Translations under genes and position numbers: made by a program | DNA from: an uncultured Oscillospiraceae bacterium | GTDB lineage: Bacteria; Bacillota; Clostridia; Oscillospirales; Oscillospiraceae | Length of the DNA: 36,549 bases | Reading direction: 5' to 3' | NCBI GenBank assembly: GCA_947589225.1 | Contig: CANQBC010000021.1 | Location: forward strand, 1 to 36,549 | The notes under the pieces: model-generated | What the model was told of the DNA's origin: nothing | Seen by the model: only the letters and a program-made list of their open reading frames with translations | Databases searched by the model: none | Shown here: in pieces, positions 1-36,549 of the stretch | Position numbering within the stretch: position 1 is the first letter of the stretch | Layout of the letters: the number at the start of each line of letters is the position of its first letter

Positions 1-416
1 TTTACTTTCCCTGTGACCTATGACGGAGAAAGTGGCGCACTTTTTGTTAGAACTAATGAACAGCAAGTTGAGACGGTATGCTTATTGTCCATACTCAATG
101 TCAAGCAGCATATCGAAGTCGAATCGAAGTTGAATTGACAATGGACGAGATGGATTTAACGGCAGCGGAGAAGAAAGCCGGATATGAGGAAATCAAGGAG
201 TATGTGCTGGAGAAATTCGGAATGAAGGTCAGCCACCTATATATCGCGCAGGTTAAGCGCAAGTGTGGGATTATTGAAAGGGAAAAATATAATAAGCCGA
301 AGTCGGAGGATGCCCGGCAGCCACAATGCCCGCCGGAGAAGGAGGCAGCGATCAGGGCGGCGCTGGAGCATTTCGGGATGATAAGGCCATCTGTCCACGA
401 AGATACACAATGCTAG
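1..416 (+). pseudogene. RlmD-like 23S rRNA (uracil-5-)-methyltransferase, C-terminal fragment, frameshifted
   Basis: The gene enters from the left edge in frame 1 with a segment containing VETVCLLS, then stops at 136-138. The same protein resumes in frame 3 with VELTMDEMDLTAAEKKA, followed by IKEYVLEKFGMKV, YIAQVKRKCGIIERE and QPQCPPEKEAAIRAALEHFGMI-like sequence. This tail is what I recall from the C-terminus of proteins annotated as RlmD-type rRNA methyltransferases in Clostridia; the SAM-binding domain would lie outside the window. The break is explained by an 11-bp tandem duplication at 113-134. The usual end (GMI then stop) is also altered: the frame runs on for ten extra residues to a stop at 414-416. 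Most likely a dead gene remnant. The family name is from memory of the motif; that the gene is broken is seen directly. Confidence 0.7.
113..134 (+). repeat. 11-bp tandem duplication causing a frameshift
   Basis: TCGAAGTCGAA is followed directly by TCGAAGTTGAA, two 11-bp units differing at one base. Removing one unit joins frame 1 (HIEVE) to frame 3 (ELTMDEMDL) without a break, so the duplication accounts exactly for the lost frame of the methyltransferase-like gene. Confidence 0.85.
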
Positions 417-448
417 ATAGCATGGAAAAATGAAATTGGGAGGCATGT

Positions 449-1222
449 ATGAGAATTGGCGCGTATCAGTTTAGGGTTACGGGAAACATAGACGAAAATC
501 GAAAGATCATATTAAAGGCAATTTCTGAAGCGGTTTCACAAAAACTTGATTTGCTGGTTTTCCCGGAATGCGCATTGACAGGATATCCTCCGTATGATAT
601 TCCAAATTCCGCAGCGGTGGATTTTCATCGTGTCATGGCTTGTTTAGAAGAATTGCAAATCATTGCATCGGAAAAGAAACTCTGTATCGTTCTGGGGACG
701 ATTTTGAAAGAGCAGGAGAAAATATACAACAGCGCAGTGGTTTTTGTGCCGAATTGTAAGCCTTTCGTTTATTCCAAACGAGCACTTTGGGGCTATGATA
801 AAAACAATTTTTCTTCTGGACACAACGGAGGCATTTTCCGGCTTTCGGATAGAAAAATCGGTGTTCGAATCTGCTTTGAGGTTAGATTCCCAGAATATTT
901 CAGAGAATTGTACCGGGAGGATACAGATTTGGATATCATTTTATTTTATGATATTTCAAAGCAGGAAAACCTACAGAGATATGAATTGATCCGTTCCCAC
1001 ATTCGTACTCGGGCAGTTGAGAATGTCTGTGCTATACTGACTGTGAATACCTCTGCAACCTTTCAGACAGCTCCGACTGCATTGTTTGGCAGGTCTGGTC
1101 AGGTGCTGTTGGAACAGGAAAGAAACGAGGAAGGTTTGCTTCAATATGATCTCGATTTTCCGCCGCTCGACTTTGGTGAGCAGGGTAGAAAGGAAATCTC
1201 AGATCTGCTGATAAAGGCGTAA
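449..1222 (+). CDS. Carbon-nitrogen hydrolase (nitrilase superfamily)
   Basis: A 257-residue protein with the Glu-Lys-Cys triad of the nitrilase superfamily in order: E40 in LLVFPECALTGYPP, K110 in YSKRALWG and C142 in GVRICFEVRFPEY. Members hydrolyse nonpeptide C-N bonds such as amides, nitriles or carbamoyl groups in the cytoplasm; the substrate cannot be told from sequence. Length is normal for a single-domain member. The ATG start has a GGGAGG site just upstream. The gene is AT-rich compared with the chromosomal genes further right and lies between two copies of the RlmD-like tail (ending at 416 and at 1324). It therefore looks like a recent insertion that duplicated or recombined with that tail. 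Family assignment is strong; physiological role is unknown. Confidence 0.85.
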   Translation: MRIGAYQFRVTGNIDENRKIILKAISEAVSQKLDLLVFPECALTGYPPYDIPNSAAVDFHRVMACLEELQIIASEKKLCIVLGTILKEQEKIYNSAVVFVPNCKPFVYSKRALWGYDKNNFSSGHNGGIFRLSDRKIGVRICFEVRFPEYFRELYREDTDLDIILFYDISKQENLQRYELIRSHIRTRAVENVCAILTVNTSATFQTAPTALFGRSGQVLLEQERNEEGLLQYDLDFPPLDFGEQGRKEISDLLIKA

Positions 1223-1225
1223 AGT

Positions 1226-1324
1226 TGTAATAATCCCAAGACGAAAGATTCCCGAAAGCCCCAATGCCCGCCGGAAAAGGAAGCGGCGATCCAGGCGGCG
1301 CTGAAGCATTACAGGATGATATAA
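1226..1324 (+). pseudogene. Second copy of the RlmD-like C-terminal tail
   Basis: Read in frame from 1226, the sequence encodes CNNPKTKDSRKPQCPPEKEA and continues AIQAALKHYRMI before TAA at 1322-1324. This matches the end of the broken gene at 1-416 (NKPKSEDARQPQCPPEKEAAIRAALEHFGMI-like), with about two thirds of residues identical. No start codon or upstream domain goes with it. This copy keeps the normal stop right after the final Ile, whereas the first copy has lost it. It is a leftover piece, not a functional gene. Confidence 0.75.
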
Positions 1325-1334
1325 TGCAATCAAT

Positions 1335-1379
1335 AGAGCCGGTGATTTGCAAGCATTAGCTTACAAAATCATCGGCTCT
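1335..1379. terminator. Hairpin after the methyltransferase remnant
   Basis: AGAGCCGGTGATTTG pairs with CAAAATCATCGGCTCT across a 14-nt loop, with one G-T and one small mismatch. There is no clear T-run, so termination is inferred from position at the end of the remnant gene. Confidence 0.45.
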
Positions 1380-1438
1380 GCGTCTCATACGTCGGACTGG
1401 CGCTCTGCGGATGGGTGTTTTACTTGATAAACAGAATT

Positions 1439-2053
1439 TTAATCTTCCTTCGTCAACACCTTTTTCTGCCAGCTCCGTTTTCCGCACTCAGGGCATTTCA
1501 TGTATCTTGTCCTCAAGCTGTGGGGCGCTAAATTGGTCTGCCAGTAGGTCGGTACATACCGGTGGCCGCAGTTTTGGCACTCATAGTATCCGGCCTTCTG
1601 CTCAATGCCAACCGCAATGAAAGCGACTGTGAAGATCATCACAAGAGCAAACGCGAGAAGAGCGATTCGAAGCCACGCGGGCATCGCGACAAACGCGGCC
1701 ACAAATACCAGAACGATTCCGGCCAAGACCGCAGGGAACGCGACCCAGTACTCCGTCCTCAGCATCTGCCGGTTCTTTTCCTCCAGTTCCCGCTTCATTG
1801 CCAGAAGATTTTCCTCCGCCCGCTTGTCATAGAATTCTGCCATGATCCTTTCGCCCGACAGGAGTTCGTTGACATTGATTTTCAGAAAATCGCACAGCTC
1901 CAACATGATTCCCGAATCGGGCATGGATTTTCCACACTCCCATTTTGATACCGCCCGGTCGCTGATGCCCAGCTTTTCCGCAAGGGCGGACTGGGTCATG
2001 CCCTGTTCTTTTCTGCATGACGCTATGAATTTTCCGGTTTTGATTTGATCCAT
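1439..2053 (-). CDS. XRE-family regulator with two membrane segments and a zinc ribbon
   Basis: The N-terminus carries a Cro/C1-type helix-turn-helix (about residues 5-60; TQSALAEKLGISDRAVSKWE). A charged linker follows, then two hydrophobic segments (about 103-125 and 130-152). A C-terminal CxxC pair (YECQNCGHRY and MKCPECGKRS) is typical of a zinc ribbon. The start is taken at ATG 2053 because GGAGG sits 8 bases upstream of it; an in-frame GTG three codons earlier overlaps that site. This is a membrane-tethered one-component regulator of a kind common in Clostridia. It lies downstream of the ABC-2 pair on the same strand, but a 344-bp gap makes co-transcription uncertain. The signal it senses is unknown. 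Confidence 0.85.
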   Translation of the reverse strand: MDQIKTGKFIASCRKEQGMTQSALAEKLGISDRAVSKWECGKSMPDSGIMLELCDFLKINVNELLSGERIMAEFYDKRAEENLLAMKRELEEKNRQMLRTEYWVAFPAVLAGIVLVFVAAFVAMPAWLRIALLAFALVMIFTVAFIAVGIEQKAGYYECQNCGHRYVPTYWQTNLAPHSLRTRYMKCPECGKRSWQKKVLTKED

Positions 2054-2397
2054 ATCGGGCACCTCCTTTCACGGCTCCAGTATATCCAAAACGGGTGCGA
2101 AAGAACACGAACCGGCAGTTGATATTTACTGACTCTACCGCAGGTTGAGTACCTGAAATCTTGATTTTTTGCTCCGATTTTCTCCACGAAAAGCGGGAAT
2201 TTACCGAAATTTCTTCAACCGCAGCAGCCCTTCGGCGTCCGGCGTGGTAATCCTGTTTTTATAATCGTGAAGTTGTACTTATATCTTTTTCAATGCTGCA
2301 ATGGCAGCATAATGTATCCCCCGAATTTAGAGTGATTTTTACTATCTATAAATCGCAATGTCATTTTTGACAAAACTGCAATCATTCTGTGTTATTC
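2054..2397. other. 344-bp intergenic stretch
   Basis: No convincing gene. It contains the ribosome binding site and a TATACT box (2079-2084, minus strand) for the XRE gene. There is also a small perfect inverted repeat ATGCTGC/GCAGCAT at 2293-2310. A weak TGTCA/TGACA hairpin lies near the end of the ABC permease gene. Confidence 0.5.
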
Positions 2398-3297
2398 CTA
2401 TTCACGGATTCCTTTTCTCATTAGGTTGATCAGTATGTAAACGCCGATCAGGATCGCAACGGTTACACCGAGGATCAGATACATTGACGAAATCCCCACC
2501 TGATGATCAAAAAAATACAGGTTGCAATCCAACGCATTCTTTATTTCCTCTATGACCTCCATGGGAATGCCTTGCTTGTTCATTTCAGAAAGAACGCCTT
2601 GCATCGCATGGTTACGAACAAGGGCTGTCCCGTATGTCCCCGGAAGGAACGAGAGGACTTTTTGAAGGCCCGATCCAAAAGATGAAATCGGCATATACGC
2701 CCCGCATATAAATCCGTATCCTGCGCTGATGATTGTACCGACTGCGGAGATCTGCCCTTGCGTTGATAAAAACAGGTTGATGATCGAGGAAAGCGCTGTT
2801 CCAAACAAGGCGAGCAATAAAACATCGAGAAAAAGTAGAATAACATCCACTGCTGACATATACCATCCCACCAATGCCACATACGCAAGGCATATGCCTG
2901 TTGCCACAAAGCAGATCGTGAGCGTAGAAACCAAAGAGGCAGTATAGTAACTCATGGAAAGCAGAGAGGAATTGACAGGGGAAATTCTCAGATCCTTGAT
3001 GGCACCGTTTGCCTTATCCTGTACGATCAAGAAGTTGGCGCAAAAAGCAACCGTCACGCAGGATACAGCAAGAATAGACGAAATCAGTTGTCCGCCTAAA
3101 AGCCCATCAATCAGACAATCTGAAAGAGGAAGAGATGCCGGCAAATTTGGAGTAAAACTGTTGCGATACACATTACCGAGAAAAGTCACATAAAGGACAA
3201 GCAGGATAGCCGGCGTGATCAAAGAAGTAAGGAACATTCCCTTGTCTTTGAAAAACAGTTTTATGTTTCTCTTTATAAGAACAGTCGCTGTACTCAT
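2398..3297 (-). CDS. ABC-2 type transporter permease
   Basis: A 299-residue integral membrane protein with about six hydrophobic segments, starting after a basic N-terminus (about 20-40), then about 60-80, 105-135, 140-165, 170-195 and 265-290. The layout and the FKDKGMFLTSLITPAILL start are typical of ABC-2 permeases of the drug-efflux/DrrB group. It overlaps the upstream ATPase gene by 4 bp (ATGA), so the two are translationally coupled and form one exporter. The substrate is unknown: drug, peptide or lipid are all possible. Expression is probably controlled by the membrane-linked XRE regulator encoded just upstream. Confidence 0.85.
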   Translation of the reverse strand: MSTATVLIKRNIKLFFKDKGMFLTSLITPAILLVLYVTFLGNVYRNSFTPNLPASLPLSDCLIDGLLGGQLISSILAVSCVTVAFCANFLIVQDKANGAIKDLRISPVNSSLLSMSYYTASLVSTLTICFVATGICLAYVALVGWYMSAVDVILLFLDVLLLALFGTALSSIINLFLSTQGQISAVGTIISAGYGFICGAYMPISSFGSGLQKVLSFLPGTYGTALVRNHAMQGVLSEMNKQGIPMEVIEEIKNALDCNLYFFDHQVGISSMYLILGVTVAILIGVYILINLMRKGIRE

Positions 3298-4208
3298 TTT
3301 TCAGCACCTCCCATAAGTTTTTTCCCGGTAACGGTAAGAAAAACATCGTCCATTTTACCCTTTGTTATCTCATAATCATCGAACACACCGGGATTTTTCA
3401 TAATCAGTTCTGTTGCTGCTCTTGTATTTGGAACAAATAGGCGGTAAGCGTTTTTTATCGGCTCATATTCTGTTTCAAGGCTCTTTACCTCGGCTTCGCT
3501 TGCCCCGTAGATCGTGATATAGTCCCCGGTATAGGCGTTTTTCAGTTCAAGCGGTGTTCCTTCCGCAGAAATTTTTCCGTTGTCAAGAATGATAACATAA
3601 TCGGCTTCGGAAGCTTCTTCCATATAGTGCGTAGTAAGGAATACGGTCATGTTCTCGTTTTTACGAAGGTCGGAGATTACATCCCATAGGTTTTTCCGTG
3701 TTTGCGGATCAAGTCCCGTTGTGGGTTCGTCAAGAATAAGGATTTTAGGTCTGTGAAATAACGCTCGGGCAATATCAATTCTTCTACGCTGTCCTCCTGA
3801 GAGCTTTCCTACTGTCCGTTTTAATATGTCCTCAAATTCAAGCATTTCAGAAAGTACAGAAAGTCTTTCCCGAAATGCTTTTCCAACAATACCGTACAAC
3901 GCAGCACGGCTCTCCAAGTTATCATAAACGGAAAGCGCCGAATCAAGGACGGAATTTTGAAAAACGACGCCGAGTTCCAGCTTGATGGCATTCAAATCAT
4001 GATCGAGGCTGTGACTGTCGATTAGAATGTCGCCGCTATCCTTTGATAGCTGCCCGCACATAATGTTGATGGTAGTTGATTTGCCTGCGCCGTTAAGCCC
4101 AAGGAAAGCGAAGAGTTCGCCTTCCTGAACGCTAAAACTCAAATCCTGTACTGCTTTCACATCACTGAAGCTTTTGCTCAAGTGATCGATTTGAATGATT
4201 TTTTTCAT
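3294..4208 (-). CDS. ABC transporter ATP-binding protein
   Basis: A 304-residue ATPase with all nucleotide-binding motifs: Walker A GLNGAGKST (about residues 37-45), signature LSGGQRRRIDIAR, Walker B ILILDEPTTGLDP and the H-loop in TTHYMEE. The C-terminal extension of about 80 residues is typical of the DrrA/CcmA-like efflux subfamily. The ATG start is preceded by GGGAG. It energises the permease encoded immediately downstream with a 4-bp overlap. The XRE regulator gene (4281-5264) precedes it by about 70 bp on the same strand, so the three probably form one operon. Confidence 0.9.
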   Translation of the reverse strand: MKKIIQIDHLSKSFSDVKAVQDLSFSVQEGELFAFLGLNGAGKSTTINIMCGQLSKDSGDILIDSHSLDHDLNAIKLELGVVFQNSVLDSALSVYDNLESRAALYGIVGKAFRERLSVLSEMLEFEDILKRTVGKLSGGQRRRIDIARALFHRPKILILDEPTTGLDPQTRKNLWDVISDLRKNENMTVFLTTHYMEEASEADYVIILDNGKISAEGTPLELKNAYTGDYITIYGASEAEVKSLETEYEPIKNAYRLFVPNTRAATELIMKNPGVFDDYEITKGKMDDVFLTVTGKKLMGGAEK

Positions 4209-4280
4209 CTTTAATCTCCCTGCGCGAAATTCACTCTATTGATATCTCTCACAGATACTTACCTCCTGCAAATCCCGATT

Positions 4281-5264
4281 TTACCGCTTGGTATCCCGGT
4301 CTATGAACAGATTGCATAGGCACATGGAGGCGGCGAACAATATCCCCGCGATGGGCCAGACAACCCATGTAATCTTCCAATCGTTCGTCAAAAAGCTCCA
4401 TCCAAGATACACGGCGGTGGCGGTCAGCCAATAGGCCGTGGAGACGGTTTCCTTTATACGAATTTTTCTCTGATCCCGCAGGGCGTAGTCCCCCTCCTTC
4501 AAAAGCTTCTGCATACTCGCCCAGCGCACACCGGCAAGGATAAAAAGGGCGGATCCGATCCCAGCCAAGAGCAGCGTGACGGTCAGCATGACCACCATGA
4601 AAAACTCTTTTTCCGTGACTAACCCTACAAAAAGCGGGATAGGCGAGAGAACGCACAGACAAGTGGCAATGATATTGCTTTTTACATAAGCAGGCCGGTA
4701 CGCTTTCTGTTTTTCCTTTACCATGCCGTCCACGCCGTACTCCGTTTCAAACGGTTCCTTGTCGATGAACTCGAAAGGAGTGTTCTTAAAACCGCATGAG
4801 ACGAAAATCGCAACGGCGGCAGCGACAAGGACAAGCAGAACGACAAGTCCCACGCCCGCGGCCAAATTTTCGGAAACAGAGTACCCCGGTACTTCCGTTG
4901 CCGCACCTAAAAGAAGCAGCGGGATCACGGCGACGATACACAGAAGGGTGGCGACGGCAATACGTTTGGCCGCCCGGCGTCTCCACTCCAGAAATTCGTT
5001 CGCAAGGGCGAGAGAAATCCGTTTGACAGGCACACGGTCTGGCTCGTCCGTAAATTCTTCGTCCTCGATCTCGTCCTTGAGAAGATAATCCGTCGTGACG
5101 CCAAAGAGTTTGCTGAGCGCCAAGATCTTCTCCAAATCCGGTACAGTCTGCGCGCCCTCCCACTTGGAAACTGCCTGCCGGGACACCTGCATTTTCTCCG
5201 CAAGCTCCTCCTGCGACCAGCCGTTCTTTTTCCTTAAATTCGTTATTTTGTCTGCTAAGATCAT
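4281..5264 (-). CDS. XRE-family regulator fused to a multi-pass membrane domain
   Basis: Residues 5-60 form a Cro/C1 helix-turn-helix (WSQEELAEKMQVSRQAVSKWE). An acidic linker (about 62-75) leads to a C-terminal half with about six hydrophobic segments (about 98-122, 133-157, 193-215, 220-245, 275-293 and 298-318). No catalytic motif is visible. The DNA-binding domain would be cytoplasmic and the rest in the membrane, suggesting that a membrane signal such as a drug or envelope stress is sensed directly. The position just ahead of the ABC exporter pair, same strand, about 70 bp apart, makes that pair the likely target. The start ATG 5264 follows a GGAGGGAAGA-type site. Confidence 0.85.
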   Translation of the reverse strand: MILADKITNLRKKNGWSQEELAEKMQVSRQAVSKWEGAQTVPDLEKILALSKLFGVTTDYLLKDEIEDEEFTDEPDRVPVKRISLALANEFLEWRRRAAKRIAVATLLCIVAVIPLLLLGAATEVPGYSVSENLAAGVGLVVLLVLVAAAVAIFVSCGFKNTPFEFIDKEPFETEYGVDGMVKEKQKAYRPAYVKSNIIATCLCVLSPIPLFVGLVTEKEFFMVVMLTVTLLLAGIGSALFILAGVRWASMQKLLKEGDYALRDQRKIRIKETVSTAYWLTATAVYLGWSFLTNDWKITWVVWPIAGILFAASMCLCNLFIDRDTKR

Positions 5265-5418
5265 TTTTCTTCCCTCCGCATGGATTTGTCGGTGGTCTCA
5301 ACTGCCAACCGCTGCGAATACGATAGCTTATTTTGCGGTTGCAGTCCACCAAAGGTTGGCTGGAAATTTGTCAACCGGGGGTTGCAGGATGCGATCCCAC
5401 AAATCGCCGGAAAGAAAT

Positions 5419-5640
5419 TCACCGTCCATCGGTCAGACATCCCTCCGATTTTGCCTTGCTTTTAATGTATTTCCCGCTCTTGATTCTGGCGTCGGCGGGC
5501 TTCTCCGCGTCCTCCGGGATGATCCAACGGCTCCCTGCCCGTTGTGCGCCCGATATCCTGTTCTCATTGCAGAGGACGCCCACGCGCCGGGGAGACAGCC
5601 CCCATTTCTCTGCGGCTTCAAAGGTTAAAAGGTATCTCAT
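5419..5640 (-). CDS. Small helix-turn-helix DNA-binding protein
   Basis: A 73-residue basic protein beginning MRYLLTFEAAEKWGLSPRRV and continuing into an ISGAQRAGSRWIIPEDA stretch. This is the winged-helix pattern of excisionase/MerR-like small DNA-binding proteins often found in Clostridia mobile regions. Length is complete for this type. It has a modest AGAGGG site upstream of ATG 5640. Its neighbours are an AT-rich DinB-like gene and the XRE regulator, consistent with an accessory region. The regulatory target is unknown; excision control is possible but unproven since no integrase is adjacent. Confidence 0.7.
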   Translation of the reverse strand: MRYLLTFEAAEKWGLSPRRVGVLCNENRISGAQRAGSRWIIPEDAEKPADARIKSGKYIKSKAKSEGCLTDGR

Positions 5641-5703
5641 GGTTGCCCTCTTATTTCTCTTGCATCCTTATCACCAAAACAGAATTTGCAGTTATTTTTG
5701 CAG

Positions 5704-6360
5704 TTATTTAAGTATTTTGTTCTTAATACGCAGACTTGCCTCAATGTGCATAATCCAATGTCTTGAAAACGGCATTTGAATCAATCCACGAATATCTTTT
5801 CCGCACCAGTAGTCGATAAGCCATATTGCATTTTCACTGTTACATACAACATTCAATGATTTTAAGTGTTCTTTTCTTTCTTCTGATATTTTCATTTTAA
5901 GCATATCGTAGGACAGACCACATATTATCTTTTCAGTACTTTCCTTTACTTCCAATATGTAAGAATATAGTTCTTCTAAATTAAGCTGCTTTGAAAAATC
6001 TGCAATCTGCTCTTTTACAAGTTCATTTCCTGTTGTAATTATAGGCGAATTGATACGTTCTTGATAATTGCCAGAGAAAAAAACTTGTTCGTTTTCACTT
6101 ATTAATGTGTGGGCAACTATATCTTCAATACGAAAAATATGCCACATTGAATATGCAATCGTTTTACTATGATAACCGTCTGCATTTATAAATGGAATTG
6201 CGTCAAAATCTTTTCTGCTTAATTCCTCATAAAATGATGTTAAGGTTTCCATTAACTGATTTCGCAAATCAAATAATGTGATAATGCCTGCTTCATAGGT
6301 ATCTTTCTTTTTGATTTGCGCTTGCATTGTTTTGTTCAGTTCTGACCATACCTTATTCAT
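5704..6360 (-). CDS. DinB-superfamily-like protein
   Basis: A 218-residue soluble protein of mainly helical character. Its N-terminal part contains SMWHIFRIEDIVAHTLI, resembling the metal-binding helix of DinB/YfiT-like four-helix bundles; a later HWIMHIEASLRIKNK segment supplies a further His. Proteins of this group are often thiol-dependent metal enzymes or damage-induced proteins of unclear function. The gene is clearly more AT-rich than everything to its right, and AT codons dominate, which suggests acquisition from a different source. It stands alone on the minus strand. Family assignment is moderate; a hypothetical protein is the safe fallback. Confidence 0.6.
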   Translation of the reverse strand: MNKVWSELNKTMQAQIKKKDTYEAGIITLFDLRNQLMETLTSFYEELSRKDFDAIPFINADGYHSKTIAYSMWHIFRIEDIVAHTLISENEQVFFSGNYQERINSPIITTGNELVKEQIADFSKQLNLEELYSYILEVKESTEKIICGLSYDMLKMKISEERKEHLKSLNVVCNSENAIWLIDYWCGKDIRGLIQMPFSRHWIMHIEASLRIKNKILK

Positions 6361-6650
6361 AATGAATTATCCTCCAATAACGCCGATTTGTTGATGCACA
6401 TAATCGCATACAACAGGCTTTTATCATTATGTACAGCTTAAAAGTCTGGTAATATTATATTCCATTTTAGGAACAAAATCAATTGCCGTCGGTCAGTTTG
6501 CCGCTCTGTGGTCTTGCGTTTTTGCAATTCCGCGGGGCGGCATTTTTGTTTTCTTGCACTCCTGCCGGATTTTTCGGTCTATAGCTTTTTTTCCGTATAT
6601 TCAGGCAGACGGGGAAAAACCGTCGAGAAAAAGCAAGGAGGAAGATGCGC

Positions 6651-7154
6651 ATGAGTATCTACGAAACCGTCAAGGCGGCGATCTCCGTGAAAGACGCTGC
6701 CGAACACTACGGGCTGAAGGTCAACCGAAACGGCATGGCCTGCTGCCCGTTCCACCGCGTCGTCGCAAGCTCCATATCACTCGCCCCGCCGCAAGCGGCA
6801 GGTCTCGTCCATTCCGCTGCTCCTCCTTTTCCCACAAAGTCAAAGACTTTGCGGGAGCCCTATCGGCATCCGAGCTTGAAGCAAAATAAAAATTACTTCT
6901 ACTGCTTCGGCTGCGGGGCAACCGGCGACGTGACCGACTTCGTGGCGAGGCTGTTCGATCTGTCCGGCTATGAGGCGGCGTCCCACGGCTTGGAGCGTCC
7001 CCGATTTTTAGTTTCTCCGCACATCACGGATGTTCCCACGGCCTACAAATTCCAACAGGGAAGCAGGGGGGGACGATTAAACAGAAGCGGGACGGGATAT
7101 CCATTCTTTCCCCACGCCGGCGGGGAATATCTTTTTTCCACCCTTCCTTCATAA
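6651..7154 (+). pseudogene. CHC2 zinc-finger DNA primase fragment, interrupted and truncated
   Basis: The start (MSIYETVKAAISVKDAAEHYG, then MACCPFH) and the later HPSLKQNKNYFYCFGCGATGDVTDFVARL are the CHC2 zinc-binding domain of mobile-element DNA primases. Two defects are visible. A 111-bp in-frame block (6756-6866) separates CCPFH from HPSLK, where the family normally has only about three residues. After SGYEAA the sequence loses all resemblance and ends without the TOPRIM catalytic domain. The start ATG 6651 is chosen because AGGAGG lies 9 bases ahead and it matches the family start; another ATG at 6645 is too close. Probably a remnant of a conjugative element. Confidence 0.75.
6756..6866. 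repeat. 111-bp insertion inside the primase zinc finger
   Basis: This block has no counterpart in the CHC2 domain and keeps the frame open. It carries the short palindrome CCGCCGCAAGCGGC and a near-perfect hairpin CCCACAAAGTC-AAA-GACTTTGCGGG at 6831-6855. It may be a small palindromic repeat element. No target duplication could be defined by eye. Confidence 0.5.
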
Positions 7155-7169
7155 ATGACCTGTCACATG

Positions 7170-7210
7170 AAAAGCCTCCGAACCGCAAGATCCGGTTCGG
7201 AGGCTTTTTT
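7170..7210 (+). terminator. Rho-independent terminator
   Basis: AAGCCTCCGAACC and GGTTCGGAGGCTT form a 12-13-bp stem around a short loop, followed by TTTTTT. It closes the primase remnant. The reverse strand is A-rich on the other side, so it could also act for leftward transcripts from 7414. The rest of the 7155-7413 gap shows nothing recognisable. Confidence 0.85.
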
Positions 7211-7413
7211 GGGGTTGTAAAAGTGTACGCAATGGAAGAAACGCTCCATAGGTCGCAATCAGGTAGGCAATTTCTCAAAAATAGCAGTCAATGGTACCGC
7301 CCTTTTTATTCCGGCAACAGACTAGCCTTATTGCTTTTTGCCTCGGTCGTGTATATCAACGCGTAACCTGTACTAAATTGCTTCAATATAAAATTCAGGT
7401 CAAAATCATGTTT

Positions 7414-7866
7414 TTAAAATTCTTTTTGAGGGGCTTCTGATGATTCCTTCAATATGCCGGTGATTTTTTTCACTGTCTCCATGGTACGTTCAAGCTCCTG
7501 GTCATTTATTTCGGCCCGGATGCGCTTGTAGGCGATGCTCAGGCGCCGACGTTCGTCCTCCATAAGCTCCACGGCCTTACTTGTGAGCTTGACGTAGGTC
7601 TGGCCCGCGTTGCTGTCTGTTTTCCAGGCGACCAACCCCCTGTCCTGAAGCCTCTCCATAGCGCGGGACAAGGTGGGAATGGGGAGGTCAAGGGCTTTCG
7701 CCAGGTCGGCAAGGTACGTTCTCCCGGGCCGTCCGCGCGTGCCCGCGTGGGTGCGGATGGCGTGGAGGAGGATGTAATCGGCTCGTTTTATGTTTCTAAA
7801 GACCATATCGGTGTTGAAATTCTCAAGAAAGAAAAGCTCCTCAGGGGTTCTCGTGCTGTTTTCCAT
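7414..7866 (-). CDS. MarR-family transcriptional regulator
   Basis: A 150-residue winged-helix protein with the MarR pattern: helix-turn-helix TYLADLAKALDLPIPTLSRA (about 65-88), then RLQDRGLVAWKTDSNAGQTYVKLT (wing, about 90-115), and a C-terminal dimerisation helix. The start ATG follows AAAGGAGCGC. It begins 12 bp downstream of the citrate synthase stop on the same strand, so it is very probably co-transcribed with that gene. A second, different MarR gene precedes citrate synthase, putting the enzyme between two regulators of the same family. The ligand and the target promoter are unknown. Confidence 0.85.
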   Translation of the reverse strand: MENSTRTPEELFFLENFNTDMVFRNIKRADYILLHAIRTHAGTRGRPGRTYLADLAKALDLPIPTLSRAMERLQDRGLVAWKTDSNAGQTYVKLTSKAVELMEDERRRLSIAYKRIRAEINDQELERTMETVKKITGILKESSEAPQKEF

Positions 7867-7878
7867 TTTGCGCTCCTT

Positions 7879-9219
7879 TCATCGCCCGTTCATGGGCGTG
7901 TACTCACGCTTCCGGCAAAGGCTCTTATATGCGGGGCGGATGATCTTGTTGGCGGATACCAGCTCCTCCAGTCGATGGGCGCTCCATCCGGCGATGCGTG
8001 CCACGGCGAAAATAGGGGTATACAGCTCCACCGGGATGTCAAGCATGTCGTAGACGAAACCGCTATAAAAGTCCACGTTGGGGCTGACGCCCTTATATAT
8101 CCTCCGTCTTTCCGCTATGAGCCGCGGGGCGTTCTTCTCGATGGCGTTGTATAGCGCCAGATCCCGCTCCCGACCCTTATCAATGGCCAAACTCTCCACA
8201 AAGCCCTTGAACACCACCTCCCGCGGGTCGGACAGGGAGTAGACCGCGTGGCCCATGCCATAGATGAGCCCCTTGCCGTCGAAGGCCTCTCCGGCGAGAA
8301 GCTTGGCAAGATACGCCGAGATCTCCTCCTCGTCCGTCCAGTCGGAGACGTGGGCTTTGATATCCTCCATCATCCGCATGACCATGATGTTGGCGCCGCC
8401 GTGGCGGGCTCCCTTTAATGAGCATAGCGCCGCGGCCATGGCCGAGTAAGTGTCCGACCCGGAGGAGGTGACGACGCGGGTGGTGAAGGTGGAGTTGTTG
8501 CCGCCGCCGTGCTCGGCGTGCAGGAGGAGCGCCACGTCCAAGACCCGCGCCTCCAGCTCTGTGTATCCCATGTCGGGCCGCAACAGCCTCAGAAAATTCT
8601 CCGCGGTGCTGAGCTCCGGGTCGGGCCGGTGGATGTACATGCTTCCGTCCTGCGCGTAGTGGTTGTAGGCATGATGGGCGTATACCGCCAGCATGGGCAG
8701 GACGCTGATCAGCTGGACGCACTGCCGGAGAACGTTGGACAGACTCAGATCTCCGGCAAGCGGGTCGTAGGAGGCCAGGGTCAGGACGCTCCGGGTCATG
8801 GAGTTCATGATGTCCGCGCTGGGGGCTTTCATGATGACGTCACGGGTGAAATTCGTGGGCATCATCCGCTTCTCCGCCAGGACGCCAATAAATTCATCGA
8901 GCTTCGCCTTGTCCGGCAGTTCCCCGAACAGCAGCAGATACGCCGCCTCCTCAAAGGCAAAGCGGGAGCTTCCGCGGATCAGATCCCTCACGTCGTACCC
9001 TCGGTACAGAAGCTCCCCGTCGCAGGGGGTCTTTACTCCGTCAATAAACTTAAAGGCCGTCACCTCGGATATGTTGGTGAGCCCCGTCAGCACCCCCTTG
9101 CCGTTCTCATCCCGCAGCCCCGTCTTGACGCCGAATTCCGCGTAAAGCTCCCGGCTGATCCTGTCCCGCTCCTCACATTTCACCGCCTGACGGTCAAAAT
9201 ATTCCCTCAAATCTCCCAT
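7879..9219 (-). CDS. gltA: Citrate synthase
   Basis: A 446-residue enzyme that condenses oxaloacetate and acetyl-CoA to citrate. The active-site pieces are visible in order: LLLHAEHGGGNNSTF (first catalytic His), YGMGHAVYSLSDPRE (second His) and SPNVDFYSGFVYD (catalytic Asp). An N-terminal stretch of about 50 residues before GLTNISEV is typical of the Clostridia form. The start is ATG 9219, preceded by AAAGGAGCG; the reading frame extends 32 codons further upstream but that part looks non-coding. In a fermenting anaerobe it probably feeds 2-oxoglutarate/glutamate synthesis. It lies between two MarR genes on the same strand, and the downstream one follows after only 12 bp. A methylcitrate synthase activity cannot be excluded. 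Confidence 0.92.
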   Translation of the reverse strand: MGDLREYFDRQAVKCEERDRISRELYAEFGVKTGLRDENGKGVLTGLTNISEVTAFKFIDGVKTPCDGELLYRGYDVRDLIRGSSRFAFEEAAYLLLFGELPDKAKLDEFIGVLAEKRMMPTNFTRDVIMKAPSADIMNSMTRSVLTLASYDPLAGDLSLSNVLRQCVQLISVLPMLAVYAHHAYNHYAQDGSMYIHRPDPELSTAENFLRLLRPDMGYTELEARVLDVALLLHAEHGGGNNSTFTTRVVTSSGSDTYSAMAAALCSLKGARHGGANIMVMRMMEDIKAHVSDWTDEEEISAYLAKLLAGEAFDGKGLIYGMGHAVYSLSDPREVVFKGFVESLAIDKGRERDLALYNAIEKNAPRLIAERRRIYKGVSPNVDFYSGFVYDMLDIPVELYTPIFAVARIAGWSAHRLEELVSANKIIRPAYKSLCRKREYTPMNGR

Positions 9220-9269
9220 TGTTCCGCTCCTTTCAAAAAGCATTGGTGTCATACTGTTGGCAAACTGTA

Positions 9270-9305
9270 AAACAAAATGCCGCGGTCTTTTTCTGAGCCG
9301 CGGCC
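9270..9305 (-). terminator. Terminator between the first marR gene and citrate synthase
   Basis: On the minus strand GCCGCGG pairs with CCGCGGC across a 12-nt loop, followed by ATTTTGTTTT. It lies just after the MarR gene at 9322-9738, so citrate synthase probably has its own promoter or depends on read-through. Confidence 0.75.
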
Positions 9306-9321
9306 TTTCTCCCATATACGG

Positions 9322-9738
9322 TCACATGCTGATCTCATTCATTCGTTTCAGTATCCTGATGAGTTCCCCGGTGTCCTCCGAGCCAAGGCGTTCGAAAATT
9401 TTGGCAAGAACCCCCACCGATCTCTCACGGCGGGCCATGGCCTCGTCCCGGCCGCGCTGGGTGAGGGAAACCAGGATGCGCCGGCTGTTTTCAGGGTCTG
9501 TCCCCCGGACGATCCAGCCCTTCTCCTCCATGTCCCGGAGCATTGCGGCAATACGTGCGGAGCTGACGTGCATTTCGCGGCTCAGCGTCTGGGGGAATAT
9601 ACCCCTGTCCCATTCGTAAAGATAGTAGAGCGCCAGCAGCTCCCCCTGGGTCTGTTTCACAGTCTCACGACCCACAGCGCTCTTTATTTGCTCGGCCATG
9701 ATCCGTAGAAACTCTCCGGCCATCTGCATATAGTCCAT
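9322..9738 (-). CDS. MarR-family transcriptional regulator
   Basis: A 138-residue regulator with the MarR fold: helix-turn-helix FPQTLSREMHVSSARIAAML (about 48-70), then MEEKGWIVRGTDPENSRRIL (wing with the conserved D-x-R pattern) and VSLTQRGRDE. This places it closer to canonical MarR/OhrR-type proteins than the one at 7414. ATG 9738 has a GGGGGCGG site. Its promoter contains a perfect TAATAGT-ATTA-ACTATTA palindrome overlapping the -10 box, so it very likely represses itself. A terminator separates it from citrate synthase, so regulation of that gene is likely but not proven. Confidence 0.88.
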   Translation of the reverse strand: MDYMQMAGEFLRIMAEQIKSAVGRETVKQTQGELLALYYLYEWDRGIFPQTLSREMHVSSARIAAMLRDMEEKGWIVRGTDPENSRRILVSLTQRGRDEAMARRERSVGVLAKIFERLGSEDTGELIRILKRMNEISM

Positions 9739-9757
9739 TGAGCCGCCCCCGTACAGC

Positions 9758-9800
9758 TAATAGTATTAACTATTATACCACGGCTCTAAGTGCGTGTCAA
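9758..9800 (-). promoter_or_regulatory. Sigma-70-type promoter with overlapping palindromic operator for marR
   Basis: On the minus strand a TTGACA -35 box (9795-9800) and a TATAAT -10 box (9772-9777) are both perfect and separated by exactly 17 bp. The 7-4-7 palindrome TAATAGT-ATTA-ACTATTA (9758-9775) overlaps the -10 and start region. Binding there would block initiation, the usual MarR autoregulation. Confidence 0.88.
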
Positions 9801-9948
9801 GACCTGTACGCGCAAATCCCGCGCCACCTCCGCGCGGAAAACTTTGCGGGCATATACTGCGCCCGCCTCCGTAAGGGATTTCCGGGGCCGGCGATGGGAG
9901 GGGCAGGGTCGACCTGATATTTCTTTAAAAGGAAAATAGATAATTCGG

Positions 9949-9977
9949 TTGTTTTATTTTGACGAATGTGATAAGAT
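9949..9977 (+). promoter_or_regulatory. Putative promoter for the DivIVA-like/fumarase beta pair
   Basis: TTGTTT (9949-9954) and TAAGAT (9972-9977) are separated by 17 bp and lie about 40 bp ahead of the GTG start at 10014. A TTGACG nearby (9959-9964) has no properly spaced -10 box. Confidence 0.55.
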
Positions 9978-10013
9978 AGCGGGTAGATCAGTTGAGAGGA
10001 CGGTGGTTTTGTC

Positions 10014-10430
10014 GTGGAGCAGGAGAAAGGCAATTTTCGCGGCCGCGTGTTTGGCTTCAACAGGCGGGACGTCATCGATTATATTGAGGAGTTGGCCACC
10101 GAGCGCAACAGCCTGGCCCGGGAGAACCGGGAACTTCAGGAGCGCCTCTTTGAGCTTGAGGAGAGCGCGTCAGCGCCGATACCCGAAGATAACGGCGGGG
10201 AAAATTGCCGCGCCGAAATATCTGAGGCACTGGAGGATGCGAGAGAGCTCCTGCGCGCCGTCAGGGCCGAGTACGACGCCCTCTGCGCCGATGTGAAAAT
10301 TAACGCCTCCCAGGCCGAGGGTGAATTGAAAACCGTTTCCGCGCGCCTTTCCGGTATCCAGACCACGTTAAGAACGGCGGGGGAGAGGCTTGAGGCTATC
10401 AGCGAAAAGCTTGAGACTAAAGAGGAATAA
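10014..10430 (+). CDS. DivIVA-like coiled-coil protein
   Basis: A 138-residue, strongly charged protein. The N-terminus FRGRVFGFNRRDVIDYIEEL is the short DivIVA-type signature (F-G-F-x-x-x-D-V), which in that family recognises curved membrane or cell-division proteins. The rest (about 25-138) is a helix-rich coiled coil with heptad-like Leu/Ala spacing. No membrane segment or enzyme motif is present. The start is GTG with a GGACGG/GGTGG-like site. It is followed after 3 bp by the fumarase beta gene, so the two are co-transcribed; the functional link is not obvious. A structural or scaffold role is inferred from the DivIVA motif only. Confidence 0.7.
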   Translation: MEQEKGNFRGRVFGFNRRDVIDYIEELATERNSLARENRELQERLFELEESASAPIPEDNGGENCRAEISEALEDARELLRAVRAEYDALCADVKINASQAEGELKTVSARLSGIQTTLRTAGERLEAISEKLETKEE

Positions 10431-10433
10431 AAC

Positions 10434-10991
10434 GTGCAGAAGTTGTTTGAGATCAACACGACCGAAATCAGAAAATACGCCAATGAGATGCGGGCGGGGG
10501 ACAGGGTGCTCCTCACCGGGACGGTTTACACCTCCCGCGATCAGGCACATATGGCGATTTTCCGCCTTTTGGACGCAAATGAACCGACGCCCTTTGAGAT
10601 AAAGGACGCCTTGATCTATTATGCCGGCCCTACACCCGGCCACGACGGGATGCCCACGGGAGCCTGCGGGCCCACCACCTCAAGCCGTATGGACGGCTTC
10701 ACGCCCCGGCTTCTTGAGCTGGGACTAGCCGCCATGATCGGCAAGGGCCTTCGCTCCGACGAGGTGCGCGCGTCCATTGTCAAAAACGGCGCCGTCTATC
10801 TGTGTGCTGTGGGAGGCGCCGGCGCGCTCATTGCAAAGTCCATCAAGTCCATGGAGGAGATCGCTTTTCCGGAACTGGGCTGCGAGTCGGTAAAACGTCT
10901 TTATGTGGAGAAAATGCCCCTCATCGTCGGCGTTGATTCCTCCGGAGGCGATATATTCAGACAGGGGATCGAAAAATACCGGATCGATTGA
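10434..10991 (+). CDS. Class I fumarate hydratase / L-tartrate dehydratase, beta subunit
   Basis: A 185-residue protein of the FumA C-terminal/TtdB family: DRVLLTGTVYTSRDQAH, YYAGPTPGHDGMPTGACGPT, SSRMDGFTP and YLCAVGGAGALIAKSIKS are its hallmark segments. With an alpha subunit carrying a 4Fe-4S cluster it would reversibly hydrate fumarate to malate (or dehydrate tartrate). The start is GTG 10434 after GAGGA. In most Clostridia the alpha gene directly precedes it, but here its place is taken by the DivIVA-like gene. No alpha subunit occurs in the window, so it must be encoded elsewhere or this is an orphan. Fumarase versus tartrate dehydratase cannot be decided from this subunit. Confidence 0.88.
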   Translation: MQKLFEINTTEIRKYANEMRAGDRVLLTGTVYTSRDQAHMAIFRLLDANEPTPFEIKDALIYYAGPTPGHDGMPTGACGPTTSSRMDGFTPRLLELGLAAMIGKGLRSDEVRASIVKNGAVYLCAVGGAGALIAKSIKSMEEIAFPELGCESVKRLYVEKMPLIVGVDSSGGDIFRQGIEKYRID

Positions 10992-11079
10992 TTTACATAA
11001 CTCTAGTGAGTTTACATAACATTAAAAGGTTGACATAAAATCAGGGGGCGTTTTCGCCCCCTGATATCGTTTACATAAG
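10992..11079 (+). repeat. Iterated TTTACATAA/TTGACATAA repeats around a hairpin
   Basis: TTTACATAAC occurs at 10992 and 11011, TTGACATAAA at 11030 and TTTACATAAG at 11070. The first three are spaced exactly 19 bp apart; the fourth is 40 bp further on, past a hairpin. The last unit supplies the final codons and stop of folD on the other strand. Iterated short repeats of this kind resemble transposase-binding ends of IS21-type elements, but no transposase is present. Confidence 0.6.
11040..11065. terminator. Bidirectional hairpin between convergent genes
   Basis: ATCAGGGGGCG-TTTT-CGCCCCCTGAT is a perfect 11-bp stem with a 4-nt loop, between the convergent fumarase beta and folD genes. There is no long T-run on either side, but the location fits a shared transcription end. 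Confidence 0.7.
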
Positions 11080-11922
11080 ACTTCTTTCGGCCGCCTCAAC
11101 GGTGTGGGCCGCCAGCACAGCGGTGGTGACGCCCCCAACGCCGCCGGGAACGGGGGTGATGGAGGCGACGACCGGCTCCACCGTCTCAAAATTTACGTCG
11201 CCAACCATCTTGCCCTCGGCGTTTGTATTGATGCCCACGTCGACGATTATCTGTCCGGGGGATACATGCTCCGCTGTCAGGGAATTGAGGTGACCTACGG
11301 CGGCAACGATAATATCAGCCCGGCGCGTCTCGGAGGCGAGGTCGCGGGTGCGGGTGTGGCAGACGGTGACGGTGGCGTTGCGCGCCAGCAGAAGCTGGGA
11401 GACGGGTTTTCCTATGACAAGGCTGCGTCCCATGATCACCGCCCGTTTTCCGGTGCAGTCAACTCCGTAATAGTCCAAGATCTCCACGCAGCTTTGAGCC
11501 GTACAGGGGCAAAAGCCACGGCCGTTCCCGGTAAAAACCCCGGCCAGCGAGCCGTCGGTTATACCGTCAACGTCCTTTTCGGGAGCCAGCGCGGCGCAAA
11601 TCACCGCGTCATTGATATGCGGCGGCAGGGGACGGAAGATGAGGACGCCGTGGACGCTCACGTCTTTATTGAGCCCGTCAATGACCTTCAGAAGCTCCTC
11701 CTGCGAAGCTTCCTCCGGCAGTACAACGCTCTTGGTCTCCACGCCCACGGCGGCGCACCGTTTCACGGCGCCGCGCTCGTAGAAGATATCCGCGTCCCGC
11801 TCTCCCACGCGTACAAGCGCCAGCGCGGGCGCCACGCCCTGTTCCCGGAGCGCCCGGACGCGCTCCTTTGTCCTTTCGTTTATGGCCGCCGTCACGGGCG
11901 CGCCCCTGAGAAGCTCCGCCAT
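11071..11922 (-). CDS. folD: FolD-type methylenetetrahydrofolate dehydrogenase (atypical cyclohydrolase site)
   Basis: A 283-residue protein with the FolD architecture: an N-terminal catalytic domain, DVDG (substrate binding), the Rossmann region GKRAVIMGRSLVIGKPVSQL, VGDV and ITPVPGGVGGVTT. The family oxidises 5,10-methylene-THF and hydrolyses methenyl-THF. The start is ATG 11922 after AGGAGG. Key positions deviate. In canonical FolD the catalytic Lys lies four residues after a Tyr (Y-x3-K); here Y48 is followed by Ala52. The conserved Gln in VQLPLP is replaced (LIFRPLP), and the PGGVGPMT signature reads PGGVGGVT. K54 might substitute. It may be a dehydrogenase with weak or no cyclohydrolase activity. 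It is convergent with the fumarase beta gene. Confidence 0.85.
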   Translation of the reverse strand: MAELLRGAPVTAAINERTKERVRALREQGVAPALALVRVGERDADIFYERGAVKRCAAVGVETKSVVLPEEASQEELLKVIDGLNKDVSVHGVLIFRPLPPHINDAVICAALAPEKDVDGITDGSLAGVFTGNGRGFCPCTAQSCVEILDYYGVDCTGKRAVIMGRSLVIGKPVSQLLLARNATVTVCHTRTRDLASETRRADIIVAAVGHLNSLTAEHVSPGQIIVDVGINTNAEGKMVGDVNFETVEPVVASITPVPGGVGGVTTAVLAAHTVEAAERSLM

Positions 11923-11999
11923 TCCGCCGCCTCCTTTTTTTGTATCAAGTATATTTCTCTTTCCCACGCCTGTCAACCAAAATTTTTTTCATTTCTCTC

Positions 12000-12028
12000 T
12001 TGACAGCCAACCGTATCACTTATATAAT
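12000..12028 (+). promoter_or_regulatory. Promoter of the YtrA-type operon
   Basis: TTGACA (12000-12005) and TATAAT (12023-12028) are perfect consensus boxes with a 17-bp spacer. Transcription would start just ahead of the palindrome at 12041. Confidence 0.88.
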
Positions 12029-12040
12029 ACAGTTATATGA

Positions 12041-12064
12041 ACCGTATTATTTGAATAATACGGT
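12041..12064 (+). promoter_or_regulatory. Palindromic operator, probably for the GntR/YtrA regulator
   Basis: ACCGTATTAT-TTGA-ATAATACGGT is a perfect 10-4-10 inverted repeat placed directly after the -10 box, in the initial transcribed region. A related half-site (ACCGTAT) lies at about 12010. Its position in front of gntR suggests autorepression of the whole operon. Confidence 0.82.
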
Positions 12065-12082
12065 AGAGAGGGGGCGGGCGGT

Positions 12083-12490
12083 ATGGTGAGCTTCGCGGGG
12101 TTCCCCGCGGAGGGGGAAGGGCCTATATATCTGCACATAATTCGCTATATCCGCGCCGGGATCGCGGCGGGGACGATCGTTGACGGCGACGAAATGCCGT
12201 CGCGCCGTATGGTCTCGGCCACCCTGGGCGTCAACCCGAACACGGTGCAGAAGGCTTACCGGCTGCTTGAGGAGGAGGGGCTGATGGTCTCCCGCTCCGG
12301 CGCCAGGAGCTTCGCGGTCGTGACGCCCGGGAGCGTGGAGGCCGCGAGGACGAGGCTGCGGGCCGAGGAGGTCGGCCGTGTCGTCTCTGCGCTGCGCCGG
12401 AGCGGCATGGAGAAGGCGGACGCCCTGGAGCTCATATCACGGATATGGGACGAGGACGCCGCGGATGAGAAAGGGGGAGAGGCGGAGTGA
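12083..12490 (+). CDS. GntR-family regulator, YtrA subfamily
   Basis: A 135-residue repressor with an N-terminal winged helix: IYLHIIRYIRAGIAAGTI, GDEMPSRRMVSATLGVNPNT, then VQKAYRLLEEEGLMVSRSG (about 15-78). The short C-terminal helix without an effector domain is the mark of the YtrA subfamily. These regulators control ABC transporter operons, often those induced by cell-envelope antibiotics. It is the first gene of a six-gene operon and overlaps the next by 4 bp. A perfect palindrome lies between its promoter and its start. The inducing signal is unknown. Confidence 0.9.
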   Translation: MVSFAGFPAEGEGPIYLHIIRYIRAGIAAGTIVDGDEMPSRRMVSATLGVNPNTVQKAYRLLEEEGLMVSRSGARSFAVVTPGSVEAARTRLRAEEVGRVVSALRRSGMEKADALELISRIWDEDAADEKGGEAE

Positions 12491-13209
12491 AAAGGAAGCT
12501 GTCCGTCCCGGCGTTGTGGGTGCGCATGACATTCCGGGGCGCTGTGGGAATACTGATCGTGTCGCTGTGCGCTCAGCTGCTGCTCTTTCGTCTGCGGCTG
12601 TCCGGCGCGGCAGCGGGGGAGGCGGCCTTCTCAGACGTGGTGGAGGGGGCCTTTGTCAAATACGTCTACCGGGCCTCCTTCGCGCTGATGTTCTTCTGGA
12701 TATTCCGCGCCAGCCGCGCGAGCTTCCTGACAACGGCTCGCCTTGACGTGTCGGAGGCGTCCCTGGCCATGTGGCACGCGGCGGTGACGCTCGGCTGGTT
12801 TGTGATCCTGATGGCTGCGCAGACCGGCGCGGTTCTGATCGGCTACCGCTGGTTCCTGGGCGCTGCGGATCCGGCCGCCGTCGGCGGGCAGACGCTGGTG
12901 ATCGCCTGCTACGAAAACCGCACGCTCCACTCGCTGTTGCCGCTGTCGGACTGGCTGCTGTTCGCGGACGTCCTGCTGCTCCACCTGGCGCTGGCGTTCT
13001 CAATGGCCGTGGACGTCCACACGATGCGCCGGGGCGGGCGGTTCCCGGCGCTGTCGGGAGTGCTGGCGGCCACCGTCGAGATCCTCATCGGCGGCGGCGT
13101 CCTGGAGGCCGAGGCGGAGGCAAGCTGGCTCTACATTGCCGAGGCGGCGGTCATTGCCGCCGCGCAGATGTTCAGGCTTACGAGGAGCGCGCTGGAGGAG
13201 GCGGCGTAA
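12487..13209 (+). CDS. Integral membrane protein of the YtrA-type ABC operon
   Basis: A 240-residue protein with about six hydrophobic segments (about 18-38, 58-75, 92-118, 155-177, 190-205 and 210-228) and no recognisable enzyme motif. Start GTG 12487 overlaps the regulator gene (GTGA), showing translational coupling. Together with the two small membrane proteins that follow, it probably forms the membrane part of the transporter powered by the ATPase at 14177. Weak resemblance to ABC-2 permeases is inferred from context only. It is rich in Ala and Arg and very GC-rich, like its neighbours. Confidence 0.75.
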   Translation: MKRKLSVPALWVRMTFRGAVGILIVSLCAQLLLFRLRLSGAAAGEAAFSDVVEGAFVKYVYRASFALMFFWIFRASRASFLTTARLDVSEASLAMWHAAVTLGWFVILMAAQTGAVLIGYRWFLGAADPAAVGGQTLVIACYENRTLHSLLPLSDWLLFADVLLLHLALAFSMAVDVHTMRRGGRFPALSGVLAATVEILIGGGVLEAEAEASWLYIAEAAVIAAAQMFRLTRSALEEAA

Positions 13210-13686
13210 ATGAAGAAGAGAAAATTGACGCTGTCCGACTTGGCCCCCGCCGGCATAAGCGCCGGGAACGAGATAAAATGGATCGTTGTCGCGTGGGGCG
13301 TCTCGCTTTTGTGGAGTTTTCGGGGGCCACTGGCGATTATCCGCGAGACGCGATATCTGCGTGACTGCCTTTTGGAAAAAAACCATGCCGTCATAACCGT
13401 ATTTCCCGGTCTCATCGGCACGGCGCTGTTTGGCTTCTACTTGACGGCGCTGGTGCTGGCGGGCTTGGCGATTTGGCATTATGTTTACCACAGGCGCGGC
13501 GCCCGCACCGACTACCTGATGCGCCGGCTCCGGGACAAATGGGAGTATCACCGCAGATGTCTTGCCATTCCTCTTTTGGGAATAACGATCTCGCTTTTGC
13601 TGGTGTTGATTCTCTGGTGTTCGTATCGTTCATTCTATTTATACATGCACCGCTGGGCATATTCGGGTACCGGCGGAGCCTATTGA
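13210..13686 (+). CDS. Small membrane protein, first of two tandem paralogues
   Basis: A 158-residue protein with three hydrophobic stretches (about 22-42, a long one at about 60-92, and about 113-136). A basic N-terminal tail contains the motif LAPAGISAGNE. The next gene has the same layout (LAPEGVSAKKE, LIGxxALFGFY, LAMWHYV), so the two arose by duplication. Both have the pattern IGTALFGFYxxAxxxAxLAxWHYV in the second segment. The gene starts immediately after the previous stop. The function is unknown; a permease half or accessory subunit is likely from the operon context. Confidence 0.75.
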   Translation: MKKRKLTLSDLAPAGISAGNEIKWIVVAWGVSLLWSFRGPLAIIRETRYLRDCLLEKNHAVITVFPGLIGTALFGFYLTALVLAGLAIWHYVYHRRGARTDYLMRRLRDKWEYHRRCLAIPLLGITISLLLVLILWCSYRSFYLYMHRWAYSGTGGAY

Positions 13687-13699
13687 GGAGGATATGGAA

Positions 13700-14164
13700 A
13701 TGAAGAAAACGCTTACATGGAAGCAGCTCGCCCCCGAGGGAGTCAGCGCAAAAAAAGAAGCTGTTTTCACTGGCGCCGCTCTGGCGGCATCCGGCCTGTG
13801 GAGCCTTACCGTCCTGCGCCGCATGGCCACGGAGTGGGATATCGTGGCTCCCAGCGCGGCCCAGGGGAAGGTGGTCTCCCTTATCGGCTGGCAGGCCATG
13901 CTTGGCACAGCCCTCTTCGGATTTTATTTTATAGCCATAGCGATGGCGATCCTGGCCATGTGGCACTACGTGAAAATAAAAAAGTCCGCGGCTTCCGGGC
14001 AGGATGACATCCATATTCGGGCGATGGCAATGCCGGCGCTGGGCGTGATCCTGGCACTGTGCCTTTCCATGATACTCTATTTCGCCTACCGCGCCGCGTA
14101 CCTCGACTATCGGGAGCGCATTGAAGAAATGTTTAATTCGGCCTACCACGCTATTCACGGGTGA
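13700..14164 (+). CDS. Small membrane protein, second tandem paralogue
   Basis: A 154-residue protein paralogous to the preceding one, sharing LAPEGVSA, LGTALFGFYF and AILAMWHYVK, with three hydrophobic stretches (about 18-36, 58-90 and 105-128). The start at ATG 13700 is preferred over ATG 13694: GGAGG is 8 bases away rather than 2, and the N-terminus then lines up with that of the paralogue. The loop between the second and third segments is shorter than in the first copy. A heteromeric pair within one transporter is plausible. No known family is recognised. Confidence 0.75.
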   Translation: MKKTLTWKQLAPEGVSAKKEAVFTGAALAASGLWSLTVLRRMATEWDIVAPSAAQGKVVSLIGWQAMLGTALFGFYFIAIAMAILAMWHYVKIKKSAASGQDDIHIRAMAMPALGVILALCLSMILYFAYRAAYLDYRERIEEMFNSAYHAIHG

Positions 14165-14176
14165 GGAGGGGAGAAG

Positions 14177-14917
14177 ATGCTTGAACTGATCGGTCTGTCC
14201 AGGTATTACGGCGCCACAAGGGCGCTGGGTAAAGTCTCGCTGACGGTCGGCCCCGGAGAGATCGTGGGCCTCTTCGGTGAAAACGGCGCAGGAAAGACCA
14301 CACTTTTAAAGTCAATTCTCGGCCTGATCGGCCACGCCGGTGAGGTGAGGCTTGACGGAGAACCGGTCACACGCAAAAACATCGAACGGCTGAGCTTCGC
14401 CACCTGCGAGCACTCCTTTTTCCCAGGACTCACAGCCAACGCCCACAGGGACTTCTACCGGGATCATTTTGAGAGGTGGCGCGACAAGCGCTTTGAGGCG
14501 CTGATGGGGTTTTTTGAGCTCCCGGATTCCCGCCCCCTGCGCCGGATGTCCACAGGACAGCAAAACCAGTTCGAGGTAATCCTGGCCCTTTGCCAGGGCG
14601 CGGACTACATTCTCATGGACGAGCCGTTTGCCGGAAACGACATCTTCAACCGGGAGGACTTTTATAAGGTGCTCCTGGGGATTTTGGAGCCCACGGAGAC
14701 GGTGATCCTCTCCACGCACCTTCTGGAGGAGGTGGAGAACTTCGTCACGCGCACTGTCCTTATCAAACACGGCGACATTGTGGGCGACGCACGGATGAGC
14801 GACCTTGAGGATGAGGACATTTCGCTGATGATCTACGTTAAACAGACCTACGGCTACGAGCCTGACCGGGTCAGTCGGGCGTTGGGGAGGCTGACAGGGG
14901 AGGAGGAACCAAAATGA
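14177..14917 (+). CDS. ABC transporter ATP-binding protein (YtrA-type operon)
   Basis: A 246-residue ATPase: Walker A LFGENGAGKTTLL (about 31-43), signature region RRMSTGQQNQFEV, Walker B DYILMDEPFAGND, H-loop in LSTHLLEE. The signature reads STGQQ rather than LSGGQ, as in many YtrB-like ATPases. About 35 residues follow the core. The start has a GAGGGGAG site. It overlaps the following secreted-protein gene by 4 bp. It would drive the membrane proteins encoded at 12487-14164. Whether this is an importer, an exporter or a mechanotransmission system is not evident from sequence. Confidence 0.9.
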   Translation: MLELIGLSRYYGATRALGKVSLTVGPGEIVGLFGENGAGKTTLLKSILGLIGHAGEVRLDGEPVTRKNIERLSFATCEHSFFPGLTANAHRDFYRDHFERWRDKRFEALMGFFELPDSRPLRRMSTGQQNQFEVILALCQGADYILMDEPFAGNDIFNREDFYKVLLGILEPTETVILSTHLLEEVENFVTRTVLIKHGDIVGDARMSDLEDEDISLMIYVKQTYGYEPDRVSRALGRLTGEEEPK

Positions 14918-16386
14918 AGCGGCTGCTTGTTTTCGCGCTCACCCTTCTTTTCGCCGTCGCGCTCCTTGCGCGCACCTGCGCATCCCTTCTTGACAGCCAG
15001 ACGGACGTCGGCGTCACGGAGACGATCCTCTCCGGGGATCGGAGCGGCGCCGAGGGGCTGAACGTGGTTTTCCACAGTTGCGTTCCGCTCACCTGCTCGT
15101 GGGTCACGTCCTTCTCCCTGGGTGACGGTGAACCGGAGCCGGTGAGCGAGTTTTCTTTCGACAGCGGCGCCGGCTTGTCAAACTTCGACATGGAGGGGTA
15201 TTTTGAGATGGTCCCCTGGCGCGCCGGTTTCAGCTGCCCTGGTGGGGACGGGCGCGTCGAAACGCTCGTTCCGGTCGTAATGGACGCGCCGGCCCTTGAT
15301 GTGTCGGACAGGACGGAACCCGGACAGTGGCGCTGTGAGGTCGTGCGCCCCGCCGATTACTACACATCCTGGCCGTGGGCGGTCTCCGGCCGGATGGATG
15401 GCGATTATTTCTCGTCCATCTACCTTCCCAGGGAGGAGGGGATCACACTGAGCGGTCTTTTCCGGGTGGAGGTTCCCGGAGATCTCCTGACGGAGATCAC
15501 GGTGATCAAAAACGACAAGGGCAAGGTGAGCGGGATCTTTTCCTCCACGACCGGGGTATGGCACGCGCCGCGGACGGGGGATGTCAAAGGCACCTACCCG
15601 GCCGGGTTACTTTGCGAAAACGATATCCCCTTCACCGTGACGCCCTGCGGCGCGGTGAGCGAGGAGGGCCTGTGGGTTTACCCGGCGGCGTATGACGGCG
15701 GGGGAAACAACGTGATGGAGTACAGGGACGGCCCCGGCGTATATTTCATCCCGAAGGTGTCGGAGAAGATATGGGATACCCTCTCCACCCCGGAACAGCT
15801 GAGCTATGACCCCGGTGAGCTCCTGGTAAACCGCGCGAAGCTCGTCTATCCCACCGATGAGATCCCGGTCCTTCTTCGCGTGAGCGCTGACGGCGCTGCC
15901 GTGGAGGTCTTTACCGAGGATAGCGGCGCCCTCTGGCTCACATGCCTCGATTCCCGAACAGGCGAGGTGCTTGCCGGCGAGCAGGTGATGCCGGAGTGGA
16001 GCGGACAGACGGATCTGAATATCAAAAAGGGGGATCTGCTGCTTCTCATGGACAGCGAGGGGAACGCCGCCGTCATCCGGGAACGGGGAAGGGAAACGGG
16101 GACCGTTTTCCGCACAAGGGTGGATCTCGCTATCCTGTACGGAGGCAGCGAAGGGGATAGAATACCCAATGCGGAGAAAACGGATTTTGCCTTTGATGGG
16201 GAGAAGCTTGCCCTGGCAAACGGCAATTCGCGCGTCATCCTGACGGCGGACGCGGAGGGAACTTTGTACGCTGCGCGCTTTGACCTGAGCCTCATACGAA
16301 ACAGTTCCGCCGGTTCCGGATACCGACCGCACGGCACGGCGCGGGAAGACCCTTTCGGAACGCCCATGGAGGTAAGATTCGAATGA
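14914..16386 (+). CDS. Secreted or membrane-anchored protein of unknown function
   Basis: A 490-residue protein with a basic N-terminus and one hydrophobic segment (about 4-20, RLLVFALTLLFAVALLA), acting as a signal peptide or anchor. No lipobox and no C-terminal anchor is visible. The remainder is beta-rich and acidic, with several aromatic-Gly turns, and no catalytic motif is recognised. It is the last gene of the YtrA-type operon, overlapping the ATPase gene by 4 bp, so its synthesis is coupled to the transporter. A role as an extracytoplasmic partner of the transporter is inferred from the operon. I cannot name a family. Confidence 0.75.
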   Translation: MKRLLVFALTLLFAVALLARTCASLLDSQTDVGVTETILSGDRSGAEGLNVVFHSCVPLTCSWVTSFSLGDGEPEPVSEFSFDSGAGLSNFDMEGYFEMVPWRAGFSCPGGDGRVETLVPVVMDAPALDVSDRTEPGQWRCEVVRPADYYTSWPWAVSGRMDGDYFSSIYLPREEGITLSGLFRVEVPGDLLTEITVIKNDKGKVSGIFSSTTGVWHAPRTGDVKGTYPAGLLCENDIPFTVTPCGAVSEEGLWVYPAAYDGGGNNVMEYRDGPGVYFIPKVSEKIWDTLSTPEQLSYDPGELLVNRAKLVYPTDEIPVLLRVSADGAAVEVFTEDSGALWLTCLDSRTGEVLAGEQVMPEWSGQTDLNIKKGDLLLLMDSEGNAAVIRERGRETGTVFRTRVDLAILYGGSEGDRIPNAEKTDFAFDGEKLALANGNSRVILTADAEGTLYAARFDLSLIRNSSAGSGYRPHGTAREDPFGTPMEVRFE

Positions 16387-16390
16387 TTTT

Positions 16391-16420
16391 GGAATACCGT
16401 CACGCCTGTGGCGGTATTCC
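16391..16420 (+). terminator. Hairpin ending the YtrA-type operon
   Basis: GGAATACCG pairs with CGGTATTCC across a 12-nt loop, 4 bp after the operon's last stop codon. The loop contains further GC complementarity (CGCC with GGCG). No T-run follows, so terminator strength is uncertain. Confidence 0.6.
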
Positions 16421-16451
16421 CGTATAAGGAGAAGCAATTTCCCTCTTTGAG

Positions 16452-16467
16452 TTGGCAACGTTTCCAA
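16452..16467 (+). promoter_or_regulatory. Upstream LacI-type operator
   Basis: TTGGCAACGTTTCCAA is a 16-bp palindrome with a single mismatched pair, centred on AACGTT. It matches the core of the second, perfect site 138 bp downstream. Two spaced copies would allow looping by a dimer-of-dimers or cooperative LacI-family repressor. Confidence 0.75.
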
Positions 16468-16547
16468 TTGCTTGTGTGACTTTGCACAAAAAGGGACGTG
16501 CAAATTTGATTATTATTCCAAAAATGAAAAAACCGCCTAAATTAAGC

Positions 16548-16576
16548 TTGCAATTTGTAAGACAATGGGTTATCAT
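16548..16576 (+). promoter_or_regulatory. Putative promoter of the maltodextrin-type locus
   Basis: TTGCAA (16548-16553) and TATCAT (16571-16576) with a 17-bp spacer lie between the two palindromes. The perfect operator begins 14 bp after the -10 box, at about +7 of the transcript. Confidence 0.6.
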
Positions 16577-16589
16577 AACAATGTCAGCG

Positions 16590-16605
16590 ATGGAAACGTT
16601 TCCAT
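16590..16605 (+). promoter_or_regulatory. Perfect 16-bp LacI-type operator
   Basis: ATGGAAACGTTTCCAT is fully palindromic with the central CG typical of LacI-family operators. It sits just after the predicted transcription start of the solute-binding protein gene. The LacI regulator encoded at 19901 is the obvious candidate to bind it; a CcpA-like protein is an alternative. Confidence 0.82.
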
Positions 16606-16634
16606 ACGTCGACAGATTAATTAAGGAGGAAAAA

Positions 16635-17918
16635 ATGAGAATGAAAAAGAAGATCTTAGTCATCACCCTTTGCGTCTGCATGGCTCTCACTCTCCTCGCC
16701 GGCTGCGCGAAGGAGCAGAAGGGATCCGTCTACTGGCTGAACTTCAAGCCCGAGTCTGACGAAGTCCTTCAGCAGGTTGCCGAAATGTACAAGGAAAAGA
16801 CCGGTGTTGAGGTCAAAGTTGTCACCGCCGCTTCCGGTACATACAGCCAGACCCTTACTTCCGAGATGGATAAGTCCGCGCCCCCCACGCTTTTCGTTAT
16901 CGGCAACTCCGCCGGCGTTAAGACCTGGGACGACTACGCCCTTGATCTCAAGGACACCGCCGTTGCCAAGGAACTCTCCACCGACGCCTACAACCTCTAT
17001 GACGAGAGCGGAAAGCTTGTCTCCATCGGCTACTGCTATGAGTGCTACGGCATCATCGTCAACCCCGACCTTCTCAAGCAGGCCGGCTATGAGCTCGCCG
17101 ACATCAATAATTTCGCCGCTCTGAAAGCCGCCGCCGAGGATATCCACGCCCGTGCCGCCGAGCTGGGCTTCGACGCTTTCACCTCCAACGACATGGATTC
17201 CAGTTCCAGCTGGCGTTACACCGGCCACATGATCAACCTCGACTACTACTACGAGGAGAAGGAAGCCGGCAAGACCTGGACCGAGTGCCCCGACACCATC
17301 ACCGGCGCCTATGTGGACAACTTCCGTCAGCTCTATGATCTGTGCGTGAACAACTCCACCGTTGACCGCTCCGATCTGGCCACCGGCGGCCATGACGCCC
17401 AGAACGAGTTCAAGACCGGCAAGGCCGTGTTCTATGTCCAGGGCTCCTGGGAGTATTCCAAAGTCGCCGACTCCGTCCCCAACGCCACCATGATCCCCTA
17501 TTACTGCGGCGTTGAGGGCGAGGAGAACGCGGGCCTCAACTGCGGCACCGAGAACTGCTGGGCCGTCAATGCCAAGGCCTCCGAGGCCGATCAGAAGGCC
17601 ACCCTCGACTTCATGTATTGGTGCGTGACCGATCCCGAAGCCTCCAGGATGCTGGTCGACTCCTTCGGCGTCATGCCCTACAAGAACGCCGCCGCCTCCA
17701 CCAACGGCTTCCTCAAGGCTTCCGAGGACTATTCAGCCAAGGGCTGCTATGTCATGGACTGGGCCACCAACTATCAGCCTCAGGTCGATGATTACCGTGC
17801 CGCCTTCGTCTCCGCCCTCAACCAGTACAACGCCGATCCCTCCGATGCCAACTGGGAGAACGTCCGCACCGCGATTGTGGAAGGCTGGGCCACCCAGGCT
17901 GCCATTGCCAAGGGCTGA
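16635..17918 (+). CDS. Extracellular sugar-binding lipoprotein of an ABC importer
   Basis: A 427-residue family-1-type solute-binding protein. The N-terminus has a basic start, a hydrophobic run and the lipobox LLAGC with Cys24 as the lipidation site, so the mature protein is tethered to the outer membrane face. Segments VYWLNFKPESDEVLQQVAEM, YKEKTGVEVKV and FYVQGSWEYSKV are typical of oligosaccharide-binding proteins. ATG 16635 is the start: AAGGAGG lies 7-8 bases ahead and it gives a proper signal peptide; the frame stays open 61 codons upstream through the promoter region. Codon use is strongly biased, suggesting high expression. The partners are the two permeases downstream; the ATPase is not encoded here and is probably shared (MsmK-like). 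Confidence 0.92.
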   Translation: MRMKKKILVITLCVCMALTLLAGCAKEQKGSVYWLNFKPESDEVLQQVAEMYKEKTGVEVKVVTAASGTYSQTLTSEMDKSAPPTLFVIGNSAGVKTWDDYALDLKDTAVAKELSTDAYNLYDESGKLVSIGYCYECYGIIVNPDLLKQAGYELADINNFAALKAAAEDIHARAAELGFDAFTSNDMDSSSSWRYTGHMINLDYYYEEKEAGKTWTECPDTITGAYVDNFRQLYDLCVNNSTVDRSDLATGGHDAQNEFKTGKAVFYVQGSWEYSKVADSVPNATMIPYYCGVEGEENAGLNCGTENCWAVNAKASEADQKATLDFMYWCVTDPEASRMLVDSFGVMPYKNAAASTNGFLKASEDYSAKGCYVMDWATNYQPQVDDYRAAFVSALNQYNADPSDANWENVRTAIVEGWATQAAIAKG

Positions 17919-17957
17919 TTCGGAAAATCTCTCGCTTTAAGCTTTTCGTATTCCCAA

Positions 17958-17992
17958 GGTGAAGGGGCGGGCATTACGCCCGCCCCTTCACC
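17958..17992 (+). terminator. Strong hairpin between binding protein and permease genes
   Basis: GGTGAAGGGGCGGGC-attac-GCCCGCCCCTTCACC is a perfect 15-bp stem without a T-run. In importer operons such a hairpin typically stabilises the upstream mRNA or partly attenuates transcription, so that the binding protein is made in excess over the permeases. Confidence 0.8.
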
Positions 17993-18044
17993 GCACTTCC
18001 GGCACTTTTATTTGCGAAATTTTTTAAATAAGGAGATGTCTGCC

Positions 18045-18932
18045 ATGAGACGCAAGAAGTTAACGCCGATGCAGCGCTGGGGCTGGCTCTTTCTGGGGCC
18101 GGTGGTCGCGGCGTTCATAATCGGCTTTGTCTGGCCGTTTATACAGGGTATTTATCTGTCCCTCTGCAAGTTTACCCTGATCCGCGACGCCAAATTCAAC
18201 GGTATCTCCAACTACATTGACGCATTTAAAGACGCGTCCTTCATGCACGCTTTCTGGTACACCGCGCTCTTTGCCATTGTGAGTCTGGTGCTTATCAATG
18301 TTCTTGCCTTTACCGTGGCTTATTTCCTCACCCAGGGAATAAAGGGAAGCAACATCTTCCGCACAGTGTTCTTTATGCCCAACCTTATCGGCGGCATCGT
18401 CCTGGGGTATATCTGGTCAATGATCTTTGACGGTATACTTTCGCATATGAATACAAGTATCCTTATGGAGACCAAATATGGCTTCTGGGGACTTATCATT
18501 TTGATGCTCTGGCAGCAGATAGGTTACATGATGATCATTTACATAGCCGGCCTTCAGGCTGTGCCGGATGACATGCTTGAGGCCGCGAAGATTGACGGAG
18601 CCTCCAAGTGGCAGACCTTGAAAAAGGTCACCATCCCCAACGTGATGCCCTCCATCACCATCTGCATGTTCCTGTCGCTGACAAACGGATTTAAACTTTT
18701 TGACCAGAACCTGGCCCTGAACGGCGGCGGCCAGCCCTTTATCCAGCAGGCGGACGGCTCCGTTGTCAAGACCACCGAAATGCTGGCGCTGAACATCTAT
18801 AATACCTTCTACGGCCAAAACACCGCCGCCAAGGGCGTGGCCCAGGCCAAGGCCGTTGTGTTCTTTATCCTTGTGGCCGGCATTGGACTTGCCCAGCTTG
18901 CCTACACCCGCAAGAAGGAGGTACAGCAGTAA
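18045..18932 (+). CDS. ABC sugar permease, MalF-like
   Basis: A 295-residue membrane protein with six hydrophobic segments (about 15-38, 75-98, 108-130, 150-175, 205-228 and 268-288). The cytoplasmic EAA loop reads DMLEAAKIDGASKWQTLKKV followed by TIPNVMPS, which contacts the ATPase. GTP-independent MetI-type fold. The start at ATG 18045 is chosen because AAGGAG is 9 bases upstream; in-frame codons at 18012 and 18036 are poorly placed. It forms a heterodimer with the next gene product, which it overlaps by 1 bp. It imports the ligand delivered by the lipoprotein at 16635, probably maltodextrin given malQ and the GH13 gene nearby. Confidence 0.92.
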   Translation: MRRKKLTPMQRWGWLFLGPVVAAFIIGFVWPFIQGIYLSLCKFTLIRDAKFNGISNYIDAFKDASFMHAFWYTALFAIVSLVLINVLAFTVAYFLTQGIKGSNIFRTVFFMPNLIGGIVLGYIWSMIFDGILSHMNTSILMETKYGFWGLIILMLWQQIGYMMIIYIAGLQAVPDDMLEAAKIDGASKWQTLKKVTIPNVMPSITICMFLSLTNGFKLFDQNLALNGGGQPFIQQADGSVVKTTEMLALNIYNTFYGQNTAAKGVAQAKAVVFFILVAGIGLAQLAYTRKKEVQQ

Positions 18933-19792
18933 TGAAGAAGGAACAAATGCTCAAATCGGAAAGACGTATGAAAGCCATTCTCAGCGTCGTGCTGGCGATC
19001 ATATGCGTCATCTACGTTCTGCCGGTGGTCACCGTGGTGATGAACTCCTTTAAGCAGAACACCTACGTCAAGACCGACACCTTTGCTATTCCGAACAAGG
19101 AGACAAGCGCCGGCTGGGGAAACTTTATTAAGGGCATGACCTTCGGAAATTACCCGTTTTGGAAGGCCGCCCTCTACAGCCTCATGATCACAGTGCTGTC
19201 CACGGGGCTTATTATCCTCTTTACTTCAATGGCCGCCTGGTATATAGCCCGCGTGAACTCAAAACTTTGTAAGCTCATTTACTATCTTTGCGTGTTCTCC
19301 ATGGTCGTGCCGTTCCAGATGGTGATGTATACCCTGTCCAAGACGGCGGATCAATTGAAGCTCAACACACCCTGGACGATCCCGATCGTGTACCTCGGCT
19401 TTGGCGCGGGCCTTGCCATCTTCATGTTTGTGGGCTTCGTAAAGAGCATACCTCTTGAGATAGAGGAGGCCGCCTCCATAGACGGCTGCGGCCCTGTCAA
19501 GACCTTCTTCCAGGTCGTGTTCCCGATGCTTCGTCCGACCATGATCTCTGTGGGTATCCTGGAGATCATGTGGGTCTGGAACGATTATCTCCTGCCGTAT
19601 CTGGTGCTGGACATCAACAGTTACCGCACCATCCCCATCCAAATCCAGTATTTGAAGGGAAGCTACGGCACTGTCGACCTTGGTGCCACAATGGCCTTGA
19701 TCCTCCTGAGTATCATTCCCGTGATCATTTTCTATCTTCTCTGCCAGAAGTACATTATCAAGGGCGTGGCTGCAGGCGCGGTCAAGGGCTGA
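18932..19792 (+). CDS. ABC sugar permease, MalG-like
   Basis: A 286-residue permease with six hydrophobic segments (about 14-35, 75-98, 108-130, 140-165, 195-215 and 250-272). Its EAA loop is EIEEAASIDGCGPVKTFFQV followed by VFPMLRP. The start codon ATG overlaps the last base of the upstream TAA stop, so the two permeases are translationally coupled. Together they form the membrane channel of the carbohydrate importer. A short weak hairpin (19843-19872) and then the LacI regulator gene follow. No ATPase gene accompanies the set, as is common for family-1 carbohydrate importers in Firmicutes. Confidence 0.92.
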   Translation: MKKEQMLKSERRMKAILSVVLAIICVIYVLPVVTVVMNSFKQNTYVKTDTFAIPNKETSAGWGNFIKGMTFGNYPFWKAALYSLMITVLSTGLIILFTSMAAWYIARVNSKLCKLIYYLCVFSMVVPFQMVMYTLSKTADQLKLNTPWTIPIVYLGFGAGLAIFMFVGFVKSIPLEIEEAASIDGCGPVKTFFQVVFPMLRPTMISVGILEIMWVWNDYLLPYLVLDINSYRTIPIQIQYLKGSYGTVDLGATMALILLSIIPVIIFYLLCQKYIIKGVAAGAVKG

Positions 19793-19842
19793 TTTTCAGT
19801 AGGATTTTTCACATTATTAGCGTAAAATTGATAAATGAGGAC

Positions 19843-19872
19843 GGCCTGAGGGAACCTGTCCACCCTCAGGCC
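19843..19872 (+). terminator. Weak hairpin ahead of the lacI-type gene
   Basis: GGCCTGAGGG pairs with CCCTCAGGCC (10 bp) across a 10-nt loop. It has no T-run, so it may limit but not stop read-through from the permease genes into the regulator. Confidence 0.55.
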
Positions 19873-19900
19873 ATGAACACGGTACTTAGGGGAGATCATT

Positions 19901-20911
19901 TTGACCATCAGGGACATCGCCAGAGAGTCAGGGTATGGGGTCACGACGGTATCACGTGTGCTGAACGATCAACCAAACGTATCTGATGAGGCAAGGGAAA
20001 GGATCCTTGAGGTGGTTCGCCGAACAAACTTTCACCTCAACTCAAACGCCAAACGTCTGAAACAGCAGACCAGCACCGGCATAGCAGTGGTGGTAAAGGG
20101 CTCGAAAAATATGCTTTTTCCGTCCATTCTGGAGCAGGTGCAGAGCCACCTTGTAGATACGGGTTACGCATGTCTCATAAACTATGTGGACGAGGACGAC
20201 AACGAGGTGGAGGAGGCCGCGCGGATTTGCCGGGAGCTGCGGCCACTGGGCATCCTGTTCCTGGGCGGGGATATCGAGCACTTTGAATCAGGCTTCCTTC
20301 ACATAAGTGTTCCGTGCGTTTTAATGACGGGTTCGGCCTTTGACCTCGGCTTTGACAGCCTTTCCAGCGTCACCACCGACGATGCCTTTGCCGCGGAGTG
20401 CGCCATCGAGCACCTTTTGGCCCTTGGCCACAGTAAGATAGGCGTGTTGGGAGGGTTTATTGAAAGCTCCTATCCGTCCTTACAACGCTACCGCGGTTGT
20501 ATCCGCGCCTTTGAGCGTCACCGCCTTAACTTTGACGCCGAGTGTCAGTTTGTAGCGTCCAGATTCTCTCTGAGCGACGGCTACGCGGCAATGGAGCGCC
20601 TTCTTGACCGAATGCCGGATCTGACCGCGGTGTTCGCCATGTCCGATGTGACGGCCATCGGTGCTATACGCGCCATACGCGACAGGGGATCGCGTGTCCC
20701 GGAGGACATATCCGTTGTGGGGTTTGACGGCATTGAGATGGGCTCGTTTCTGACGCCAAAGCTCGCAACCGTCCGTCAGGACGGGGAGGCCATTGCGAGC
20801 CGGAGTGTAAAGCTGCTGCTCAACGCCATACAAAACGATTCCGCGGCGGCGCATGAGATAGTGCCCTTTTGCTTTTCACCCGGGGAGAGCGCCAGAAGGC
20901 TTGAGGCGTAA
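19901..20911 (+). CDS. LacI-family transcriptional regulator
   Basis: A 336-residue repressor. Residues 2-22 form the LacI helix-turn-helix (IRDIARESGYGVTTVSRVLN), followed by the hinge (residues ~45-58). A periplasmic-binding-protein-like effector domain runs from about 60 to 330 (GVLGGF, ISVVGFDGIEMG). The start codon is TTG at 19901 with AGGGGAG 7-8 bases upstream; the family-typical TIRDIA begins at its second codon. Its place inside the maltodextrin-type locus and the paired GGAAACGTTTCC palindromes upstream of the binding protein gene make it the local regulator. The inducer is probably a maltooligosaccharide, by inference only. Confidence 0.92.
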   Translation: MTIRDIARESGYGVTTVSRVLNDQPNVSDEARERILEVVRRTNFHLNSNAKRLKQQTSTGIAVVVKGSKNMLFPSILEQVQSHLVDTGYACLINYVDEDDNEVEEAARICRELRPLGILFLGGDIEHFESGFLHISVPCVLMTGSAFDLGFDSLSSVTTDDAFAAECAIEHLLALGHSKIGVLGGFIESSYPSLQRYRGCIRAFERHRLNFDAECQFVASRFSLSDGYAAMERLLDRMPDLTAVFAMSDVTAIGAIRAIRDRGSRVPEDISVVGFDGIEMGSFLTPKLATVRQDGEAIASRSVKLLLNAIQNDSAAAHEIVPFCFSPGESARRLEA

Positions 20912-20925
20912 AACGCCTTACCCGA

Positions 20926-20948
20926 CGGGGCCGCACGGTTCGGCCCCG
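20926..20948 (+). terminator. Hairpin after the lacI-type gene
   Basis: CGGGGCCG-cacggtt-CGGCCCCG is a perfect 8-bp GC stem, followed after two bases by GGTTTT. It lies between the regulator and malQ. Confidence 0.65.
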
Positions 20949-20995
20949 CGGTTTTCAACTGCATTTCATAAAGTAGACAACAAGGAGGAAATTGC

Positions 20996-22438
20996 GTGAG
21001 AAAGAGCGGTATTTTGATGCCGGTTGCATCTCTGCCGTCCAAATACGGCATAGGCAGCTTCGGCAAAGAGGCATATTCTTTCGTGGATATGCTGTCAAGA
21101 GCCGGAGTGGGTATTTGGCAGCTTCTGCCCCTGAACCCCCTAGGTTACGGTAACTCTCCCTATCAGCCTCTCAGCTCCTTTGCGGGGGATGAGAGTTACA
21201 TAGACCTTGAGCTTTTAAAAAAAGACGGTCTCCTTACAGAGCTCCCGGAGGGCTTTACCCCTGCGGAGCCTGACAGGATCGATTACGCCGGCGTCCGTGA
21301 ATACAAGGAGCCGTGGCTCAGGATGGCCTATAAGAATTTTAAGCCCGGCGCGGAGTATAAGAGGTTTCTCAAGTACGACTGGGTCTATCCCTACGCCGTA
21401 TTCGTGGCCTTAAAGACGCAGAACAGCCTCAAAGCGTGGGTCGAATGGCCAAAGGAGCAGCAGAACTGGATACTTGATAAAAAGTACGACATCTCCCACC
21501 TTGAGGACGAGATCGGCTATCGGATGTTTGCCCAGTTTGAATTTTACAAGCAGTGGATGGCCCTTAAAAAGTACGCCAATAAAAAAGGCGTGAAAATAAT
21601 GGGCGACATTCCGTTTTACGTGGGGCTTGACTCCCTGGATGTGTGGTCGTCCAGAGAGGAATTCCTGATAAACGGCGACGGCGTGCCCTCCTTCATCGCC
21701 GGCGTGCCGCCCGACTACTTTAACGCTGACGGCCAGCGCTGGGGCAATCCCATTTACGACTGGGACAATCTCCGCAAGACGGGCTTCAGATTCTGGATCG
21801 AGCGTCTACGCTATTCGTCCGTTCTCTATGATATACTTCGCATTGATCATTTCCGTGCCTTTGACACCTATTGGAAGATCCCCGCCTCCTGTCCCACGGC
21901 CAGGGAGGGCGCGTGGATCGAGGCTCCGGGCTATGAGCTTTTTGACGAGGTCTACCGCCAGATGCCGAAGATCAATATCGTTGCGGAGGATCTGGGCGAC
22001 CTGCGGCCGGAGGTCTTGGAGCTTCGTGACCATTACGATCTTATGGGTATGAACGTGGCCGAGTTTACGCTTCTGTCCGGTGAGCCTGTCCGCAAGAACC
22101 AGCTCATCTACACCGGTACCCACGACAACCAGACCGTCACAGGCTGGTACAGATCTATGCCAAAATGGGATAAGCGCCGCGTTCTGAATGCCCTCTCAGC
22201 GTACGGCACACCTCACACGCCGGTTTACAAGAAGCTCGTCATGTACATTATGAAGAGCCGCGCGGATCTTGCGATCGTGCCGCTCTCTGACATTATCGGC
22301 CTTGACGACAGGGCGCGCCTCAATGAGCCCGGCACGGTGGGCAGCCCCAACTGGGAGTGGAGACTCCCCGATTGGGCGCCCTTCCGCCGCCGTATTCCGG
22401 AGCTTCGCCGGCTGCTCGTTGAATCCAAGCGGGTGTGA
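20996..22438 (+). CDS. malQ: 4-alpha-glucanotransferase (GH77)
   Basis: A 480-residue GH77 enzyme of normal bacterial length that transfers alpha-1,4-glucan segments between maltooligosaccharides, releasing glucose. The catalytic residues are visible: nucleophile D284 in RIDHFRAFDTYW, acid/base E331 in VAEDLGDLRPEV and D377 in GTHDNQT. The N-terminus (GILMPVASLPSKYGIGSFG) and C-terminus (RLNEPGTVGSPNWEWR) are also diagnostic. Start GTG 20996 follows AAGGAGG. It overlaps the GH13 gene by 4 bp, so both act together on imported maltodextrin in the cytoplasm. The locus lacks a maltodextrin phosphorylase, which may be elsewhere. Confidence 0.95.
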   Translation: MRKSGILMPVASLPSKYGIGSFGKEAYSFVDMLSRAGVGIWQLLPLNPLGYGNSPYQPLSSFAGDESYIDLELLKKDGLLTELPEGFTPAEPDRIDYAGVREYKEPWLRMAYKNFKPGAEYKRFLKYDWVYPYAVFVALKTQNSLKAWVEWPKEQQNWILDKKYDISHLEDEIGYRMFAQFEFYKQWMALKKYANKKGVKIMGDIPFYVGLDSLDVWSSREEFLINGDGVPSFIAGVPPDYFNADGQRWGNPIYDWDNLRKTGFRFWIERLRYSSVLYDILRIDHFRAFDTYWKIPASCPTAREGAWIEAPGYELFDEVYRQMPKINIVAEDLGDLRPEVLELRDHYDLMGMNVAEFTLLSGEPVRKNQLIYTGTHDNQTVTGWYRSMPKWDKRRVLNALSAYGTPHTPVYKKLVMYIMKSRADLAIVPLSDIIGLDDRARLNEPGTVGSPNWEWRLPDWAPFRRRIPELRRLLVESKRV

Positions 22439-24330
22439 ATATGGATAAATGGCTGAATAGTGTTTATTCAGATGGCACGGGGGAGTTTGTGAGCTCCCCG
22501 CTGCCCTCCCCGAGGGATAACGTGACGGTGCGTCTGCGTATTATTGAAGGAGCCCCCGTGGAACGTGTGTTTATCCGCTCCCTCCACAACGGGCTCCAGA
22601 GCTTCACGGAAATGAGACCCGGCGAGATCATCCACGGCCTCCGGTATTACGAGGCGCCCGTGCATATCAATGAAGATCGCGTGCAGTACCATTTTTGTAT
22701 CGCCGCTTCCGATACCACGTACTATTACACGCAAATGGGCATAACCACGTACGTCCCCGACCATACGTACGATTTTGTACTCCTTTCGAATTACGTCCAG
22801 CCCGAGTGGGTCAAGAGCGCTGTGTTTTATCAGATCTTCCCGGAGCGCTTTTGCAACGGCGATAGGTCAAATGACGTTGTGACAGGGGAGTACTATGTGG
22901 GCGGATACCCGGCCCTTCACCGGGAATGGGACGACAAGGTGCTGGACTACGAGCATGGCCGGTGCATGGATTTTTACGGCGGCGACCTGCAGGGCATACG
23001 CCGGAAGCTTCCGTACCTGAAAAAGCTCGGCGTGACCGCCCTGTACCTGAACCCCATTTTTGCCGGTCCGTCCGTCCACAAGTACGACTGCGTGGACTAC
23101 TTCCATGTGGATCCACATTTTGGTGGTGACGAGGCCCTGGCGGAGCTTACCCGGGCGGCCCATGAGCAGGGGATCCGTGTGATACTCGATATTTCGATAA
23201 ATCACACAGGCTCCGATCACCGCTGGTTCAATAAGGACGGCGTTTTCTTCCCGAAAACCGTCGGCGCGTACAACGATCCCGGAAGCCCCGAGCGGAGCTT
23301 CTATTATTTCGGAGAAGGCAACTCCTATCACGGCTGGTACGGCAACGCCCATATGCCGACGCTCAACTATAATTCTCAAAAACTGCGCGACGACGTCTAC
23401 CGCGCACAGGATTCCGTCCTGCGCAAATGGCTGAAGCCGCCGTACAATATCGACGGCTGGCGTTTTGACGTGGCGGACACCTTCGCCCGCCACGACGACA
23501 CCCAGCTTGCCCACACGCTATGGCCGGAGATTCGCCGCGCCATCCGCGAGGAGAACCCTCAGGCGTACATTCTCGCCGAGGATTGGGGGGACTGCGCCCA
23601 GTATTTACAGGGCGGGGAGTGGGACTCGCCCATGAACTATTTCGGCTGCGCCAGAGTCATCCGGGAGTTTCTCGGGCAGCGCGACCTGTTCCTACATCCG
23701 CTTCTGCGCTCCAAAAGGAAGATGACGGGGGAGGACGTGAAGGCGCGGGTCATGCAGCACTTTGCCAAGCTGCCCTGGGTCATTCAGGAGAACCAGTTCA
23801 ATCTGGTGGACAGCCATGACGTGCCCCGGCTCCACAACGACCCGGCCATGGATATGCGCGCCCGGCGCGCCGCCCTTATATTCCAGTTCATTCTCCCCGG
23901 GGCCGCCAGCATATACTATGGCGACGAGGCGGATATCGGCGGCACGACCGATACCAACGAGGGCTGCCGCTGGCCCATGCCCTGGGACAAGGATATCGAG
24001 GGGACGGACACTTACCGGCTCTACCATATGATGTGCGTTCTCAAAGCCTCCCACAGGGCTCTCAGGGAGGGCGGCATGAAGTTTCTCCTCGCTGACGGTT
24101 CCGTATTCGCCATTGCCAGGTTTACGCGTGAGGAGGCGTTTGTCGCGGTGATATCAAACAGTGACGACGAGGAGACCGTCGCTCTGCCGCTGCGTGATAT
24201 AGGTGCGAAAATGCCGGCAAGCGGCGCGGACATTTTTGAAAGCGCCGTGAGCTTTATCCCTTCCGACGGCGGTGCGATCCTCACCATACCGCCCCGCGCG
24301 TCCCTGCTCTTCAACTGCCCGATGCTGTGA
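22435..24330 (+). CDS. GH13 maltodextrin glucosidase / neopullulanase-type enzyme
   Basis: A 631-residue enzyme with an N-terminal CBM34-like beta domain (about 1-120) and an alpha-amylase (beta/alpha)8 domain. The catalytic residues are nucleophile D345 in GWRFDVADTF, acid/base E382 in ILAEDWGD and D462 in LVDSHDVPRL. LYLNPIFAGPSVHKYDCVDY and VILDISINHTGSDHRWF are the other conserved regions. The domain layout fits the GH13_20 cyclomaltodextrinase/neopullulanase group, acting on maltooligosaccharides in the cytoplasm (no signal peptide). The GTG start overlaps the malQ stop (GTGA); ATG 22441 is the alternative start. The acid/base motif AEDWGD differs slightly from the usual GExW form, but the Glu is kept. 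Confidence 0.92.
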   Translation: MNMDKWLNSVYSDGTGEFVSSPLPSPRDNVTVRLRIIEGAPVERVFIRSLHNGLQSFTEMRPGEIIHGLRYYEAPVHINEDRVQYHFCIAASDTTYYYTQMGITTYVPDHTYDFVLLSNYVQPEWVKSAVFYQIFPERFCNGDRSNDVVTGEYYVGGYPALHREWDDKVLDYEHGRCMDFYGGDLQGIRRKLPYLKKLGVTALYLNPIFAGPSVHKYDCVDYFHVDPHFGGDEALAELTRAAHEQGIRVILDISINHTGSDHRWFNKDGVFFPKTVGAYNDPGSPERSFYYFGEGNSYHGWYGNAHMPTLNYNSQKLRDDVYRAQDSVLRKWLKPPYNIDGWRFDVADTFARHDDTQLAHTLWPEIRRAIREENPQAYILAEDWGDCAQYLQGGEWDSPMNYFGCARVIREFLGQRDLFLHPLLRSKRKMTGEDVKARVMQHFAKLPWVIQENQFNLVDSHDVPRLHNDPAMDMRARRAALIFQFILPGAASIYYGDEADIGGTTDTNEGCRWPMPWDKDIEGTDTYRLYHMMCVLKASHRALREGGMKFLLADGSVFAIARFTREEAFVAVISNSDDEETVALPLRDIGAKMPASGADIFESAVSFIPSDGGAILTIPPRASLLFNCPML

Positions 24331-24397
24331 CAAGCGTCCGACCGCGGCATACAATGGAGTAGGCGCGTAAGCGCCAAATCCATTGGAGCAGATGACC

Positions 24398-24637
24398 ATG
24401 CACAGCTACACGGTGCAAAAAGGCGAGAGCTCAAGATCGGTGGCTGAAAAATTCGGCGTCAATGAGTCGGCCCTTCTCCGGGAAAATACCGCGCCCTTTT
24501 ACGAGGGCCAGCAGGTGGTCGTCCCGGTGCGCGTCATGCATATCGCGTCAAATCCGCCGTCTCTTTTACAGCGCTGCTACCAGATCCCTGATGCCTCCAT
24601 TCTTGAGAGCTCAGACCATATGAACATAATATTCTGA
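24398..24637 (+). CDS. Small LysM-domain protein without signal peptide
   Basis: A 79-residue protein. Residues 2-48 form one LysM domain (YTVQKGESSRSVAEKFGVNE, ENTAPFYEGQQVVVPV), followed by a 30-residue tail. LysM domains bind N-acetylglucosamine polymers. There is no signal peptide or membrane segment, so it would be cytoplasmic, or perhaps mother-cell-made for the spore coat as in SafA-type proteins. The start ATG 24398 is chosen because GGAG lies 9 bases upstream; ATG 24392 and TTG 24383 are also in frame. It follows the GH13 gene on the same strand and ends before a hairpin. Its role next to maltodextrin genes is unexplained. Confidence 0.75.
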   Translation: MHSYTVQKGESSRSVAEKFGVNESALLRENTAPFYEGQQVVVPVRVMHIASNPPSLLQRCYQIPDASILESSDHMNIIF

Positions 24638-24641
24638 TAAA

Positions 24642-24663
24642 CGGGGATCCGAAAGGATCCCCG
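24642..24663. terminator. Hairpin after the LysM gene
   Basis: CGGGGATCC-gaaa-GGATCCCCG is a perfect 9-bp stem with a GNRA-type tetraloop, 4 bp after the LysM stop codon. No T-run follows. Confidence 0.7.
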
Positions 24664-24790
24664 AAAAGCTGTTGATAAGCGATAATACCAATATGATATG
24701 CGACGAAAATCAGTATAACATTGTACCACTCAAATGTGATGCTTAAGGCGCTGCTTATCGATTTTCTGTCCTTAACGCTCCGGCTGCGCC

Positions 24791-24839
24791 GAACAGAAAA
24801 CGCTCCGGCGATTTGTCCTTGCCCGGAGCGTTCCTGTTC
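24791..24839 (-). terminator. Terminator of mutY
   Basis: On the minus strand AACGCTCCGG pairs with CCGGAGCGTT, extended by GAACAG/CTGTTC, and the distal side reads GTTTTCTGTTC. It lies about 20 bp past the mutY stop. The interval 24664-24790 shows no gene. Confidence 0.7.
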
Positions 24840-24859
24840 GCTTCTTCGGCTCGACCTTG

Positions 24860-25933
24860 TCAGACGTGAGGGTTTGACTGTTGATCATCGATTTTTTCAA
24901 GCCAAAAGCGGAAGGCGGAGGGGATCGCGTATTCCCCGCGCAGATACCGCGGTATCTGCCAGAGAAAAGGAGCCGACTTCCTGGCGCAGCTGATATAAAA
25001 ACCTTTCATATGCCATTCCACGTGGGTGAAAAGGTGTTTCGCCTCACCCCACGGCTCGATGTACAGGGGTTCCAATCCATCTTCCCGCAGATGGGAAAGG
25101 ATCTCGCCGGCACTTAAAAAGCCGTCCGTGTTGGGAAACTCCCACATTCCCGCCAGCAATCCCTTCTCATCCCGCCGCCGGACGGCGTATTTGCCCGCAC
25201 ATTCAAGCAGAAGTACCGTCCGCTCCTCCACCCGCCGGGGCTTTTTGGGGGAGCGAAAGGGGAGCGCGGCCTGCTCGCCCCGTTCTCTCGCAAGGCAAAG
25301 CCTCGACAGGGGACAGACGCCGCATTTCGCGCCCTCCCGGGGTAGACAGACCGTCTCGCCCAGCTCCATAAGGCCCTCGGTGAGTATACCCGCGTCCTCT
25401 CCGGCGGGGTACACGCCCTGTAAAAGCTCCGTCACGCGAGAGCGCGTCTTTGGACTCAGAGCGTCGTCATGGCACGCTGTCAGACGCAGGATCACCCGGA
25501 GCACGTTTCCGTCCACCGCCGGCTCGGGCTGTCCCTGGGCAATGGAAGCGATAGCCCCGGCCGTGTAGTCCCCAATGCCGGGAAGGGCGCGCAGCTCCGC
25601 GGCCGTCTGCGGCAGCTCCCCGCCGTTCCTTTCCACGACCTCCCGGGCGCATTTTTGCAAATTCCTCGCGCGGCTGTAGTAGCCCAGACCCTCCCAGAGC
25701 TTCATAAGCTCCTCCTCCGGCGCCTCCGCCAGCGCCTCCACGGTGGGAAAACGCTCCATGAACCGGAGGTAGTAGGGGAGGGCCGCCTCGATCCGCGTTT
25801 GCTGGAGCATGACCTCCGACACCCAGACGGCGTAGGGTGTCGGATGCTCCCGCCAGGGCAGGGGACGGCGGTTTACCCGGTGCCACACCAAAATCAGAGG
25901 CACCGCGGCGGAGATACGTTCGGAATCGGTCAC
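24860..25933 (-). CDS. mutY: A/G-specific adenine glycosylase
   Basis: A 357-residue DNA repair enzyme that removes adenine mispaired with 8-oxoguanine. Catalytic E40 lies in SEVMLQQT, the helix-hairpin-helix is LPGIGDYTAGA (117-127) and the catalytic Asp is D141 in VDGNVLR. The 4Fe-4S cysteines are C196, C204, C207 and C213; the first gap is seven residues rather than the six of E. coli MutY. A C-terminal NUDIX-like 8-oxoG recognition domain runs from about 225 to 350. The start GTG 25933 follows AGAGAGGTGA; the frame extends upstream but lacks family similarity. It is transcribed alone from the minus strand, with terminators on both sides. Confidence 0.93.
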   Translation of the reverse strand: MTDSERISAAVPLILVWHRVNRRPLPWREHPTPYAVWVSEVMLQQTRIEAALPYYLRFMERFPTVEALAEAPEEELMKLWEGLGYYSRARNLQKCAREVVERNGGELPQTAAELRALPGIGDYTAGAIASIAQGQPEPAVDGNVLRVILRLTACHDDALSPKTRSRVTELLQGVYPAGEDAGILTEGLMELGETVCLPREGAKCGVCPLSRLCLARERGEQAALPFRSPKKPRRVEERTVLLLECAGKYAVRRRDEKGLLAGMWEFPNTDGFLSAGEILSHLREDGLEPLYIEPWGEAKHLFTHVEWHMKGFYISCARKSAPFLWQIPRYLRGEYAIPSAFRFWLEKIDDQQSNPHV

Positions 25934-26093
25934 TAAGATCACCTCTCTTTTAAAGAAGTATACCACTTTTTCGGAATGGAAACAAGAAAGTTGCCGGATA
26001 GTTGCTTTATAAGGGCGCTTTGTTCTTTGGCCTGATCTCTTTCCGCTGGCGTCCGTCTGGATGGCTGCCAACCACCTTTACGAGAAAGTAAAA

Positions 26094-26127
26094 TCAAAAA
26101 ACTCGGGAGGCCCGATGGCCTCCCGAG
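26094..26127 (-). terminator. Rho-independent terminator of pckG
   Basis: CTCGGGAGGCC and GGCCTCCCGAG form a perfect 11-bp stem with a 4-nt loop; on the minus strand it is followed by TTTTTT. It lies 19 bp after the pckG stop. Confidence 0.92.
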
Positions 26128-26146
26128 AATTCTTTTCTGGGTTTGC

Positions 26147-27919
26147 TTATTTGAGGTTGTTTTCCAGAGTCTCCAGATTCTGCTCCAGCTCACGGGGAAG
26201 CTTGCCCTCGCCGACCTCGTCGAAGAACTTGCGGATGTCGGCGGCCTCGCCTCTCCATACCTCCTTGTCGATGGTCAGAAGCTCATGGAGAATCTCGGGG
26301 GAAACCTCGTCCTCGATGCCCTCAAGGTTGATGTCCTCGGGCTTGGGCATATAGCCGATGGGGGTCTCCACGGCGTCCACCTCGCCGGCGCAGCGCTTCA
26401 GGATCCACTCAAGAACGCGCATATTGTCGCCGAAGCCCGGCCAGAGGAAGTGGCCCTCGTCGTCGGTGCGGAACCAGTTAACGTGGAAGATCTTGGGGAG
26501 CTTGGTGACACGGGGATCTTTGCCCATATCGACCCAGTGCTGCCAGTAGTCGGCCACATGGTAGCCGATGAAGGGACGCATGGACATGGGGTCGCGGCGG
26601 ACGACGCCCACGGCGCCGGTGGCGGCGGCAGTGGTCTCGGAGGCGACGGTTGCGCCCAGGAACACGCCGTGGTTCCAGTCGCGGGACTGGTAGACCAGGG
26701 GAGCGGTCTTGGCGCGGCGGCCGCCGAAGAGCATGGCGTCCAGAGGCACGCCCTGAGGATTGTCAAACTCCTTGGAAAGGCAGGGGCAGTTGCGCGCGGG
26801 GGCGGTGAAGCGGGAGTTGGGATGAGCGCCCTTGGAGCCGTCGGAGGGATCCCACGGCTCGCCCTTCCAGTTGAGAGCGCCCTCGGGGGGATTCTTGTCC
26901 ATACCCTCCCACCAGACGGTGCCGTCGGGTTTGAGAACGACGTTGGTGAAAATGGTGTTCTTCTTGGTGGACATCATGGCGTTGGGATTGGACTTCATGG
27001 AGGTGCCGGGGGCCACGCCGAAGAAGCCGTTCTCCGGGTTCACGGCCCAGAGACGCCCGTCGGGGCCGGGACGGATCCAGGCAATGTCGTCGCCCACAGT
27101 CCAGACCTTGTAGCCCTTCTTCTGGTAGCCCTCGGGGGGAATGAGCATGGCGAGATTCGTCTTGCCGCAGGCGGAGGGGAAAGCGGCGGAGATGTAGTGA
27201 ATCTCGCCGTTGGGGAACTCCACGCCCAAAATCAGCATATGCTCGGCCATCCACCCCTCGTTACGGCCAAGGCAGGAGGCAATACGCAGGGCAAAGCACT
27301 TTTTGCCCAGGAGCACGTTCCCGCCGTAACCGGAGTTGACGGACATGATGAGATTCTCCTGGGGGAAGTGGACGATATAGCGCTTCTCGGGATCCAGATC
27401 GGCCTTGGCGTGCAGGCCCTTGATGAAGTCGGGGCTGTCGCCCAGAGCGTCATAGACATCAAGGCCCACACGGGTCATAATAGCCATAGAGACGACCACA
27501 TAGATGGAATCGGTAAGCTCGATGCCGTACTTGGCAAAGGGGGAGCCCACGATGGACATGGAATAGGGGATGACGTACATGGTGCGGCCCTTCATGGAGC
27601 CGTCGTAGATGCCATAGAGCATGGTCTTCATCTCTTTGGGATCCATCCAGTTGTTGGTGGGGCCGGCATCTTCCTTCTTCTCGCAGCAGATAAAAGTGCG
27701 ATCCTCAACGCGCGCCACGTCGTTGACGGCGGAACGGTGATAGACACAGCCGGGAAGCTCCTCTCCGTTGAGCTTAATAAGCTCCCCGGTTTTGTAAGCC
27801 TCCTGACGAAGGGCCTCAAGCTGCTCCTCACTGCCGTCGATCCAGACGATCTTCTCGGGCTTTGTAAGGGCGGCCATCTCGTCTATCCAGCTGAGAACTG
27901 CCTTGTTTTTGGTGTACAT
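26147..27919 (-). CDS. pckG: Phosphoenolpyruvate carboxykinase (GTP)
   Basis: A 590-residue enzyme interconverting oxaloacetate plus GTP and PEP plus CO2. Diagnostic segments: FPSACGKTNLAML (about 247-259) with the P-loop and the reactive Cys of GTP-type enzymes, GDDIAWIRPGPDGRLWAVNPE, FFGVAPGTS and FLWPGFGDNMRVLEWI. Length is normal for the GTP family and distinct from ATP-type PckA. The start is ATG 27919, with AAGGAGG 9 bases ahead; the ATG two codons upstream is too close. It has its own promoter (27963-27991) and a strong terminator. In a fermenter it may run toward oxaloacetate (CO2 fixation) or toward gluconeogenesis; sequence cannot decide. Confidence 0.95.
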   Translation of the reverse strand: MYTKNKAVLSWIDEMAALTKPEKIVWIDGSEEQLEALRQEAYKTGELIKLNGEELPGCVYHRSAVNDVARVEDRTFICCEKKEDAGPTNNWMDPKEMKTMLYGIYDGSMKGRTMYVIPYSMSIVGSPFAKYGIELTDSIYVVVSMAIMTRVGLDVYDALGDSPDFIKGLHAKADLDPEKRYIVHFPQENLIMSVNSGYGGNVLLGKKCFALRIASCLGRNEGWMAEHMLILGVEFPNGEIHYISAAFPSACGKTNLAMLIPPEGYQKKGYKVWTVGDDIAWIRPGPDGRLWAVNPENGFFGVAPGTSMKSNPNAMMSTKKNTIFTNVVLKPDGTVWWEGMDKNPPEGALNWKGEPWDPSDGSKGAHPNSRFTAPARNCPCLSKEFDNPQGVPLDAMLFGGRRAKTAPLVYQSRDWNHGVFLGATVASETTAAATGAVGVVRRDPMSMRPFIGYHVADYWQHWVDMGKDPRVTKLPKIFHVNWFRTDDEGHFLWPGFGDNMRVLEWILKRCAGEVDAVETPIGYMPKPEDINLEGIEDEVSPEILHELLTIDKEVWRGEAADIRKFFDEVGEGKLPRELEQNLETLENNLK

Positions 27920-27962
27920 GTGCATAAACCTCCTTATAGAGATACAAATTTCTCTGCATATC

Positions 27963-27991
27963 ATTTTACACTAAAAAGCCAAAAGTTTCAA
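27963..27991 (-). promoter_or_regulatory. Promoter of pckG
   Basis: On the minus strand TTGAAA (27986-27991) and TAAAAT (27963-27968) are separated by 17 bp. The start codon is about 45 bp downstream. Several AACGTT-containing sequences lie just upstream of it (28013-28060). Confidence 0.78.
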
Positions 27992-28080
27992 CGTCACACA
28001 TGACAAATTATCAACGTTTTGATTTAAATTTTTAATATAGTTTACTTGCAAAGAAACGTTCGACGTTACAAAGCATTGTG

Positions 28081-28668
28081 TCATGTCGGTTTTGACAAAA
28101 AATTACTTCCAGAAAGCGTAAATCGCCAGGGCCAATGCTTTGCGTCTCCGGCGTAGTCAATGCCTATCCGCGGCGAGGCTTCCACCGTGGTATTTGCGGT
28201 TCCCCCCTCTACCGTGAGAGGGGAGAGGGGGTCGAAAATCCTCGTCCCGTAAAGCTCCTTCGTGATCCCCAGCGCCGCGCACAGCTTGCCCGGGCCGGAG
28301 CATAGATTTGTAATCTTGTCCGTTTTGCGCCTCCTGCTCATGACGTCAAGACCGTCCACAGGCTCCAGCGCCCGGATAAGGACACAGTCCGGATCTCCGT
28401 CATGTCCGCAGGAGAGGTTGAGGCACCAGTATATACCGTAGATGAGGTAGATGTACACGAGGCCCTTGCCATTAAAAAGCGCCCGAACCCGTTCGGTGCG
28501 TCCCTTATAGGAGTGCGCCGCCGGATCCAGGGGGCCGCGGTATGCCTCCGTCTCGACGATTATTCCCCGGGTTTCACATCCGTCTATACGGGAAACGAGA
28601 GTACATCCCACAAGCTCCCGCGCGACGGTCAGCGTATCTCTTCTGAAAAAATCCTCTGAAAGAATCAC
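28081..28668 (-). CDS. mpg: 3-methyladenine DNA glycosylase (Mpg/AAG family)
   Basis: A 195-residue alkyladenine-type base excision glycosylase that removes 3-methyladenine and related lesions. It shows VETEAYRGPLDPAAHSYKG with the catalytic Glu of ETEAY (E41), RALFNGKGLVYIYLIYGIYW (Tyr intercalation region) and NLCSGPGKLCAALGI. The start GTG 28668 is chosen because GGGAGGG lies upstream and it overlaps the rsmA stop by 4 bp (GTGA). Translation is therefore coupled to rsmA. The frame stays open further upstream inside rsmA, but that part is not homologous to the family. The last residues end close to the pckG promoter region. Confidence 0.93.
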   Translation of the reverse strand: MILSEDFFRRDTLTVARELVGCTLVSRIDGCETRGIIVETEAYRGPLDPAAHSYKGRTERVRALFNGKGLVYIYLIYGIYWCLNLSCGHDGDPDCVLIRALEPVDGLDVMSRRRKTDKITNLCSGPGKLCAALGITKELYGTRIFDPLSPLTVEGGTANTTVEASPRIGIDYAGDAKHWPWRFTLSGSNFLSKPT

Positions 28669-29528
28669 AAAAGCGCCCTCCCAATAGAGTCTGTAAGAGC
28701 CGCGAATTCCGGGATCCCTAACGCTTCCCCGCGCACTGTCTCGGATAATCCGCATTCGGATACACACCCGGCGATCTCCGACTTTTCAAGCCGCCCGGAA
28801 AAACCCGAGCTAAGGGCGTTCACAAGCGTCTTGCGCCGCTGATTGAAGGAAGCCCGGACAATTTGAAAAAAGAGCCTTTCATTCACATCCGCGACGGGTT
28901 TGTCCCGCTTTGTTAGCCTGACGACGGAGCTTGTCACTTTTGGCCTGGGGTCAAAGCAATCCGGGGGTACGTCAAAGAGTAAACTTGCGCGATAGTAGAA
29001 GTCCACAAAAATTCCAAAAGCCCCATAATCCTCGGTTCCCGGGGCTGCGCATATACGCCTTGCCACCTCACGCTGGAGCATCACGGTGATCGTCGCGAAA
29101 AGCCCGGAGCCGATCAACTTTGTCAGAACCGGCGATGTTATATTGTACGGGAGATTCGCACAGACAGCGGGGGAGAGGCCGCGAAAATGCTCCGCCGCCA
29201 GCGCCTTGAGATCGGCCCCCATCACGTCGGCGTTCAAAACCGTCGCGTTATCAAAATTACCGACAGTCTCCGCTAAAACAGGCATCAGCCGCGCGTCGAT
29301 CTCCAACGCCAGTACCTTTCCGGCTCGTTTGGCAAGCTCCGCCGTCAGACACCCAACCCCCGGACCGATCTCCAGGACTCCGGTTCGCCCGTCAACGCCG
29401 CTCTCGGCCGCAATTCTTTCCGGCACCCATTTAGCTATAAGAAAGTTTTGCCCCTTGGACTTGGAAAAATGGAACCCGTGCCGCTCCAAAAGCGGGGTGA
29501 GAAAAGAAGGATCGCAAAGATCCGGCAT
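28665..29528 (-). CDS. rsmA: 16S rRNA dimethyladenosine transferase
   Basis: A 287-residue SAM-dependent enzyme that dimethylates two adjacent adenines near the 3' end of 16S rRNA (KsgA). It has SKGQNFL (about 24-30), motif I LEIGPGVGCLTAEL (52-65), the acidic motif II ALEID and motif IV NLPYNITSPV (125-134). The C-terminal domain (about 190-287) contains FDPRPKVTSSVVRL and ASFNQRRKTL, all typical. Start ATG 29528 with an AAAGGGTGA site. Promoter boxes TGGACA and TAAAGT lie upstream. The next gene, mpg, overlaps by 4 bp, giving a two-gene maintenance operon. Confidence 0.95.
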   Translation of the reverse strand: MPDLCDPSFLTPLLERHGFHFSKSKGQNFLIAKWVPERIAAESGVDGRTGVLEIGPGVGCLTAELAKRAGKVLALEIDARLMPVLAETVGNFDNATVLNADVMGADLKALAAEHFRGLSPAVCANLPYNITSPVLTKLIGSGLFATITVMLQREVARRICAAPGTEDYGAFGIFVDFYYRASLLFDVPPDCFDPRPKVTSSVVRLTKRDKPVADVNERLFFQIVRASFNQRRKTLVNALSSGFSGRLEKSEIAGCVSECGLSETVRGEALGIPEFAALTDSIGRALL

Positions 29529-29576
29529 ACGGCAGTCACCCTTTCAAACGATGGGATCTAAATGATACATGAGTTT

Positions 29577-29605
29577 ACTTTATCACATTTTTTGCTGTCT
29601 GTCCA
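29577..29605 (-). promoter_or_regulatory. Putative promoter of rsmA-mpg
   Basis: On the minus strand TGGACA (29600-29605) and TAAAGT (29577-29582) are separated by 17 bp and lie about 50 bp ahead of the rsmA start. Confidence 0.6.
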
Positions 29606-29636
29606 TATGTATATGTTCGTGAGCTACGGAGAGAGC

Positions 29637-29690
29637 GTTTACATTTCCGGAGTTTTGTACCATTATGTCAACCAAAATGAAGGTTGACAT
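29637..29690. repeat. TTGACATAA-type inverted repeat at the edge of the mobile region
   Basis: TTATGTCAACC (29663-29673) and GGTTGACAT (29682-29690) form a 9-bp inverted repeat; GTTTACATTT lies at 29637. The 11-mer GGTTGACATAA is shared with the iterated repeats at 11028-11038. A 14-codon frame (MKVDMEKIIKKLEK) follows but looks like a gene scrap. Confidence 0.5.
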
Positions 29691-29809
29691 GGAAAAGATT
29701 ATCAAAAAGCTGGAAAAATAACGAATATCCGCAGGCGGTGAGGGAATCTTCGGCATAACCTGGTGGCTATTTTGTTCATTGGCCTTGTGTCCGCATATGT
29801 GGCGGGAGA

Positions 29810-30010
29810 GATTTTGAACACATCGACCATATCGACGTGTACCATGCGGAGCAGGACGCTATGGGCAGACATAAGCGGATCGTCATTCACTACAACCGCA
29901 TCGGCGCGTTTGAAGTACCTGACCGCCGGAAGATTCAATCGGCGGAGATCACCATGAAAACGCGAAAGGGTGTAGCCGTCAGCTATACCCCCACACAAAT
30001 CGCGGTATGA
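29810..30010 (+). pseudogene. C-terminal remnant of a large serine recombinase
   Basis: Read from 29810 in frame, the sequence gives DFEHIDHIDVYHAEQDAMG, RHKRIVIHYNRIGAFEVPD, then MKTRKGVAVSYTPTQIAV and a TGA stop at 30008-30010. This is the DUF4368-type tail of large serine recombinases that mobilise Tn4451-like and Tn1549-like elements. The catalytic resolvase domain and the rest are missing, and upstream frames show no further similarity. It marks the left side of the conjugative-element region. The remnant cannot catalyse recombination; a functional integrase, if any, is outside the window. Confidence 0.75.
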
Positions 30011-30025
30011 AATTTGAACATAAAA

Positions 30026-30076
30026 ATGCGGAGTGTCCCTGATAGGATACTCAAATCCTATAAGGACACTCCGCAT
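30026..30076. terminator. Long interrupted palindrome after the recombinase remnant
   Basis: ATGCGGAGTGTCC (30026-30038) pairs perfectly with GGACACTCCGCAT (30064-30076), and inside it ATAGGAT pairs with ATCCTAT. The 20 paired bases lie 16 bp after the recombinase stop. It could be a terminator-like hairpin or a recombination-site remnant. A further copy of ATAGGATTTG occurs at about 30094. Confidence 0.65.
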
Positions 30077-30180
30077 GGTCGGAGTGTAATTATAGGATTT
30101 GAAAGAAACCCAGTAATATCAACGGTTTGCAAGCTGTCAGCAAGAGGTTTTATCTATCAAAATACCCCAACATTGATAAG

Positions 30181-30212
30181 CGCCGCCCTATGGAGACTAC
30201 GGGCGGCGTTTT
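30181..30212 (+). terminator. Terminator hairpin
   Basis: CGCCGCCC and GGGCGGCG form an 8-bp stem with a 12-nt loop followed by TTTTC. It lies between the recombinase remnant and parB. Confidence 0.7.
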
Positions 30213-30249
30213 CATATATCAAATTCAAAGGAGGCGGTACGATCCCCCT

Positions 30250-30276
30250 GCCGGGCTGAAATGCCCGGCTTTTTTA
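30250..30276 (+). terminator. Rho-independent terminator ahead of parB
   Basis: GCCGGGC-tgaaat-GCCCGGC followed by TTTTTTA. It insulates parB from upstream transcription or ends a transcript from the lost upstream gene. A ribosome-binding-like AAGGAGGCGG at 30229 is followed only by five sense codons. The rest of the 345-bp gap 30011-30355 shows no gene. Confidence 0.85.
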
Positions 30277-30355
30277 TTTCCAGAGAAAATCGGCAATTTG
30301 TAGAAAATGAACTGCAAACTTTGTGCAAGACAACAAAAATGAAGGAGGCTTGAAA

Positions 30356-31774
30356 GTGGAAGAAGAAAAACTGAACACCGGTCAGGGTGAGCAGATCACG
30401 AAGGATGAAGCCGTTACCCCCGCTGAACCTGGCCCAGACAAGAACGCCCCCGCCGCGCCGGAGCAGGGCGGCCCCGCCCAGCCGGAAACTGGCGATGCGG
30501 CGCTGAACAACGAGGCCGAGGCCGCCGTTCCCGGCGAAGAGGCCAAAGAGCCGGAAACTTCTATCCCCGGCACGGAGGAAAAAGCGCCGGAGGCCACCAC
30601 CCCGGAGGCGGACACCCACCCGGAGAACGTAGAGCAGAAACCGCTCCACCGGGGCCGTCCCCCCAAGAGTAAAGAGGGGCCGGAGGCTGGTAAGGGGGAC
30701 AAGGCCAAGAAAGACCGCCCGGCCAAGGATAAGACCACCCCGGCCAAGGGTAAGGCACCGCGAGACAAAGTGTCCCAAAGTAAGGCGGGCAAGACGGCCC
30801 CGGAACAGCCCGCCGCTCCCACCAAGACCGAGCCTGCCGCTCCTGCTGTGGATGTGCCCACCGAGCCCGCGCCCCCTCCCCGGCCTGTGGAGGAGCAGAA
30901 GATCGTCTATCTGAAGCTCTCCGAGCTGCACCCGTTCCACACGTTCCGGGAACACCCCTTCAAGGTGGTGGACGACAGCCCCCGGATGAAGGAGCTGGTG
31001 AGCTCCATCAAGGCCCAGGGCGTGTTTACCCCGGCCACCGTCCGCCCGGAAAAGGACGGCAACGGCTATGAGATCATCGCGGGCCACTGTCGTATGCGCG
31101 GCAGTGAGCTGGCCGGTCTGGAGGAACTGCCCTGCATCGTCCGGGATATGACCGACCATGAGGCCGTCCAGGAGATGAAGAACAGCAACAAGCAGCGCGG
31201 CGATCCCCTCCCCAGCGAGTTAGCCCGGCTCCTGGATCTGGAGGTGGAGGACATCAAGCACCAGGGCGGGCGGCTGAAAGGGGTTGCCGAGGGCGACATC
31301 GGCAAACGCTCCGTGGAGATCGTGGGCGCGGAACACGGCATGAACTATAAGAAAGTCATGCGGTATATCCGGCTCAACTCCCTTGTGCCGGAGCTGCTGG
31401 ATATGGCGGACGCGAAACGGATCGGCTTCATGCCCGCCGTGGAGCTGTCCTTCATCAAGCCCAAAAATCAGCGGTATATCGCCGTTTCCATCGAGGGCGA
31501 ACAGTCCTCCCCCTCCGTGGCCCAGGCCAAGCGGATGCGGGAGCTGGACAAGGACGGCAAGCTGACCCCGGACATCATCGACGGTATTCTGAGCGAAGAA
31601 AAGAAGGAGGTGGATCGCGTGATCATCACGACCGACGAGCTCAACAAGTATTTCGGCAAGGAGGCTACTCCCCGCCAGATGAAGGATCAGATCATGGCCC
31701 TGCTGGATCAGTGGAAGGAGCGCCAGCCCCAGGAGAAGGGCAAGGCCCCCAAGAGCGCCGAGAAAGATCGCTGA
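30356..31774 (+). CDS. ParB-family partition protein of a conjugative element
   Basis: A 472-residue protein. Residues 1-180 are low-complexity, rich in Pro, Ala, Glu and Lys, and predicted disordered. The ParB/sulfiredoxin-like domain (about 181-275) contains LSELHPFHTF, ELVSSIKAQGVFTPATVRP and IIAGHCRMRGSELAG (nucleotide-binding box). A helix-turn-helix/KorB-like region follows (about 280-345, YKKVMRYIRLNSLVPELL). The start is GTG 30356, with AAGGAGG 7 bases ahead. ParB proteins bind centromere-like sites to stabilise or silence DNA, or act as regulators. No parA gene is adjacent, which is unusual. Its 3' end is a terminator formed by one copy of the GGGACACTTTGTCCC-type palindrome. Confidence 0.88.
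   Translation: MEEEKLNTGQGEQITKDEAVTPAEPGPDKNAPAAPEQGGPAQPETGDAALNNEAEAAVPGEEAKEPETSIPGTEEKAPEATTPEADTHPENVEQKPLHRGRPPKSKEGPEAGKGDKAKKDRPAKDKTTPAKGKAPRDKVSQSKAGKTAPEQPAAPTKTEPAAPAVDVPTEPAPPPRPVEEQKIVYLKLSELHPFHTFREHPFKVVDDSPRMKELVSSIKAQGVFTPATVRPEKDGNGYEIIAGHCRMRGSELAGLEELPCIVRDMTDHEAVQEMKNSNKQRGDPLPSELARLLDLEVEDIKHQGGRLKGVAEGDIGKRSVEIVGAEHGMNYKKVMRYIRLNSLVPELLDMADAKRIGFMPAVELSFIKPKNQRYIAVSIEGEQSSPSVAQAKRMRELDKDGKLTPDIIDGILSEEKKEVDRVIITTDELNKYFGKEATPRQMKDQIMALLDQWKERQPQEKGKAPKSAEKDR
30762..30776 (-). repeat. Palindrome copy 1 (inside parB)
   Basis: GAGACAAAGTGTCCC is the reverse complement of GGGACACTTTGTCTC and belongs to the repeat set at 31779, 35102 and 36443. It lies inside the coding region of the disordered ParB linker. 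Confidence 0.6.
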
Positions 31775-31805
31775 CCTTGAGACACTTTGTCCCAAGGTCT
31801 TTTTT
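31774..31805 (+). terminator. Terminator of parB, containing palindrome copy 2
   Basis: ACCTTGAGACA-CTT-TGTCCCAAGGT is an 11-bp stem with one mismatch followed by CTTTTTT. The core GAGACACTTTGTCCC (31779-31793) is one of the four repeats of this region. Confidence 0.85.
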
Positions 31806-31836
31806 ATTCTACATTTTTTGAAAAGGAGGCTTTTCT

Positions 31837-34800
31837 TTGAAGAATAAAACCCATACCCCGCGCAGGCTGCTGGGCCTGCTGCTGGCGGTAGTCATGCTCT
31901 TTTCCATCATGCCTACGGCCTTTGCGTCGCAAGACCCGGCCTACCATGACCCCGCCGAGCATTGGCAGACGGCCAATAACCGCACCAATGAGCTGGATGT
32001 CAACTCCATCGTCACCCACGAAACCTTTACTTGCGCCAAGTGCAACAAGCCCACCAGCTTTATGGTTTTCCGTGTCCCGGAGTACACCCGTGACAGCCAG
32101 ACGGCTATGACCCGCAACGTCAAGTATTCAGACGGGACTATGGTGGACGGCGAGGGCAAAGGGAACATCCTGGACGGCACCCCCGGCAAGGATGCCTATT
32201 ATACCGGCTACCACTGGACAAAGGCCGTGTGCGAAAACTGCGGCACCATCAACAGCAATATGGGCAAATCCGAATACGGCTACGGAAAAAATGTGTACTG
32301 GCTGTATGACTGTGCGGCTGAGTTCATGGAGGCCCTGCCGGAAACCGTGACCTATGAATACGCGGACAGCACCTACCACACCGTCACCACCAAGGGCGGC
32401 GAGTTCTGCGTGTTCTGCTTCGGCACCCGCCATAAGGATACCTCCAAGCTGGAGCGCCACAGCCTTGAAACCGAGGTGCTGCCCCAGCCCGCCAACGGGC
32501 GCTTCGCCACGGTGGAGCATTGTACCCTCTGCGATTATGCGGAGTACAGCTACACCACGGCCAAGGCCGTGATCGCGGACTACTACGGCGTGGCGGACGG
32601 CAAGCCCCACACCATCACCGTGAGCGACCTGTCCGAGTCCGGCGTGTCCGTGAGCATCCGCTATGGCAACAGCGCGAATAGCTGCACCCTGACCAGCGCC
32701 CCCAACTACACCGAGGAGGGCCAGTACGCGGTCTACTATGAGATCACCTACACCTACAAGAACACCACCATGACCGAGAACGGCGTGGCGAATGTCTGGC
32801 TCCGGGACGAGAGCGCCAAGGCAGACGGCTCCTGTGGCTGCGGCTGCGGCGACCCGGACTGCGGATGCCAGAAAAAGGACTGCGGCGGGGACTGCTGCGA
32901 GGACAAGGGCTGCGGTGAAGATCACAATTTTGTCCTGCTGGACACCGTTGACCCCTCCTGCCTGACCCTGGGCTATGACCGCTGGCTTTGTACCAAGTGC
33001 GGAATGATCGAAAAGCGGGACTATGAGGCCGCCCTGGGCCACGCCTATCAGAGCGTACTGATCTGCGAGGCGACCTGTGAAACGGACGGCAAGGCGCTGG
33101 AGCTCTGCTCCCGCTGCGGGGATATGAAAGTGACCGCCACCCCCAAGGGGGCGCACAGGTACGCCACCCATACCGTGGCCGCCACCTGCACCAGCCCCGG
33201 CTACACGGTGAAGGAGTGCTCTGTCTGCGGCGACCGGCAGATCAGCGGCATCACCAACGCCCTGCCCCACAATTACAAGGCCGTCACCACCCCCGCCTCC
33301 TGCGAAATGGGCGGCAAAACCGTCCACACCTGCGCGGGCTGCGGCAGTTCCTTCACCACGGACTACACCGCGCCCCTGGGCCATAGCTGGGACAAGGGCA
33401 CCAAGATCACCGGCTCCACCTGCACCGGGGAGGGCATGACGGAATACCGCTGCATCCGCTGCGGCTACCACCGGCTGGAGGGGGACGCCGCCGCTGGGCA
33501 CGTCCCCGGCGACCCGGCCACCTGCACCCGGCCCCAGCTCTGCACCAAATGCGGCGCGGTCATCACCCCGGCGCTGGGCCACAACTACACCGCCGAGGTG
33601 ACGGAGCCCACCTGCATGGGAATGGGCTATACCACCTATACCTGTGACCGCTGCGGCGATACCTACAAGGGCGACTACACCGACGCCAAGGGCCACACCC
33701 CCAGCGACTGGATCGTAGACGAGGAGCCCACCACGGACAGCGAGGGCAAGCGGCACAAAAAATGCGAGGATTGCGGCGCGGAGCTGGAAAGTGAGAGCAT
33801 CCCCAGGCTGAACGCCCAGGCCGTCACCGACAGCCACGGCGAGGCCGAGGTGGGCGGGTATCTCGTCATCGTCACCGACACGGACACCGAGGCCCCCGTG
33901 ATGGGCGCCGTCGTGTCCCTGCTGAAAGACGAAAGCCTGACCGTCCGTCTGCCGGATGGCCGTCTGCTGGACTACGCCGACCAGACCACCGTGGCCGTTC
34001 TCGTCAAGGCGGACAGGAGCGGCGTCCCCGATGTCAAGATCGCCGTGACGGACAAGAACGACAATGACTGCGCCGACACCACCGACAAGGCCGGAAAGAT
34101 CACCGTCCCCGGCACCTCCGGGCAGACCAACGACGACGGCAAGGCCACCGTGGGCGGCGAGGACGAGGACGCGGCCCGCTTCACCCTCACCGTCCGGGTG
34201 ATCGACTTTGAGACAAAACGTCCCATAGTTGACGCCAATGTGACCATCGGCAGGACGGGCCGGATCGCCGTGACCCTGCCCGACGGCGAGGATATGGACG
34301 AGGCCAACCGCATCACCGTCATTGTCACCGACCACAAGCGCGTCCCCCAGGAGGGGCTGGCCGTCACGGTCAAGAGCGATATGGGCCGTACCGAGCAGGG
34401 CGAAACGGACGAGGCCGGTTCCGTGACCGTCCCCGATGTCTTTGTGTCCGAGCGTCACAACGCCTACATCGTGGGGTTCCCGGACGGCACCTTTGGCCCG
34501 GAAAAGAATATGACCCGGAGCGAGGCGGCGGCCATCTTCGCCCGCATCCTCTCCAGCAAAAACGGCGACACCATTACCACCGGGGCCAAGACCAGGTTCA
34601 AGGACGTGCCCGCTGACGCATGGTATGGCGGCTATGTCCGCTATCTGAGCGGCTTCGGCATTGTCACCGGCACGGCGGAGGACACCTTCTCCCCGAACAA
34701 GGCCATCACCCGCGCCGAGTTCACGGCTATGGCGGTGCGCTTCTTTGAGGCGTATGGGGACGGCGACCCGGAGATCATGGAGCAGTACGACGGCTTCAAT

Positions 34801-35097
34801 GACATTTCCTCCGGCTATTGGGCCGCCGGGTACATTGAGGACGCCGCCCGCCACGGCTGGGTGAAGGGTTACGGCAACGGGAATTTCGGCCCGGAGAACA
34901 ACATCACCCGCGCCGAGGTCGTCACCCTCGTCAACCGTCTGCTGGGCCGGGCGGCGGATCAGGAGTTCATCGACGCCAACACCGGGCGGATGAACAGCTT
35001 TCCCGACATCAGCAAGGGCCATTGGGCCTACTACGATGTGATGGAGGCGGCCAACACCCACACTGCCACCGTGAAGGAGCGGATGGCCAATAACTGA
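31837..35097 (+). CDS. Cys-rich S-layer-homology (SLH) surface protein
   Basis: A 1086-residue exported protein. The signal peptide is about residues 1-31 (LLGLLLAVVMLFSIMPTAFA). Several CxxC sites follow, then a very Cys-rich stretch (about 330-360, CGCGCGDPDCGC) and seven or more repeats of about 40 residues. Each repeat pairs a GHxY-type motif with CxxC (CTKC, CSRC, CSVC, CAGC, CIRC, CDRC). Two related beta-type repeats (about 665-870, with SLTVRLPDG and RIAVTLPDG) precede three SLH domains (about 875-1065; FKDVPADAWYGGYVRYL, FNDISSGYWAAGYIEDA, FPDISKGHWAYYD). SLH domains bind pyruvylated cell-wall polymers. The start codon is TTG after AAAGGAGG. It is probable surface cargo of the conjugative element, perhaps for adhesion or metal binding. 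Confidence 0.88.
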   Translation: MKNKTHTPRRLLGLLLAVVMLFSIMPTAFASQDPAYHDPAEHWQTANNRTNELDVNSIVTHETFTCAKCNKPTSFMVFRVPEYTRDSQTAMTRNVKYSDGTMVDGEGKGNILDGTPGKDAYYTGYHWTKAVCENCGTINSNMGKSEYGYGKNVYWLYDCAAEFMEALPETVTYEYADSTYHTVTTKGGEFCVFCFGTRHKDTSKLERHSLETEVLPQPANGRFATVEHCTLCDYAEYSYTTAKAVIADYYGVADGKPHTITVSDLSESGVSVSIRYGNSANSCTLTSAPNYTEEGQYAVYYEITYTYKNTTMTENGVANVWLRDESAKADGSCGCGCGDPDCGCQKKDCGGDCCEDKGCGEDHNFVLLDTVDPSCLTLGYDRWLCTKCGMIEKRDYEAALGHAYQSVLICEATCETDGKALELCSRCGDMKVTATPKGAHRYATHTVAATCTSPGYTVKECSVCGDRQISGITNALPHNYKAVTTPASCEMGGKTVHTCAGCGSSFTTDYTAPLGHSWDKGTKITGSTCTGEGMTEYRCIRCGYHRLEGDAAAGHVPGDPATCTRPQLCTKCGAVITPALGHNYTAEVTEPTCMGMGYTTYTCDRCGDTYKGDYTDAKGHTPSDWIVDEEPTTDSEGKRHKKCEDCGAELESESIPRLNAQAVTDSHGEAEVGGYLVIVTDTDTEAPVMGAVVSLLKDESLTVRLPDGRLLDYADQTTVAVLVKADRSGVPDVKIAVTDKNDNDCADTTDKAGKITVPGTSGQTNDDGKATVGGEDEDAARFTLTVRVIDFETKRPIVDANVTIGRTGRIAVTLPDGEDMDEANRITVIVTDHKRVPQEGLAVTVKSDMGRTEQGETDEAGSVTVPDVFVSERHNAYIVGFPDGTFGPEKNMTRSEAAAIFARILSSKNGDTITTGAKTRFKDVPADAWYGGYVRYLSGFGIVTGTAEDTFSPNKAITRAEFTAMAVRFFEAYGDGDPEIMEQYDGFNDISSGYWAAGYIEDAARHGWVKGYGNGNFGPENNITRAEVVTLVNRLLGRAADQEFIDANTGRMNSFPDISKGHWAYYDVMEAANTHTATVKERMANN

Positions 35098-35101
35098 CTT
35101 C

Positions 35102-35116
35102 GGGACACTTTGTCCC
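35102..35116 (+). repeat. Palindrome copy 3
   Basis: GGGACACTTTGTCCC: 6-bp arms GGGACA/TGTCCC around CTT, 5 bp after the stop of the SLH protein gene. No T-run follows, so it is not an obvious terminator. Confidence 0.75.
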
Positions 35117-35120
35117 AGGA

Positions 35121-35277
35121 GCTCTGGTGGTATATCCCCCGTCGCCGCCGCTTTCCCCGCACAGCCGGGAGTGGGCCGTCAAGGGTGCAACGCACCGCCG
35201 CAAGGCGGCTTGCCCTTGACGGTCTGCCCCGGCTGTGCTACTCCCCGGCGGGGCGACGGGGGTATATCCTCCAGAGC
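35121..35277. other. 157-bp nested inverted repeat (structured RNA or ssDNA element)
   Basis: Three nested stems are perfect or nearly so. The outer stem is GCTCTGG/CCAGAGC plus CCCCCGTCGCC (35136-35146)/GGCGACGGGGG (35252-35262), separated by a symmetric TATAT/TATAT internal loop. The middle stem is ACAGCCGGG (35161-35169)/CCCGGCTGT (35228-35236). The inner stem is CCGTCAAGGG (35176-35185)/CCCTTGACGG (35213-35222). At the tip, CCGCC-GCAA-GGCGG (35195-35208) closes with a GNRA tetraloop. No credible reading frame crosses it. It lies between the SLH gene and the DUF4406/ardA pair. It could be a structured RNA, an ssDNA promoter-like element or an origin; the identity is not recognised. Confidence 0.8.
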
Positions 35278-35314
35278 CGCCCCCTTGCCCCATGAATGGG
35301 GCAAGGGCGGGGGG
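35278..35314. terminator. Strong hairpin after the nested repeat
   Basis: CCCTTGCCCC (35282-35291) and GGGGCAAGGG (35298-35307) form a perfect 10-bp stem, extended outward by G/C runs with one bulge. GGTTAGGGTT follows, so there is no true T-run. Confidence 0.7.
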
Positions 35315-35320
35315 TTAGGG

Positions 35321-35349
35321 TTGAACGCTCCCATTCACCTTAAAATAAT
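35321..35349 (+). promoter_or_regulatory. Putative promoter for DUF4406-ardA
   Basis: TTGAAC (35321-35326) and AATAAT (35344-35349) with a 17-bp spacer lie 25 bp before the GTG start at 35374. Confidence 0.6.
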
Positions 35350-35373
35350 GAAAACGAAACGGAGGTTTTTGTT

Positions 35374-35724
35374 GTGAAGCGACCTTTGGCATACATCACC
35401 GCCGCGTGGTATGGCGGCGACAGCGAAAACGCGGAACAGGCCGCCCGGTACTGCCGGGCCGTGTATGAGGCGGGCTTTTCGCCCATCTGCCCCGCGCTGT
35501 ATCTCCCCCTGATCCTCAACGACGCGGTTCCCCAGGAGCACAAGGACGGGCTGGATATGGCCCGCGATCTGCTCCGGCGCTCCCATGTGCTGGTGGTGTG
35601 CGGGCATACCGTCACCGAGGCCATGAAGAATGACATCGCCGTGGCCCAGCGGCTGGGGATCACCGCCACCACCCTTGATGGCATCCTGACCGTCAAGGGG
35701 CAGGGCCGCCGGGCCCAGGGCTGA
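35374..35724 (+). CDS. DUF4406-like protein (nucleoside deoxyribosyltransferase fold)
   Basis: A 116-residue soluble protein. It begins RPLAYITAAWYGGDSENAEQ, continues with AGFSPICPALYLPLIL and ends with LLRRSHVLVVCGHTVTEAMK. This pattern (Rossmann-like first strand, an acidic turn and a strand with a late Glu) is typical of DUF4406/DUF7768-type proteins related to nucleoside 2-deoxyribosyltransferases. Such genes are frequent in conjugative elements and phages, perhaps acting in nucleotide metabolism or defence and anti-defence; no function is established. Start GTG 35374 has GGAGG 8 bases upstream. It is followed after 1 bp by ardA, so the two are translationally coupled. Confidence 0.72.
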   Translation: MKRPLAYITAAWYGGDSENAEQAARYCRAVYEAGFSPICPALYLPLILNDAVPQEHKDGLDMARDLLRRSHVLVVCGHTVTEAMKNDIAVAQRLGITATTLDGILTVKGQGRRAQG

Positions 35725-35725
35725 T

Positions 35726-36433
35726 ATGCCGTCCATATTTGAGGCGTACATCGCCAATGCCGGGAAGTACGCCGAGGGCCAGTCGGCTGAAAAGCTCCTG
35801 CGCTTTCCCACCACCAAGGAGGAGGTGCAGGAACTCTTGAAGGAGATCGGCGTGGACGGCATACGGTATCAGGAGATCTTTATCCCCGCCTTTGACGGGG
35901 ACGTGCTGGGCGTCTATGACCATCTGGACGAATACGCCAACCTGGACGAGCTGAACCATCTGGCCCGTCTGCTCTCGGAGCTCCCTCAATTTGAGCTGAT
36001 GACCTTTGAGGCGGTCATCAACAAGGGGGATCACACGTCCAGCGTGGCGGACTTGATCAATCTGGCGCAAAACCTGGACTGCTACGAGCTTTTCCCCGGC
36101 GTGGACAGCGATGAAACGCTGGGGCGTATCTACATTGAAGATATGGAGGCGCTGAACGTGCCGGAGAACGTGCTGCCCTACTTCGACTTTGAGGCATACG
36201 GGCGGGACGTGCGGCTGAACGAGGGCGGGCACTTCGCCCCCGGCGGCTATGTGCGGCGCAGCGGGGAGCCCTTCGTGGAACAGTACCACGGGATCGAGGA
36301 CATCCCCGACGAGCACAAGGTTTTCGCCTATCCCACGCTGCCCATCCGGGAGCAGATGGCGGCCTATCAGGAGGTGTCCGGCAAGGCCGCCCCGGAAAAG
36401 CCCGCGCCCGTCCAGGAGCACGACGACAGATAA
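35726..36433 (+). CDS. ardA: Antirestriction protein ArdA
   Basis: A 235-residue, very acidic protein of the ArdA family, a DNA mimic that inhibits type I restriction-modification enzymes when the element enters a new host. Recognisable pieces are FEAYIANAGKYAEGQ near the start, EIFIPAFDGDVLGVYDHLDEY in the first domain, and LDCYELFPGVDSDETLGRIY and LPYFDFEAYGRDVRLNEGG toward the end. The extra C-terminal tail is Pro/Glu-rich. The ATG lies 1 bp after the previous stop with a poor ribosome site, so it is translated by coupling. Its presence next to pcfB places this block in the transfer region of a conjugative element. Confidence 0.9.
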   Translation: MPSIFEAYIANAGKYAEGQSAEKLLRFPTTKEEVQELLKEIGVDGIRYQEIFIPAFDGDVLGVYDHLDEYANLDELNHLARLLSELPQFELMTFEAVINKGDHTSSVADLINLAQNLDCYELFPGVDSDETLGRIYIEDMEALNVPENVLPYFDFEAYGRDVRLNEGGHFAPGGYVRRSGEPFVEQYHGIEDIPDEHKVFAYPTLPIREQMAAYQEVSGKAAPEKPAPVQEHDDR

Positions 36434-36442
36434 CAGACCTTC

Positions 36443-36457
36443 GGGACACTTTGTCCC
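36443..36457 (+). repeat. Palindrome copy 4
   Basis: GGGACACTTTGTCCC, identical to copy 3, lies 9 bp after the ardA stop and just before the pcfB ribosome binding site. It has no T-run. Confidence 0.75.
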
Positions 36458-36490
36458 AAAGACCACAGGATAGAAAGGAGGCGAGGCTGA

Positions 36491-36549
36491 CTGATCAACG
36501 AGGATGTGTCCCAGCGGACGGTGGCGGTTTCCATGAAGGCCGGAAAGAT
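36491..36549 (+). CDS. pcfB: PcfB-family conjugation protein, N-terminal part
   Basis: The frame from CTG 36491 reads (M)INEDVSQRTVAVSMKAGK and runs off the right edge. This is the usual beginning of PcfB/DUF3801 proteins, which assist relaxosome-coupling protein contacts in Gram-positive conjugation. The codon before CTG is an in-frame TGA, so no upstream start exists, and AAGGAGG lies 9 bases ahead of CTG. The next possible start is GTG 36506, which would remove conserved residues. CTG therefore appears to be the real start codon, which is rare. Only 19 codons are visible, so the family call is moderate. Confidence 0.7.
   Translation, partial: MINEDVSQRTVAVSMKAGK

Follow-up and report, generated by a model that had tools for sequence, protein, structure and literature searches.

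A conserved hairpin unit beside ardA in conjugative elements of gut Clostridia: a candidate RNA-polymerase-primed single-strand origin

Introduction

We describe a conserved hairpin unit just upstream of a DUF7768–ardA gene pair in an ICE family of gut Clostridia and propose, with moderate confidence, that it is an RNA-polymerase-primed single-strand origin or single-stranded DNA (ssDNA) promoter, active on the + strand and similar in logic to Frpo and sso. The points in favour are its fold, conservation, covariation and strand preference, its −35/17/−10 layout, and the recurrence of its apical stem in mobile elements; rolling-circle Rep genes beside several members of a wider hairpin class are consistent with the proposal, and Frpo and sso1 of ICEBs1 would serve as its precedents. 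Our confidence is held at this level by the sense of relaxase genes in three genomes, the antisense position of rep genes, a poor −10, null results in the looser strand tests, and the derivation of the proposal from sequence and predicted folds.

The unit would be a cis-acting DNA site that comes into play once the + strand is single-stranded, as it presumably becomes during the life of the element. This strand would fold so that TTGACG (the −35) lies in the apical duplex and the 17-nt spacer is duplexed by the middle stem; an internal loop would hold the −10 open, and the outer stem would supply the duplex downstream of it. The result would amount to an imitation of an already melted promoter, to which host RNA polymerase carrying its main sigma factor would bind. 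Since the −35 is placed near the tip and the −10 closer to the base, the 5′ arm would act as template; a short RNA would head for the 5′ end of the single strand (leftward here) and would mainly prime the complementary strand in rolling-circle transfer or replication. A leftward RNA suits such a primer and does not suit direct expression of DUF7768–ardA from the + strand.

RNA polymerase is already known to recognise ssDNA hairpins (Frpo and the ssos of Gram-positive bacteria). In literature on Frpo and other ssDNA promoters, leading regions, single-strand origins (TTGAC-bearing ones included), complementary-strand and M13 minus-strand origins, ICEs, and the Tn1549 oriT, no title or abstract opening described the present element; no literature joining DUF4406 with ArdA was found, and among the matches listed for the letters of the arms, the papers look unrelated by title. 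To our knowledge, no single-strand origin has been described for the gut Clostridia ICEs that bear this element. If the proposal is true, the unit offers a site at which the conversion of single strands to double-stranded DNA in these ICEs can be tested, a motif by which to search for similar origins in other places, and, for work on initiation, a promoter that is naturally pre-melted. Two easily confused jobs beside ardA, namely the priming of the second strand and early antirestriction expression, would also be told apart.

Architecture of the hairpin unit

The window analysed here is a stretch of 36,549 nucleotides from an uncultured Oscillospiraceae bacterium (assembly GCA_947589225.1, contig CANQBC010000021.1, positions 1–36,549). 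A preliminary description of this DNA reported a large nested inverted repeat at 35121–35277, and the folds bear it out: for region 35100–35300, none of 200 shuffles was as good as the native sequence, whether folded as + strand RNA (−131.8 kcal/mol, z −9.5), − strand RNA (z −7.3), or + strand DNA (z −9.0). The arms of the outer stem (35121–35146 and 35252–35277, + strand) are 26 nt long and 77% complementary, forming 7 + 11 bp round a TATAT/TATAT internal loop with mismatches beside it; this stem is backed by both fold and covariation. The middle stem, similarly backed, pairs 35159–35169 (the proposed template strand of the spacer) with 35228–35238 through 11 bp, and is joined through three G-T wobbles to the apical stem of 10 bp, which is predicted from the fold, has arms CCGTCAAGGG (35176–35185) and CCCTTGACGG (35213–35222), and recurs elsewhere. 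The stem lengths proposed earlier (18, 9, and 10 bp) therefore hold for the outer and apical stems, but not for the middle one. The tip hairpin with its GCAA loop is present at 35195–35208, although it varies among relatives, and the TTGACG noted in the inner arm lies at 35216–35221. The unit also extends past the repeat as first drawn: a second hairpin (35277–35312, 17-nt arms, 88% complementary), which covaries in relatives, is followed by a conserved, GGGTTGAAC-like tail (TTAGGGTTGAAC, 35315–35326), which brings the whole unit to 206 bases.

The structure was not recognised in the preliminary description as a known RNA family, and no Rfam family matches it. A scan of the window gave no match reaching the gathering threshold (four sub-threshold matches only), and a scan of 18 other loci gave no match.

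Copies, hosts, and gene neighbourhood

A profile search of collected loci (relatives, IMG/VR, GTDB contigs, and the window) yielded 28 distinct copies of the unit, including a second copy within the window's own genome that is 89% identical (contig C49). Titled hosts, among the matches listed, are Faecalibacterium, Dysosmobacter, Flavonifractor, Anaeromassilibacillus, Pseudoflavonifractor, a Candidatus Eisenbergiella, and Lachnospiraceae. One match was found in the plasmid collection, in a Subdoligranulum record without annotation, and no DNA similar to the unit was found in the phage collection. When 199 genomes were searched, 173 matched at E up to 1, nearly all through short chance matches, and the element or part of it was counted in 11: nine with matches below 1e-20 (G063, G102, G119, G110, G114, G106, G107, G142, and G128), G088 as a partial element, and G096 by reading.

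The conjugative setting proposed earlier stands. In the window, a ParB_N-domain gene (30323–31774, + strand, assigned by domain match) lies upstream in the element, and the DUF7768 gene (35374–35724, + strand, E 3e-21; DUF4406 in the preliminary description) and ardA (35726–36433, + strand, E 3e-34) lie downstream; coupling-protein and TrbL genes are found in relatives. The order in G110 is ParB_N, hairpin, and coupling protein, and in G114 it is ParB_N, hairpin, ArdA, a coupling-protein gene split by a recombinase-bearing insertion, and TrbL. At that insertion (L086, 2046–4976), the coupling-protein gene is fused in frame to a serine-recombinase gene, and the inserted DNA also bears a MobA/MobL relaxase, an Eco47II-type restriction enzyme, and a methylase.

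A DUF7768-like (DUF4406-like) start lies 3′ of the unit in 23 of the 28 copies, at 21–47 nt in 21 copies and at 99 and 155 nt in the other two. No such start was found downstream in the remaining five (L002, L016, L040, L131, and L182), one of which, L182, has a different small open frame in its place. Three DUF7768-less copies were inspected and are set among transporter, kinase, hydrolase, and similar genes, as could be the case for a replication or transfer site. Conversely, among 30 fetched ArdA loci the hairpin is present in four, all within the five that show a DUF7768-like start. The unit is thus tied to the DUF7768–ArdA module rather than to ArdA generally, and is able to stand alone.

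A conventional promoter had also been proposed at 35321. Its sequence, TTGAAC-17-AATAAT, is present in the window, but the layout is not kept among relatives: in 21 of 28 copies the start codon follows the unit so closely that a promoter of this type could not be used in the same way. Separately, this ICE family has a short palindrome, GGGACACTTTGTCCC (TGGACATTTTGTCCA in a relative), that is repeated between its genes and also just 5′ of the hairpin unit (35102–35116 and 36443–36457 in the window; positions 318 and 921 in L038; positions 46, 2721, and 3529 in L090). No terminator-like site was found at the palindrome at 35102–35116.

Covariation and strand preference

Compensatory change, which the preliminary description had named as support for a conserved structure, exceeds expectation. 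Across 26 copies, 17 of 58 pairs changed on both sides, compared with 6.0 (sd 1.6) in shuffles and 5–6 with partners slid, the pair set being drawn from the same alignment minus three pairs; 97.1% of cells pair, and in the second hairpin 4 of 13 counted pairs changed on both sides. The alignment (A4) leaves out two of the 28 copies, L014, in which the outer 5′ arm is lost, and L116, in which the second hairpin is broken off. Because 13 of its 26 rows were retrieved through the exact apical core, conservation of the core in those rows is by construction. Conserved bases lie mainly in stems (GTCAAG/CTTGAC, and CCCCGTCGC with its partner), and the tip is variable.

The pairing is also asymmetric between strands. 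In the 18 rows below 90% identity there are 53 G-T cells to 10 A-C cells, and 26 to 0 at the junction of the middle and apical stems; moreover, in 19 of 20 copies the better fold is that of the + strand rather than of its complement, with both DNA and RNA parameters. From this G-T excess and the better folds, pairing appears to have been selected on the + strand, as either ssDNA or RNA.

The second of these forms would suggest a structured RNA leader of the DUF7768–ardA mRNA, made from double-stranded DNA and acting in regulation or stability. Its placement on the sense strand, its G-U tolerance and covariation, and the short distance to DUF7768 would all suit such a leader. We nevertheless regard it as unlikely, since the conserved bases are mainly in stems and the tip varies, an identical apical stem occurs in unrelated contexts, Rfam gives no match, and intact copies exist without DUF7768.

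A promoter-like layout on the + strand

On the + strand of the 3′ arm, TTGACG is followed by a spacer of 17 nt (35222–35238), which contains the 3′ arm of the middle stem, and then by TACTCC (35239–35244), the proposed −10, which is unpaired in the window folds. In the folded layout, the conserved proposed −35 lies in the apical duplex, followed by a duplex spacer of 17 nt, a conserved unpaired TA (−12/−11), and the outer stem. In the window, 8 nt (RNA fold) to 9 nt (DNA fold) are unpaired from 35239 before pairing resumes. Immediately after the middle stem, T is present in 15 of 18 rows, A in 15 of 18, and both together in 12 of 18, compared with TA in only 4 of 18 at the matching place on the other strand. 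This anatomy looks like that of a promoter in folded ssDNA. Two points count against the single-strand origin here: TACTCC is a poor match to a −10, and the 8–9 open nucleotides of the window's own fold are fewer than the class average.

The closest comparisons are with Frpo/ssi promoters and sso1. In the leading regions of F and ColIb-P9, an ssDNA hairpin near establishment genes rebuilds a −35 and −10 for host RNA polymerase (PMC9849209; PMC11541004). The window hairpin is likewise predicted to rebuild a −35 and −10 at promoter spacing in its ssDNA fold, the −10 being a weak match, near establishment-type genes. It differs in that the active strand appears to be in the sense of the neighbouring genes, and in its host group, Clostridia; upstream of ssb in F, no TTGAC stem of the window type was found, and the stem motif is to that extent not shared with the Frpo of F. 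As for ICEBs1, sso1 is presented as a structured non-coding site whose folded promoter is recognised by RNA polymerase for the synthesis of a primer (PMC4595007). The window unit similarly consists of conserved non-coding stem-loops in a conjugative element, with a folded promoter and a function that are predicted; sso1, however, is described there as pBAA1-like with three stem-loops (PMC4595007), and the two are set side by side here by description.

M13 provides a further lead, and a lead only. One intergenic hairpin of the phage (L228; M13 5616–5679) carries CCGTCAAG / CTTTACGG at its base, resembling the window's apical stem, but the motif sits at the stem base with no 17-nt duplex spacer after it in the fold. 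The complementary-strand origin of M13 is primed by RNA polymerase and lies in hairpins.

The preliminary description had suggested an Frpo-type promoter allowing early expression of ardA. A structured, covarying, non-Rfam element beside ardA with a layout like that of ssDNA promoters is what we find; the part of the idea that is not supported is that it drives ardA from the single strand, because the strand with the conserved −10 and the favoured pairing shares the sense of DUF7768–ardA and its RNA would run leftward, away from ardA. The remaining form of the idea is that the bottom strand is transferred and folds, and that RNA runs rightward into DUF7768–ardA before second-strand synthesis. 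It stays a rival because the bottom strand also holds TTGACG in duplex; in addition, 23 of 28 copies directly precede DUF7768, and in leading regions there is a known association of ssDNA promoters with ardA (PMC9849209; PMC11541004). Yet the place of the −10 is not conserved on that strand, its pairing is weaker, and five of 28 copies show no DUF7768, so that we judge this form rather unlikely.

The same hexamers could instead act in double-stranded DNA, with TTGACG-17-TACTCC as a rightward promoter into DUF7768 and the palindromes as binding sites for a regulator such as a ParB-like protein. The orientation toward DUF7768 would agree, as would the ParB_N gene, which G114 and G110, the two relatives scanned, have upstream just as the window does. 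A double-stranded operator, though, would not be expected to show covariation or one-sided wobbles, and in five Rep loci discussed below the same promoter would read into the 3′ end of rep; we hold this reading to be very improbable.

Relaxases and the direction of transfer

By the rule of F, the sense of the relaxase gene indicates which strand is transferred. PF03432 relaxases gave matches in 8 of the 11 genomes searched. The relaxase lies downstream of the hairpin on the same strand in G063 (31 kb), G106 (27 kb), and G107 (21 kb); a further one is found 15 kb upstream in G106, likewise on the same strand. In G096 the relaxase is 31 kb upstream on the same strand, in G114 it is 5 kb upstream on the other strand, and G110 has two downstream, one at about 20 kb on the other strand and one at 83 kb on the same strand. 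By analogy with F, the bottom strand would be the transferred one in G063, G106, and G107, given the sense of their relaxases, which counts against the + strand origin and, in these 3 of 11 genomes, fits the bottom-strand promoter for DUF7768–ardA.

The unit might alternatively be a nicking site, either an oriT formed by the second hairpin and tail or a rolling-circle double-strand origin in which CTTGA is cut by an HUH enzyme. A hairpin followed by a conserved tail would suit this, as would the Rep genes beside related hairpins, and some HUH Reps cut at CTTG/A. However, where the relaxase is downstream on the same strand it is 21–31 kb away, CTTGA lies in a long duplex and not in a loop, and the motif is common to elements with different neighbours. 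A nicking site is in our estimation very unlikely. An oriT was also sought upstream of the relaxase in six loci, where the short conserved block proved to be coding and no nick site was recognised; the gene preceding the relaxase resembles mobC, by eye, in two loci.

A wider class of apical-stem hairpins

Hairpins with arms CCGTCAAGGG/CCCTTGACGG separated by 15–45 nt occur in 28 IMG/VR stretches, compared with 0 and 3 for two control arms of the same composition, and in at least 119 genome stretches. By title, the matches listed include Clostridia, Actinomycetota, Alpha-, Beta-, and Gammaproteobacteria, Myxococcota, Acidobacteriota, Chloroflexi, Nitrospirota, and others. At least 147 class elements, among the matches listed, fall into 84 sequence clusters, and one element per cluster was folded with DNA parameters. 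The helix continues about 16–17 nt past the core and then opens, with pairing climbing again from offset 29; the steepest drop in pairing fell at offset 17 in 1491 of 2000 bootstraps. The helix ends at offsets 16–18 in 20 of 84 clusters versus 7 of 109 control hairpins, a comparison that rests on the shape of the profile because the control hairpins are weaker overall than the class. This tendency of the helix to end at the spacing between −35 and −10 speaks for the proposed origin.

With phylum groups assigned by hand from record titles, mean pairing at offsets 9–16 and 18–22, respectively, was 0.68 and 0.27 in Firmicutes (25 clusters), 0.80 and 0.38 in Proteobacteria/Myxococcota (24 clusters), 0.78 and 0.38 in Actinobacteria (13 clusters), 0.65 and 0.42 in other phyla (13 clusters), and 0.56 and 0.42 in untitled IMG/VR elements (9 clusters), the last showing no drop at 17. 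The peak of TA is at offset 17, where 17 of the 168 strands of the 84 clusters carry it; 16 of these 17 are from Firmicutes, several of whose families look related, and one is from elsewhere. The helix length is thus widespread, whereas the −10 is all but confined to Firmicutes. A second, unexplained TA peak is seen at offsets 27–29 (13, 12, and 10 of 168 strands), with TATG in several myxobacterial and acidobacterial copies.

It is conceivable, and we advance it tentatively, that these hairpins form a phylum-crossing class of ssDNA promoters in unrelated mobile elements, in which the folded strand would imitate the open complex of RNA polymerase and prime second-strand synthesis. Its members would then perhaps comprise gut Clostridia ICEs, rolling-circle elements whose Rep is G2P-like, and phage-like and plasmid elements, and its possible hallmarks would be an apical duplex containing TTGACGG, a duplexed spacer as long as that of a promoter, and a −10 region held open in an internal loop. 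We place this below the origin proposed for the unit itself, since outside Firmicutes the support consists of the stem and the helix length only. The concentration of TA in Firmicutes, the 64 of 84 helices that end elsewhere than offsets 16–18, and looser strand tests that were not significant also count against the single-strand origin. In one of these tests, fold energy and −10 score were not significantly correlated (Spearman 0.16, p 0.08).

Triloops of the cGNAg type were considered as a class feature, as they make up 68 of 132 C-closed triloops in apical loops compared with 10.6 in shuffles, yet they are given no weight because they are frequent in control hairpins too (44 of 113). The corresponding strand tests gave 8 of 8 under strict rules, a small sample, and 18 same versus 15 opposite under loose rules, which is not significant.

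A Pfam tally of 119 of the 182 nearest neighbour ORFs, from 107 loci, gave, among the 25 commonest families listed, REP_ORF2-G2P (a rolling-circle Rep family) in 8 of 119 proteins, five of them confirmed singly, and Resolvase in 7 of 119. In M13-like phages, the strand of the corresponding origin is the sense strand of rep. The TA-bearing strand is antisense to rep in all five confirmed loci, which by this analogy would argue against the single-strand origin. In one IMG/VR element (L059), a Zot protein and a reverse transcriptase lie beside the stem, whose flanks cluster with the Halomonas beimenensis chromosome (L126); a Fic protein, together with a weak portal match, is found in another, whose group includes contigs from Betaproteobacteria. 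No similar DNA was found in the phage collection for two other class members, and the plasmid collection gave no match for a Hutsoniella member. A Streptomyces member, by contrast, has likenesses in 14 plasmid records, and its copy is intergenic in all six inspected.

The wider class may be mixed. IS110 transposases are near the Streptomyces-type copy in two of the six inspected plasmid records and under the match in a seventh record; stem copies lie near IS110-family transposases on Skermanella and Sinorhizobium plasmids (L262, 4501–4569; L264, 4501–4532); the stem hairpin is possibly an IS110 target. Multiple CCGTCAAGGG stems are present in one Rhodospirillales MAG (L130, L149, L170, L198, and L199) and in one Myxococcales MAG (L110, L135, and L150), in both cases resembling a dispersed palindromic repeat.
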